Positions 1 through 52,275 of a stretch of DNA of 52,275 bases are shown one piece after another. The notes under the pieces are model-generated. The model was not told the DNA's origin and did no database searches. It was given only the letters and a program-made list of their open reading frames with translations. Each line of letters begins with the position of its first letter. Position 1 is the first letter of the stretch. Origin of the DNA: Thermus scotoductus DSM 8553 (lineage in GTDB: Bacteria > Deinococcota > Deinococci > Deinococcales > Thermaceae); contig NZ_KB905740.1 in the NCBI RefSeq assembly GCF_000381045.1, positions 1 through 52,275 on the forward strand, in the 5' to 3' direction. The translations under genes were made by a program, and so were the position numbers.

Positions 1-2
1 TG

Positions 3-203
3 GCGGTGTTCCTTTGGGAAGTTGAGCGGTTGGGGGATCCGTTCAAGGGGTTTCTTTTGCAGCTCGGGGGCAAGCTGGGGCTGCCCAGCGAGAGGGATGG
101 TCCGTACCTGCTCCTGAGGGGCCTGGTTCGCCTGCTCAACTATGAAGTCACCCAAGAACTCTTGAAGCAGGCTAAGGGAGGGCGAGGAAGGAGTTTTGGG
201 TAA
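3..203 (+). CDS. C-terminal end of an unrecognised protein (partial at window edge)
   Basis: The frame is open from the left edge of the window to a TAA at 201-203, giving about 66 residues. It is probably the tail of a gene that begins upstream; a GTG at position 6 also exists but has no visible ribosome-binding site. The peptide is leucine-rich, with a GDPFKG stretch near the start and a basic glycine/arginine tail. I recognise no family. The next gene's -10 element begins only 11 nt after the stop. It could be a chance reading frame, so confidence is low. Confidence 0.35.
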   Translation, partial: AVFLWEVERLGDPFKGFLLQLGGKLGLPSERDGPYLLLRGLVRLLNYEVTQELLKQAKGGRGRSFG

Positions 204-213
204 AGCCCTGTGA

Positions 214-219
214 TAAAAT
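214..219 (+). promoter_or_regulatory. -10 element of a leaderless promoter for the OsmC gene
   Basis: TAAAAT lies 7 nt before the ATG at 227, so the transcript should begin at or within a nucleotide or two of the start codon. No good -35 is visible at the right spacing. The same arrangement recurs at many genes in this window. Confidence 0.55.
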
Positions 220-226
220 CCGGCTC

Positions 227-655
227 ATGACGAAGAAGGTCGTGATCCACCATCTGGTAGGCCACCGCTTCCTGGGAATGAACGAGCAAGGGGACAAGGT
301 GATGATCGACGGAGACCAGCCCGCCACCGGCCCCCGTCCCATGGAGCTCCTCCTCATGGCCCTAGGGGCCTGCACCGCCTACGACGTGGTGGACATCATG
401 AAAAAGAAAAAGCAACCCCTGGCCCGCTACCGGGTGGAGGTGGAGGGTATCCGGGCGGAAACCCACCCCAGGCGCTACACCCACATCACCGTGACCCACA
501 TCGCCTCAGGGCCCAACGTGACCCTGGAGGCCCTCGAGCGCGCCGCCCACCTTTCCCACACCAAGTACTGCTCCGTTTCCGCCAGCCTCAACGCCGAGAT
601 CACCGTCAAGGTGGTGCTGGAGCCCTGGGAAGAAGGCCAAGAGACCCAAGGCTAA
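227..655 (+). CDS. OsmC family protein (peroxide-handling, YhfA-like)
   Basis: 142 residues, the usual OsmC/Ohr family length. The two redox cysteines of the family are visible: Cys49 in ALGACT and Cys115 in TKYCSVSA. The N-terminal beta region is followed by the GPRPMELLL segment typical of the family. OsmC proteins reduce organic hydroperoxides as intertwined dimers in the cytoplasm; the YhfA-like branch is less well defined, so the substrate is inferred. The ATG at 227 is chosen because a leaderless -10 sits 7 nt upstream. coaX follows after 5 nt and is probably co-transcribed. Confidence 0.88.
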   Translation: MTKKVVIHHLVGHRFLGMNEQGDKVMIDGDQPATGPRPMELLLMALGACTAYDVVDIMKKKKQPLARYRVEVEGIRAETHPRRYTHITVTHIASGPNVTLEALERAAHLSHTKYCSVSASLNAEITVKVVLEPWEEGQETQG

Positions 656-660
656 GCGCC

Positions 661-1419
661 ATGCTCCTGGCCATAGACATCGGCAACACCTCCACCGCCC
701 TTGGGGTCTTCTCCGGGGAGGAGCTCGTCGCCCACTTCCGTATCCACACCGATCGGATGCGCATGGAAAGCGAGTACCGGGTAATGCTAAGAAATCTCTT
801 CGCCCTGGAAAACCTCCCCCCTCCCAATGCCGCCCTCCTCTCCAGCGTGGTGCCCCCCGTGGAGAGGGAGATGAAGGAAGCCATAGAGAAGCTCTTCAGC
901 ATCAAAGCCCAGGTGGTGGATGCCGGGGCCACAGGGCTCGAGGTGTGCATAGACAACCCCAAGGAAGCTGGCACCGACCGCCTGGTGAACGCCGTGGGCG
1001 CTTTGGGCTACGAAAGCCCCACGGGCCGCTACATCGTGGTGGACTTCGGCACCGCCACCACCTTTGACCTGGTAGAGGCCCCCAACCGCTACCTGGGCGG
1101 GGCCATCACCATCGGCCCCCAGACCGCCGCCGACGCCCTGGCGGCCAGGACCGCCAAGCTCCCCCGCATAGACCTGGTCCCTCCCACCCAGGTGGTGGGC
1201 AAGAACACCCTGGACGCCCTGCGCTCGGGCCTGGTCCTGGGCTATGCCGCCTTGGTGGAGGGCATGGTGCGCCGCTTCAAGGAGGAAGCCGGAGAAGCCC
1301 TGGTGATCGCCACCGGGGGCTTTGCGGAAACCCTAAGGGATCTCTGCCCTTCCTTTGACGTGGTGGACGAGGACCTAACCCTTAAAGGCCTTCTTCGCAT
1401 CCACAAGGGGCAAGGGTAA
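661..1419 (+). CDS. coaX: Type III pantothenate kinase
   Basis: 252 residues, normal for CoaX. It phosphorylates pantothenate in the first step of coenzyme A synthesis. The ASKHA-fold signatures are visible: the N-terminal phosphate loop DIGNTST, the GTDR motif near residue 102, and VDFGTATTFD near residue 122 with its catalytic aspartate. The type III enzyme is usually not feedback-inhibited by CoA. The ATG at 661 follows the OsmC stop by 5 nt. The last 38 nt overlap an opposite-strand ORF that ends at 1382. Confidence 0.95.
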   Translation: MLLAIDIGNTSTALGVFSGEELVAHFRIHTDRMRMESEYRVMLRNLFALENLPPPNAALLSSVVPPVEREMKEAIEKLFSIKAQVVDAGATGLEVCIDNPKEAGTDRLVNAVGALGYESPTGRYIVVDFGTATTFDLVEAPNRYLGGAITIGPQTAADALAARTAKLPRIDLVPPTQVVGKNTLDALRSGLVLGYAALVEGMVRRFKEEAGEALVIATGGFAETLRDLCPSFDVVDEDLTLKGLLRIHKGQG

Positions 1420-1747
1420 ACCAGTACACCCACCGACCCTCCTCAGGGAGAAGGCTGTACCGGTGACCTTCCACCCGGTAGCACCCCAGGTCCCGCCAGA
1501 GACCGGGCCGCTCCCGGAGGAAGACCCTAAGCGGGGTGCCTCTTTTCTGGGCCAAAAGCAGGCAAAGATTTCCCCCAACGGGCTCCTGGTTTCCCCGCTT
1601 GCCCTCCCCCTGGTAGAGGATGCGGCCATCTGCCAGAAAGAGGTTCCTGTACCCCGACTCCCCCCGGTCCACCAAGAGGCTACGCTTCCCTATGCCCTTC
1701 CGGGTCCTGTGGTAGGCGAAGACCTCGCTCCAGCTTAAGCTTGACAC
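1382..1747 (-). CDS. SRA/YDG-like hypothetical protein
   Basis: 121 residues from a GTG at 1747. I do not recognise it with certainty. The central part (DGRILYQGEGKRGNQ, then GGNLCLLLA and PLRVFLRERPG) has the order of conserved features seen in SRA/YDG-type domains of restriction-like proteins: a glycine-rich GEG.GNQ segment followed by an N..L.....G..VRVF strand. If that is right it would bind modified DNA, but this is inference from pattern alone. It is convergent with coaX and overlaps its 3' end by 38 nt. Its start codon lies at the -35 box of the tRNA-Asp promoter on the other strand. Confidence 0.55.
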   Translation of the reverse strand: MSSLSWSEVFAYHRTRKGIGKRSLLVDRGESGYRNLFLADGRILYQGEGKRGNQEPVGGNLCLLLAQKRGTPLRVFLRERPGLWRDLGCYRVEGHRYSLLPEEGRWVYWFTLAPCGCEEGL

Positions 1748-1769
1748 CGCCCTTTCCCCCGGCTATCAT
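1741..1769 (+). promoter_or_regulatory. Promoter of the tRNA-Asp/tRNA-Phe unit
   Basis: A consensus -35 TTGACA (1741-1746) is separated by exactly 17 nt from a -10 TATCAT (1764-1769). Transcription should begin near 1776, about 37 nt before tRNA-Asp. This is one of the strongest promoters by sequence in the window, as expected for stable RNA. Confidence 0.82.
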
Positions 1770-1812
1770 CCTAAGTGCCCGGTCGGACGCCCCCGACCCG
1801 GCAACAACCCAA

Positions 1813-1889
1813 GGCCCCGTGGTGTAGTTGGTTAACACACCCGCCTGTCACGTGGGAGATCGCGGGTTCGAGTCCCGTCGGGGCCGCCA
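1813..1889 (+). tRNA. tRNA-Asp (anticodon GTC)
   Basis: A 77-nt cloverleaf: acceptor GGCCCCG (1813-1819) pairs with CGGGGCC (1879-1885). The anticodon loop reads CTGTCAC, giving GTC. The T loop GGTTCGAGTCC is normal and the CCA end (1887-1889) is encoded. tRNA-Phe follows after one nucleotide. Confidence 0.96.
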
Positions 1890-1890
1890 G

Positions 1891-1966
1891 GCCGAGGTAG
1901 CTCAGTTGGTAGAGCATGCGACTGAAAATCGCAGTGTCGGCGGTTCGATTCCGCCCCTCGGCACCA
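1891..1966 (+). tRNA. tRNA-Phe (anticodon GAA)
   Basis: A 76-nt cloverleaf: acceptor GCCGAGG (1891-1897) pairs with CCTCGGC (1956-1962). The anticodon loop CTGAAAA gives GAA. The T loop GGTTCGATTCC is normal and CCA is encoded (1964-1966). It shares the promoter at 1741-1769 with tRNA-Asp. Confidence 0.96.
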
Positions 1967-1978
1967 GCGGGCAACGCA

Positions 1979-2013
1979 AGCCGTCCTCACCTGGAGGACG
2001 GCTTTCTTCTTTT
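1979..2013 (+). terminator. Intrinsic terminator of the tRNA unit
   Basis: A perfect 10-bp stem, AGCCGTCCTC (1979-1988) with GAGGACGGCT (1994-2003), loop ACCTG, followed by a T-rich tail TTTCTTCTTTT. It begins 12 nt after tRNA-Phe. Confidence 0.92.
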
Positions 2014-2182
2014 ACCCCACCCCGGGCTGCCCTCTTTACTTCACTATCCCTGAAGGAGGTGGGAACCTGCAGGAAAACCCTTTAGATTCCGGGTGGGTAT
2101 TCGGATAGAGAATTTTCGGCGCTGAAGGAATTCATTTTAGGGTATTGCCGGTGAATTTTCGGGGTGTATTCAAGCAGGTGCA

Positions 2183-3325
2183 TTGGGTAGGCTGTGGGGG
2201 CTTTGGCCCTCCGGCTTCCCTGTTTTTTTAAGGGCATTCCCCCTCAAACCCGGAAGGTTCCCCCTCGCCACCTTGGCCGCGGCCCTGGTCTGGCAGTTTT
2301 TCCAGGCTAACTCCCTCCTACTGAGGACCTTGGACCTAAGCACCGGCGTGGGTATTGGCCTAGCGGCAATGACGCTTCTCTTGGTCAACACCAGCTTGGT
2401 TTCCCTCGCCATCCATCTGGCCAACGGTACCCCCCTGAGGGAGGTATGGAGAAAAAACTTCGGCTGGCTTACGGTCAGCTACTTCCTCCTCTCCGCCCTA
2501 GCCCTCCTCCTGGCCCGGGCCTACGAGACCCCATTGTTGGGCGGCTGGGGAGGGTGGACGGTCCTCTTCTTCCTGATTCCCCTCTACTACAGCCGCTTCT
2601 ACTGGGACGAGAAGGTGCGCTTGGAGCAAGCTTTTGACGCCACCCTGGAAGTCCTCATGCACGCTTTTGAGGCCAAGGAACCGGAAACCCGCTTGCACTC
2701 CGAGCGCGTAGCCGATATCGCCCGCGACCTGGCGCGGGCCCTCTACAAGGATGAGGCCAAGGCCCAGGACATCTACCGGGCCGCCCGGCTCCACGACATC
2801 GGCAAGATCGCCATCCCCGAGCCCCTCCTCCTCAAGCCGGGAAACCTAACCCCGGCGGAGTACGGCCTCATCCAAAGCCACACCACCAAAGGGGCCGAGC
2901 TCCTCTCCCCGGCCCGGAAGGTGGCCTTTGACCCGCTCGTCTACAACGTCCTCCTCTACCACCACGAGCGCTGGGACGGCCGGGGCTACCCCAGGGGGCT
3001 CGCCGGGCACGAGATCCCCGAGGAGGCCCGCATCGTGGGCCTGGCCGACGCCTACGAGGCCATGACCGCACCCCGCCCCTACCGGGAAGCCAAGACCCCC
3101 GAGGAGGCCCTAAGGGAGATCCAGGAGCTCTCCGGCCACCAGTTTGACCCTAGGCTGGTGGAGGCTTTCACCGAACTTTGGAAAGAGAACCCTATCTGGC
3201 GCGACCGCCAGGCCTACCTGGCAGCAAAGGAGGGATCGGTATCAGCCTCTACCTCTTCGCCGCACTCTTCGGATTCGGCCTCGCCCTCGCCCTGGGAGCC
3301 CGGCTCAAGGACCTCGGAGGGATAG
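2183..3325 (+). CDS. Membrane-anchored HD-GYP domain protein (likely c-di-GMP phosphodiesterase)
   Basis: About 380 residues. Four probable membrane segments (near 28-48, 56-80, 93-113, 124-138) are followed by an HD-GYP domain at about 150-330. The HD pair is His204-Asp205 in HDIGK, and the GYP motif is at 268-270 in HHERWDGRGYP. HD-GYP enzymes hydrolyse cyclic di-GMP at a metal centre facing the cytoplasm. The TTG at 2183 is the first usable start after an in-frame TAG at 2138 and has no clear ribosome-binding site. The membrane part may therefore be missing its beginning. The last 28 residues (Ser/Pro-rich) look like accidental translation into the next gene; see the finding on the missing stop/start junction near 3241. 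Confidence 0.85.
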   Translation: MGRLWGLWPSGFPVFLRAFPLKPGRFPLATLAAALVWQFFQANSLLLRTLDLSTGVGIGLAAMTLLLVNTSLVSLAIHLANGTPLREVWRKNFGWLTVSYFLLSALALLLARAYETPLLGGWGGWTVLFFLIPLYYSRFYWDEKVRLEQAFDATLEVLMHAFEAKEPETRLHSERVADIARDLARALYKDEAKAQDIYRAARLHDIGKIAIPEPLLLKPGNLTPAEYGLIQSHTTKGAELLSPARKVAFDPLVYNVLLYHHERWDGRGYPRGLAGHEIPEEARIVGLADAYEAMTAPRPYREAKTPEEALREIQELSGHQFDPRLVEAFTELWKENPIWRDRQAYLAAKEGSVSASTSSPHSSDSASPSPWEPGSRTSEG

Positions 3326-3870
3326 AGCTCAAGGCGGCCTGGGCCTTTCTCCTGGCCGCCCTGGTGGAAGGGGGCCTGGCCTATGGCACCTACCGGGGCC
3401 TGTTCCGACCCGAGTGGGCAGGCCCTCTAGCCAAGGTGTTGGTCCTCCTCCTGGTGGGGTACGGGCTTTACCGGAACCGGCACCTGAAAAGCCTCTACCT
3501 GGTCCTTCTGGGCCTTTTCCTCAACACTTTAGTCATCTTCGCCAACGGGGGCCACATGCCCGTGAGCCTGGAAACCCTGAGGAGGGCAGGCATAGAAGGC
3601 TGGGAGGAACTTTTAAGGAACAAGGGCGATGCCGTGCATACCCTCCTAGACGAATCCACCCGCCTTCCCTTCCTGGGGGACGTTATTCCTCTTCCCCCCT
3701 TGCGCAAGGCGGCGAGCCTGGGGGACCTCTTCATCCTGGCGGGAATCGCCGGGGTGGTGGTGGAAGGAGCCTTGAGGGCAGGGGGAAGGCGGCTTCCCAG
3801 GCGCCAGGCAGCCCTTAGGGTGCTGGCCTTTCTCCTGCTGGTCTTTCTTCTACTTGCCCTTCGCATTTGA
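3178..3870 (+). CDS. DUF5317-type membrane protein
   Basis: About 210-230 residues with hydrophobic segments at both ends and a central loop. The motif NGGHMPVS and the segment with TRLPFLGDVIPLP are what I associate with DUF5317 proteins of unknown function. The boundary given uses the only ATG/GTG/TTG-type start (TTG at 3178), but that would overlap the HD-GYP gene by about 148 nt and has no ribosome-binding site. A strong AAAGGAGG sits at 3226-3233, 7 nt before an ATC codon at 3241, so real translation probably begins at 3241 with ISLYLFAA. The start therefore looks non-canonical or damaged. Co-transcribed with the HD-GYP gene. Confidence 0.72.
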   Translation: MEREPYLARPPGLPGSKGGIGISLYLFAALFGFGLALALGARLKDLGGIELKAAWAFLLAALVEGGLAYGTYRGLFRPEWAGPLAKVLVLLLVGYGLYRNRHLKSLYLVLLGLFLNTLVIFANGGHMPVSLETLRRAGIEGWEELLRNKGDAVHTLLDESTRLPFLGDVIPLPPLRKAASLGDLFILAGIAGVVVEGALRAGGRRLPRRQAALRVLAFLLLVFLLLALRI

Positions 3871-3942
3871 GGCCGGCACCATCTAGGCCCGGTGTAGTGT
3901 ATATTCCCAAGGAGGGGGCTTACCCCTAAGTCCGGAGGCAAT

Positions 3943-4947
3943 ATGGCGTATCGCATCTGCTTGATTGAGGGCGACGGGATCGGCCACGAGGTGATCCCTG
4001 CGGCCAGGAAGGTCTTGGAGGCCACCGGGCTTCCCCTGGAGTTCGTGGAGGCCGAAGCGGGCTGGGAAACCTTTGAGCGAAGAGGGGTTTCCGTGCCCGA
4101 GGAAACCGTGGAGAAAATCCTTTCCTGCCAGGCCACCCTCTTCGGGGCTGCCACCAGCCCCACAAGAAAGGTGCCGGGCTTCTTCGGGGCCATCCGCTAC
4201 CTCAGGCGCAGGCTGGACCTCTACGCCAACGTGCGCCCTGCCAAAAGCCGCCCCGTGCCGGGAAGCCGGAGCGGAGTGGACCTCATCATCGTGCGGGAGA
4301 ACACCGAGGGGCTTTACGTGGAGCAGGAACGCCGCTACCTGGATGTGGCCATCGCCGATGCGGTGATCTCCAAGAAGGCCAGCGAACGCATCGGCCGCGT
4401 GGCCTTGAAGATTGCGGAAAGCCGCCCCCGCAAAACCCTGCACATCGCCCACAAGGCCAACGTGCTCCCCGTGACCCAGGGGCTTTTCCTGGATACGGTG
4501 CGGGAGGTGGCCAAGGACTACCCCTTGGTGAACGTGCAGGACATCATCGTGGACAACTGCGCCATGCAGCTGGTCATGCGCCCCGAGCGCTTTGACGTGA
4601 TCGTCACCACCAACCTCCTGGGGGACATCCTCTCCGACCTCACTGCTGGCTTGGTGGGGGGCCTGGGCCTTGCGCCTTCCGCCAACATCGGGGATACTGC
4701 GGCGGTCTTTGAGCCCGTGCACGGTTCCGCCCCCGACATCGCCGGCAAGGGCATCGCCAATCCCACCGCCGCCATCCTCTCCGCGGCCATGATGCTGGAC
4801 TACCTGGGCGAGAAGGAAGCCGCCAAAAGGGTGGAAAAGGCCGTGGACCTGGTGCTGGAAAAGGGCCCCCGCACCCCGGACCTGGGGGGAACCGCCACCA
4901 CGGAAACCTTTACCAAGGCAGTGGTGGAAACGCTAAAGGCCCTTTAA
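3943..4947 (+). CDS. hicd: Homoisocitrate dehydrogenase (lysine biosynthesis, aminoadipate route)
   Basis: 334 residues, the same length as the characterised Thermus enzyme and nearly identical to it as I recall. It oxidatively decarboxylates homoisocitrate to 2-oxoadipate with NAD+, and can also use isocitrate. Signatures: GDGIGHEV at the N-terminus, Arg85 in GAIRYLRRR (the residue linked to substrate choice), the ANVRPAKS segment, and the nucleotide-binding region around [17 protein letters not shown]. The ATG at 3943 has GGAGG 4 nt upstream. No other lysine genes are adjacent. Confidence 0.93.
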
Positions 4948-4963
4948 GGCCTTCACCTGAGCG

Positions 4964-4989
4964 CCCCTCGAGGGGAGGTCCTCGAGGGG
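4964..4989 (+). terminator. Hairpin after the homoisocitrate dehydrogenase gene, likely terminator
   Basis: A perfect 10-bp stem CCCCTCGAGG (4964-4973) with CCTCGAGGGG (4980-4989), 6-nt loop, starting 17 nt after the stop codon. A short TTTT run follows about 9 nt later rather than directly, so efficiency is uncertain. Both arms carry the over-represented CCTCGAGG octamer. Confidence 0.5.
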
Positions 4990-5039
4990 ATCTGCGCTTT
5001 TGCAGGCGTGCAACAATCAAGTGCACTCCTAAGGCATTC

Positions 5040-5068
5040 TTCCCAATCCACGATAAAACGTGTATGCT
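5040..5068 (+). promoter_or_regulatory. Probable promoter of the pilMNOWQ operon
   Basis: TTCCCA (5040-5045) and TATGCT (5063-5068) are separated by 17 nt. This would give a leader of about 50 nt before pilM. The leader contains an inverted repeat GTGTAGCT/AGCTACAC at 5071-5078 and 5097-5104. Confidence 0.45.
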
Positions 5069-5126
5069 GCGTGTAGCTTAGCCTATGGCGTATAGCAGCT
5101 ACACCGCCCCGTGTTAAGGAGGCAAC

Positions 5127-6260
5127 GTGTTTTCGGGTTTTAGCAAGCTATTCAAACCCCGCGTGGAGGCGCTGGGCCTGGAGATCGGCGCCGCCAACCT
5201 AAAGCTGGTGGAGCTCTCCGGAAATCCCCCCGCCCTCAGAGCCCTGGCCACCCGGCCCACTCCCCCAGGAATGCTGGTGGAAGGGGTGATCGCCGAACCC
5301 CAGGCCCTGGCCCAGGAACTTAAGGAACTTCTCGCTGAAGCCCGGACCAAAAAGCGCTACGTGGTGACTGCCGTGCCCAATCCCAGCGTGATCCTGCGCA
5401 CCCTTCAGGTGCCCAAGATGCCCCTCAAGGAGATGGAGGAGGCGGTTCGCTGGGAAGCGGAGCGGTACATCCCCTTCCCCATTGACGAGGTGGTCCTGGA
5501 CTTCGCCCCCCTGGATCCCCTGGCCGAGGTAGCCGATGGGGAGCAGGTGGAGGTCATGGTGGGGGCCGCCCGGCAGGAAGCAGTGGCCTCCTTGCTGGAA
5601 GCCCTGCGGGGAGCAGGTCTGACCCCCATCATCTTGGATGTGAAGCCCTTTGCCGGGCTTTATCCCCTGGAAGCCCAGCTCAGCAGCGACCCGGAAGGGG
5701 TTTCCGTGGCCGTAGAAATCGGGGCAGAAAGCACCAGCCTGGTTCTCCTTAAGGGAGACCGTCCCTTGGCGGTGCGGATCCTCACCCTCTCCGGCAAGGA
5801 CTTCACCGAAGCCATCGGGAAAAGCTTTGGCCTGGACTTCCTCACCGCCGAGGAGGTGAAGCGCACCTACGGCCTCGCCGCCATCCCCACCGAGGACGAG
5901 GAGCTTCTTCTGGACTTTGACGCCGAGAGGGAGCGGTACAGCCCCGCCAAAATCTACGATGCCATCCGGCCCATCCTGGTGGAACTCACTCAGGAGATCC
6001 GTCGGAGCCTGGAGTTTTTCCGCGTGCAACTGGGTGACATACAGCCGAAGGTAGGGTACCTCTACGGCGGGGGAAGCCGGCTTAGGGGCCTGTCCACCCT
6101 GCTTACCGATACCCTGGGGGTCAACTTCACCGTCCCCGACCCCTGGCAGGGCATCCAGGTGGATCCCAGGCGCTTTGACCTGGACAAGATCAAGGAGATG
6201 GGACCGGAGTTTCTGGTGCCCGTGGGCCTGGCCTTACGGGGGGTGATGCCCCTTGATTAG
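5127..6260 (+). CDS. pilM: Type IV pilus assembly protein PilM
   Basis: 377 residues. PilM is an actin-like (FtsA-type) cytoplasmic protein that binds the N-terminus of PilN and anchors the alignment complex. The actin-fold phosphate motif GLEIGAANLKLVEL is at about residues 17-30, VEIGAESTSLVLL near 200, and the GGGSRLRG motif near 316. The GTG at 5127 is chosen because AAGGAGG lies 4 nt upstream. It is the first gene of the operon. In T. thermophilus PilMNOWQ are needed for piliation, twitching and natural transformation. Confidence 0.95.
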   Translation: MFSGFSKLFKPRVEALGLEIGAANLKLVELSGNPPALRALATRPTPPGMLVEGVIAEPQALAQELKELLAEARTKKRYVVTAVPNPSVILRTLQVPKMPLKEMEEAVRWEAERYIPFPIDEVVLDFAPLDPLAEVADGEQVEVMVGAARQEAVASLLEALRGAGLTPIILDVKPFAGLYPLEAQLSSDPEGVSVAVEIGAESTSLVLLKGDRPLAVRILTLSGKDFTEAIGKSFGLDFLTAEEVKRTYGLAAIPTEDEELLLDFDAERERYSPAKIYDAIRPILVELTQEIRRSLEFFRVQLGDIQPKVGYLYGGGSRLRGLSTLLTDTLGVNFTVPDPWQGIQVDPRRFDLDKIKEMGPEFLVPVGLALRGVMPLD

Positions 6261-6876
6261 GCTTAACCTTCTCCCCAAAAACCTGCGCCGCCGCATTGAA
6301 CCGGGTTGGTGGCGCCTGGCGGCGGGGGCCTTTGCCCTGCTGACCCTTTCCTTTTTGGGCTTTCTCCACTACACCGCCTACACCGAACTTACCCTGGCCA
6401 AGCAGGAAAGGGATGCCCTGAAAGCTGAGGTAGAGGCCCTAAAACCCTTTATTGCCGAACAAAACCGCCTGGTGCAGGAGAGGAAGGCCCTCGAGGCCCT
6501 CCTCGCCATCCGGGAAGGCCTTAAGAAGAACTTCGTCCCCTGGTCCGAGTACCTGGCGGCCTTTATCCGGCAAATCCCCCAGCAAGGCGGACGCCTCCCC
6601 GTGGCCCTGCGCTCCGTGGGTACCCGGGCCATTCCCGAGGACGAGGCTAACCGGATGGCTCAAGCCGGGACCTATGATGGCAAGAAGGTGCAGGTGGAGT
6701 TCACCGTGCAGGGGGAAGCCCTGAACCAAAACGCCCTGGTGAACTTCGTGCGGGCTTTTGAAACCTCACCCCGATTCGGCATAGAGTTCCAGGGGGCTTC
6801 CCTGGACCCGAACCGGGGGCTTTATACCTTCAGCGCCCGGGTGGGCCTGGTGGGAGGTGGGGAAAGTGCTCGCTAG
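6253..6876 (+). CDS. pilN: Type IV pilus assembly protein PilN
   Basis: 207 residues. The very N-terminus IRLNLLPKNLR matches the conserved PilM-binding motif of PilN (xxINLLP). One membrane helix follows at about 22-42, then a coiled-coil segment around 45-80 and a periplasmic ferredoxin-like domain. The start is a TTG at 6253 that overlaps the pilM stop by 8 nt. PilN pairs with PilO in the inner membrane. Confidence 0.92.
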   Translation: MIRLNLLPKNLRRRIEPGWWRLAAGAFALLTLSFLGFLHYTAYTELTLAKQERDALKAEVEALKPFIAEQNRLVQERKALEALLAIREGLKKNFVPWSEYLAAFIRQIPQQGGRLPVALRSVGTRAIPEDEANRMAQAGTYDGKKVQVEFTVQGEALNQNALVNFVRAFETSPRFGIEFQGASLDPNRGLYTFSARVGLVGGGESAR

Positions 6877-7489
6877 ACTTGGACAGCGGGAATGGGCCCT
6901 GATCGCCATCGCCCTCACCTTGGTGGTGGCCCTCCTCTGGTACTTCCTCCTCATCGTCCCCATACGCCAGGAAACGGAAAGCGTGCGCCAGGAGATCAAC
7001 GCCCTTATTCCCGAACGGGATAAAGGAAGGCAAGCCCAGCGCGCCCTTCCAGAACTCCGGGCCACCATCGCTGAGCTACAAGCCGAGCGCCAAGCCTTTC
7101 TGAGGGCGCTTCCCAAGGAGGAACGGCTTTCCCAGGTTCTGAACGAGATCCTGACCGAAGCCCTAAGGAGCGGGGTCACGGTGCGTTCCTTCACCCGCTC
7201 CCCCACCTCGGCCCCGGTGCCGGAGGTGCGGGCGCTTTCCCTGGCCCTTTCCCTCGAGGCCCCCTTCCCCGAAACCTACGCCTACCTACAGCGTCTGGAA
7301 GGGCTTTCCCGCTTCAGCTCCATCTCCGGGCTGAACCTGAGCGTCCAGGGTCAGGAGGTTAACCCAAGCCTCAACACCAGCCTGACCCTCACCCTCTACG
7401 TTCTGGCCAAAGACCTAGGCCAGTCTGAAGGAACCACAAAGACGCAAGCAACCCCATCGCCGCAAACAGGCCAAGGAGGTGGTCGGTGA
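6857..7489 (+). CDS. pilO: Type IV pilus assembly protein PilO
   Basis: 210 residues. A short cytoplasmic tail, one membrane helix (about 14-36), a coiled coil (about 38-85) and a periplasmic domain, as in PilO. The start GTG at 6857 lies inside the end of pilN; another GTG at 6866 in the same frame is possible. It forms heterodimers with PilN and links the inner-membrane platform to PilW/PilQ. Confidence 0.9.
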   Translation: MGKVLARLGQREWALIAIALTLVVALLWYFLLIVPIRQETESVRQEINALIPERDKGRQAQRALPELRATIAELQAERQAFLRALPKEERLSQVLNEILTEALRSGVTVRSFTRSPTSAPVPEVRALSLALSLEAPFPETYAYLQRLEGLSRFSSISGLNLSVQGQEVNPSLNTSLTLTLYVLAKDLGQSEGTTKTQATPSPQTGQGGGR

Positions 7490-8439
7490 AAGCCCTTCTA
7501 GCGCGCCTGGCCACGGCTTGGCGCAACCTACCCCAGTCCACCAAGCTCCTCCTGGCGGGCCTTCTCCTGGTGAGCGCCGTGGCGCTTTGGTATGTGGGTT
7601 TCTACCTGCCCACCCAGGCGCCCATGGAGGTGCAACCCACCCCCGGCCAACCTCAGGTGCCCAGCCAGGGAGCGGAGGCTCCCAAGGCCATAGAAGCCCC
7701 ACCCATCCCGCCCCTTGCCGAAACTGCCCCCCAAGACCAAGCGGTGAAGCCTAGCCCCGAGGCTTCTCCTTCCCAGAAAGCCCCTAAAGCAGGCGAGCCC
7801 GTCTTGACCACAGCCTTGCCCATCCCCAAAACGCAACAAGAGGCCCCGCTTCCAAACCCCTTTGTGCCCCTGGTGGTGGAAGCTCCACCTTCTCCCCCCG
7901 TGCCCTCCCCTGCCCCGGCACCTAGGCCCACCCCCGTACCCACAGGGGCCCCTGTCCGGGTAACCCAGGGAACACCCTTGCCCACCCCAAGCGTTCAAGC
8001 TTCACCCCGGCCTCTCCCGGGAAGCCAAGGAGCCCTGCCCGCTCCCAAGGTGCTGGCCACGGTATTGCAGGCGGAGGCCCCTAAGACCGAGCTGGGTGGA
8101 ACCCCACCCGTCCTCACTCCCCCGTCCGGGCTTGTGGAAACCCCGTTGCCGGTTCAGAAAAAAGAGGGGGAGAAGGCGGAACCCCCTCCGCCTCCCAAAA
8201 CCCCCTTGCAGACCCTGGTGGAGGAAAGGGGTCTCAAGCTAACCGGCACCCTTCTGGGTCCGGTGAGCGTGGCTATCCTGGAAAGCAAGGAGGGTTACTT
8301 GGTGCTACCCGTGGGTAGCCTTCTTCCGGGTAGCGAGGCGGTGCTTCGCCGCATAGAAAGCGACCGCGTGGTGTTGGCCTTGAAGGATGAAAGCCTTGAG
8401 ATTGTCCTAGACAGCATGCAAGCAGGAGGTGGCCAGTGA
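7486..8439 (+). CDS. pilW: PilW, proline-rich inner-membrane link to the secretin (Thermus type)
   Basis: 317 residues. One N-terminal membrane helix (about 20-42) is followed by a long Pro/Ala/Val-rich, probably extended region (about 45-240). A compact C-terminal domain follows (about 245-310, around KLTGTLLGPVSVAIL), resembling the PilP/GspC homology region that touches the secretin. The position between pilO and pilQ is that of pilP in other bacteria. In Thermus this gene is called pilW and is required for PilQ complex formation. The GTG start overlaps the pilO TGA by 4 nt. Confidence 0.88.
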   Translation: MKALLARLATAWRNLPQSTKLLLAGLLLVSAVALWYVGFYLPTQAPMEVQPTPGQPQVPSQGAEAPKAIEAPPIPPLAETAPQDQAVKPSPEASPSQKAPKAGEPVLTTALPIPKTQQEAPLPNPFVPLVVEAPPSPPVPSPAPAPRPTPVPTGAPVRVTQGTPLPTPSVQASPRPLPGSQGALPAPKVLATVLQAEAPKTELGGTPPVLTPPSGLVETPLPVQKKEGEKAEPPPPPKTPLQTLVEERGLKLTGTLLGPVSVAILESKEGYLVLPVGSLLPGSEAVLRRIESDRVVLALKDESLEIVLDSMQAGGGQ

Positions 8440-10700
8440 GAAAAGCCCTTATGAAACTTCTGATCCCCACCCTTTTGGCCCTGGGTGCCGGGGCATGGGC
8501 GGGAAGCCTTCCCCAGGAACCCCGCTTTGACGCCAAGGTGGACCTGAAGGTATCCGAAAGCCAGGTGCGGGCCGGGCTCACCCTGCCTCTGGATGTGGTC
8601 CTGGAAGCCCTAGCCCGGAGCGTGGGCCTTCAGCCCCTTATCTACCGGGCCTACGATGCCTCCGGCGATCCAGCCAAGGCCCAGCCCCCCTTACCCAACA
8701 TCAAGTTGGACTTCCAGGGCAAACCCTTCCGGGAAGTCTGGGACCTCCTCTTCGCCACCTACGGCACCCAGTTCAACCTGGACTACCTCTTCCTGCCTCC
8801 CGACGTGGTGGTGGTGGCCCCCACCCAGGTGATCACCGCCTTGGTGGACGCTCCAAGCCGCACCGGGGCCATGGAGCGGAAGCCCTACCTGGTGGCCATC
8901 CCCGAGATCGCCTATCGGCGCACGGAAACCGACGCCCAGGGCCAGGCCCGCACCGTGGTGAACATAGATGGGGCCAAGGCCTGGGTGCAAAACGATCTCC
9001 TGCCCTTCCTTTCCCGGGAAGCAGCGGGCCTTAGCGTGAACTGGATTGTGGTGGAGGAAGGGGGCAAACTCAGAGCCCTTCTCTCCGTTCTAGCCACTCC
9101 CGAACAGCATACTCGCTTCTCGGACATCCTGCAGCGGGCAGGGATTGACTTCCGCCCCTTGCCCGCCCTCACCCTGCCCAAGCCTCGGGTAGAGCGCACC
9201 TATGTCCTGACCCATTCCACCTTCCCGGAGATCCTTTCCTTCCTGCAAACACAGGTCCCGAACGCCCAGGTGGCCGTGGTACCCACCGACCCCAAACGGG
9301 CCCTCATCACCGCCACCGAGGAGGACCACGCCCGCATCGCCGAACTCCTGAAGGTGGCCGATGTACCCAAGCCCACTCCCGTGGTGCGCCGGGTCTACGC
9401 CTTGCAGAACCTCACCTTCCAGGAAGCCCAGGAAAGGCTTAAGCCCGTCCTGGAAAGGGAGTTGAAAGGGGCCCGCCTGGAAGGTGTCCCGGGTAACCCC
9501 AAAGCCCTTCTTCTGGAGGCTACCGAAGCCGACCAGGCCTTCTTCGCCGAGATCCTCAAGGCCGCCGATGTGCCTCCCCAGGTGGCCCCGCCCACCCAGG
9601 AGGCCACGGTGCGGAGGCTCTACCCCTTGCGCTTCGCCGATGCTGAAAAGGTAGCTCCCTTCCTGGCTCGGGAGGTGCCAGGGATTGTGGTGCAGACGGT
9701 GCCCGGGCAACCGGTCCTCTCCGTGCGGGGAACGGAGAAACAACTTTCTGAAGTGGAGAACCTCCTGGCCCAGATCGACCGGGCTCCCGAGCAGGGGCCA
9801 CCTGTCTTCCAGCGTTCCTACCAGCTCTCCAACGCCAAGGCCACCGAGCTAGCCAAGGTGCTCCAGGAGGCCTTGCAAGCCCGGCAGGCCCAGGTTCCCC
9901 AGAGCCAGGCCCAGCCCCAAGCCCCCACACGCCAGGCCACGGTGGTGGCGGACGAGCGCACCAATACCCTGATCGTCACGGGCACACAGGAGGACCTAGC
10001 CCTGGTGGAGGGCCTCATCCCCAAGCTGGACCAGGCGGTGCCCCAGGTGAACCTGAGGGTGCGCATCCAAGAGGTGCAGTCCAACTTCAGCCGAAACCTG
10101 GGTCTCAAGTGGAACACCATTGCCGGGGGAAATGTGGCGGCCAGCATCCTGGACACAGGGCTTTCCCTTATCTTTGACAGCACCCGGAGCCTGGCTGCCC
10201 TGAACATCATCGCCACCCTCGAGGCCCTCCAGCGCCAGGGTCTTTCCCGAGCCCTTAGGGATGTGAACCAAACTGTGCTCAACAACCAGACCGCCCGCCT
10301 GCAATCCGGGGAGACCTTCCTCATCCGCCGGGTGGTGGATGACCGGGTGGAGCGGGTACCCTTTGACATCGGCATCATCGTGGAGGTCACCCCGCAGATC
10401 ACCGCCGACGGGCAGATCCTCCTCAACATCAAGGCGGAGGTTTCCGGGAATGTCCAGCGCAACCCCGTGGACGGGGATGTGGACCGGTTCACCAAGCAGG
10501 TGGTAACCACCACCTTAAGGGTGCGGGACGGGCAGACCGTGGTCCTCGGGGGTCTCACCTCCCAGGAAAACACCCAGGTGCAACAGGGCGTGCCCCTTCT
10601 CATGGATATCCCCCTGATTGGGGAACTCTTCAAGCAAAGGAGCCAGGAAACTACCGACCGGGAGCTTCTGGTAGTCATCACCGCCGACATCTTGAAGTAA
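8436..10700 (+). CDS. pilQ: PilQ secretin
   Basis: 754 residues with a signal peptide (hydrophobic segment at about 7-22, ending near AWAGSLPQ). Then come repeated N-domains with the (V/T)RRxYxL pattern that marks successive KH-like/N1 repeats (about residues 250-500). A Gln/Ala/Pro linker follows near 490. The secretin domain is at the C-terminus: VNLRVRIQEV, VPFDIGIIVEVTPQIT and VLGGLTSQE are typical beta-barrel motifs. It forms the outer-membrane pore for pili and DNA uptake. The GTG at 8436 overlaps the pilW stop by 4 nt; last gene of the operon. Confidence 0.95.
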   Translation: MRKALMKLLIPTLLALGAGAWAGSLPQEPRFDAKVDLKVSESQVRAGLTLPLDVVLEALARSVGLQPLIYRAYDASGDPAKAQPPLPNIKLDFQGKPFREVWDLLFATYGTQFNLDYLFLPPDVVVVAPTQVITALVDAPSRTGAMERKPYLVAIPEIAYRRTETDAQGQARTVVNIDGAKAWVQNDLLPFLSREAAGLSVNWIVVEEGGKLRALLSVLATPEQHTRFSDILQRAGIDFRPLPALTLPKPRVERTYVLTHSTFPEILSFLQTQVPNAQVAVVPTDPKRALITATEEDHARIAELLKVADVPKPTPVVRRVYALQNLTFQEAQERLKPVLERELKGARLEGVPGNPKALLLEATEADQAFFAEILKAADVPPQVAPPTQEATVRRLYPLRFADAEKVAPFLAREVPGIVVQTVPGQPVLSVRGTEKQLSEVENLLAQIDRAPEQGPPVFQRSYQLSNAKATELAKVLQEALQARQAQVPQSQAQPQAPTRQATVVADERTNTLIVTGTQEDLALVEGLIPKLDQAVPQVNLRVRIQEVQSNFSRNLGLKWNTIAGGNVAASILDTGLSLIFDSTRSLAALNIIATLEALQRQGLSRALRDVNQTVLNNQTARLQSGETFLIRRVVDDRVERVPFDIGIIVEVTPQITADGQILLNIKAEVSGNVQRNPVDGDVDRFTKQVVTTTLRVRDGQTVVLGGLTSQENTQVQQGVPLLMDIPLIGELFKQRSQETTDRELLVVITADILK

Positions 10701-10727
10701 ACCGCAAGCCGCTAAGCTCCTTTACCC

Positions 10728-10768
10728 CTCCCAGCCAGGGGAGGCAAGCCTGCAAAGCTGGGCTTTGC
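10728..10768 (+). terminator. Hairpin cluster after pilQ
   Basis: Two hairpins stand close together: CCTCCC/GGGAGG, and a perfect 7-bp GCAAAGC (10752-10758) with GCTTTGC (10762-10768), loop TGG. There is no T-run, so termination is only inferred from position between pilQ and the aroC promoter. Confidence 0.35.
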
Positions 10769-10806
10769 TGATCCCCTGGCTTGGGTCCATCCCAGGTCGC
10801 TTGCCC

Positions 10807-10812
10807 TACAAT
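10807..10812 (+). promoter_or_regulatory. -10 element of a leaderless aroC promoter
   Basis: TACAAT lies 6 nt before the ATG at 10819. No clear -35 at 17 nt. It supports ATG 10819 over the longer upstream reading frame. Confidence 0.6.
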
Positions 10813-10818
10813 GGGCCC

Positions 10819-11970
10819 ATGAGGTTCCTGACCGCAGGCGAGTCCCATGGCCCTGAGCTTCTCACCATCATTGAGGGCCTGCCCGCCGGCATCCCCCTCA
10901 CCGAGGAGGACATCAACCCCTGGTTGGAACGGCGTCAGAAGGGCTATGGCCGGGGAAGGCGCATGGTCATAGAAACCGACCGGGTGGAGTTCCGGGCCGG
11001 AGTTCGGGCCGGGCGCACCACGGGAGCCCCGGTGGCCCTGGCCATCCGAAACGCCGACTACCGGAACTGGGTGGAGATCATGGACCCCGCCCCGGGGAAC
11101 GAGCCCCGCAAGAAGGCCCTCACCGCCGCCCGCCCCGGCCACGCCGACCTTTCTGGGGGCATCAAGTACGGCCACAAGGACCTAAGAGACGTGCTGGAAA
11201 GGGCCAGCGCCCGGGAGACCGCCATGCGGGTGGCGGTGGGAGCGGTGGCCTTGAAGTTCCTGAGCCTTCTTGGAGTTGAGGGAACTGGGTACGTGCCGGG
11301 TATGGCGGGGGTGTGGGCCCAGGTTCCCTTCTCCTGGGACCTGGTACCCCGCATAGAGGAAAGCCCCTTGCGCATGACCGATCCCGAGGCCGAGGCCGAG
11401 GTTATCCGCCGCATAGACCAGGCCAAGGCGGAAGGGGACACCCTGGGTGGGGTGATCGAGGCCCGCTTCCGGGGCCTGGTGCCGGGCCTGGGAAGCCACG
11501 TGCAGTGGGACCGCAAGCTGGATGGCCGTCTGGCCCAGATGGCCCTTTCCATTCCCGCGGTGAAGGGGATGGAAATCGGCCCCGCCTTTGAAAACGCCAT
11601 GAAGCGGGGCTCGGAGGTTCACGATCCCATCTACTGGAGCCCGGAGAAGGGGTTCTACCGCACCACCAACCGGGCGGGGGGCCTCGAGGGAGGCATGACC
11701 ACCGGGGAGGAACTCATCCTCAGGGCTGCCTTAAAGCCCATCGCCACCCTGATGAAACCCCTCCCCACCGTGGACGTGGTGACCCACCAGCCCGCCGATG
11801 CCGCCAGGGAACGCTCCGACGTCACCGCCGTGCCCGCGGCCAGCGTGATCCTCTGCGCCCTATCCGCCATCGTCCTGGCCCAGGCTTACCTGGAGAAGTT
11901 CGGCGGGGACACCATGGAGGAGATACAGGAACGGGTGGAGCGGTACAAGGCTCGGGTCCTAACCTACTAA
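10819..11970 (+). CDS. aroC: Chorismate synthase
   Basis: 383 residues. Catalyses EPSP to chorismate with reduced FMN, the last shikimate-pathway step. Typical motifs: N-terminal RFLTAGESHGPEL, the RRQKGYGRGRRM segment near 40, GHADLSGGIKYGH near 110, and RASARETAMRVAVGA near 135. The reading frame extends upstream to 10765, but the shorter start gives the conserved N-terminus and follows a leaderless -10. First of an aroC-aroK-aroB unit. Confidence 0.96.
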   Translation: MRFLTAGESHGPELLTIIEGLPAGIPLTEEDINPWLERRQKGYGRGRRMVIETDRVEFRAGVRAGRTTGAPVALAIRNADYRNWVEIMDPAPGNEPRKKALTAARPGHADLSGGIKYGHKDLRDVLERASARETAMRVAVGAVALKFLSLLGVEGTGYVPGMAGVWAQVPFSWDLVPRIEESPLRMTDPEAEAEVIRRIDQAKAEGDTLGGVIEARFRGLVPGLGSHVQWDRKLDGRLAQMALSIPAVKGMEIGPAFENAMKRGSEVHDPIYWSPEKGFYRTTNRAGGLEGGMTTGEELILRAALKPIATLMKPLPTVDVVTHQPADAARERSDVTAVPAASVILCALSAIVLAQAYLEKFGGDTMEEIQERVERYKARVLTY

Positions 11971-11975
11971 AGGCG

Positions 11976-11981
11976 TAGGAT
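11976..11981 (+). promoter_or_regulatory. Possible internal leaderless promoter for aroK
   Basis: TAGGAT is 6 nt upstream of the aroK ATG at 11988, in the 17-nt gap after aroC. No ribosome-binding site is present there, which favours leaderless initiation. Confidence 0.4.
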
Positions 11982-11987
11982 GGCTCC

Positions 11988-12542
11988 ATGACCCGCCTGG
12001 AGATTCCCCGCCCCGCCACCTTCATCAGCCTCACCGGTTTCATGGGGGCGGGGAAAAGCCGCATCGGTAGGGAGCTGGCCCGCACCCTCATGCTCCACTT
12101 CATCGACCTGGACCGCTACATAGAAAGGCGCACGGGGCTATCCATCCCCGATATCTTCCGCCACCTGGGGGAAGAGGCCTTCCGGCAGATGGAGAGAGAG
12201 GCGGTGCAGGAGCTTCTCGGCAAGGAGTACCTGGTTCTCTCCTTGGGCGGGGGTACCTTCGTGGATCCGGAAAACCGCAGGAAGCTTTTGGCCAGAGGCC
12301 CGGTGGTGGCCCTCTGGGCCAGCCCGGAAACCATCCTGGAGCGCACCCTGCGCAAGCCCGGGGAAAGGCCCCTTTTGCAAGGGGAAAACCCCCTGGAAAG
12401 GATAAGGACCCTCCTCGAGGCCCGCACCCCCATCTACCGGGAGGCCCACGTGCACGTTTCCACCGACAACCGGAAGGTGGAGGAGGTGGTGGAGGAGATC
12501 GTGGAGAAGCTTTGGAGCTATGCGAAGGCTCATCGTCCGTAA
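11988..12542 (+). CDS. aroK: Shikimate kinase
   Basis: 184 residues. Phosphorylates shikimate at the 3-hydroxyl using ATP. Walker A GFMGAGKSRIG is near residue 18, the substrate-binding DLDRYIERRTG near 40, and the SLGGGTF Walker-B-like loop near 85. The lid region lies around KPGERPLLQG. The ATG at 11988 sits 17 nt after aroC and 6 nt after a -10-like hexamer. It overlaps aroB by 23 nt. Confidence 0.95.
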   Translation: MTRLEIPRPATFISLTGFMGAGKSRIGRELARTLMLHFIDLDRYIERRTGLSIPDIFRHLGEEAFRQMEREAVQELLGKEYLVLSLGGGTFVDPENRRKLLARGPVVALWASPETILERTLRKPGERPLLQGENPLERIRTLLEARTPIYREAHVHVSTDNRKVEEVVEEIVEKLWSYAKAHRP

Positions 12543-13554
12543 CCCTGTTTCCTACCCCATACTGATTGGGGAAGGCGTGCTCGAGGAGGTCCGGACCCCC
12601 GAAGGTCCTTCGGCCCTTCTTTACGACCGGCGGGTGGAAGGCTTTGCCCTGAAGCTGGCAGAACGCCTCGGGGTTCAACACCAGCTAGGTCTGGAAGGGG
12701 GCGAGGGAGCCAAGACCCTGGCCGTCTACGGCCGGGTCCTCTCCTTCCTGGCGGAAAAGGGCCTACCCCGGAACACCACCTTGCTGGTGGTGGGGGGAGG
12801 GACCCTCACCGACCTGGGGGGGTTTGTGGCCGCCACCTACCTCCGGGGAATCCCCTACCTCTCCTTCCCCACCACCACCCTAAGCGTGGTGGACGCCAGC
12901 GTGGGGGGTAAGACCGGCATCAACCTTCCTGAGGGGAAAAACCTGGTGGGAGCCTTCCACTTTCCCCAAGGGGTGTATGCGGAGCTTGAGGCCCTCAAAA
13001 CCCTCCCCCCCTTCACCTTCAAAGAGGGCCTGGTGGAAGCCTTCAAGCACGGGATCATCTCCGGGGAGGAAGGGCTTTTGGAGGTGGAGGACCTCACGCC
13101 GGAAAGCCCCCGCCTCGAGGCCTATCTGGCCCAGGCGGTGGCGGTGAAGGTGAGGATCACCGAGCAGGACCCCACGGAAAAGGGGGAAAGGAGGCTATTA
13201 AACCTGGGCCACACCCTGGGGCACGCCCTGGAGGCCTACACCCACCACGCCCTGCCCCACGGGGCAGCGGTGGCCTACGGCCTCCTCTACGCTGCCCTTC
13301 TCGGCAAACTCCTGGGAGGGGAGGACCTCACCCCCCTGGTCCTCCGCCTCCTGAGGTGGCTTTCTCCTCCTCCCCTCCCCCGGGTTTCCTGGGAGGACCT
13401 CCTTCCCTACCTCCTCAGGGACAAAAAGAAGGTTTCCGAAAGCCTCCACTGGGTGGTGCCCCTGGGCCTGGGGAACCTCACGGTGAAGCCCCTTCCGGAA
13501 ACAACCCTAAGGGAGGCCTTCGGCCTTTGGCGGGAGGTCCTCTCTACGCTTTGA
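12520..13554 (+). CDS. aroB: 3-Dehydroquinate synthase
   Basis: 344 residues. Converts DAHP to 3-dehydroquinate with NAD+ and a divalent metal. The NAD-binding VVGGGTLTDLGGFVA is near 88 and SVVDASVGGKTGINLP near 122. The zinc ligands are in the usual positions (VEAFKHGII, LNLGHTLGHALE, HALPHGAAVAYG). The ATG lies inside aroK, implying coupled translation. The stop at 13552-13554 abuts a decayed vapC gene. Confidence 0.95.
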   Translation: MRRLIVRNPVSYPILIGEGVLEEVRTPEGPSALLYDRRVEGFALKLAERLGVQHQLGLEGGEGAKTLAVYGRVLSFLAEKGLPRNTTLLVVGGGTLTDLGGFVAATYLRGIPYLSFPTTTLSVVDASVGGKTGINLPEGKNLVGAFHFPQGVYAELEALKTLPPFTFKEGLVEAFKHGIISGEEGLLEVEDLTPESPRLEAYLAQAVAVKVRITEQDPTEKGERRLLNLGHTLGHALEAYTHHALPHGAAVAYGLLYAALLGKLLGGEDLTPLVLRLLRWLSPPPLPRVSWEDLLPYLLRDKKKVSESLHWVVPLGLGNLTVKPLPETTLREAFGLWREVLSTL

Positions 13555-13887
13555 TAGAACTAGAGCGCCTTTCCCCTCACGCCAGGAGACCCGCAGAACA
13601 CCCGCCTGGTAAGCGCGGCTTCCCTATGGGAAATAGCCATCAAATCCCGGCTAGGCCGGTTTCCCCAGGGCGAGGCCGTACTATCCGCCTATCCTGGTTG
13701 GCTGGAACCCCTGAAAGCCCAGGAGCTCCCCATAAAGGGTCCTCACGCCCTCCTAGCCCCTTCCCTACCCGGAAACCACCGGGACCCCTTTGACCGCATG
13801 CTGGTAGCCCAAAGCCTCTTGGAAAGGGCACTCCTTGTATCCCATGACGAAGCCCTGAAGAGCCTGGGTGCGGCCATCGTAGGGTGA
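13551..13887 (+). pseudogene. Decayed VapC-type PIN-domain toxin gene
   Basis: Two pieces of a PIN-domain toxin lie in different frames. The first (13551-13586) reads LIELERLSPHAR, which fits the region before the first conserved VapC core. The second (13588-13884, stop TGA 13885-13887) reads DPQNTRLVSAASLWEIAIK and onward to NHRDPFDRMLVAQ and LVSHDEAL. The last three are the typical VapC elements carrying the conserved Glu and two Asp. The first ~25 residues with the catalytic LDTHALLW are absent, replaced by the aroB end, and about 11 nt are lost at the frame junction. No antitoxin gene is present. It cannot make an active toxin. Confidence 0.8.
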
Positions 13888-13892
13888 GAAGC

Positions 13893-15295
<1,403 letters not shown>

Positions 15296-15305
15296 GGAGC
15301 CGGGC

Positions 15306-15311
15306 TAAAAT
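15306..15311 (+). promoter_or_regulatory. -10 of a leaderless promoter for the small ORF and acpS
   Basis: TAAAAT ends 6 nt before the ATG at 15318. This spacing selects the 42-codon ORF start rather than the ATG at 15310, which overlaps the hexamer itself. Confidence 0.55.
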
Positions 15312-15317
15312 GGCCCT

Positions 15318-15446
15318 ATGGATCCTGTGGCGGAAAGGCTTGCCCCCCGGGCCTACCTGGCCCTCAAGGGAAAGAAGTGCCTGGGGTACCGGGAAGGTCA
15401 GCTCCTGGCCATGGCGGGGGACAATCAGGAACCTCACCTCCCATGA
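15318..15446 (+). CDS. Small ORF (42 aa) translationally coupled to acpS
   Basis: Starts [18 protein letters not shown] and continues to a TGA at 15444-15446, giving 42 residues with one cysteine (Cys21) and no membrane segment. I do not recognise the family. Three features support a real gene: the leaderless -10 exactly 6 nt upstream, the GC-rich third positions typical of neighbours, and the ATGA overlap of its stop with the acpS start. It may encode a small protein or act as a leader that couples translation into acpS. Confidence 0.6.
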
Positions 15447-15820
15447 TTCAAGCCATCGGTACCGATTTGGTGGAAATCGACCGGGTGCGAAGGCTCCTGG
15501 GACGGCACGGGGCAAAGGCCCTAAAAAGGCTTTTCACCGAGGAGGAGTTAACCTACGCCCTCCGCCACCAGGACCCTGCCCCAAGCCTTGCCGCCCGAAT
15601 CGCCGCCAAGGAAGCCTTCCAGAAATGCTGGCCCGAAAGCCTTTCCTGGAAGGAAGTCTGGGTGGGGATGGAGGGGAGGAAACCGGTCTTGCGCTTTGCC
15701 CCAAAGGTAAAGGCCCGCCTCGAGGCGGAAAACCTTTTCGCCCACCTCTCCCTAAGCCACGAGAAAAGCCACGCCCTGGCGGTGGTAATCCTGGAAGCTA
15801 GGGCACCAGGCGCAGGATAA
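15443..15820 (+). CDS. acpS: Holo-[acyl-carrier-protein] synthase
   Basis: 125 residues, the usual AcpS length. Transfers 4'-phosphopantetheine from CoA to apo-ACP. The magnesium-binding Asp is in [12 protein letters not shown] at the N-terminus and the second signature with Glu in [10 protein letters not shown] near residue 54. The ATG at 15443 is preferred over a longer frame because it yields the conserved start and forms an ATGA overlap with the small ORF. Convergent with the DUF4870 gene, overlapping by 23 nt. Confidence 0.93.
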
Positions 15821-16163
15821 GGACATAGGCATAGGTCCCTCCCCTGCCGGCTGCCAGGGCTCCTTGGATCATGTTCCAAAGGACCAGGACCACCAGGGCA
15901 AAGGCCAGGGGAACCGCTATCACCAGCCCCACCACGGTCATCGCCAGAAGAAGGAGAGCCAAGCCGTAGAGGGTGTAGCTGATCTGGCCGTTTAGGGACT
16001 CCTTGGCGTGGGCCTGGACGAAGGCGCTTTTCGGACCCCAAAGCAGGATGGCCAAGGGCAGAAGGATCTGGCCTATAAGGATGAAGTACCCCACCAGGGG
16101 AGCCAGGTGAACCACCGCCGCCCAGGTCCGGTCCGCATCCGTCAAAGGGGTGGGTTGTTCCAT
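15798..16163 (-). CDS. DUF4870 membrane protein
   Basis: 121 residues with the DUF4870 pattern: an N-terminal D.R.WA...HL..L segment, a first helix pair (about 17-45), the polar [17 protein letters not shown] motif at about 52-67, and two further helices. Function of the family is unknown. A leaderless -10 TAAACT (16170-16175, minus strand) lies 6 nt before the ATG. It stands alone between acpS and the acyltransferase. Confidence 0.85.
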
Positions 16164-16169
16164 AAAGCC

Positions 16170-16175
16170 AGTTTA
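16170..16175 (-). promoter_or_regulatory. -10 element upstream of the DUF4870 gene
   Basis: TAAACT on the minus strand, 6 nt before the ATG at 16163; leaderless arrangement. Confidence 0.5.
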
Positions 16176-16206
16176 TCAAGAAGATGGGCCAGAGGCTGGC
16201 TTCTGC

Positions 16207-16779
16207 CTAAGCCACCTCCTCCACTTCCTCGCGGATGCGGATGGGGCCTTGCCTCTCGGGCCTCAGACCCACCTTGTCCTGGTAAAAGGCCCGGATGACC
16301 TCAAAATCCTGCTTGAGGTTTCCGGTAGGCCAGAGGTAGCCCCCGATCCCCACCTCCTTTTTCCGGCAGTCCACGTAGCCGAGGGCAATGGGCACCCCAG
16401 CCTTCAGGGCCATGTAGTAAAAGCCGCTCCGCCAGTAAGGTGCCTTCCCCCGGGTGCCCTCCGGGGCGATGAGGATGGCGATCTCCTTCTCCTGTTGAAA
16501 AACCTCCGCCACGCTGTCCACCAGGTTGTTCCGGCGGGAGCGGTCCACGGGGATACCCCCAAGAAGCTTTAAGAGCCAGCCCAAGGGGGGCCGGAAAAGC
16601 TCCTTCTTCCCCAACCACCGGGCCCGAATCCCCAAAGCCCATAGGGCCAGGAGGCCCACCGGGAAATCCCAGTTGGAGGTGTGAGGGGCACCGATCAGCA
16701 CGTACTTCCGGCTGGGAGGAGGCGGCATATGGTACCGCCACCCGAGGCTTCGCAAAACCAGGCCTGCCAGTTTCTGCAT
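16207..16779 (-). CDS. 1-acyl-glycerol-3-phosphate acyltransferase-like protein (PlsC family)
   Basis: 190 residues. The acyltransferase motif HTSNWD (H-X4-D) is near residue 33, the substrate motif PEGTRG near 106, and the glycerophosphate-binding stretch GGIPVDRS near 74. Likely adds a fatty acyl chain to a lysophospholipid at the inner membrane; the exact acceptor is not visible. The frame opens upstream to 16839, but ATG 16779 is chosen because a TATACT lies 8 nt upstream and the extra residues are not family-like. Divergent from der. Confidence 0.85.
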   Translation of the reverse strand: MQKLAGLVLRSLGWRYHMPPPPSRKYVLIGAPHTSNWDFPVGLLALWALGIRARWLGKKELFRPPLGWLLKLLGGIPVDRSRRNNLVDSVAEVFQQEKEIAILIAPEGTRGKAPYWRSGFYYMALKAGVPIALGYVDCRKKEVGIGGYLWPTGNLKQDFEVIRAFYQDKVGLRPERQGPIRIREEVEEVA

Positions 16780-16787
16780 ACCCTGAA

Positions 16788-16793
16788 AGTATA
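16788..16793 (-). promoter_or_regulatory. -10 element of the acyltransferase gene
   Basis: TATACT on the minus strand, 8 nt before ATG 16779. A plus-strand TACACT at 16804-16809 could serve der, making this a compact divergent promoter region. Confidence 0.5.
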
Positions 16794-16819
16794 CCCCCTG
16801 TGGTACACTGTTCAAAGGC

Positions 16820-16842
16820 GGGGTGGGGGCTTCCCCCACCCC
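16820..16842 (+). promoter_or_regulatory. GC hairpin in the der leader
   Basis: A perfect 10-bp stem GGGGTGGGGG (16820-16829) with CCCCCACCCC (16833-16842), loop CTT, ending 17 nt before the der ATG. If der is transcribed from near 16804 the hairpin lies in its 5' leader. A short GTTT follows, so it could be an attenuator or a structural element. Confidence 0.5.
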
Positions 16843-16859
16843 AGTTTGCTGGGGTGAGG

Positions 16860-18158
16860 ATGCATAAGGTAGTCATCGTAGGCCGACCCAACGTGGGCAA
16901 GTCCAGCCTCTTCAACCGCCTCCTGGGCAAAAGGAGTGCGGTGGTGGCCGATGTCCCCGGGGTTACCCGCGACCTCAAGGAGGGGGTGGTGGAAAGCGAG
17001 AAGGGCCGCTTCCTCCTGGTGGACACCGGGGGGCTTTGGTCGGGGGACCGCTGGGAAAAGAAGATCCAGGAAAAGGTGGACCAGGCGTTGGAGGACGCCG
17101 AAGTGGTCCTCTTTGCCGTGGACGGCCGCTCAGAGCTCACCCAGGCGGACTATGAGGTGGCGGAGTACCTGCGGAAGAAGGGAAGGCCCGTGATCCTGGT
17201 GGCCACCAAGGTGGACGACCCCAAGCACGAGCACTACCTGGGCCCCCTCTACGCCCTGGGTTTCGGCGATCCCATCCCCACCTCCAGCGAGCATGCAAGG
17301 GGCCTCGAGGAACTCCTGGAAGCCATCTGGGAAAAGCTTCCTGTTCGGCACATCGAGTCGGAGCCGGAAGTGGCGGGCATCAAGCTCGCCATCGTGGGCC
17401 GACCCAATGCCGGAAAGAGCAGCCTCCTGAACGCCATCCTGGGGGAGGAACGGGTCATCGTGTCGGAGGAGCCCGGCACCACCCGGGACGCCATCGACGT
17501 GCACTTCACCTTCCGCGGCCAGCCCTTCGTCCTGGTGGACACCGCCGGCATCCGCAAGCGCCCGGAAAGCCTGGTGGAGGAGCTGGCCATCAGGCGGAGC
17601 CTTAAAGCGATAGAGGAAGCCGACGTGGTTCTTCTGGTCGTAGACCCGTTCCAGGTGGGGGACCGGGAGCTCAAGCTGGCCAACCACGCCCTGGAAGCGG
17701 GCAAGCCCGTGCTCCTGGTCATCACCAAGTGGGACCTGGTAAGGAAGGAGGAGGCCCCCAAGGTGCGCCGGGAGCTCAAGGAAAAGCTTGCGCACCTGGA
17801 GCATCTTCCCCGGGTCTACACCTCGGCCTTCACCAAGCAGAACCTGGATAAGATCTTCAGCGAGGCGGTGCGCCTATTCGAGCTCAACCACACCCGCATC
17901 CCCACCGCCGAGCTCAACCGCTGGCTTTCCGTCTGGACGGCGAAGGTGCAGCTTCCCAACTTCAAGGGAAAACCCTTGAAGATCTTCTACGCCACCCAGC
18001 CCGAGGTGGCCCCACCCACCTTCGTCTTCTTCGTAAACCACCCGGAGTTCGTGACCCGGGCCTTTGAGAACTACCTGAAAAACCGTATCGGTGAGGACCT
18101 GGGTCTTAAGGAAGTGCCCTTCCGCCTGGTCTTCCGCGGACGTCGGGAAGAAGGCTAG
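16860..18158 (+). CDS. der: Ribosome biogenesis GTPase Der (EngA)
   Basis: 432 residues with tandem GTPase domains, the hallmark of Der, which acts in 50S assembly. G1 motifs are GRPNVGKSS (near 9) and GRPNAGKSS (near 180). G3 motifs DTGG and DTAG and G4 motifs TKVD and TKWD are visible. The C-terminal KH-like domain follows. The frame is open from 16800, but ATG 16860 gives the conserved MHKVVIVGRPN start with GGGGTGAGG just upstream. The stop overlaps the convergent minus-strand gene by 4 nt. Confidence 0.96.
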   Translation: MHKVVIVGRPNVGKSSLFNRLLGKRSAVVADVPGVTRDLKEGVVESEKGRFLLVDTGGLWSGDRWEKKIQEKVDQALEDAEVVLFAVDGRSELTQADYEVAEYLRKKGRPVILVATKVDDPKHEHYLGPLYALGFGDPIPTSSEHARGLEELLEAIWEKLPVRHIESEPEVAGIKLAIVGRPNAGKSSLLNAILGEERVIVSEEPGTTRDAIDVHFTFRGQPFVLVDTAGIRKRPESLVEELAIRRSLKAIEEADVVLLVVDPFQVGDRELKLANHALEAGKPVLLVITKWDLVRKEEAPKVRRELKEKLAHLEHLPRVYTSAFTKQNLDKIFSEAVRLFELNHTRIPTAELNRWLSVWTAKVQLPNFKGKPLKIFYATQPEVAPPTFVFFVNHPEFVTRAFENYLKNRIGEDLGLKEVPFRLVFRGRREEG

Positions 18159-18700
18159 GGACGGCTTTCCCGGCGCGCGGAAGCCAGGAGGCCCGCGTCC
18201 ACCATAAACCCCACCACCACCCCTAAAAAGCGCCTTCCATCCAGAAGAAGCATGAGAAAGGCCCAGATGGCTGCCTCCCAAAAAGCCTCCGGTGCCAGCT
18301 TCTGGGCGTAGTAGAAAGGGGCGAAGGTGACCGGTACTTGCAGGAGCATGGAAAGGCTTTTCTTGGGATAGCGAAGGAGAAGCACCAGACTCCCCACCGC
18401 CCAACTCCAGGCGACACCTTCCGGCACCAGCCCCGCCCCCACCAGGTAGGCCAAGCCCGCCCAAGCGAGCCCGGCATCCAGGGGATAGTCTCAGGCGGCC
18501 AGGGGCGAAGGCCGCCTCGAGGCGCGGGCCAGCCAACCATCCAGAACATCCAGGGTCCAGCCCAGAAGCAAAAGGCGCACCACCCCGGCCAAGGCCTCGG
18601 GTCCCTCCCCCACCCGGAGGAGAACCAGGGCTACCACTCCACCCCGGGCCAAGGTGGCCAGATCAGCCAGAAGCCGAAGGAAGGGCTCCACTTTCCCCAT
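18155..18700 (-). pseudogene. CDP-alcohol phosphatidyltransferase family gene with in-frame TGA
   Basis: Read as one frame from ATG 18700 to 18155, the product would be about 181 codons, a normal size for this membrane-enzyme family. A TGA at 18491-18493 interrupts it. Before it are a hydrophobic start and the first half of the catalytic motif, LDVLDGWLAR (D-x2-DG-x2-AR). Directly after it is DYPLDAG, which supplies the last two Asp residues. The frame is continuous across the TGA and the downstream part has four more hydrophobic stretches, so a single substitution (for example TGG to TGA) would explain it. The start overlaps the sirtuin 3' end by 38 nt. Confidence 0.78.
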
Positions 18701-19421
18701 ATCCCAGCGCCTGCAAACCCTCCACCGCCCCCATGCGCAAGGAGAGGTGGGCCAAGGGAGTAAGGGGGGTGGGTTGGGGATTGACCTCAATCAGATAAGC
18801 CCCGCCTGTGAAGGCAATGCGTCCCAAGGAAGCCGCAGGCTCCACCTCAGCACTGGTGCCCACCACCAGGGCAACATCCGCCTCGGCAAAGGCTTTTTCC
18901 GCCTTCTCCCACGCTCCCTCGGGCAAAAGCTCCCCAAACCAGACCACATCGGGCCGGGCCCTATGTCCACACAGGGGGCAGAAGGGTGGAGGGGTGAAAG
19001 GGTCGGGGAGCAAGAACCGGTGCCCGCAAGCCTCACAGCGGGCTCGGAGGATATTGCCGTGGAGCTCCACCAGGTTCCGGCTTCCCGCCAAGGCGTGGAG
19101 GCCGTCCACGTTCTGGGTCACCAGGAGGAACGCCCCCCCTCGCCCAAGCACCTCCTCTTCCAGCCGCACCAGGGCCAGATGGGCGGGGTTGGGCTTGGCT
19201 TCCCGCACCCTGGCGATGCGCCAGGCATACCATTCCCAGACTCTTTCCGGGTTCCTGGCATACGCTTCCGGGGTGGCATAGTCCAGAGGGTTAAACTCCT
19301 TCCAAAGCCCCTCGGCATCGCGGAAGGTGGGAATTCCCGAGGGCTTGGAAATGCCCGCCCCCGTCAGGACCGCCACCCGCCTGGCTTCCTTCAGCCTTGA
19401 CCGGGCCTCCTCTAAACCCAT
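18663..19421 (-). CDS. cobB: Sirtuin, NAD-dependent protein deacylase
   Basis: 252 residues. NAD-binding GAGISKPSGIPTFRD is at 21-35, TQNVDGLH at 102-109, the catalytic His121 in ELHGN, a zinc site with Cys129, Cys132, Cys148 and Cys151, then VVWFGE, GTSAEVEP and LIEVNP. Tyr65 and Arg68 (YAWR) match the Y-x-x-R pair that in SIRT5/CobB-type sirtuins favours succinyl- and malonyl-lysine, so desuccinylation is likely. A leaderless -10 TAGCAT is 6 nt before the ATG. Divergent from nnr. Confidence 0.93.
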   Translation of the reverse strand: MGLEEARSRLKEARRVAVLTGAGISKPSGIPTFRDAEGLWKEFNPLDYATPEAYARNPERVWEWYAWRIARVREAKPNPAHLALVRLEEEVLGRGGAFLLVTQNVDGLHALAGSRNLVELHGNILRARCEACGHRFLLPDPFTPPPFCPLCGHRARPDVVWFGELLPEGAWEKAEKAFAEADVALVVGTSAEVEPAASLGRIAFTGGAYLIEVNPQPTPLTPLAHLSLRMGAVEGLQALGYGESGALPSASG

Positions 19422-19427
19422 AAGCCC

Positions 19428-19446
19428 ATGCTACCAGGAGTATTCT
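19428..19446. promoter_or_regulatory. Divergent promoter region, sirtuin (minus) and nnr (plus)
   Basis: The gap between the two start codons is 32 nt. On the minus strand TAGCAT (19428-19433) lies 6 nt before the sirtuin ATG. On the plus strand TATTCT (19441-19446) lies 7 nt before the nnr ATG. Both fit leaderless starts. Confidence 0.5.
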
Positions 19447-19453
19447 GGGGTTC

Positions 19454-20914
19454 ATGATCACCTCCCTGCGGCTCTTCACCCCCGAGGCCATGCGGGAAGC
19501 CGATCAGAAGGCGGTGGAAATGGGCTACCCCTCCCTTCTCCTCATGGAATGGGCGGGGATGAAGGCAGCACGGGTCTACCAGGAGCTTTTCGGCCACCGC
19601 CCCGCCGTGGTTCTCGCCGGCAAGGGGAATAACGGCGGGGACGGGCTGGTGTTGGCCCGGCACCTCCACCTGGCCGGGGTGCCGGTACGGGTCTTTGCCG
19701 CCGAAGGCCAGGGCGGGGATGCCCTTTTGGCCCGGAGGGCCCTCGAGGCCCACGGCCTGGAGATCCGCCCCCTGGAGGAAGCCATCTGGAACCGGGAAGA
19801 AGTGCTGGTGGATGCCCTCTTCGGCACCGGGTTGAAAGGCCCTTTAGAGGGTTTCCATGCAGGTTTGGTGGAACGGATGAACGCCTCCGGGCTTCCCATT
19901 TTGGCCCTGGACCTGCCCTCGGGGCTTCCCTACTCCCCCCACGTGCAGGCCACCGCCACCGTGGCCTTTGCTGCTTTTAAGACGCCCCACTTCCTCCACC
20001 GGGAAGCCTGCGGAAAGCTCTTCCTGGCGGATATCGGCCTGCCCAAGGCCCTTTTGGAGCGGGAGGACCTCCCCGAGATCGCCACCCCCGAGGGGCTTCT
20101 TCCCCTTCTTCCCAAGCGTCCCCTCACCGCCCACAAGGGAAGCGTGGGCCGGGTGGGAATCCTGGGGGGCTTTCGGGGCGAAGGCCTCCGCTACGCCGGG
20201 GCCCCGGTACTGGCCGCCTTGGGAGCGTACCGCATGGGGGCGGGGCTGGTGCACCTGGTGGCCCCGGAGGGCATTCCCTTGGAGCCCCTCGAGGCCGTCT
20301 TCCACCCTGTCCAGGCGCCTGCCTTGCCGTCCGTGCGGGTGGAGGCCCTGGCGGTGGGCATGGGCGGGGGACCTTGGGGACGGGAATGGGCCCTAAAAGC
20401 CCTGGAAGCCCGGCTTCCCACGGTGCTGGACGCCGATGCCCTCCAGCCCGAGGTGGTGGAGCTCTACCGCCGCGCAGGCATCCCCGCCATCCTCACCCCC
20501 CATGCCGGGGAAGCGGGGCGGCTCCTGGGGGTGGCCCCGGAGGCGGTGGCCCGGGACCCCCTCGAGGCCGCCCGGACCCTGGCGGAGAAAACGGGGCTCG
20601 CCGTGGTGCTCAAGGGTAACCCCACGGTGGTGGCCCAAGGCACGCGGCTTTCCCTAAACCCCACCGGCAACCCCGCCCTGGCCACCGGGGGAACGGGGGA
20701 CGTGCTTGCAGGGGCCATCGCCGCCCTCCTGGCGGCAGGCCTTCCTCCTTTTGACGCCGCCCGGCTTGGGGTTTACCTCCACGGCCTGGCCGGGGACCTC
20801 CGGGCCGGGGAAAAGGGGGTGGGGCTCCTCGCCCGGGAGGTGGCGGAGGCTCTTCCCCGGGCGCGGAGGCTTTTGGAAGGAGGGCAGGCGCCCTGGCCCT
20901 TTTCCCGGGTATGA
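19454..20914 (+). CDS. nnr: Bifunctional NAD(P)H-hydrate epimerase / ADP-dependent dehydratase
   Basis: 486 residues, the length expected for the fused enzyme. The N-terminal YjeF_N epimerase domain (about 1-205) has LAGKGNNGGDGLVLAR and DALFGTGLKGP. The C-terminal YjeF_C/ribokinase-like dehydratase (about 220-480) has HKGSVGRVGILGG, the ADP-linked catalytic segment TGGTGDVLAGAI, and DADAL. It repairs hydrated, inactive NADH and NADPH, which form faster at high temperature. ATG 19454 follows a leaderless -10. Confidence 0.95.
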   Translation: MITSLRLFTPEAMREADQKAVEMGYPSLLLMEWAGMKAARVYQELFGHRPAVVLAGKGNNGGDGLVLARHLHLAGVPVRVFAAEGQGGDALLARRALEAHGLEIRPLEEAIWNREEVLVDALFGTGLKGPLEGFHAGLVERMNASGLPILALDLPSGLPYSPHVQATATVAFAAFKTPHFLHREACGKLFLADIGLPKALLEREDLPEIATPEGLLPLLPKRPLTAHKGSVGRVGILGGFRGEGLRYAGAPVLAALGAYRMGAGLVHLVAPEGIPLEPLEAVFHPVQAPALPSVRVEALAVGMGGGPWGREWALKALEARLPTVLDADALQPEVVELYRRAGIPAILTPHAGEAGRLLGVAPEAVARDPLEAARTLAEKTGLAVVLKGNPTVVAQGTRLSLNPTGNPALATGGTGDVLAGAIAALLAAGLPPFDAARLGVYLHGLAGDLRAGEKGVGLLAREVAEALPRARRLLEGGQAPWPFSRV

Positions 20915-20934
20915 GCGCCTCCTCCTGCCCTCAT

Positions 20935-21303
20935 TCAGCGGATAACCTTACCCTCGGCCTTGCTATATGAGTAGAAAAGGAGCTCGCCCAGGAAAAGCCC
21001 CAAAAAATACGGGGTACCGGCGGGTCCTTGAAGGAAACGGGTCCAGTACCCCGGGCTAACCAGCTCAACGAAATAACCAACCGCCAAAGTGGCTGCTAGG
21101 AGAGCCACCACTTCTTTCCTGTTCGTTAAGCGCACCTGCCCAAGGGAGACATAGTCCAACAGGGCCCCGGAGATAACCCCAAGGGCAAAGGTAGCGGGTC
21201 CGAGGACGCCCTCAAACCGGAGGGCTAAGAGCCCTAGCCCAACAGAAATGCCCAAGGCTAGCGTTCTCTTTGCAAAACCCCAAAGCCTTTGAAATCTATC
21301 CAT
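20935..21303 (-). CDS. Small four-helix membrane protein, partner of the Cys-rich protein
   Basis: 122 residues of unknown family. Four hydrophobic segments are visible (about 14-31, 34-53, 64-82, 97-113) with a basic N-terminus (MDRFQRLWGFAKR) and a basic C-terminal tail, and no catalytic motif. The ATG at 21303 lies 11 nt after the stop of the secreted Cys-rich gene, with AGGTAGGCGGTG upstream, so the two form an operon. By context it could be an export, anchoring or protection partner of that protein; this is inference only. It is convergent with nnr, 20 nt away. Confidence 0.75.
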   Translation of the reverse strand: MDRFQRLWGFAKRTLALGISVGLGLLALRFEGVLGPATFALGVISGALLDYVSLGQVRLTNRKEVVALLAATLAVGYFVELVSPGYWTRFLQGPAGTPYFLGLFLGELLFYSYSKAEGKVIR

Positions 21304-21314
21304 AGCAGCACCGC

Positions 21315-21689
21315 CTACCTACAAACATTTTGGCAAACCTCGGTACAAACAATTCGCGAAACGGCCTCGCAAGACCACGCACCCCCAACGCGCCTACAAG
21401 CATACTCAACAACCGGTCGGCAAACCTGTCGACAGACAAGGAAGCAGACAGGATTGAGGCTTGATCCACCTCCGCCACCCCCGCCATCCCCCGGATCCAG
21501 ACAAGGCTGGGCGCCACAGCTGAGGGGCGAAACCTGCTCCTCCACCCCCGCTTTCTCAAAAGGTTTCACCATCTCATCGCCCGGCAATGGGCAAGAAGGC
21601 CCTTCTTGAGGGAAGGGCATGGCCTGAGCCATGGCCACCGGCAAACCCAAGACCATAAACACAAGCCCTCCTAGAATGGCCAGCCTCAT
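21315..21689 (-). CDS. Secreted cysteine-rich protein with mirror-symmetric Cys pattern
   Basis: 124 residues. A signal peptide (about 1-22, hydrophobic core then VAMAQA) is followed by a linker with a run of seven glycines (69-75) and a compact C-terminal module. There are 11 cysteines: 33, 58, 63, 82, 86, 90, 98, 107, 115, 119, 123. The last eight are spaced 4-4-8-9-8-4-4, a mirror pattern that suggests two antiparallel helices each carrying a CxxxCxxxC face, joined by a VGG turn. I know no family with this pattern; alpha-hairpinins and twin-CxxxC proteins are only analogies. The start is firm: GGAGGTGAT lies 4 nt before ATG 21689. Codon use is unusual for Thermus (mostly GTT for Val, several TGT, AAT, TAT). 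Confidence 0.82.
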   Translation of the reverse strand: MRLAILGGLVFMVLGLPVAMAQAMPFPQEGPSCPLPGDEMVKPFEKAGVEEQVSPLSCGAQPCLDPGDGGGGGGGSSLNPVCFLVCRQVCRPVVEYACRRVGGAWSCEAVSRIVCTEVCQNVCR

Positions 21690-21707
21690 TATATCACCTC
21701 CATTCCA

Positions 21708-21733
21708 AGGATAGGGCTTCTTCTTCTTGTCAA
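21708..21733 (-). promoter_or_regulatory. Possible promoter of the Cys-rich operon
   Basis: On the minus strand a consensus TTGACA (21728-21733) precedes TATCCT (21708-21713). The spacer is only 14 nt, shorter than normal, so either spacing is unusual or the -10 is elsewhere. The TTGACA overlaps a palindrome CTTGACAAG facing the thrB side. Confidence 0.35.
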
Positions 21734-21776
21734 GACCCCAGAAAGCTCCTGGTATTCTGGGGGCGGTGTAGGACGT

Positions 21777-22655
21777 ATGGATCACCCAACCCGCCTCTAT
21801 GTCCCCGCCACCCTGGCTAACCTGGGCTCGGGGTTTGACGCCTTGGGGGTGGCCCTGGACCTCTACCTGGAGGTGGAGGCCGAGCCCGGCCAGGAGGACG
21901 CCTTTCTTTACGAGGGAGAAGGCCAGGTGGAAGGCCCGGACAACCTCATCCACCAGGGCTACCGGGCGGGGATGGAGGCCCTGGGACTCCATCCTGAGTC
22001 CTTGACCATCCGGGCCTTCAACCCCATCCCCCTGGCCCGGGGCATGGGGAGTTCTTCGGCAGCCCTGGTGGCCGGGGTGGCTCTGGCGGACCGGTTCTCC
22101 GGGGGAAAGCTGGGACGTGAGGGGGTCTTTCGGGTAGCCGCCAGCTTGGAAGGCCACCCCGACAACGTGGCCCCAGCCGTCTACGGGGGGTTTGTGGCCG
22201 CCCTGGCAAGCCCCCCCTTGGCCATCCCCTTGCCCAGGCCCCAAGGGGTCTATTTCGTTCTGGCCGTGCCCCCTTACGAGGTGCCCACCCCCTTAGCCCG
22301 GGCCGCCTTACCCGAGGTGGTCCCCTTAAAGGATGCCGTGTTCAACCTGGCCCGGAGCGCTCTCTGGCCTGCGGCTCTTTGTTCAGGAAGGCTTGAGGCC
22401 TTACGGGAAGCCTGCCGGGACCGCCTCCACCAGCCCCACCGGGCCCACCTGATGCCCGGGGTCCTGGAAGCCATTGAAGCCGCCTTGAAAGCCGGGGCCT
22501 TGGCGGCCTTCGTGGGCGGGGCCGGACCCACCTTGGCCGCCTTGGTCCGGGAAGAGGATATAGAAAAAGTAGCTGGGGCCCTCGAGGCCTACCGGGGAGA
22601 AGGGCGTACCTTGGTCTTGCGGATAGGGGAGGGACTCTTTTGGAAGGAAACCTGA
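21777..22655 (+). CDS. thrB: Homoserine kinase
   Basis: 292 residues. A GHMP-family kinase that phosphorylates homoserine on the way to threonine. Motif 1 is VPATLANLGSGFDALGVAL at about 9-27, the glycine-rich ATP loop PLARGMGSSSAALVAG near 83, and motif 3 FVGGAGPTLAAL near 246. The ATG at 21777 has only a weak GGTG upstream; TATTCT at 21753-21758 may be its -10. The end overlaps the DUF4388 gene by 16 nt. Divergent from the Cys-rich operon. Confidence 0.94.
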   Translation: MDHPTRLYVPATLANLGSGFDALGVALDLYLEVEAEPGQEDAFLYEGEGQVEGPDNLIHQGYRAGMEALGLHPESLTIRAFNPIPLARGMGSSSAALVAGVALADRFSGGKLGREGVFRVAASLEGHPDNVAPAVYGGFVAALASPPLAIPLPRPQGVYFVLAVPPYEVPTPLARAALPEVVPLKDAVFNLARSALWPAALCSGRLEALREACRDRLHQPHRAHLMPGVLEAIEAALKAGALAAFVGGAGPTLAALVREEDIEKVAGALEAYRGEGRTLVLRIGEGLFWKET

Positions 22656-23380
22656 AGGCTATCCCTCTGGTGGAGCTTCTGGAGCTTATTCACGGCCATC
22701 GGCGCTCGGGAATCCTGGAGCTTTCCGTAGGCCCCCTGCCCCTCTCCTTGCGGTTTTCCGGAGGGGAGGTGGTGGGAGCTGCCATCCTGGATTGGGAGGG
22801 CCTCGAGGCCCTCTTCACCTTCCCCCTGCACCCAGGGGAAGGAGCCTTCCGCTTTAGCGTGGGCCCGGCTATCCCGGACCCCCCCCTGATGCCCTTCTCC
22901 GCCCTTCTCGGGGAATGGGCCCGGGTAAACGACGAGTGGGACCGGTTCCGTACCCTGGTGGACTCTCCCAGCCGGGTCCTCGAGGCCATCCGCCCCCAAC
23001 CTCCCTACGAGGTATTCCAGGGTGGGAAGAGCGTGCGGGCCGCCGCCAAAGCCTGGGGTGTTCCCCTCCTCATCGCCATGGAAAGGGCCTATATGGGAGT
23101 GCGGGAAGGCGACCTCTACCCCCTCCGCCGCTACGCCTGGTATGCCCTGCGCATCAAATACCAGGGAAGAAAGGGCAAGACCCTGGAGGAGTTCGAGTCA
23201 ATCCAGGCCCTCCTGGACGGCACCCGCAACCTGGGGGAGGTAATCGCCTCGGGGGTGCCCGTGAGCCTGGTGCGCCGCTACCTGGTGCAGGCCCTGGCCT
23301 CGGGGGAGCTTACCCCCCCGGGCCGGGGCTGGCTCCTCAGGGACCTCACCTGGGAGATGGAAAAAGAAGAGGGAGCCTAG
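22640..23380 (+). CDS. DUF4388 (PATAN-type) domain protein
   Basis: 246 residues. The N-terminal 100 residues fit DUF4388/PATAN: a short helix (IPLVELLELIHGHRRSGILEL), then beta strands around LSLRFSGGEVVGAAI, found in bacterial signalling proteins of unknown partner. The rest is helical, with an LYPLRRYAWYALRIKYQGR region and no motif I know. The TTG at 22640 overlaps thrB by 16 nt and is the likeliest start by position. Role unknown; regulatory or scaffold is a guess from the domain. Confidence 0.75.
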   Translation: MEGNLKAIPLVELLELIHGHRRSGILELSVGPLPLSLRFSGGEVVGAAILDWEGLEALFTFPLHPGEGAFRFSVGPAIPDPPLMPFSALLGEWARVNDEWDRFRTLVDSPSRVLEAIRPQPPYEVFQGGKSVRAAAKAWGVPLLIAMERAYMGVREGDLYPLRRYAWYALRIKYQGRKGKTLEEFESIQALLDGTRNLGEVIASGVPVSLVRRYLVQALASGELTPPGRGWLLRDLTWEMEKEEGA

Positions 23381-23434
23381 CGTGCTTCCCCAAAGGGGAA
23401 CACCTCGCGTGCTTCCCCAAAGGGGAACACCTCG
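23381..23434. repeat. Tandem 27-bp repeat, each copy a hairpin
   Basis: Two identical 27-bp copies (23381-23407 and 23408-23434). Each contains TTCCCC-AAA-GGGGAA, a perfect 6-bp hairpin. They sit between the convergent DUF4388 and Thx genes, where they could end transcription from both sides, although no T-run follows. Confidence 0.85.
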
Positions 23435-23467
23435 AGGAAACCCCCAAGGCCCAGGTTTAGTGGAGGA

Positions 23468-23551
23468 TTACTTCTTCTTGCGCGGGCGGTACTTGCCGTA
23501 GGTGCCCCGCCAGATCTTACCCCTACGGGTGCGACGGTCGCCTTTGCCCAT
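23468..23551 (-). CDS. 30S ribosomal protein Thx (bTHX)
   Basis: A 27-residue, very basic peptide starting [20 protein letters not shown] and ending in KKK. This matches the Thx peptide of the Thermus 30S subunit, which sits in a cavity at the top of the head and is thought to stabilise it. AGGAGG lies 5 nt before the ATG. It follows rpsT by 10 nt and is probably co-transcribed with it, an easily missed gene because of its size. Confidence 0.95.
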
Positions 23552-23561
23552 CCCCGTCCTC

Positions 23562-23855
23562 CTAGGCGCTCACCGCAGAGAGGTACTTCTGCACCTTGCG
23601 CATCAGCCGGGACTTCTTCCGGGAAGCGGCATTCTTATGCAAGGTGGACCCCTTGGCCGCCTTGTCGATCAGGCTCTGCGCCATGCGCATGATCTTCAAG
23701 GCTTCCTCGGCCTTGCCCTCCTGGGCCAGAAGCACGGCCTTCTTGCTCAGGGTCTTGATGGCCGACTTCTTGGCCTTGTTGCGAAGCCTGCGCTTCAAAG
23801 ACTGCCGGTGCCGCTTCAGAGCGGAAAGGTTCTTCTTGGGCTTCTTCTCTGCCAT
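23562..23855 (-). CDS. rpsT: 30S ribosomal protein S20
   Basis: 97 residues, basic and helical. The start [19 protein letters not shown] and the [12 protein letters not shown] segment are typical of Thermus S20, which binds 16S rRNA at the bottom of the 30S body. The leader contains a small perfect hairpin, TGCCCC/GGGGCA at 23869-23883, that could take part in autoregulation. A possible promoter (TTTGCC, 18-nt spacer, TACACT on the minus strand) lies further upstream. Confidence 0.96.
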
Positions 23856-23912
23856 CGTTTTCCCCTCGTGCCCCTTAGGGGCAGACCAGGCCTAAGTGTA
23901 GCATACCCCGCC

Positions 23913-26164
<2,252 letters not shown>

Positions 26165-26168
<4 letters not shown>

Positions 26169-27142
26169 AGGCCGGATAGGTAGTCCAGAAGGGCCTTCAG
26201 CTCCCCCTCGCTTAAGGGCACCGCCGGCATCTGGCCCCGGCCCTGGAGCACAATCTCCCTCACCGCCTCTGGGGCTTTCAGGATGGGGTTTCCCTTAAGC
26301 CTGGGCCCCACTCCCCCCTGGGCCTCGGCTCCGTGGCAGGCGGCACAGCGGGCCTGGTAGACCGTTTTCCCGTCCGTTCCCCCCTGGGCCTGGGCGCGGG
26401 CCATGGCGATGAGGCCCTCCACCCTTTCCCTGGCCTCCCCGCCTACCTCCAGATACTTTTCCCAGGCGGCGATGGCCTCCTTCGCCTGGCCCCTCTGGAA
26501 GTAAATGTTCCCGAGGAAAAGCCAGCCCTCCGCAGCCTTGGGGTCAGCGTTCTGGGCGATCTCCAAGAACATCTGGGCCTCCTCCAGCCGCCCCCCCATG
26601 AAGAGGAGGATCCCCACCCGCCGCACGGCCTCGATGTTGGTGGGATCCTTCTTAAGCACCGCCAGGTAGGCCTCCGCCGCCTGGTCGAAGGCCTGAAGCT
26701 CATAGGCCCGCCTTCCCCAGGCCAGGAGGTCCGCCACCTCCCCGGTGCGCTTGGCCTTGTCCTGAAGCGCCTTAAGCTCCCGGGCTTCGGCCCGGGCGGT
26801 CACCGTGGTCTCCCCGGGAAGCCTGGGCAAAGTGTAGCGCCAAAGCCCCACGCCCAGGAGGACCACCACCCCTAAGGCCAGGGCCACGGGCCAGGGATTG
26901 AAGGGACGAGGCTCGGGGGGGCGCCAACCGTCCAAGGCCCGTTCCAGCTCCACCATCCGGGCCATGGCCAGCTTTTTCTCCTCCCCTTCCAGGCTCTTCA
27001 CCTCCTCCTTTAGGACCTCGAGCTCCCTCAAAAGCTCTTCCCGCCTGGGGGGCTCGGGAAAAGGCTCCTTGGGGCCCCAAACCGGCCTCAAGGCCAGAAG
27101 CAACACCGCCAGGAAAAGAACCAGGAAAATAACGGTGGCCAT
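26165..27142 (-). CDS. CcmI-like TPR protein fused to a cytochrome c domain
   Basis: 325 residues. Two membrane helices (about 3-19 and 86-105) flank a charged coiled segment, as in CcmI. TPR-like helices follow (about 130-245, e.g. AAEAYLAVLKKDPTNIEAVR). A C-terminal cytochrome c domain has heme motif CAACH at 266-270 and a likely axial Met305 in GRGQMPAVP. CcmI normally carries apocytochrome c to the ligase through its TPR domain; here the chaperone-like part is joined to a cytochrome that itself needs heme attachment. Located between ccmH and the Rieske gene. The family assignment of the TPR part is by order and topology. Confidence 0.82.
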
Positions 27143-27144
27143 CG

Positions 27145-27570
27145 TTAAGGCTCCTTTAGGCGACGCTCCGCCTCCTCCAAAAGCTCAGGAGGCAAGGGCT
27201 TCTTGGGGCGGAAGTAGGCGAATAGCCCCAGGCCCAAGAGGGCTAAGCCCAGAACCGGCAGCAACCAGACCCACAGGGTTATCCCCTGCTTGGGGGGCTC
27301 GTAGAGAATCCACTCCCCGTAGCGCTCCACGAAGAAGGCCTTGATCTCGTCCCTGGTTTTACCCTGCTGCAACATCTCGGCGATGATCCGCCGCATCTCC
27401 GTGGCCACCCCGGAGTTGCTCTCCGCTGCCGACTCCCCCTGGCACACGGGGCAGCGGAGCTCCCGGGCGATGGCGAAGACCTCGGGGGAGAGATCGGGGG
27501 GTGGGGAGGCTGGCTTTTCCTGAGCCCAAACCCCTAGGACCAGGAAGAACAAAAGCGCCCAAACCCTCAC
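27145..27570 (-). CDS. ccmH: Cytochrome c maturation thiol protein CcmH
   Basis: 141 residues. A signal peptide or N-terminal helix (about 1-16), then the CcmH/NrfF core with LRCPVCQGESAAES carrying the redox CxxC pair, the three-helix bundle (IIAEMLQQGKTRDEIKAFF, ERYGEWILYEPP), and one C-terminal membrane helix (about 100-119). It keeps the apocytochrome CxxCH cysteines reduced for ligation. Overlaps ccmG by 4 nt. Confidence 0.93.
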   Translation of the reverse strand: MRVWALLFFLVLGVWAQEKPASPPPDLSPEVFAIARELRCPVCQGESAAESNSGVATEMRRIIAEMLQQGKTRDEIKAFFVERYGEWILYEPPKQGITLWVWLLPVLGLALLGLGLFAYFRPKKPLPPELLEEAERRLKEP

Positions 27571-28127
27571 GGCAACACCTCCTTCAGGTACCTCTCCAGG
27601 GTGGCCTGGTCAATGGTCCCGGCGTGGCGGACCACCACCCGGCCCTCCCGGTCTATGACGAAGGTTTCCGGCACCCCGTACATCCCGTAGTCCACCCCCA
27701 CCCGGCCCCTGGGGTCAAAGACCTGGGGGAAGGTGAGGCCAAACTGCTCTATGAAGCGCAACGCATCCCCCTCCTTGTCCTGGGTGTTGATGCCCAGGAA
27801 GAGAACCCGATCCCGATAACGCCGCCAGGTGGCCTCCAATACCGGGGCCTCCTCGTAGCAGGCAGGGTAGCACCAGCTGGCCCAGAAGTTGAGCACGATG
27901 GGCTTCCCACCGAGATGGTCGGAAAGCTTGAAGGTTTTCCCCCATTCCTCTTGGTAAGGGGAAAGCACCGGCAGGGTGAAGTCCGGGGCCGGGCGGCGCT
28001 CCTTGGCCAGCACCGAGGGAAGCTCCTTGGGGTTTCGCTGCATCCCCCAGTAGAAAAGCCCCCCCAGGGCCAAGACCACAAGGAGCCATAGCCAGCTCCT
28101 CAAGGTGTTCCCTGCGGGAAACCTCAC
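27567..28127 (-). CDS. ccmG: Membrane-anchored thioredoxin-like protein CcmG/TlpA type
   Basis: 186 residues: one N-terminal membrane anchor (about 11-26) and a periplasmic thioredoxin fold. The active-site region reads FWASWCYPACYEEAP. The two cysteines are separated by three residues (CYPAC) instead of the usual two (WCxPC), checked codon by codon. Other family features are normal, including LNFWASW, the VPETFVIDREGRV cis-proline region and GTIDQATLERYL. It should reduce CcmH or apocytochrome using electrons from CcdA. Overlaps ccmF and ccmH by 4 nt each. Confidence 0.9.
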   Translation of the reverse strand: MRFPAGNTLRSWLWLLVVLALGGLFYWGMQRNPKELPSVLAKERRPAPDFTLPVLSPYQEEWGKTFKLSDHLGGKPIVLNFWASWCYPACYEEAPVLEATWRRYRDRVLFLGINTQDKEGDALRFIEQFGLTFPQVFDPRGRVGVDYGMYGVPETFVIDREGRVVVRHAGTIDQATLERYLKEVLP

Positions 28128-30055
28128 GCTGGGCTCACCCCCCTAACCTCCTCCCGCCTGGGAGCAGGCCAAAGGATGTACAGGGTACCCAGGGCCATGA
28201 GCCCACCCGCCACCCACATCCAGAAGACCAGGGGGGTAACGATGAGGCGGAGGGAAGCCCACTCCCCCTTCTCCCGGTCAAAGTCCATGAGGAGGAAGTA
28301 GTAGTCGTTGCCCGGGGTGTAGACCACCTTGGGGGCCGGTAAGGGGGAGTTCATCTGCGGGTAAAAGTGAAGCCTTGGCCGCACCTCCCCAAAGCGGTTC
28401 GTGCGCAAGGAAGCCTCCACGGCAAACCGCCGGCCCTCATCCAAGGCCCGCACCCCCAAAAACTCCATGCGCACCCCCCCCACCTCCCAGGCCTGGCCCC
28501 GGTAAAGGGTCTTCTCGCTCTCCAGGCGGTAGGTCTGGCTGAAGGCGATGCCGAGGCCCATGAGGGCCACGGCGAAGTGGACCAACAGGCTTCCCACCCG
28601 CCTGCGGTTTTCCAAAAACCCCCAGGGGGAAAGCCCCGCCCTAAGGCGGGCCAACACCCCCTCCCGCACCAGGAGGAAAATGGCCGCGGTGTTGTAAAGG
28701 AAGAGCCCCACCGCCAGGGAAGCCCCGAAGGTGTAGCCCCGAAGAAGCCCAAGCAGGGTACCCAGGAGAAGGACAGCCAGGAGCATGTAGAGGTTTCGGA
28801 AAACCTCCGCCCTAGGCCTCCGCCAGGGCAAAATGGGCCCTACCCCCATGAGGAGGAGGATACCCACCCCAATGGGAGCGGAAACCTGGTTGAAGAAAGG
28901 GGCCCCCACGCTCACCTTAGCCCCGGTGAAGGCCTCCACCAAAAGGGGATAGAAGGTGCCGAGCACCACCACCAAGGCCCATCCGGCGAAGAAAAAGGCC
29001 CCGAGGAGAAGAGCCCCTTCCCGGGAAAGGAGCCGGAAAACCACGGTGTCCCGCACCTCCCGGCTGACCCGGGAAAGAAGGCCAAGCCCCAAGCCAGTAA
29101 CCAGGAGGAAGAAGCCCAGGAAGGCAGGCCCCACCGGCCCCTCGGCAAAGGCGTGCACCGACTGGATCACCCCGCTCCGGGTGAGGAAGGTGCCCAGCAC
29201 CGTGGCGGCGAAGGCCAGGGTTACGAAGGCGAAGTTCCAAGCCTTGAAAGCCCCCCGGGTTTCCTGGACGATGGCGGTGTGCAAAAAGGCGGTGGACAAC
29301 AGCCAGGGGATGAAGCTGGCGTTTTCCACCGGGTCCCAGGCCCAGTATCCACCCCAGCCCAGGACCTCGTAGCTCCACCACATCCCCGCCACCTTACCCG
29401 CGGTGAGGAAACCCCAGGCGATCAGGGTCCACCACCGGGTCTCCCCCACCCAGGTCTGGTAGCGGCGCACCACCATGGCCGCCACCGCATAGGCGAAGGG
29501 CACGCTCAGGCCCACGAAGCCCAGGTACATGAGGACCGGGTGGACGGCCATCATCCAGTGGTTCTGCAAGAGGGGGTTGGGCCCGGTACCATCCGCTGGC
29601 GGGTTGGGCAGGGTTTCAAAGGGGCTTGCGATGGTGGCCATGACCCCGAAGAAGAAGACCTGGATGCCAAAAAGCACCGCCAACACTAAAGACGCCCGCC
29701 ACGGGTCCACCGACTTGCGGCTAGCCAAAAGCGTGTAAAGGGTCTGGAGGAGGCCCCAAAGCAGGATGCTTCCCTCCAAGGCTGCCCAAGGCGTCACCAG
29801 GGTAACCCAGAGGGGATCCTGGGTGGAGTGGTTGCGGGCCACGTAGGCCAGGCTGAAGTCGTGGGTGAGAAGGGCCCATTCCAGGGCCAAGAAGGCCGTC
29901 AAGGCCGCCAGGAAGGCGGGAAGGACCAAGGCCTTGGCCCCCTTGAGGAAGCGCCCATCCCCTTGGGAGTAGGCCAGTAGGGAAAGGGCCAGGCCCAGAA
30001 GGCTAAAGGCCAGGGCCAGGCTGACACCCAGGTTGCCCAGCAGAGCAGGGGTCAT
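28124..30055 (-). CDS. ccmF: Cytochrome c heme lyase subunit CcmF
   Basis: 643 residues with many membrane helices. The tryptophan-rich heme-handling WWD motif is clear: WGGYWAWDPVENASFIPWLL near residue 235. Conserved histidines of the family are present (LLTHDF, ARNHSTQDP, QNHWMMAVHP). The large periplasmic loop near the C-terminus follows the ETQ-type region. Together with CcmH it attaches heme from CcmE to the CxxCH cysteines. Four-nucleotide overlaps on both sides indicate coupled translation. Confidence 0.95.
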   Translation of the reverse strand: MTPALLGNLGVSLALAFSLLGLALSLLAYSQGDGRFLKGAKALVLPAFLAALTAFLALEWALLTHDFSLAYVARNHSTQDPLWVTLVTPWAALEGSILLWGLLQTLYTLLASRKSVDPWRASLVLAVLFGIQVFFFGVMATIASPFETLPNPPADGTGPNPLLQNHWMMAVHPVLMYLGFVGLSVPFAYAVAAMVVRRYQTWVGETRWWTLIAWGFLTAGKVAGMWWSYEVLGWGGYWAWDPVENASFIPWLLSTAFLHTAIVQETRGAFKAWNFAFVTLAFAATVLGTFLTRSGVIQSVHAFAEGPVGPAFLGFFLLVTGLGLGLLSRVSREVRDTVVFRLLSREGALLLGAFFFAGWALVVVLGTFYPLLVEAFTGAKVSVGAPFFNQVSAPIGVGILLLMGVGPILPWRRPRAEVFRNLYMLLAVLLLGTLLGLLRGYTFGASLAVGLFLYNTAAIFLLVREGVLARLRAGLSPWGFLENRRRVGSLLVHFAVALMGLGIAFSQTYRLESEKTLYRGQAWEVGGVRMEFLGVRALDEGRRFAVEASLRTNRFGEVRPRLHFYPQMNSPLPAPKVVYTPGNDYYFLLMDFDREKGEWASLRLIVTPLVFWMWVAGGLMALGTLYILWPAPRREEVRGVSPA

Positions 30056-30480
30056 TTGGCCTCCTCAATGAGCTTGCGCACTTCCTCCGGGGTCCAGCCC
30101 GCCTTGGGAGCCTGGTAGGTCTCGGAGTGTTTCACCAGGAGGTTGGTGCCGTGGAAGACCCCTTCCCGGAAGCGGCCCTCCACCACCACCCCCTGCCCCT
30201 CCTTGAACATGCCCGGGGGCGTGCCCTTGTGCACCACGGGCACCTCCGCCACCCCATCGGTGAGGATGAAGCGGAGCTCCAGCTGATCCTTGTCGTAGTG
30301 CACCGTACCCTGCTTGACCAAGCCCCCCAGGCGCACGGGACGGTTCTGGTAGCGCCCCTGGTCCTGCAGGTACTCGGAGGGGGTGAGGAAGTAGACCAGG
30401 TTCTGCCCCAGGCCGCCGAAGATCAGGTAAGCCAAGGCCCCCAGGATGACCCCGAGTCCGATCAGGTACTTGGCCCTCAT
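30052..30480 (-). CDS. ccmE: Cytochrome c-type biogenesis heme chaperone CcmE
   Basis: 142 residues. One N-terminal membrane helix (about 6-26) followed by the periplasmic OB-fold: VRLGGLVKQGTVHYDKD, LRFILTDG, VPVVHKGTPPGMFKEGQGVVVEG. The covalent heme-binding histidine is in LLVKHSETY, equivalent to the KHDExY site of E. coli CcmE. It receives heme from CcmC and passes it to CcmF. Confidence 0.94.
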   Translation of the reverse strand: MRAKYLIGLGVILGALAYLIFGGLGQNLVYFLTPSEYLQDQGRYQNRPVRLGGLVKQGTVHYDKDQLELRFILTDGVAEVPVVHKGTPPGMFKEGQGVVVEGRFREGVFHGTNLLVKHSETYQAPKAGWTPEEVRKLIEEAK

Positions 30481-30575
30481 TTCGCCCTCCGGTAGCGCCA
30501 GAAGAGGTAGGCCAGGTAGCCGAAGACCGTGAGGTAGGTGAGGGCATAGACCCAGGTGACGAAGACCTCGCTCAT
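30477..30575 (-). CDS. ccmD: CcmD, small heme-exporter accessory protein
   Basis: A 32-residue protein with a single membrane helix: MSEVFVTWVYALTYL followed by a hydrophobic stretch and a basic end RYRRAK. Size, topology and position between ccmC and ccmE are those of CcmD, which stabilises CcmE in the CcmABC complex. The ATG overlaps the ccmC stop by 4 nt and its stop overlaps ccmE by 4 nt. Confidence 0.88.
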   Translation of the reverse strand: MSEVFVTWVYALTYLTVFGYLAYLFWRYRRAK

Positions 30576-31258
30576 GCCTCCTCCTTCCTGGCCTCCAAAG
30601 CGGCCAACAGGGAGCGGAAGCGCACGAAGCCCAGGTAGAGGAGGGTGAAGACGAGGAGGTTGAAGAGGAGGGCCTGGAGCATGGCAGGGTCCATGTGGAT
30701 CTTCCCCGTGGTGAGGTCGATGGACTGGGTCTGGTGCAGGCTCCGCCACCACTTCACCGACATGTAGCTGATGGGCACGTTGATGAAGCCCAGGATGCCC
30801 ACCGCCGCCGCCGCCTTCCGCCTGAGCTCGGGGTCCTCTATGGCCCCCCTAAGGAGGAAGTACCCCACGTAAACGGCAAAGAGGATGGCGGTGGTGGTGA
30901 GCCTGGGCTCCCAGGTCCAGTAGACCCCCCAGGTGGGCCGGGCCCAGAGCATCCCCGTCACCAGAGCCAGCCCCATGAAGACCAGGCCGATCTCGGCGCT
31001 TGAGCTGGCCACCCGGTCGTACCGGGGGTCCTGGCGGAAGAGGTAGAGGAGGGAGTAGAGGAAGGTGACGAAGAAGGCCAGATAGCCAAGCCAGGCCCCG
31101 GGCACGTGCAGGTACATGATGCGGACCAGATACCCCTGGTTCACGTCGGGGGGAGCGGAAAGGGCCAGGTAGAGCCCCACGGGGAGGAGCAGAAGCCCCA
31201 GCCCCAGGAAAACCCAGGTGAGGGCGTCCGGGCGGTCGGGTTGCGCAACCTTCAGCAT
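30572..31258 (-). CDS. ccmC: Heme exporter/handling protein CcmC
   Basis: 228 residues, about six membrane helices. The tryptophan-rich motif WGVYWTWEPRLTT lies near 116. Conserved heme-ligand histidines are in MYLHVPGAW and WWRSLHQTQS. CcmC loads heme onto CcmE. ATG 31258 (MLKVAQP) is chosen over a longer frame because GGAGGT precedes it by 6 nt. A 71-nt gap separates it from ccmB, with a TATGCT that could be an internal -10. Confidence 0.94.
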   Translation of the reverse strand: MLKVAQPDRPDALTWVFLGLGLLLLPVGLYLALSAPPDVNQGYLVRIMYLHVPGAWLGYLAFFVTFLYSLLYLFRQDPRYDRVASSSAEIGLVFMGLALVTGMLWARPTWGVYWTWEPRLTTTAILFAVYVGYFLLRGAIEDPELRRKAAAAVGILGFINVPISYMSVKWWRSLHQTQSIDLTTGKIHMDPAMLQALLFNLLVFTLLYLGFVRFRSLLAALEARKEEA

Positions 31259-31329
31259 GCTTGTACCTCCACAGCCCCTAGCATAACCAAGGGAAGGGTT
31301 CAAAATCTGTGGCCTCCATACCGCCAAAC

Positions 31330-32052
31330 CTAACCTTCCATAACCACAGGGAAAAGGAGGGCGCTGGCGGTGAGGTAGACCATATCAAAGACCAAAAGAA
31401 GCTGCCACCAATCAGAGATCTCCGCCACGGGAAGGCCCTCCGCTAGGCCCGTGGTGGCTCGCACCGAGGCCAGGACCACGGGGACCACCAAGGAGAAGAG
31501 GAGCAGGGGCAAAAGCACCTCCCGTCCCCGGAGCCGGGCCAGGAGGCCGGCGTAAAAGGTGGCCACGCTGGCGTAGCCCAAGACCCCCAGGACCAGGGTC
31601 AGGAAGAGGGGGAAAAGGCGCTCCAGGGGCAGGTAGAAGAGGCCCGCCGCCATCAAAAGGGCAAGGACAGCCAGGGGTAGGAGAAGGAGCATCTGGAAAA
31701 GAAGCTTGCCGAAGTAGATCCACTCCTTGCCCCCGGGAGCCAGGAGGAGGTCGTCCAAGGTGCCCTCCTCCACCTCGAGGGCAAAGGCCCGGGTGGAAAG
31801 CAGGGTGCTCCCGAAGGCCAAGGCCACCCAAAGCACCCCGGGGGCAGCCCGGCGCAAGGGAGCCTCCTCCGGCCCCAGGGCCAGGGCCATGATGAAGAGC
31901 ATCACCGCAAAAAAGGCCAGGATGGAAAGAAGCCCCGCGCGGTCGCGCACCTCGAGGCGAAGATCCCTTAGAGCCAACAACACCACCCGGCGCACCACCC
32001 CTACCCTACCCTGCCCGGCAGCCTCGGGCCACCCCTCCACGGGAAGCTTCAT
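31330..32052 (-). CDS. ccmB: ABC exporter membrane subunit CcmB
   Basis: 240 residues, six membrane helices, with the CcmB-type EVRDRAGLLSILAF start and the conserved LEVEEGTLDDLLLAPGG segment. It pairs with the CcmA ATPase; the complex releases holo-CcmE from CcmC. It overlaps ccmA by 4 nt. Confidence 0.93.
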   Translation of the reverse strand: MKLPVEGWPEAAGQGRVGVVRRVVLLALRDLRLEVRDRAGLLSILAFFAVMLFIMALALGPEEAPLRRAAPGVLWVALAFGSTLLSTRAFALEVEEGTLDDLLLAPGGKEWIYFGKLLFQMLLLLPLAVLALLMAAGLFYLPLERLFPLFLTLVLGVLGYASVATFYAGLLARLRGREVLLPLLLFSLVVPVVLASVRATTGLAEGLPVAEISDWWQLLLVFDMVYLTASALLFPVVMEG

Positions 32053-32618
32053 GCCACCCCCAGCTCCAGGGTGCGGTCCGCCACCCGCTCGGCCAGGGTC
32101 CGGTCGTGGGTGGCCAGCACCACCCCCGCCTTCTTCCGGGCCTCGGCCAAGGTGGAAAGAAGAAGCTCCCTTCCCCCTTTGTCCAAGGCGGTTTCGGGCT
32201 CGTCCAACAGCCAGATGTCGGGGAAGAGAAGGGTAAGCCGGGCCAAGGCGAGCCTCTTCTTCATGCCGCTGGAGAAGGCGTAAAGGGGAAGGTCCCCGGG
32301 CAGCCCAAAGCGATCCAGAGCTTCTTCAGGTTCTTTACCCTGGTGGTGGAAGGCCAGGTCGTAAAGGAGGTGCTCCCGGGCGGTAAGGTGGCGGTGGAAG
32401 GCCGGGGGGTTGGGCAGGAAAAGGGCCCTGCCCGCCCGTTCCACCTGCCCCCGGGTAGGCTTGAGAAGCCCGGCCATGAGGCGCAAGAGGGTGGTCTTCC
32501 CCGAGCCGTTGGGCCCCAAGAGGGCCACCACTTCCCCCCGCTCCAGGGTAAAGGAAAGGTCCCGGACCACCCAGTCCCGGCCGAAGCGCTTGGAGATCCC
32601 CTGCAAGCGAAGCAGCAT
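32049..32618 (-). CDS. ccmA: ABC transporter ATPase CcmA
   Basis: 189 residues, the short size of CcmA. Walker A GPNGSGKTT near 35; the signature region FSSGMKKRLALARLTL near 121 replaces the usual LSGGQ with FSSGM; Walker B DIWLLDEPE near 145; switch His in VLATHDR. ATG 32618 has a weak TAAACT 9 nt upstream. First gene of the ccmABCDEFGH run. Confidence 0.94.
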   Translation of the reverse strand: MLLRLQGISKRFGRDWVVRDLSFTLERGEVVALLGPNGSGKTTLLRLMAGLLKPTRGQVERAGRALFLPNPPAFHRHLTAREHLLYDLAFHHQGKEPEEALDRFGLPGDLPLYAFSSGMKKRLALARLTLLFPDIWLLDEPETALDKGGRELLLSTLAEARKKAGVVLATHDRTLAERVADRTLELGVA

Positions 32619-32695
32619 GCCTATACCAGTTTAGGGGTATCCTCGAGGGGCATTCGTCCCTCTTAGAGGAAAAGACCCCCGAGGTTCCCTCACCC

Positions 32696-33364
32696 CTACA
32701 GGTTCTTCTGCAGCCACTCCGGCGTAATCCGGAGGAAAAAGGAGTTCAAGGCGGTGTAGGTCCCCGTGACAAGCAAAACCCCCACCACCAGGAGCACCAC
32801 CCCCGCCAGCAACTCCACGTAGTGGGAAAGCCGCCTGGCCCTCCTCAGCCACCCCTTAAGCCGGTCGGCGAAAAGGGCCACCAACAAAAAGGGCACCGCC
32901 AGGCCCAGGATATAAGCCAAAAGAAGCTCCACTCCGCCCCCCACCGCCGTCAGGGTGAGAATGGCCCCCAGGATGGGCCCGATGCAAGGAGTCCAACCCA
33001 GGCCCAGGGTAGCCCCGAGGAGGAGGGCCCCTAAGGGGCGTGCTGTCTCCCCCTCGTACCGGAGGTTTACCCCCCACCGGGGCCTCAGGCCCAGCATGTA
33101 AAGGCCAAAGAGGATTAGAACCACACCTCCTACCCGGGCCAAGGTCTGGCGGTGTTCAAAGAGAAGTCCCCCCAGAAGGGTAAAGGGTAAGCCCAAGAGG
33201 AAGAATATCACCCCGAAACCCAGCACGAAGAAGAGGGCGTTAAAAAGGGGGCGCCCCCGCTCTCCCCCCAGGTAGAAAAGGTAAGTGGGCACCAGGGGAA
33301 GAACGCAAGGGGAGAGAAAGGAGAGCACCCCCGCCAAAAAAGCTGCCGCCAAGGAAACGCTCAT
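32696..33364 (-). CDS. ccdA: Thiol-disulfide electron carrier CcdA
   Basis: 222 residues, six membrane helices. The two redox cysteines of the family are present in FLSPCVLPLVP (helix 1) and GWTPCIGPIL (helix 4). CcdA moves electrons from cytoplasmic thioredoxin to periplasmic CcmG-type proteins. It lies 77 nt upstream of ccmA on the same strand and probably belongs to the same unit. It is divergent from a decayed cytochrome c-552 gene. Confidence 0.93.
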   Translation of the reverse strand: MSVSLAAAFLAGVLSFLSPCVLPLVPTYLFYLGGERGRPLFNALFFVLGFGVIFFLLGLPFTLLGGLLFEHRQTLARVGGVVLILFGLYMLGLRPRWGVNLRYEGETARPLGALLLGATLGLGWTPCIGPILGAILTLTAVGGGVELLLAYILGLAVPFLLVALFADRLKGWLRRARRLSHYVELLAGVVLLVVGVLLVTGTYTALNSFFLRITPEWLQKNL

Positions 33365-33445
33365 GCCTCCATCCTAGGGCAAGGTGAGCCAGGGAAAACG
33401 GCGCTTGGGGGTCCAGATCCAAAAGCTCCCGAGCGGGCATCCTCA

Positions 33446-33783
33446 GGGCAGGGGCTCCCCGGGGCCTTCCCGCCCCTGGCCGGACATGTGTCCGATATCC
33501 TGTCCAAGGCGGGCGGGAGTACCTGATCAAGGTTCTCCTCTGGGGCCTCCAGGGACCGATTGAAGTAAAGGGCATGAAGTACAACGGGGCCATGCCTGCC
33601 TATAACGGCCTCAAGGACGAGGAGATCGCCGCCCTCCTCAACCACATCGCCACCGCCTGGGGCGACGACAAGAAGGTCAAGGGCTTCAAGCCCTTCACCG
33701 CCGCCGAGGTCAAGGCCCTGCGGGAAAAGAAGCTCACTCCCCAGCAGGTGCTGGAGGAACGGAAAAAGCTGGGTCTGAAGTAA
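33446..33783 (+). pseudogene. cycA: Truncated and frameshifted cytochrome c-552 gene
   Basis: Two frames match Thermus cytochrome c-552. The first, 33446-33517, reads GQGLPGAFPPLAGHVSDILS and then KAGG. The second, from about 33514 to TAA 33781-33783, reads GREYLIKVLLWGLQGPIEVKGM and runs to the family C-terminus KKLGLK. The expected sequence between them is restored by adding back four bases (one CGGG unit), so (CGGG)3 seems to have become (CGGG)2. The signal peptide and the CxxCH heme motif are absent upstream. It cannot make a functional cytochrome even without the frameshift. Its terminator is still present. Confidence 0.85.
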
Positions 33784-33794
33784 GGCGGGCCCGC

Positions 33795-33824
33795 AAGGAA
33801 CCCGGGGCACGCCCCAGGTTCCTT
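33795..33824 (+). terminator. Terminator of the old cytochrome c-552 gene
   Basis: Long hairpin: AAGGAACC (33795-33802) with GGTTCCTT (33817-33824) and an inner GGGG/CCCC, loop CACG, one mismatch, followed by GTTT. It begins 12 nt after the stop. Confidence 0.78.
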
Positions 33825-33825
33825 G

Positions 33826-33831
33826 TTTAAT
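33826..33831 (+). promoter_or_regulatory. -10 of a leaderless promoter for the ABC ATPase gene
   Basis: TTTAAT lies 6 nt before the GTG at 33838, directly after the terminator hairpin. Confidence 0.45.
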
Positions 33832-33837
33832 GGAGGG

Positions 33838-34788
33838 GTGCTGGAGCTTGCCCTGGAAAAGCGCTTTCCCGGTTTCCGACTGGCCCTAGATCTTGCTGTC
33901 CAGGAAGGAGAGGTCCTGGCCCTCCTGGGACCCTCGGGTAGCGGAAAGAGCACCCTGCTGAAGCTCATCGCCGGCCTCCTTTCCCCCGACCGGGGTTTCG
34001 TGCGCTTCCGCGGGCAGGACCTCACCCCCCTGCCCCCGGAAAGGCGGGGGGTAGGGTTTCTTTTCCAGGACTATGCCCTCTTCCCTCACCTCACCGTGGC
34101 GGAAAACATCGCCTTTGGCCTGGTGGAGGCCCGTTGGCCTGGGAAGGAGCGAGAGGCACGGGTGAAGGAGCTCCTTGAGCGCATGGAGCTCACCCCCCAT
34201 GCCCAAAAGCGCCCCCAGGAGCTTTCCGGGGGAGAACAGCAACGGGTTGCCCTGGCCCGGGCCCTGGCACCAAGGCCAAGGCTTCTCCTCCTGGACGAGC
34301 CCCTGGGAGCCCTGGACTTGAGGCTACGGGAGGAGCTCCTCTTCTTTTTGCGCAGGACCCTCCGGGCGGAAGGGGTGACCACCCTGGTGGTCACCCACGA
34401 CCAGGGGGAGGCCTTCCTCCTGGCCCACCGGGTGGCCCTCCTGCGTCAGGGAAGGCTCGTGCAGGTGGGGCTTCCGGAAGAGGTGTACGCAAGGCCCAAG
34501 GACCTCTGGACTGCCCGCTTCCTCGGGCACAAGAACCTCCTCTCCCCGGAGGAAAGCCAGGCCCTGGGCTTGCCTGCTAAACCCCACCTTCTTCTGCCCA
34601 AAGCCCTCCGCCTGGGAGGGGAGCACCCAGGGGTGGTGGAGGAACGGCTTTTCTTCGGGAACAGGGTGGGGCTTTGGGTGCGGCTTGGGAAGGTGCGGCT
34701 TTACCTCGAGGCCCTGGAAGGCCCCCCGGAGGGAGCCCAGGTCCACCTTCACCTGGATCTTTCCCAGGCGGTACCCTTGGAGGGATGA
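33838..34788 (+). CDS. ABC transporter ATP-binding protein (thiamine or iron(III) type)
   Basis: 316 residues. Walker A GPSGSGKST near 30, Q-loop LFQDYALFPHL, signature LSGGEQQRVALARAL near 132, Walker B LLLLDEPLGALD, H-loop TLVVTHDQ, and a C-terminal TOBE-like region (about 230-315). The general type is the FbpC/PotA/ThiQ group that energises importers of ions or small cations. No permease or binding-protein gene is adjacent. The next gene is thiamine pyrophosphokinase, with an ATGA overlap, which favours thiamine uptake. GTG 33838 is chosen over TTG 33823 because of the -10 spacing. Confidence 0.82.
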   Translation: MLELALEKRFPGFRLALDLAVQEGEVLALLGPSGSGKSTLLKLIAGLLSPDRGFVRFRGQDLTPLPPERRGVGFLFQDYALFPHLTVAENIAFGLVEARWPGKEREARVKELLERMELTPHAQKRPQELSGGEQQRVALARALAPRPRLLLLDEPLGALDLRLREELLFFLRRTLRAEGVTTLVVTHDQGEAFLLAHRVALLRQGRLVQVGLPEEVYARPKDLWTARFLGHKNLLSPEESQALGLPAKPHLLLPKALRLGGEHPGVVEERLFFGNRVGLWVRLGKVRLYLEALEGPPEGAQVHLHLDLSQAVPLEG

Positions 34789-35396
34789 GGCGCTTCGCCC
34801 TTCTCCTAGGCGGCCCGCTCCTGGTGACGGAGGCTTTGCGGGAACGCCTAAGGGGCCTCCGCCTCCTGGCGGCGGACTCCGGTGGACGGCACGCCCTGGC
34901 CCTGAGGCTTCCCTTGGAACTATGGCTTGGCGACTTCGACTCAAGTCCCCCTTGGCTCCAGCAAATCCTTCCCGCCCCCAAGGAGGTGCTTACCCGGGAT
35001 AAGGACCTTACGGACGGCGAAGCCCTGGTGCGAAAAGCCCTGGAACTGGGGGCCGAGGAAGTCCTCCTCCTAGGGGGCATTGGGGGCCGCCTGGACCACA
35101 CCCTGGCCCACCTGGAGCTGGCCTTTCTGCTGGCGGAAAAGGGGGTAAGGGTAGAACTCACCGACGGGCTTACCCGGGCCTTCCCCCTCCTTGCTGGACT
35201 CCACGCCTTCCCCCTGGAAAAGGGGACTGCCTTCAGCCTCCTGCCCTTCCCCGAGGCCACCTTGGCCGTGGAAGGAGCCCGCTGGAACCTCCCCCCCACT
35301 TCCCTTAAGGCCACCACCCTCACCCTGGAAAATCAGGCCCTCGGGCCCATCCGGGTGCGGGTGGAAAGGGGACGGGCGGTGCTTTACCTGTTGTAG
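34785..35396 (+). CDS. Thiamine pyrophosphokinase
   Basis: 203 residues. Converts thiamine plus ATP to thiamine diphosphate. Family features in order: N-terminal LLLGGP, LLAADSGGRHAL near 32, the metal/nucleotide motif LGDFDSSP near 50, KDLTDGE near 76, and LGGIGGRLDHTLAHL near 100. The C-terminal beta domain ends in RGRAVLYLL. The ATG overlaps the ABC ATPase stop (ATGA), so the two are translationally coupled. Confidence 0.9.
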   Translation: MRRFALLLGGPLLVTEALRERLRGLRLLAADSGGRHALALRLPLELWLGDFDSSPPWLQQILPAPKEVLTRDKDLTDGEALVRKALELGAEEVLLLGGIGGRLDHTLAHLELAFLLAEKGVRVELTDGLTRAFPLLAGLHAFPLEKGTAFSLLPFPEATLAVEGARWNLPPTSLKATTLTLENQALGPIRVRVERGRAVLYLL

Positions 35397-35401
35397 CCGC
35401 C

Positions 35402-35430
35402 TTGACAGAGCCTTGAGGGAAGGCTACACT
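35402..35430 (+). promoter_or_regulatory. Promoter of tRNA-Lys
   Basis: Consensus TTGACA (35402-35407), 17-nt spacer, TACACT (35425-35430). It begins 5 nt after the previous stop and places the start of transcription about 30 nt before the tRNA. Confidence 0.85.
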
Positions 35431-35466
35431 GGCTTTTGGCGTCAAGGCCGACGCCGTGCACACCTT

Positions 35467-35542
35467 GGGCCGCTAGCTCAACCGGTAGAGCAACCGACTC
35501 TTAATCGGTGGGTTACAGGTTCGAGTCCTGTGCGGCCCACCA
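35467..35542 (+). tRNA. tRNA-Lys (anticodon CTT)
   Basis: 76-nt cloverleaf: acceptor GGGCCGC (35467-35473) pairs with GCGGCCC (35532-35538). Anticodon loop ACTCTTAAT gives CTT. The T loop is normal and CCA is encoded (35540-35542). Confidence 0.96.
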
Positions 35543-35545
35543 CAG

Positions 35546-35576
35546 AACCCCGGGGCCTTCCCCGGGGGTTTTCCTT
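35546..35576 (+). terminator. Terminator of tRNA-Lys
   Basis: AACCCCGGGG pairs with CCCCGGGG-GTT around a CCTT loop, followed by TTTTCCTTT. It starts 3 nt after the tRNA. Confidence 0.88.
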
Positions 35577-35582
35577 TAGCAT
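35577..35582 (+). promoter_or_regulatory. -10 element for the DUF815 ATPase gene
   Basis: TAGCAT lies 7 nt before the ATG at 35590, directly behind the tRNA terminator. It favours ATG 35590 over ATG 35581, which the hexamer overlaps. Confidence 0.45.
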
Positions 35583-35589
35583 GGGGCCC

Positions 35590-38267
<2,678 letters not shown>

Positions 38268-38322
38268 TCAGCCTACCACATCTGGCAAAAGACCCTGGGG
38301 TTATGGTAGAGTTTTCTTTGGC

Positions 38323-38357
38323 GTTCTTGCGGGGTCCCCCGATCCCCCGGCAAGAAC
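38323..38357 (+). promoter_or_regulatory. Structured leader hairpin upstream of rplM
   Basis: GTTCTTGC (38323-38330) pairs with GCAAGAAC (38350-38357), and inner G and C runs extend the stem with a bulge. It lies 40 nt before the rplM ATG, in the place where ribosomal-protein leader elements are found. No T-run follows. Confidence 0.55.
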
Positions 38358-38397
38358 ATGGTGCCTGGCACACAGAGTTGAAGGAGGGCCCAAACGC

Positions 38398-38829
38398 ATG
38401 CAGCCCAAGACGTACATACCCAAGGAGATCGAACCCCGGTGGGTTCTCATTGACGCCGAGGGCAAAACCTTAGGGCGGCTGGCCACGCAGATCGCCATCC
38501 TGCTACGCGGCAAGCACCGCCCCGACTGGACCCCCAACCTTCCCATGGGCGACTTCGTGGTGGTGATCAACGCCGACAAGATCCGCCTCACCGGCAAGAA
38601 GCTGAAGCAGAAGATCTATACCCGGTATAGCGGCTACCAGGGGGGGCTGAAGGAGATCCCCGCGGAAAAGATGCTGGCCACCCACCCGGAGAGGGTGCTG
38701 GAGCATGCGGTAAAGGGCATGCTCCCCAAAGGACCCCTGGGGCGGAGGCTCTTCAAGCGCCTCAAGGTCTACGCCGGCCCCACCCATCCCCACCAGGCCC
38801 AGAAACCCGTTAAGCTGGAGGTCAAGTGA
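38398..38829 (+). CDS. rplM: 50S ribosomal protein L13
   Basis: 143 residues. Typical segments: [50 protein letters not shown], and [20 protein letters not shown]13 is an early assembly protein on 23S rRNA. The frame is open well upstream, but ATG 38398 has AAGGAGG 10 nt before it and yields the family N-terminus. Translationally coupled to rpsI through TGATG. Confidence 0.96.
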
Positions 38830-39215
38830 TGGAGCAGTACTACGGCACCGGTAGGCGCAAGGAGGCGGTGGCCCGGGTCTTTTTGAGGCCCGGAAGCGGC
38901 AAGGTCACCGTGAACGGCCAGGACTTCCAGGACTATTTCCAGGGCTTGGTAAGGGCGGTGGCGGCCCTCGATCCCCTGAGGGCCGTGGATGCCCTGGGGC
39001 GCTTTGACGCCTACATCACCGTGAAGGGGGGCGGCAAGAGCGGCCAGGTGGACGCCATCAAGCTGGGGGTGGCCCGGGCCCTTCTCCAGTACAACCCCGA
39101 CTACCGCGCCAAGCTGAAGCCCCTGGGCTTCCTCACCCGGGATGCGCGGGTGGTGGAGCGGAAGAAGTACGGCAAGCACAAGGCCCGCCGGGCGCCCCAG
39201 TACTCCAAGCGCTAA
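38829..39215 (+). CDS. rpsI: 30S ribosomal protein S9
   Basis: 128 residues. Starts [20 protein letters not shown] and ends in the conserved ...RAPQYSKR tail that reaches the P-site tRNA anticodon stem. The [19 protein letters not shown] segment is typical. ATG 38829 shares its A with the rplM TGA; a GTG one codon earlier is possible but less likely. The stop overlaps the convergent addA stop by 4 nt. Confidence 0.96.
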
Positions 39216-41830
39216 AGCAGGTCCGGCTCAAGCCCCTGGGAGAGGATCCCGGGGGCTTTTTCCAACTCCCGAAGGGCCTCCTGAAGCTCCTCTGGTGAGA
39301 AGGCGTGAACCCTTTCGTGCCTTAAATAGACCAAACGGGCCTCGGCCTCCACCCCCCAGGCCCGCCGCACCGCCTCCCAGTAGAGGGCTAACTGCAGGCG
39401 GTAATGCTCCGGGGCCATCCTTTGGTCGGTCTTGTAGTCCTCCAGGTACCACCTGTCCCCCACCCGGTAAAGCCGGTCCAGAACCCCATACCAGACGGTG
39501 CCCGCAAGGGGCAGGACCAGGGGAAGCTCAGCGTGGTCCTCCTCCCGGTTTTCCAAAGCGGGGAGGACTTCCCCCAGCATGCGCCGGTGGTTCCAAAGGA
39601 GGAGCCGCACCTCCGCAAGAAGGCGCTTTTGCTCCTCCTCGGGGAAGGGGAAAGCCACCTCCTGCAGGAGGAGGGCCCGCATGGCCCCCTCGTCCCCCGG
39701 GTCCAGGTTGCGGGCTAAAGCGTAGTGCACCAGGGTGCCCAGGGCCCGGGGGTACTCGGGGAGGGTTTCGGCCTCGAGGGCCTGGGAAAGAGCCAAAGGC
39801 TCCCCCTCCCCCTTGCGGTAAGCGCTGGGGGAAAAGACCGGGGGAAAGCGCTTGGACGGGATGAGGTGCTCCGCATAAGGGGCGGGGGGCTGGGGTTCAG
39901 GAAGAAGTGGGGGGGAGGGCAAGGGAGGAAGGCCCGCCAAGGGGTGGCGGTGCACCAGGGGGTCCTGGTCCGCAGGCCCCAGGCCCAGGTCCATGAGGGC
40001 CTCGGCCCAGGGTCCAGGCCGTTCGGAACGGCTTCCCGTGAGGAGAAGCACGTCCCTGGCCCGGGAGAGGGCCACGTAAAGGAGCCGCAGGGACTCCTCC
40101 TCCTGGGCGCGGGCCAGGGTCCTTCTCAAGTTTTGGTACCCCTCCGTCCCCTCCAGGGCCACCTCGCCGTCTAAGCCCACCAGCACGGGTTCGGACCTCC
40201 CTCCCTCGTGGCGGGCGAGGTCAAAGACCGCCACCACCGGCCACTCCAGGCCCTTGGCCGCGTGGACCGTGAGGAGCTGCACCCCTTCTCCCCCCTCGGG
40301 AAGCTCGGAGGTTTCCGGGTCCTCGGCCCGCACCTTTAGCCACTCCAAAAGGGCCTCGAGGTCGGGGAAGCGCTCCTCCGCGGCCAGGAGGAGAAGGGTG
40401 TCCAGATTGGCCCGGGCCCTCCGGGAAAGCCGCCTTAGGAAGACCTCGTCCCGCACAAGGGCCTTCAGGGCCTCGAGGGGACGCAAGCCCGCAAGCGCCT
40501 TGAGCCCATCCAGGCGCATCCGCACCTCCGGGGGAAGGAGGGGAAGGGGATCTTCCGCCTGCAGGGCCTCCTCCACCTGCCCGAGGTCCACCCCCACGAA
40601 AGGACCCCTCAGGAAAGCCAGGAGGGAAATGCGCTCCTTAGGGCTTGGGGGACCCTCCAGCAGGGCGAGGCGCAAAGCGTGGTAGACATCCCGCACCTCG
40701 GGCCTCTTGAAGAAGCTCTGCCCCCGCCTGAGGACGTAAGGAACCCCCAGGGCCCGGAAGGCCCTTTCCAGGAAGGGAAGGCTTGCCCGGCTCCGCACCA
40801 GGACCGCCATCTCCCGGTAGGCATAGCCCTGGCCCCGAAGGGCCGCAAGCCGTTCCACCAGAAGGGCCGCCTCCTTCTCCCGTTTTTCCGGCAAGCCCCC
40901 CTCCCCCACCACCCAGTGGACCTCCACCAGGCCCTCCTCCTCCCTTAGGGGCACCACCGGCACCCGCTCGGGCTCGGGGAAAAGGCGCTCCACAAAACGG
41001 TTCAGGAAGCGTGCCACCGCCTTGGCGTGGCGCCGGGTTTCGGCGAGGCGATGGACCTCCGCCGCCTCCTTGAGGGTCTGGCGGAAGACCTCCACCCGGG
41101 CGTTGCGGAAGAGGTAGATGGACTGCTTGGGATCCCCCACGGCCACCACCTGCACCCCTGCCTCCTCCAGGACCCGGAAGAACCGCCCCTGCAAGGGATT
41201 CACGTCCTGGTACTCGTCCACCAGGAGGTAGGGGAAACGCTCCACCACCCTTCTCACCGCCTGGGGATGTTCCAGGAGACGAAGGGCCAGGGCCTCGAGG
41301 TCCCCTGGCCCCAGGGCCTCCCGCGTGCGCCGGTGGTAGCCGGAAAGGACCTCCTGGAACAGCTCAAGAAGCCCCTCCGCCCCGGGCAGGGCCCGAAACG
41401 CCCCCGCCAGGGAGCGCTTCCGGTAAAGAGCGAGGAGGGACCCCTCCAGAGCTGGGTCCAGGCCCTTCAGGTAAAGGAGGCTTCGCGCCTCCTCCAGGAA
41501 GAGGGCTTCGGCCAAAAGCTCGTCCAATAGGGCAAAGTCCGGGTCCAGGGAGAGGAGGGGAGCGGTGTGGCGGATGGCCTCGGCCATAAAGCCGTGGATG
41601 GTGGTGAAGACTGCCCCGTAGACCTCCCGCTGCGCCTCCTCTGCCCAAGAAGCGGAGGAGAGCCTGGCCACCTCGCCTTGGATGCGCCGCCTCAGCTCCT
41701 CCGCCGCCTTGCGGGTGAAGGTGACGGCAGCCATACGCCGGAGGGGCACCCCCTGGCGCAAGAGCGCCAGGAGCTCCCCCACCAGGGCGTGGGTCTTGCC
41801 CGTGCCCGCGGAAGCCACGTAGAGCCTCAT
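39212..41830 (-). CDS. addA: AddA-type helicase-nuclease (UvrD superfamily)
   Basis: 872 residues. SF1 helicase motifs: Walker [13 protein letters not shown] at 6-17, motif Ia [16 protein letters not shown], Walker [14 protein letters not shown], motif [16 protein letters not shown], motif [18 protein letters not shown], motif [17 protein letters not shown]. The C-terminal PD-(D/E)xK nuclease is intact: [10 protein letters not shown], then [11 protein letters not shown] with the Asp and Lys. With the neighbouring AddB it should process double-strand ends for RecA. ATG 41830 is used; it overlaps the addB stop by 4 nt. Confidence 0.93.
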
Positions 41831-44025
41831 ACCTCCTCCTTGCGGCAGATGTCCGCCAGACCGCAGGCGTAGCAGTGGTTCCCAGGTGTTGGGCGGAAAG
41901 CCCCTTGCTGCCAAAGCGAATAGGCTTCCTCCACTTGTCGCCGCACCTCCTCCACTGCTTTGGGAAGTTGAGCGGACCGCTGGCGGCGGTAAAGGGTAGG
42001 CCTCCCCATCCAGGGCCAAGTCCATAGGTGGACCTCACGGATATCCCTGCGCTCCACTAAAACCCCCAAGGCATACCACTCAGTCCAACGCTTTCGGGGT
42101 CCCAGGTCGGGCTCTCCTCCCTGAGGCAGAAGGCGGTAAAGGTGAATGATGTCGCCTTCCCTCCGGACTCCATCCAGGCGCAGGTTCAGGGGCTTTCGTT
42201 CCCACAGTTTCCAAAACTGCATGGTTTGCCAATGTTCTCTATACGCTTCCAGCCAGGGGCCTACCTCGGGGTCACGCAACAGCCGTTCCCGCTCCTCTGG
42301 CAGGAGGTGCCAGCCCAGGGCCCCATCCTCCAGGCGAAGGGGAAAGCGCTCCAGATAGGTCCGAAAGGGGCACTCCCCGTGGCGGCGGAGGACCTCCAGG
42401 TGGGCCGGGGGAGCGTGGGAGGTGGGGAGGGGCGGGGTGAAGGATTCCTCCGGCAGGGCCTCGAGGCGGCCTGAAGGCGGCAGGGGCTCGGGCCTCATTC
42501 CCTTCTCCAGGGGTTCGTAGGCCCCCGAAGGCCCCGCCTCTGGGTAGAGGAGATAGACCTCATCCCCCCGGGTGGAAAGCGCCTGGAGGAAAAGGGGGTC
42601 AAGGCCCCGAAGGCGTCGAGGTAGCCTCCTGAGAAGCCCCCGCTCCCGCAACTCCTCCAAAAGGAAGTAGTCCTCCCCTTCTCCCAGGGTGTAGCGCCCC
42701 GCCACCCAGTCCAGCACATAGGCCCTCTTGGCCCTTATGCCTAAGGCCCGTAAGGGGGGAAGCACGGCAACCCCCCGGTTTGGCTCAGGGGGCAGGCTTT
42801 CATCCAGCAAAAGGCTCCGCCACCAGGCCAGGGGATTCCCCTTATCGGCCCTTAAGGCCAAGCGGAGGCGGTAAAGGAAGGGTTCTTTGGCCAAAACCCC
42901 CAAACGCTCCAAAACCTCCTCCGCCCAGGCCAGGAGGTTAGGCCCGGGGGTGCGCAGGGCCAAAAACGCCTGCCATTCCTGAAGCAAGCCCTCCTTTTCC
43001 GCCAAAAGCGCCAGGGCCTCTTCCCCCGCAAGCCCAAGCCGCAGGGCCCTCCGGCCCAGGGCGGAAAACCCCAGGGCCAGAAGGTCCCGCCCGGTGGGCA
43101 TGGGGTTCAGGAGGGCCAGGACCCTTTCCCCCTCCTCCGTGTCCGCCAAGGCCCCCTCCCGCCCGTCGTAAAGGGGCAAGCCGTACTCGTCCTGAAAGAG
43201 GAGAAGCCCAGGGATGCGGTCCTCCGGGGCCACCACCATCACCTCAAAGGGGTCCAAACCCTCGCCCCCCAGGTCCATCGAGGCCAAAGCCCGCTTGAGG
43301 GCCCTCAGGAGGTGGCGAGCCTCCTCCACCGGGTTGGCCAGGACCCAGACCTCCTTCTTCACCGGCCTTTGGGAAAGGGTCTGCCAGGGTTCCAGCCCCT
43401 CCGGAAGAAGCTCCAGGGTGAGGAGGACGGGTACCTCCCGGGCCAGGCGCTTAAGGAAGCGGAGGTCCAAAGGACCCACCTCTCTAAAGCCATCCACCAC
43501 CACCAGGTCCGGCCTCGGGAAAAGGCGAAGGGGCACGCGGCCCGCCCGGTGGCGGAAGTCGTCGTAGTCCAAGGCCTTTTCCTTCAGGCGCTCGTAGGCG
43601 AAGTAAACCCGCCTGAGCCTTCCCGCCTCCCCCTCCTTGGGCAGGGCGAAGGGGGAAAGGCCATAGCGCTTGAGTTCCGCAATGGCCCGGGCGAAAAGCC
43701 GGGCTTCCCCGGGGGCAACCCCTTCCCCGTAGAGGTCTCTAAGGACCTCCCCCACCAGGGCCACCCTTGCCGCCCCGGGAAGCAAAGGTCCAAGCCGCCC
43801 CCCCTCCGCCAATACCCGGTAGTAGAGGGCCTGGAAGGACATGAACTCCAGGCCCAGCACCGCCCCTTCCCCCCCGAAAAGGCGGTACACATAGGCCCTT
43901 TGGTGGGGCAGGCCCACCCAGTAGACCCTCCCCCGCCGCTTCAGGACCTCCAGGGCCCATTCCCGGGCCAGGGTGGTCTTCCCCGAAGCGGGGGGGCCCA
44001 GGAGGGGATAGAGGCCCGGCTTCAT
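41827..44025 (-). CDS. addB: AddB-like subunit with Fe-S cysteines and a degenerate nuclease site
   Basis: 732 residues. A P-loop GPPASGKTT (9-17) and an inactivated helicase-like body are followed by a C-terminal nuclease-like domain. The Fe-S cysteines of AddB are kept: one in GECPFRTYLERF and three in HCYACGLADIC (C-x2-C-x5-C). The PD-(D/E)xK catalytic strand is not: where DYK is expected the sequence reads LRLDGVRREGDIIHLYRLL. It probably scans and holds DNA ends while AddA supplies motor and nuclease. ATG 44025 is 8 nt after a TAAAAT on the minus strand. Confidence 0.88.
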   Translation of the reverse strand: MKPGLYPLLGPPASGKTTLAREWALEVLKRRGRVYWVGLPHQRAYVYRLFGGEGAVLGLEFMSFQALYYRVLAEGGRLGPLLPGAARVALVGEVLRDLYGEGVAPGEARLFARAIAELKRYGLSPFALPKEGEAGRLRRVYFAYERLKEKALDYDDFRHRAGRVPLRLFPRPDLVVVDGFREVGPLDLRFLKRLAREVPVLLTLELLPEGLEPWQTLSQRPVKKEVWVLANPVEEARHLLRALKRALASMDLGGEGLDPFEVMVVAPEDRIPGLLLFQDEYGLPLYDGREGALADTEEGERVLALLNPMPTGRDLLALGFSALGRRALRLGLAGEEALALLAEKEGLLQEWQAFLALRTPGPNLLAWAEEVLERLGVLAKEPFLYRLRLALRADKGNPLAWWRSLLLDESLPPEPNRGVAVLPPLRALGIRAKRAYVLDWVAGRYTLGEGEDYFLLEELRERGLLRRLPRRLRGLDPLFLQALSTRGDEVYLLYPEAGPSGAYEPLEKGMRPEPLPPSGRLEALPEESFTPPLPTSHAPPAHLEVLRRHGECPFRTYLERFPLRLEDGALGWHLLPEERERLLRDPEVGPWLEAYREHWQTMQFWKLWERKPLNLRLDGVRREGDIIHLYRLLPQGGEPDLGPRKRWTEWYALGVLVERRDIREVHLWTWPWMGRPTLYRRQRSAQLPKAVEEVRRQVEEAYSLWQQGAFRPTPGNHCYACGLADICRKEEV

Positions 44026-44033
44026 ATGGGGGC

Positions 44034-44039
44034 ATTTTA
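44034..44039 (-). promoter_or_regulatory. -10 element of the addB-addA operon
   Basis: TAAAAT on the minus strand, 8 nt upstream of the addB ATG; leaderless-type spacing. Confidence 0.5.
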
Positions 44040-44138
44040 AAACCGGAAAGCCCGGGAACCCGTGATACCCTTTCGTGCCGAACCCTACCCCTTACACCCT
44101 CCAAGAAAAAGACTTGTGGAAGGGATCTTCCGGGGCCT

Positions 44139-44162
44139 CCAACCTGGCGAAAACCAGGTTGG
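44139..44162 (-). terminator. Hairpin downstream of the 145-residue exported protein gene
   Basis: Perfect 9-bp stem CCAACCTGG (44139-44147) with CCAGGTTGG (44154-44162) and a 6-nt loop, beginning 8 nt after the minus-strand stop. There is no immediate T-run; a T-rich stretch follows about 30 nt further on. Confidence 0.5.
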
Positions 44163-44169
44163 CGCTATA

Positions 44170-44607
44170 TCAGGGAATGGCTTCCGGGGAAAGGGGCAGG
44201 GGAATGAGATCCAAGCCCAGGCGCAACACCCCCACCACCCGCCCCCGGTGGAGGACAAAACAGCGGTACCCCTCCGGCAGGACCAGCACCCGCCGGGCCA
44301 GGGAAAGCTCCCGCAGGAAGAAGAAGGGGCGCATCCGCATGGGCTTACCGCGGATGGGGCCCATGTAGGGCATGGGCCTGCCCCCCTCGAGGGCCAAGAG
44401 AAGCAGGGGCCTCTCCCCCACCGCTTGGCCCAGGACCAGGACCAGGGTATCCCCTTCCCGGTAGAGGGCCTGGACCTCGAGGGTCCGCACCACCTTAAAG
44501 CACTGGGTCAGCACCTCTTCGGGCGAGGGGCCAAAGCCCTTGGGGCCCTCCTCCCCCAGGGCCCAGCCCCCGAGGGCCAGGAGGAGGGAGACCCCAAGCC
44601 ACCGCAT
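44170..44607 (-). CDS. Exported protein of unknown function
   Basis: 145 residues from ATG 44607. A signal peptide (about 1-17, LGVSLLLALGGWALG) is followed by a small beta-rich domain with VQALYREGDTLVLVLGQAV and LVLPEGYRCFVLHRGRVVG. Two cysteines (near 37 and 117) could form a disulfide. I recognise no family. The frame opens 15 codons further upstream, but ATG 44607 gives the signal peptide and has GGGAAGG before it. It lies after the signalling operon, separated from it by a large hairpin at 44682-44708. Confidence 0.7.
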   Translation of the reverse strand: MRWLGVSLLLALGGWALGEEGPKGFGPSPEEVLTQCFKVVRTLEVQALYREGDTLVLVLGQAVGERPLLLLALEGGRPMPYMGPIRGKPMRMRPFFFLRELSLARRVLVLPEGYRCFVLHRGRVVGVLRLGLDLIPLPLSPEAIP

Positions 44608-44681
44608 CCTTCCCAGTTTGACCGATCTGGCCTTGTACCCCTTCTCGCCCATATCCGTCCCGGGATGGGGTTAACCAGGGT

Positions 44682-44708
44682 CCCCACCCTGGCCTGGCCA
44701 GGGTGGGG
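44682..44708. terminator. Large GC hairpin after the Met/His-rich protein gene
   Basis: CCCCACCCTGG (44682-44692) pairs perfectly with CCAGGGTGGGG (44698-44708), 5-nt loop, starting 6 nt beyond the minus-strand stop at 44714. No T-run. It probably ends the signalling operon or protects its 3' end. Confidence 0.55.
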
Positions 44709-44713
44709 TGGGC

Positions 44714-45292
44714 TTAGAAGCCCCGCTCCGCCGAGATCAGGGCCAAGGCCGCCCGGGCCAACAGGAAGGCCCGTCCGGGCTCCTTGGAAAGCCTATTCTT
44801 GGCCTCGGCCACCAGATCCTTCACCAGGCTGTCCTGGGCCCGGTAGTAGGCGAGCTCCTTCTCCGCCCGGTCCACCACACTCGGGACCCGCTGGGTCAAG
44901 CGGGCATCCGGGCCCGGCCGCCCCTTACCCCACGGGGCAAAGGCATGGCCCCTGGGTCCAAAGGGATGGTGCATCCCCATCCCCATACGGGGGGCTGGCC
45001 TCGGCCCCCGGGCCTGCACCTGGGGTTCCCCTGAGGCTGCCCGGAAAAGGAGAAGGGCGGCCTGGGCCTCCCGCGCCGCCTTGAAGTACGCCTTGGCCTC
45101 GTAGCTCTTCTCCGCCCGGGCCTTCACCTCCTTGGCCCAGGCGAGAAGCTTTTCCTCCCCCGTGGCCCCCTGGGCCACCGCCTGGAGCCTGGCCAAGGCC
45201 GCCGAGGCTACCGCCGCCTGCTGGTAATCCGTGCCTTGGGCCAAGGAAAGGCCCGCCATCAGGAGAACCAAACCCATGAGCACCTGTTTCAT
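44714..45292 (-). CDS. Secreted Met/His-rich protein at the end of the signalling operon
   Basis: 192 residues. A signal peptide (about 1-19, ending LSLAQ) is followed by a helical region rich in Ala, Lys and Glu (about 20-85). An unusual stretch RMGMGMHHPFGPRGHAF follows (about 102-118), then another helical part. Met-x-Met-x-Met-His-His spacing is common in periplasmic copper-binding segments, so metal binding is possible but unproven. GGAGGTGAT precedes the ATG. It follows the histidine kinase by 24 nt and could be the sensed or regulated component. Family unknown. Confidence 0.72.
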   Translation of the reverse strand: MKQVLMGLVLLMAGLSLAQGTDYQQAAVASAALARLQAVAQGATGEEKLLAWAKEVKARAEKSYEAKAYFKAAREAQAALLLFRAASGEPQVQARGPRPAPRMGMGMHHPFGPRGHAFAPWGKGRPGPDARLTQRVPSVVDRAEKELAYYRAQDSLVKDLVAEAKNRLSKEPGRAFLLARAALALISAERGF

Positions 45293-45316
45293 TCCCTATC
45301 ACCTCCGAACTGGAGG

Positions 45317-46621
45317 CTATTCCCTCTGGCTAAAGGGCGCATCGGGCGAAACCTTAAGGGAAGCCAAAGGCAGGTAGAGCCCCACCGCCGCCCCGTCCTG
45401 GTTGTCCACCCACGCCCTTCCCCCATGGGCCCGGGCCACCGCCGCCACCAAGGCGAGGCCCAGGCCCGTGCCCTTTCCCCCATGGACAAAGGGCTCCAGG
45501 ACCCGGGGCAAAAGCTCGTTGGGGAAGCCGGGCCCGGAGTCCACAAGCCAAAGCCAAACCCCCTCCCTGTCCCGCTGGATCCTGGCCTTAAGGGGAAGCT
45601 TCCCGTGGCGGCGGGCGTTGTCCAACACGTTTTCCACCGCCAGGGCGAGAAGCTCGGGGTCCGCCAGAACCTGGCCTTCCCCTTCCACCTCCAGGCCCCA
45701 TCCCCCCAAGAAAGCCCGCAGGTCCAGGGGGATGAGCCTGGAGGAGGTGGCCTCGAGGCGGGATAACCTGAGGAGCCCGGAGAGCAAAGCCTCCATCCTT
45801 TCCGCCTCCCGTAAGGCCCCGGCGAGGGCCCTGGGTTCGGGCTTGCGCAGGAGCACCTCCAAGTACCCCTTCAAGGCAGCCAGGGGATTGCGGAGCTCGT
45901 GGGAGGCATGGCGGGCAAACCGGCGGGCCGCCTCCTCCTTCTCGGAAAGCTCCCTAAGAAGCCCCCCCACCTGGGCCAGGCGGCTGTTCAAGGCCTCCAC
46001 CAAGGGCCTCAGTTCCGCCAGGCCCGGGTCGGGAAGGGGGCTTAGGTCCTCAGGCCGCCGGGCCTCCAGGAGGTTGGCCAGCTGCCCCAGGGGGCGCAGG
46101 GCCCAAGCGAGCCCCAGGGCGGAAAGCAGAAAGATGGCCAAAAGCACCCCTCCACCCCAGGTGGCGTAGAGGAGGAGAAGCCTCCGCCCCAGACCGGCGA
46201 CCCCCTCCAAGGGGACCGCCATGCCGAATCCTCCTTCCTCCCGGGGCAGGGCCACGTAAAGCACCCCCCGCCACACTCCCTGGTAGGCTCGTCCCTGAGC
46301 AAGGGCCTCGAGGAGACCAGGGGGAAGGTCGGGGGAGGGCACCTCGGTGAAGGCCACCCCCTTCTTCCCTATCACGAAGCCCGTGCCGCCCCCATAGACC
46401 TGGGCCAGGCGGAAAAGCTCAAGAAGAAGGGCCTCCTCTTCCTTGGGTCCCTCCTCCCCAAGGAGGTAAAGCCGGGTGTAAAGGGCCCGGCGCAGGTCCT
46501 CGCTGGCCGCTCCTTCCGCCTCCCTGGCGGAAAGAAAGGCCAGGGGCAGGGCCAGAAGCAAGAGGGCCAGGAAGAGAAGGGCAAAAAGCCTCCCCCTAAG
46601 GGAGGAAAAGGCGGTAGCCAT
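45317..46621 (-). CDS. Sensor histidine kinase
   Basis: 434 residues. Membrane helix 1 (about 10-30), a periplasmic sensor region (about 31-150), membrane helix 2 (about 152-172), a HAMP-like linker, then a HisKA domain with the phospho-accepting His in RHASHELRNPLAAL. The ATPase domain has the N box VENVLDNARRHG, G1 LVDSGPGFP and G2 GGKGTGLGLALV. The sensor region is about 120 residues with no recognisable fold. It overlaps the response regulator gene by 26 nt, so the two form a standard pair. Confidence 0.92.
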   Translation of the reverse strand: MATAFSSLRGRLFALLFLALLLLALPLAFLSAREAEGAASEDLRRALYTRLYLLGEEGPKEEEALLLELFRLAQVYGGGTGFVIGKKGVAFTEVPSPDLPPGLLEALAQGRAYQGVWRGVLYVALPREEGGFGMAVPLEGVAGLGRRLLLLYATWGGGVLLAIFLLSALGLAWALRPLGQLANLLEARRPEDLSPLPDPGLAELRPLVEALNSRLAQVGGLLRELSEKEEAARRFARHASHELRNPLAALKGYLEVLLRKPEPRALAGALREAERMEALLSGLLRLSRLEATSSRLIPLDLRAFLGGWGLEVEGEGQVLADPELLALAVENVLDNARRHGKLPLKARIQRDREGVWLWLVDSGPGFPNELLPRVLEPFVHGGKGTGLGLALVAAVARAHGGRAWVDNQDGAAVGLYLPLASLKVSPDAPFSQRE

Positions 46622-47249
46622 AGCCGCGCACCGTCTGGATGGGGTTGGGCTCCCCCAGGGCCTTCCTTAAGAGGGAGAGGTGCACCTCCAAGGTGGCGGG
46701 GTCCACCTCCTCCCCCCAGACCCTCAGCATCAAAGCCTCCTTGGAAAGCACCTCCTCCGGGGACTCCAGAAAAGCCTTCAGGAGGAGGAACGCCTTGGGG
46801 GGAAGGGAAAGCCTCCTCTCCCCCCGGAAGGCCTCCATGCGCCTGGGATAAAGCCTCAGGTCCTTGTAGGCCAAAACTTCCGGGGCCTCCTTCCCCCTAT
46901 GGGCGCGGCGCCAGAGGGCCTCGAGGCGGGCCAGGAGCTCGGAGAGGCTATAGGGCTTGACCAGGTAGTCGTCCGCCCCCTCCTTGAGGCCCTTCACCCG
47001 CCACTCCACCGCATCCAAGGCGGTGAGCATCAGCACGGGCACCTCCGAGCGAGCCCGGATATCCTTAAGCAGGGAAAAGCCATCTCTTTCGGGCAGAAGC
47101 ACGTCCAAAATCACCACCTCCGCCCAGGGAAGGAGGCTTAGGGCTTCCTTTGGGCTTTCCGTGGCCTTGACCTCGTGCCCCTCGAGGGAAAGCCCAAGCT
47201 CCAAGGCCTCCCGCACTCCTGGGTCGTCCTCTACCAGAAGCACCCTCAT
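46596..47249 (-). CDS. OmpR-type response regulator
   Basis: 217 residues. The receiver domain (1-115) has acidic pocket VEDD, phospho-Asp in VILDVLLPERDG, switch Thr in MLTAL and Lys in YLVKPY. The C-terminal winged helix (about 125-217) has RLSLPPKAFLLLKAF and HLSLLRKALGEP, with the recognition helix before RGYGYRLF. ATG 47249 is chosen because it forms an ATGA overlap with the kinase gene upstream. Targets are not visible. Confidence 0.92.
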   Translation of the reverse strand: MRVLLVEDDPGVREALELGLSLEGHEVKATESPKEALSLLPWAEVVILDVLLPERDGFSLLKDIRARSEVPVLMLTALDAVEWRVKGLKEGADDYLVKPYSLSELLARLEALWRRAHRGKEAPEVLAYKDLRLYPRRMEAFRGERRLSLPPKAFLLLKAFLESPEEVLSKEALMLRVWGEEVDPATLEVHLSLLRKALGEPNPIQTVRGYGYRLFLP

Positions 47250-49201
47250 GCCGGGTTCCGCCAAAGGGCCAGGGCCCGCACGGGGGCGTACACCTCCAAG
47301 GGCGGCAGGGCCTCCCCGGTCTTCAGGTCTATGCGATGGATGCGGCTCGCCCCGCGCCTGGCCGCATAGAGAATGCCCCCAAAGGGCAGAAGCTCCACCA
47401 GGCTCATGCGGTCCTCCCCCTCCAACAGGGGCAGGGTGTGGGAGGCGAGAAGGGATCCCGCCAGATCCAGCACCCGCACCTTGGCCGCCTCCACATCGTA
47501 GAGGTAAAGCCTCTCCCCCTCCACCCCCACCCCACCGAGAAGCCTCAGCTCCTCGCTTTCCTTGGAACGGCGGAAGGCATAACGGGAAAGGTAGCGCCCA
47601 TCCAGGGCCAGGCGTTGCACCTGGCGGTTGCCGTAGTCCAGGACGAAAAGGAACTCCGGCGTGGCCGCCAGGGCCTTGGGATCCTGGAAGGTGCCCCGGC
47701 CCGGCCCCTGGCCGCCAAAGCGCTCCTGGTACTGCCCCTTCAAATCGAGCCGGCTCACCGTGGCGGTCTCCGAGTCCAGGACAAACAGGCTACCGTTGGC
47801 CACCGCCAGGGCCGCGGGAAAGAGGAACTCCCCGGGCTTCATGCCGTAAGGCCCGGCGGAAAGGAGGTGCTCCCCTTCCGGGGAAAAGCGGTGAAGGAGC
47901 TTGGCCCCGTGCTCAAAAACCGAGATCCAGATGCCCCCCTCCCCATCGGCGGCCACGGAGAGGGGAGGGGCCGGGAAGTAGCCCGGACCGGAGCCAATGC
48001 CGGAAAGGAGCCGGGCAGCGGTACCGGAAAGGTCCAGAAGCCGCACCGTGCCCTTCTTGGCCTCCACCCCCAACAGCAGGTAGAAGGGGTGGGGCAGGCC
48101 CCGCTCCTCCTCCCAGGAGGCGGAAAGGCCCCGGATCACCTCGTCCAAGGACGGGCGCTTGGCTGGGTCCTTCTCCAGCATCTTCAAGACCAGGTCGGAA
48201 AGAACCTGGGGAATCTGGGGATTGAGCTGCTTAGGAGGGGTGGGCACCTGGAAGATCTGCTGGTGAATCACCGTCTCATACCCCCCGGTGAAGGGGGGCT
48301 GGCCGGTGAGGGCCTCGTAGAGAACGATGCCCAGGGAGTAGATGTCCGAGCGGTGGTCCAGCTTCTGGCCCTTGGCCTGTTCCGGGCTCATGTATACCGG
48401 AGTGCCGATGCGGGCACCGGTGATGGTAAGGCGGGTGAGCACCTTGCCGGCGGCGATGCCAAAGTCCATGAGCCGCACCCCCCTGGGGTCCACGCCATCC
48501 TCCTTGAGGGCCCCTTTGAGCACCATGATGTTCCCCGGCTTGATGTCCCGGTGGACGATTCCCTGGGCGTGGATGTGCTTAAGGGCATCGGCCACCCGGG
48601 CGAGGATGGCTGCCGCCTGCTTCAGGGAAAGGCGCCTTTCCTCTATAAGCTTGTCCAGACCCTCCCCCTCCAGGTACTCCATGGCGATGAAGTGCACTCC
48701 ATCCACCTGGCCATGGTCGTAGACCTTAACAATGTTGGGATGGTCCATCTTGGCCAGGACCTCCGCTTCCCGGTGGAAGCGGCGCACGAAGCGGGGGTCG
48801 CCCACAAAGCGTTCCTGGGGAACCTTGAGGGCCACCAGGCGGCCGGTTTTCCTATCCTTGGCCTTGTACACGGTGGCCATACCCCCCACGCCCACCTTCT
48901 CCAGGATCTCGTACTGCTTCTCCAGAGCCCGGGCCTCCTCCGTGGTCTTGGAACCGGAGGAAGCCCGTCCCTGGGTACGGGAACGCCTTTGGACCCTCCG
49001 CCGGGGACCCAGGTAGACCCGGGGTGAGGCCAGCAGCCCCAGGCCCATAAGCAGCCAGGGGAAAACCACCTCCGCCCGGGCCCCCGTGGCCCAGGCGGCT
49101 CCCGAGAGGAGGAGCAGGAGGAACCATAGGGCCCACGGGGAAAGGCGGGAAGCCAGGGCTGCGGTGAGGAGAACCAGGAGGAAGGCCAGAAGCCCCTGCA
49201 T
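47246..49201 (-). CDS. Membrane Ser/Thr protein kinase with NHL-like beta-propeller
   Basis: 651 residues. Three N-terminal membrane helices (about 3-70). A Hanks-type kinase (about 95-360) has glycine loop VGVGGMATVYKA, Lys in VALKVP, catalytic HRDIKPGNIM, DFG in RLMDFGIAAG and the APE-equivalent MSPEQAKG. Then come six or so repeats of about 45 residues typical of NHL/beta-propeller domains (about 375-645). Unlike PknD-type kinases, the propeller appears to lie on the same, cytoplasmic side as the kinase. ATG 49201 overlaps the phosphatase stop (ATGA). Confidence 0.9.
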   Translation of the reverse strand: MQGLLAFLLVLLTAALASRLSPWALWFLLLLLSGAAWATGARAEVVFPWLLMGLGLLASPRVYLGPRRRVQRRSRTQGRASSGSKTTEEARALEKQYEILEKVGVGGMATVYKAKDRKTGRLVALKVPQERFVGDPRFVRRFHREAEVLAKMDHPNIVKVYDHGQVDGVHFIAMEYLEGEGLDKLIEERRLSLKQAAAILARVADALKHIHAQGIVHRDIKPGNIMVLKGALKEDGVDPRGVRLMDFGIAAGKVLTRLTITGARIGTPVYMSPEQAKGQKLDHRSDIYSLGIVLYEALTGQPPFTGGYETVIHQQIFQVPTPPKQLNPQIPQVLSDLVLKMLEKDPAKRPSLDEVIRGLSASWEEERGLPHPFYLLLGVEAKKGTVRLLDLSGTAARLLSGIGSGPGYFPAPPLSVAADGEGGIWISVFEHGAKLLHRFSPEGEHLLSAGPYGMKPGEFLFPAALAVANGSLFVLDSETATVSRLDLKGQYQERFGGQGPGRGTFQDPKALAATPEFLFVLDYGNRQVQRLALDGRYLSRYAFRRSKESEELRLLGGVGVEGERLYLYDVEAAKVRVLDLAGSLLASHTLPLLEGEDRMSLVELLPFGGILYAARRGASRIHRIDLKTGEALPPLEVYAPVRALALWRNPA

Positions 49202-49956
49202 CACTCCACCCGTAAGGCCACGGCGGTGACGTTGTCGTCCCCACCCCGGCGCAAAGCCTCGGCCAGAAGGCCCTCGAGGCTCGCCTGCAGGTCCTTGCCC
49301 AAGACCCACTCCTCCTCGGGCACCAGGCCGTAAAGCCCATCCGTGACCAAAAGCACCCCTTCCCCAGGGGCAAGGTGCACCTCCTTCAGGTCAAAGCGGG
49401 CCTCGGGCAAACCCAGGGCCCGCGTGAGGATGTTGCGGTAAGGGTGGTGCTCGGCCTCCGTGCGGGTAAGAACCCCTTCCCTCAAGCGCTCCGCCACCCA
49501 GGAGTGGTCCTCGGTGAGCCGTTTCAGCCCCTTTGCCGTGAGGTGGTAGGCCCGGGAGTCCCCGATGTGCCCCACCACCCCCTCCTTGAGCCAGTCCGCA
49601 TAGAGGAAGGCGGTAAGGGTGGTGCCCATGCCCTTCTTCCCAAGCCTTTCCGCCTCCTTCTCCACCCGCCTGGCCGCCAGAGTGAAGGCCTTTTCCATCA
49701 CCTTGGAGAGGCCCACCGCTGGCCGGCCTCCCTTCAGGTGCTCCGCATAGGCCCGCGCTGCCTCGGAAATAGCCTCTATGGCCACCTTGCTGGCCCACTC
49801 CCCTGCCTCCATCCCCCCCATGCCGTCGGCCACCGCCAGGAGGAGGAGGTTACCCTGGGGGACCTCGAGGCGCATCACCCGGTGGAAGTCCTCGTTGTTC
49901 TGGCGGCGGCCCACATGGGAGACCGCGGCCACGCTGTACCGGGGAGCAAGGCGCAT
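49201..49956 (-). CDS. PP2C-family protein phosphatase
   Basis: 251 residues. PPM motifs with the metal-binding acids: RRQNNEDFH, ADGMGGMEAGE, GTTLTAFLY, GHIGDSRAY, LLVTDGLYGLV and GGDDNVTAV. It should reverse phosphorylation by the kinase encoded next. ATG 49956 is 7 nt after a consensus TATAAT (minus strand), which decides the start over ATG 49965. First gene of the phosphatase-kinase-regulator-sensor operon. Divergent from the large unknown gene. Confidence 0.92.
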   Translation of the reverse strand: MRLAPRYSVAAVSHVGRRQNNEDFHRVMRLEVPQGNLLLLAVADGMGGMEAGEWASKVAIEAISEAARAYAEHLKGGRPAVGLSKVMEKAFTLAARRVEKEAERLGKKGMGTTLTAFLYADWLKEGVVGHIGDSRAYHLTAKGLKRLTEDHSWVAERLREGVLTRTEAEHHPYRNILTRALGLPEARFDLKEVHLAPGEGVLLVTDGLYGLVPEEEWVLGKDLQASLEGLLAEALRRGGDDNVTAVALRVE

Positions 49957-49963
49957 CGGACCC

Positions 49964-49971
49964 ATTATAGT
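49964..49971. promoter_or_regulatory. Shared -10 region of the phosphatase operon and the divergent gene
   Basis: The octamer ATTATAGT reads TATAAT on the minus strand (49964-49969, 7 nt before ATG 49956) and TATAGT on the plus strand (49966-49971, 9 nt before GTG 49981). The gap between the start codons is 24 nt. Confidence 0.6.
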
Positions 49972-49980
49972 GATGAATGG

Positions 49981-51726
49981 GTGGAGCACCTGGCCGACCT
50001 GGTGGACCTCTACGAGTACCGGGTGGAGGACCTGGCCGCAGGCCGCACCCCTAAGGGGGGGAAGAGGGCCCTTTTGCAACTGAGGGCCTTCCTCATCCAA
50101 ACCCGCCTGCCAGGGCCCTTGGCCAAGCGCTTCCGCCAGGCCGATGCTCGCTTCAAAGCCCTGCGGCAAAGCCCGAACCCTCCCCCACCCGTAGAGACCC
50201 CTTCCCCGGACTTTCCTGCCCAGGCCTTGGAGCACCTGGAAGAACCCACCCCCAAGCCTTCCCCCTTGCGGGCCATCGCCTTAAAGGTGTGGCACCTCCT
50301 GGCAGAGCGGGAGGCCAAAGCCCGGGCCAAGGACCTTCTGACGGGGAGGCGGGAGGAACTCAGGCTCATCCACGCCTTCTTGCAGAACTACCTGGAGTAC
50401 CGGGAAAAGGAAACCTTCAAGCGGGACTTCAACCTCTCCCGCTTCCACCCCACCCACCCCATCCCCTCTCTTTCCGATAGCCTCATGGACCTCGAGGACC
50501 CCAAGGTGGCCGAGGCCCTGGTGATGGAGTTTTTGGAAACCGCCCTGCACCTTCCTCAGGACCTTCCCCTGCCCCCTGAGGAAACCCGCACCTACATCCG
50601 CCGCTTCCTGAACCGCATCCTGGAGTGGGACGACGCCTACGGCCTTCCCCCCAAGCGGGACCTCATGCCCTTGAAAAAAGCCCTGGAGGAAGCCAAGCGT
50701 CTGGGGGCAAGCGCCCTGGAGATTGCCAGGCTGGAAGAACGCCTCAGGAAAGAGGCCCAGGAGGAAAGGCGGCGGGAACTCCTCTTGGAAGAGGAGCGGC
50801 GCCGCTTCCGCGTGGCCCTGGAAAAGGTCATCGCCCTCCTGAACCTGCTTCCCACCCCGCAAGGGGAAACCCCCTGGCCCCGGGTTCCCGAGCCCGGCCA
50901 GGGGGAGGAAAGCCTGGTTACCCTTCCCCTGAAGCCCGGCCGCATCGCCTTAGGACCCCTTACCCTCACCCTAAGCCAGGTGGAGGGTAGCTGGCACCTG
51001 GGGATGGCAGGCGAGGACCATGTCCTGGAGGACACCTTGGTGATCCCTTGGGAGGACCTCGAGGTCCTGGCGGTGCGGGAGAGGGATCTCCTCCACCTGA
51101 GGCTCGAGGCCCGAAGCGGAATCAGGCTCTACGAGCTCCTGGCCGAGGGGCGGATGCTAGCCCTCCTCCTAAGCCCCAACCAGGACTACATCTACCTGCG
51201 CCTCCTCAGGGCCCTTTATGCCCGATTGAAGGGGGAGTTCAGCCCCCAGGCCTTTGGCCCCGAGCTGGCGGAGAAGTACCGCCAGGCCCCCTGGGAAGCC
51301 CTGCAGGACTTCGCCCGCAAGGTTTTGGAGCTCGCCCTGAAGCGCCTGGGTGGGGCGGACCCCACCCCCCTCCTCAAGGAGGTGGGCCAAGCCCTGGGGC
51401 AGGAGCGGGAAGCCCTGGTTTTGGCGGAGGCCTTAAGGGAGTACCTGGGCCGCCGCCCCCCCACCCGGGAAACCCTGGGGGGGGAAGTGCACCTGCTTTC
51501 CATCGGGGCCGAGCCCCTGGCCCTCAAGGTGGGGCAAACCGTCCTCTCCCTGCGCCCCAGGAACGCTCCTTCTGGAGACCTCCAGGAGGACGTCCTTTAC
51601 GTGGGCCAGGCGGGCGAGATACCCCAAAGGCTCAAGGACCTTCTGGTCTACCGCCTCTCTGAAGGAACCGTGATCCTGGCCCGAGAGGGAAGGCGGCTTG
51701 CGTACCTGGTGATGGAAAACCCTTGA
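49981..51726 (+). CDS. Large cytoplasmic protein of unknown function
   Basis: About 581 residues from GTG 49981; the frame is open further left, but that part is antisense to the phosphatase. No signal peptide or membrane segment and no cysteine. The N-terminal 200 residues are helical and rich in Leu, Glu and Arg. A strongly charged coiled coil follows at about 235-285 (ARLEERLRKEAQEERRREL). The C-terminal half has alternating strands (GRIALGPLTLTLSQVEGSWHLG) and helices, ending in LAYLVMENP. I recognise no family. The divergent position next to a PP2C/kinase operon, with a shared -10, suggests a linked role, perhaps as substrate; this is inference. Confidence 0.75.
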   Translation: MEHLADLVDLYEYRVEDLAAGRTPKGGKRALLQLRAFLIQTRLPGPLAKRFRQADARFKALRQSPNPPPPVETPSPDFPAQALEHLEEPTPKPSPLRAIALKVWHLLAEREAKARAKDLLTGRREELRLIHAFLQNYLEYREKETFKRDFNLSRFHPTHPIPSLSDSLMDLEDPKVAEALVMEFLETALHLPQDLPLPPEETRTYIRRFLNRILEWDDAYGLPPKRDLMPLKKALEEAKRLGASALEIARLEERLRKEAQEERRRELLLEEERRRFRVALEKVIALLNLLPTPQGETPWPRVPEPGQGEESLVTLPLKPGRIALGPLTLTLSQVEGSWHLGMAGEDHVLEDTLVIPWEDLEVLAVRERDLLHLRLEARSGIRLYELLAEGRMLALLLSPNQDYIYLRLLRALYARLKGEFSPQAFGPELAEKYRQAPWEALQDFARKVLELALKRLGGADPTPLLKEVGQALGQEREALVLAEALREYLGRRPPTRETLGGEVHLLSIGAEPLALKVGQTVLSLRPRNAPSGDLQEDVLYVGQAGEIPQRLKDLLVYRLSEGTVILAREGRRLAYLVMENP

Positions 51727-51749
51727 CTTAAAGCCATTCCTGGTATACT
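51723..51749 (+). promoter_or_regulatory. Promoter of the interrupted transporter gene
   Basis: TTGACT (51723-51728), 15-nt spacer, TATACT (51744-51749). The leader has AAGGGGG before ATG 51768. The -35 overlaps the stop codon of the preceding gene. Confidence 0.5.
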
Positions 51750-51767
51750 CCCGGGCAAGGGGGTAGT

Positions 51768-52004
51768 ATGAAAGTTTTGGGGCACAAAGCCTTTGCCCGG
51801 TTAATCCTCTCCTACCTGGTTTCCCAGGCGGGGAGCAAGGTACACCGGGTGGCCCTCCTGGTGCTGGTCTATTTGCTCACAGAAAAGGCCCTTTGGGTTT
51901 CCTTGGTCCTGGGAGTCCAGCTTGTGGGCACCGTGGTCTTCTCCCCCCTCCTTTCTGCCTGGGCTGATACCCAGGACCGCAAGCGGCTCCTGGTGTGGTC
52001 CTGA
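51768..52004 (+). pseudogene. MFS transporter, N-terminal fragment cut by an IS element
   Basis: 78 codons remain. The start KVLGHKAFARLILSYLVSQ, two membrane helices and the loop SAWADTQDRKRLLVWS match the first two helices and motif A (GxLaDrxxRrxx) of major facilitator proteins. A full protein would have about 400 residues. The frame meets a TGA at 52002-52004, exactly where the sequence changes to a more AT-rich segment preceding an IS607-type transposase gene. It must be inactive unless the rest continues beyond the window after precise excision. Confidence 0.8.
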
Positions 52005-52032
52005 TACCGGTTGCCAAAGTTGTGGTCTGTTA

Positions 52033-52061
52033 TTGACGTCTATCCTCTTCTGTGTTAAGGT
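52033..52061 (+). promoter_or_regulatory. Promoter of the IS607 transposase gene
   Basis: TTGACG (52033-52038), 17-nt spacer, TAAGGT (52056-52061). A GGAGAGA lies before the GTG at 52080. Confidence 0.5.
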
Positions 52062-52079
52062 AAAGGCGGAGAGATAGGG

Positions 52080-52275
52080 GTGAAGCTGTCCCATTGGGCC
52101 AGAAAGCACGGGATTCCCTACCGCACCGCCTGGAAGTGGTTCAAGCAAGGGATTCTGCCTGCCAGGGCCATCCAGCTACCCACGGGCACCATCCTGGTTC
52201 TTGAGGAAGAGGAAGAGGTTAGGCTCCCCCAGGATGCTGCGGCCATCTACACCCGGGTCTCGGTGCACGAGGCCA
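52080..52275 (+). CDS. tnpA: IS607-family transposase TnpA (serine recombinase), partial
   Basis: The first 65 residues are present. An N-terminal MerR-like helix-turn-helix (KLSHWARKHGIPYRTAWKWF) and the short wing LPTGTILVLEEE are followed by the beginning of the serine-recombinase domain, AAIYTRVSVHEA, whose Ser is the expected nucleophile (IYxRVS motif). This domain order, DNA-binding first and catalytic second, is that of IS607 TnpA. The gene continues outside the window. Confidence 0.85.
   Translation, partial: MKLSHWARKHGIPYRTAWKWFKQGILPARAIQLPTGTILVLEEEEEVRLPQDAAAIYTRVSVHEA

Follow-up and report, generated by a model that had tools for sequence, protein, structure and literature searches.

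In the window, i.e. the whole analysed stretch of 52,275 nucleotides, five signalling genes were found on a single strand in the order claimed by an earlier note on this DNA, namely PP2C phosphatase, Ser/Thr kinase, response regulator, histidine kinase and secreted protein. Together with a putative promoter and a further small gene they are listed here.

49969-49964, minus strand: TATAAT element, probable promoter of a leaderless operon, 7 nt 5' of the ATG of the PP2C gene
49201-49956, minus strand: PP2C-type Ser/Thr phosphatase (Pfam PP2C_2, E 2e-16)
47246-49201, minus strand: PknB-class Ser/Thr kinase, membrane-anchored, with a C-terminal six-bladed NHL propeller (ATG at 49201, TGA at 47248-47246)
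46596-47249, minus strand: OmpR/PhoB-type response regulator (Pfam Response_reg 1.2e-23, Trans_reg_C 1.3e-18)
45317-46621, minus strand: sensor histidine kinase (Pfam HisKA 7e-16, HATPase_c 5e-17)
44714-45292, minus strand: secreted protein with a duplicated three-helix unit and C-terminal Arg-Gly-Phe, proposed sensor accessory (family profile)
44173-44604, minus strand: small secreted protein (co-occurrence with the histidine kinase; alternative start ATG 44652)

Gene spacing and transcription

Overlaps of 4-26 nt had been claimed for the first four genes. These values hold for kinase and regulator (4 nt) and for regulator and sensor (26 nt); the PP2C and kinase genes overlap by 1 nt (TGATG), or by 4 nt if the GTG directly 5' of the ATG is the start. 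The PP2C gene itself most likely starts at 49956 rather than at 49971. Between the sensor and secreted protein genes there is no overlap, but a gap of 24 nt with a GGAGG ahead of the ATG. Of the 39 pairs of same-strand neighbours in the window, 16 overlap, three of them at the signalling locus, as counted with a simple gene caller of our own and with the PP2C gene, hidden by a long forward frame, added by hand. Gene overlap by itself is nothing unusual in the window; the feature above chance is conservation. The operon layout of phosphatase, kinase, regulator and sensor is supported.

At the position upstream of the PP2C gene, either TATAAT or TATACAAT was present in 23 of 26 aligned rows. A scan of 44500-50100 with the sigma-70 consensus revealed no promoter-like site and likewise missed the TATAAT at 49969-49964. 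Judged from the sequence, the genes from PP2C through the secreted protein are likely read as one transcript, because their spacings and order are conserved and TATAAT is kept 5' of PP2C; a weak internal promoter may be present in the locus. Furthermore, a terminator-like hairpin followed by a T run was found at 46612-46588, inside the regulator/sensor overlap. It was rejected as a conserved attenuator, its fold being different or weaker in L050, L051, L053, L055, L056 and L058.

Domain structure and topology of the kinase

The phosphatase matched the NCBIfam model Stp1_PP2C with E 2.2e-54 and 184 bits, under the cut-off of 230. The kinase (Pfam Pkinase, E 1e-55) belongs to the Hanks-type, PknB-class enzymes by its kinase fold, catalytic lysine, HRD and DFG; the residues K126, H217-R218-D219 and D246-F247-G248 were invariant in 31 aligned orthologues. 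Its best PDB match, by sequence as well as by model, was PknB (Z 33.7, rmsd 1.5, 255 residues). The AlphaFold2 model reached a mean pLDDT of 81.3, with 54-69 in the membrane part, and the matches listed in the structural search covered kinase rows 89-366 and are silent on the propeller. The protein is not a PASTA kinase: NCBIfam PknB_PASTA gave 315 bits versus a cut-off of 450, with the kinase part alone matched, and the propeller occupies the place of the PASTA repeats. The propeller was assigned to the NHL type by its matches to TRIM71 NHL (E 2e-23), to ScyF_NHL of NCBIfam (E 5.7e-11, under its cut-off) and to Pfam NHL (E 0.0014, 19 bits versus a cut-off of 20); six blades were counted by hand from the strands of the model. 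The sensor of PknD, which we take to be one protein with Mbk, was not among the 16 sequence matches of the propeller at E<=0.1, which excludes nothing.

Hydrophobic helices were located at residues 2-17, 22-39 and 43-58, followed by the kinase domain (85-361) and the propeller (373-648). The 11 residues that link the two domains contain no hydrophobic stretch (maximal hydropathy 1.24 in 57 orthologues measured). Unlike a receptor kinase of the PknD type, the protein thus has no membrane helix between kinase and propeller. Sequence and model therefore agree with the earlier note in predicting that the propeller faces the kinase's side of the membrane, since three N-terminal helices precede both domains. 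Within the propeller of some orthologues hydropathy rose to 1.6-1.9 (residues 458-478 and 576-594); these segments were read as propeller strands. In the same survey of orthologues the start of L079 was called too late for its helices to be seen, and L091 is broken.

Two signalling units and their secreted proteins

Besides the window, the five-gene order was found in 25 of 58 loci: all 24 loci of the same genus (L035-L057 and L092) and one of a sister genus (L058). It was absent in all 32 loci from other genera, where the stretch read 3' of the kinase amounted to 746 bases in L073 and to 2.5-7.1 kb in the other 31; one genome of 65% completeness (G025) contributes no locus. Conserved gene order had been proposed as a check on a functional link, and relatives with the pairs unlinked as its refutation; both occur, the latter in every locus outside the two genera (for L073, within the bases read). 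With starts picked by similarity to the window's proteins, spacings of -1 or -4, -4, and -26 or -32 were repeated across the 24 same-genus loci. The sister genus, whose proteins are 58-73% identical, showed the same order with altered spacings (-4, +11, -11, +23).

In 52 of the 58 loci a PP2C gene was found 5' of the kinase gene and in the same orientation. A genome of another family (G042, locus L208) carried regulator (8160-8870) and sensor (6642-8012) in the same order as the window, together with the secreted protein (5797-6561; profile E 9.1e-21) and the small secreted protein (5216-5635; E 3.7e-5 with a first and E 9.7e-12 with a second profile); this complete block lies 46 kb away from the kinase. 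Of the 22 genomes from other genera within the family, three retained the sensor with no kinase orthologue found and four retained the kinase with the sensor missing. PP2C and kinase are thus one old unit, and regulator, sensor, secreted and small secreted protein are another; the two are joined in the Thermus-like genus and its sister only and have been lost independently elsewhere. The small secreted protein and the sensor orthologue were both present in the same 18 and both absent from the same four of these 22 genomes, a pattern with a chance of 1 in 7315 for independent genomes, although those compared are not independent of each other. Most g4 genomes carry the small secreted gene at a distance from the sensor.

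The join may also be a chance juxtaposition in a compact genome, in which the units share a promoter without functional meaning and are kept together by stable gene order. This reading, which we consider possible but on the doubtful side, is in line with the frequent overlaps in the window and with a downstream exonuclease gene found within the stretch read at 21 of the 25 loci with the five-gene order, which indicates that local order is generally stable. However, the join is retained in every same-genus locus, and L058 keeps it despite new spacings and with no exonuclease gene found in the stretch read there.

The 192-aa secreted protein matched no Pfam family at E<=5 and no NCBIfam model above a cut-off. 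A profile search of 111 genomes assigned 45 genes, from 37 of them, to its family. Of these genes, 42 lie beside a regulator-sensor pair; the genomes are related, and independent settings are few (two layouts and one distant family). In the second layout the secreted gene precedes the regulator gene. The protein is a duplicated three-helix unit whose halves align (P 2.5e-6), its signal sequence ends in SLAQG without a lipobox Cys, and a C-terminal Arg-Gly-Phe was present in 42 of 44 family copies read. Its single-sequence model is weak (mean pLDDT 67.8), with a best E of 0.3 in a Foldseek search against PDB. In the family alignment the distant members L184, L187, L192 and L193 were called without the signal region and L044 was omitted (frameshift). 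L210 was unused (no gene calls), and L213 contains a different pair. No family member lay beside the orthologous sensor in any of the 18 sensor-bearing other-genus genomes of the family, nor in G037; in those 18, members adjoin a paralogous pair or none is present. The family has no Pfam or NCBIfam entry and is tied to two-component systems, and by its gene neighbourhood the protein is most likely a sensor accessory.

The earlier note had proposed it as a possible Met/His-rich output of the system, a view that, as worded, found no support in the family comparison. Residues 76-145 form a variable linker with 0-3 Met and 0-4 His in near members and 0-2 of each in 13 distant ones; metal binding was rejected, Met and His not being conserved. 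A related alternative, in which the regulator induces the protein as a periplasmic chaperone or metal binder and the sensor is not its partner, is plausible although we do not favor it. The protein is helical, exported and encoded 3' of the sensor gene here, and CpxP-, Spy- and ZraP-like proteins unite roles of this kind; against this reading stand the lack of conservation of Met and His, the lack of any family match and the second layout, with the secreted gene ahead of the regulator gene.

Regulation within the locus and comparison with known systems

Receiver and winged helix, and HisKA and HATPase domains, identify regulator and sensor as an OmpR/PhoB-type two-component system; the 25 named NCBIfam subfamilies shown per protein (PhoB, CopR, CreC and others) all scored under their cut-offs. 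By hydropathy, the sensor has hydrophobic helices at about residues 4-35 and 148-178, separated by a domain of about 110 residues. Its Thr3, Thr49, Thr154, Ser287 and Thr385 were more frequent in linked sensors than in the 17 unlinked ones; Thr3 falls within the stretch overlapping the regulator gene, and no conclusion was based on these differences.

Cross-talk had been suggested from the overlaps. The account of WalR in PMC4478028 names Thr101 as a demonstrated kinase-to-regulator site, and the corresponding position held Val or Ala in all 44 regulators of the comparison (L091 of G021 left out). Six Ser/Thr columns were conserved in 25 linked regulators; at five of them 94-100% of the 18 unlinked regulators also had Ser/Thr, and two of these 18 had Ser at the sixth column, Ser101. 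None is specific to linkage, and a kinase footprint in the regulator was rejected. A single circuit like that of PrkC/PrpC on WalR, with Ser/Thr phosphorylation of regulator or sensor by the kinase and its reversal by PP2C, is accordingly improbable: the order is retained across the genus and in the sister genus at 58-73% protein identity, OmpR-type regulators are modified by kinases of this class elsewhere (as described in PMC4478028) and the catalytic residues are invariant, but the units are unlinked in 32 of 32 other-genus loci, either one occurs without the other (3/22 and 4/22 genomes), the Thr101 position is never Ser or Thr and the conserved columns are common to linked and unlinked regulators.

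We rather favor, with fair confidence, the fusion of two old signalling units into an operon, probably under one promoter, with the secreted protein as sensor accessory and the propeller as docking platform. One unit would consist of PP2C and the PknB-class kinase with three N-terminal membrane helices and a cytoplasmic six-bladed NHL propeller, a probable platform for cytoplasmic partners or substrates; the other would comprise the OmpR-type regulator, the histidine kinase and two secreted proteins. The 192-aa protein most likely serves the sensor on the outer face in the manner of QseG with QseE, contacting it through its conserved Arg-Gly-Phe. A single promoter 5' of PP2C probably drives both units in Thermus-like bacteria, which would tie their amounts. 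A bolder version, which we regard as rather unlikely, makes the secreted protein the type member of a new two-component accessory class: the free C-terminal Arg-Gly-Phe of the duplicated three-helix unit would touch the sensor's outer domain, or envelope stress would free or hide it, and sensor activity would be set in this way, with operon fusion wiring it to a kinase with an inward-facing propeller in Thermus-like bacteria.

The locus offers a natural experiment on whether cross-talk arises when a Ser/Thr kinase and a two-component system are brought together by operon fusion, since the same proteins exist in fused and in unfused form within one phylum and can be compared side by side. An inward-facing NHL propeller would indicate that proteins joining a kinase to a propeller are not necessarily outside receptors, and the secreted family, which lacks a database entry and has a conserved C-terminus, is linked to two-component systems.

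As described in PMC4478028, PrkC/PrpC and WalRK of Bacillus subtilis likewise pair a PknB-class kinase and PP2C with an OmpR-type regulator and a sensor. In B. subtilis the kinase has been shown to act on the regulator, and such input is proposed here; PrkC has an outside PASTA sensor whereas the Thermus kinase has an inside NHL propeller, the WalR Thr101 site is missing, and the Thermus genes, unlike those of B. subtilis in that account, form an operon-like run. PknD of Mycobacterium tuberculosis shares the succession of Hanks kinase and NHL-type six-bladed propeller, but by the descriptions in PMC1262709 and PMC6213207 its membrane region lies between the two and places the propeller outside, while the Thermus helices precede the kinase. 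In the related lineage of Deinococcus radiodurans, NHL- and PQQ-repeat kinases including RqkA/DR2518 also join a kinase to a C-terminal propeller (described in PMC1262709 and PMC11007091); one with three NHL repeats past the kinase domain was listed in 2005. RqkA is described by PQQ motifs, whereas the Thermus propeller matches NHL models; no recognisable Deinococcus was among the 111 genomes searched. Finally, QseG-QseE-QseF was compared by its description in PMC12691602. QseG is an outer-membrane lipoprotein there, whereas the Thermus protein has an ordinary signal peptide and, without the lipobox Cys, is not a QseG-like accessory lipoprotein; in both systems a single gene cluster encodes a regulator, a sensor and a secreted accessory protein, proposed as such for Thermus, and the C-terminal region of QseG binds the sensor (PMC12691602).

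Gene order and its conservation

As contig C12, the window belongs to a 2.07 Mb genome in 84 contigs. Ribosomal protein L13 of the window has its best matches in PDB ribosome entries from Thermus thermophilus; together with the kinase identity among same-genus genomes given below, this marks the source as Thermus-like. The window carries five consecutive genes and a TATAAT element:

49201-49956, minus strand, PP2C phosphatase gene
47246-49201, minus strand, kinase gene
46596-47249, minus strand, response regulator gene
45317-46621, minus strand, histidine kinase (sensor) gene
44714-45292, minus strand, secreted protein gene
49969-49964, TATAAT element, 7 nt upstream of the PP2C ATG

The order agreed with the earlier note, which had proposed one operon with overlaps of 4-26 nt; successive overlaps were in fact 1, 4, and 26 nt, and sensor and secreted protein genes are separated by 24 nt. 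Overlap alone is no evidence, because 16 of the 39 same-strand neighbour pairs in the window overlap. At the position before PP2C, 23 of 26 aligned rows showed TATAAT (10 rows) or TATACAAT (13 rows), and neither was present in L051, L055, and L058 (L numbers denote fetched stretches of relatives' DNA, G numbers the 111 genomes compared). A sigma-70 consensus scan of 44500-50100 found no site; the TATAAT element thus falls below the scan's rule. In the window, L036, L037, L038, L043, and L058, a strong GC hairpin that lacks a T run stands behind the secreted protein gene, its stem differing between loci; the next gene begins 0-11 nt after the secreted protein gene in 11 of 25 loci. A hairpin with a T run at 46588-46612, within the regulator/sensor overlap, is poorly kept in relatives.

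A total of 58 loci around kinase orthologues were searched with the window proteins. The full-length kinase is 78-98% identical among same-genus genomes. A same-strand PP2C gene upstream of the kinase was found in 52 loci; the six lacking it are L074, L075, L086, L087, L088, and L090. In 25 of the 58 loci, 24 of the same genus (L035-L057, L092) and L058 of a sister genus, the kinase is followed on its own strand by the regulator, sensor, and secreted protein genes; this holds for none of the 32 loci L059-L090. Counting the window's own genome, 25 of 27 same-genus genomes have the full order, the exceptions being G025 (65% complete) and G021 (87% complete; L091), where the kinase is broken and only a partial regulator remains of the downstream order. 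The joining of two signalling units is real, conserved, and lineage-specific. A limited literature search found no title on a PP2C-kinase-regulator-sensor-secreted protein operon.

In L091, a single frame (8592-9308) combines the regulator start with the small secreted protein that follows the secreted protein at this locus, as if the regulator end, sensor, and secreted protein gene had been deleted; it may instead be an assembly fault. The secreted protein gene of L044 is frameshifted, and the sensor C-terminus of L045 (G020) shifts to another frame relative to relatives, by frameshift or sequencing fault. A peroxiredoxin-like protein is encoded after the kinase in L059, L060, and L063 from other genera of the family (L059, AhpC-TSA E 6.8e-24; the others assigned by similar start sequence).

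The divergent gene at 49975-51726, starting near PP2C, gave no convincing Pfam or NCBIfam match; a gene of like size and start sequence stands at the same place in most family loci displayed. At the contig end, 51768-52275 holds a truncated transporter-like frame of only 78 aa and, from 52080, a frame that looks to be of IS607 type. The transporter-like gene encodes about 400 aa beside the locus in relatives, e.g. L058; its interruption here looks like an insertion.

Separate histories of the two units

Among 22 family genomes from other, non-sister genera, 18 have a sensor orthologue (47-53% identity), never adjoining the kinase: the distance is 10-14 kb in G030 and G033, and in others the two lie far apart or on different contigs. 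The regulator orthologue stood beside the sensor at all 15 places fetched from these 18 genomes. The small secreted protein gene comes directly after the sensor or one gene later in G031, G027, G067, and G037. As in the window, an AddB-like exonuclease gene lies just past it in G031, G027, and G067, with one opposite-strand gene intervening in G027. G042, from another family, has all four genes in sequence, from regulator and sensor to secreted protein and small secreted protein; its kinase lies 46 kb off. These conserved unlinked arrangements, complete in G042, suggest that the four-gene unit is probably older than its join to PP2C-kinase, although the secreted protein gene does not stand beside the orthologous sensor in any of the 18 sensor-bearing genomes or in G037.

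Sensor and small secreted protein are missing from the same four of the 22 genomes (G032, G069, G070, G074), all of which keep the kinase; G068, G076, and G078 keep the sensor and gave no kinase at E ≤ 1e-58 (G076 84%, G078 92% complete). Each occurs without the other, so the two units are independent of one another in these genomes. Overall, we regard an operon fusion as moderately probable; confidence is slightly reduced because the secreted protein gene is missing beside the sensor in all 18 sensor-bearing genomes.

Kinase topology and possible cross-talk

The catalytic residues of the kinase are invariant across 31 aligned orthologues, and the nearest solved kinase is PknB, by sequence and by model. 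An AlphaFold2 model built from seven sequences (mean pLDDT 81.3) placed helices at 2-17, 22-39, and 43-58, followed by a loose stretch, the kinase (85-361), and a propeller (373-648), which we read as six-bladed, the first blade closed by the last strand. The propeller is NHL-type (TRIM71 E 2e-23; ScyF_NHL E 5.7e-11; Pfam NHL slightly under cut-off). An Arg-rich sequence follows the third helix; by the positive-inside rule, the kinase and hence the propeller are predicted to be cytoplasmic. The earlier note placed the propeller on the kinase side of the membrane, rightly: the three helices lie before the kinase, and the 19-residue hydropathy maximum of the kinase-propeller link is 1.24 among 57 orthologues (1.6-1.9 occurs inside some propellers). 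NHL and PQQ kinases of Deinococcus were recorded in 2005 (PMC1262709), and RqkA is reported to interact with PQQ and to have a role in radiation resistance (PMC11007091). Phylum, class, and order searches covered the same 111 genomes, among which no Deinococcus was recognised.

Lys102 of WalR is the conserved receiver lysine. Thr101, directly before Lys102, is phosphorylated by B. subtilis PrkC (PMC4478028). Among the 26 regulators linked to the kinase, the residue preceding the conserved Lys98 is Ala in L058 and Val in the other 25; all 18 unlinked regulators have Val there. When 25 linked regulators are compared, six columns are Ser/Thr in 90% or more of them; at five of these, 94-100% of the unlinked regulators also have Ser/Thr, and at the sixth, Ser101, unlinked L208 and L209 also have Ser. 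This comparison is a weak negative, blind to sites common to both groups. The suggestion that the kinase phosphorylates regulator or sensor found no support in the sequences, with Val/Ala at the Thr101 position and no linkage-specific Ser/Thr in the regulators; cross-talk between kinase and two-component pair is unproven.

The secreted protein family

The secreted protein had no Pfam match at E ≤ 5, a lone NCBIfam match far under cut-off (16 bits vs 159), and in PDB merely a short designed protein (E 0.72). A 21-member profile gave 46 matches, corresponding to 45 genes in 37 of the 111 genomes. Of these, 42 lie beside a regulator-sensor pair, a count representing about three separate settings (two layouts and a distant family) in related genomes. 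The fused operon accounts for 26 (window and 25 loci). In L181-L193, 12 of 13 lie upstream of a paralogous pair, separated from it by one to three small genes; the thirteenth, L184, stops at a contig end. Six genes remain: the pair is present in L208, L214, L216, and L217; L218 is a partial match without it; and L215 (605-1522) has the protein in-frame with a C-terminal histidine kinase part, a sensor remnant, as after deletion of intervening genes. L214, L216, and L217 share the layout of L181-L193: secreted-family protein, one to three small genes, regulator, sensor. A small gene there has a PepSY-type secreted look by appearance; the L181 copy has no Pfam match.

A C-terminal Arg-Gly-Phe occurs in 38 of 39 copies and in 4 of 5 further ones, the exceptions being the broken L044 and L215, with L218 outside the count. 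The protein's N- and C-terminal halves can be aligned with one another (62 columns, P 2.5e-6, probability 89%). Modelled from its single sequence, the mature part forms two sets of three helices joined by a loose linker (mean pLDDT 67.8). The stretch behind the earlier note's term Met/His-rich is this linker, which varies freely among members. The secreted family is the part of the locus most deserving experiment. Its nearest known mode of action may be that of QseG, which binds the sensor QseE through its C-terminal region and so activates it (PMC12691602), by analogy and not by relation.
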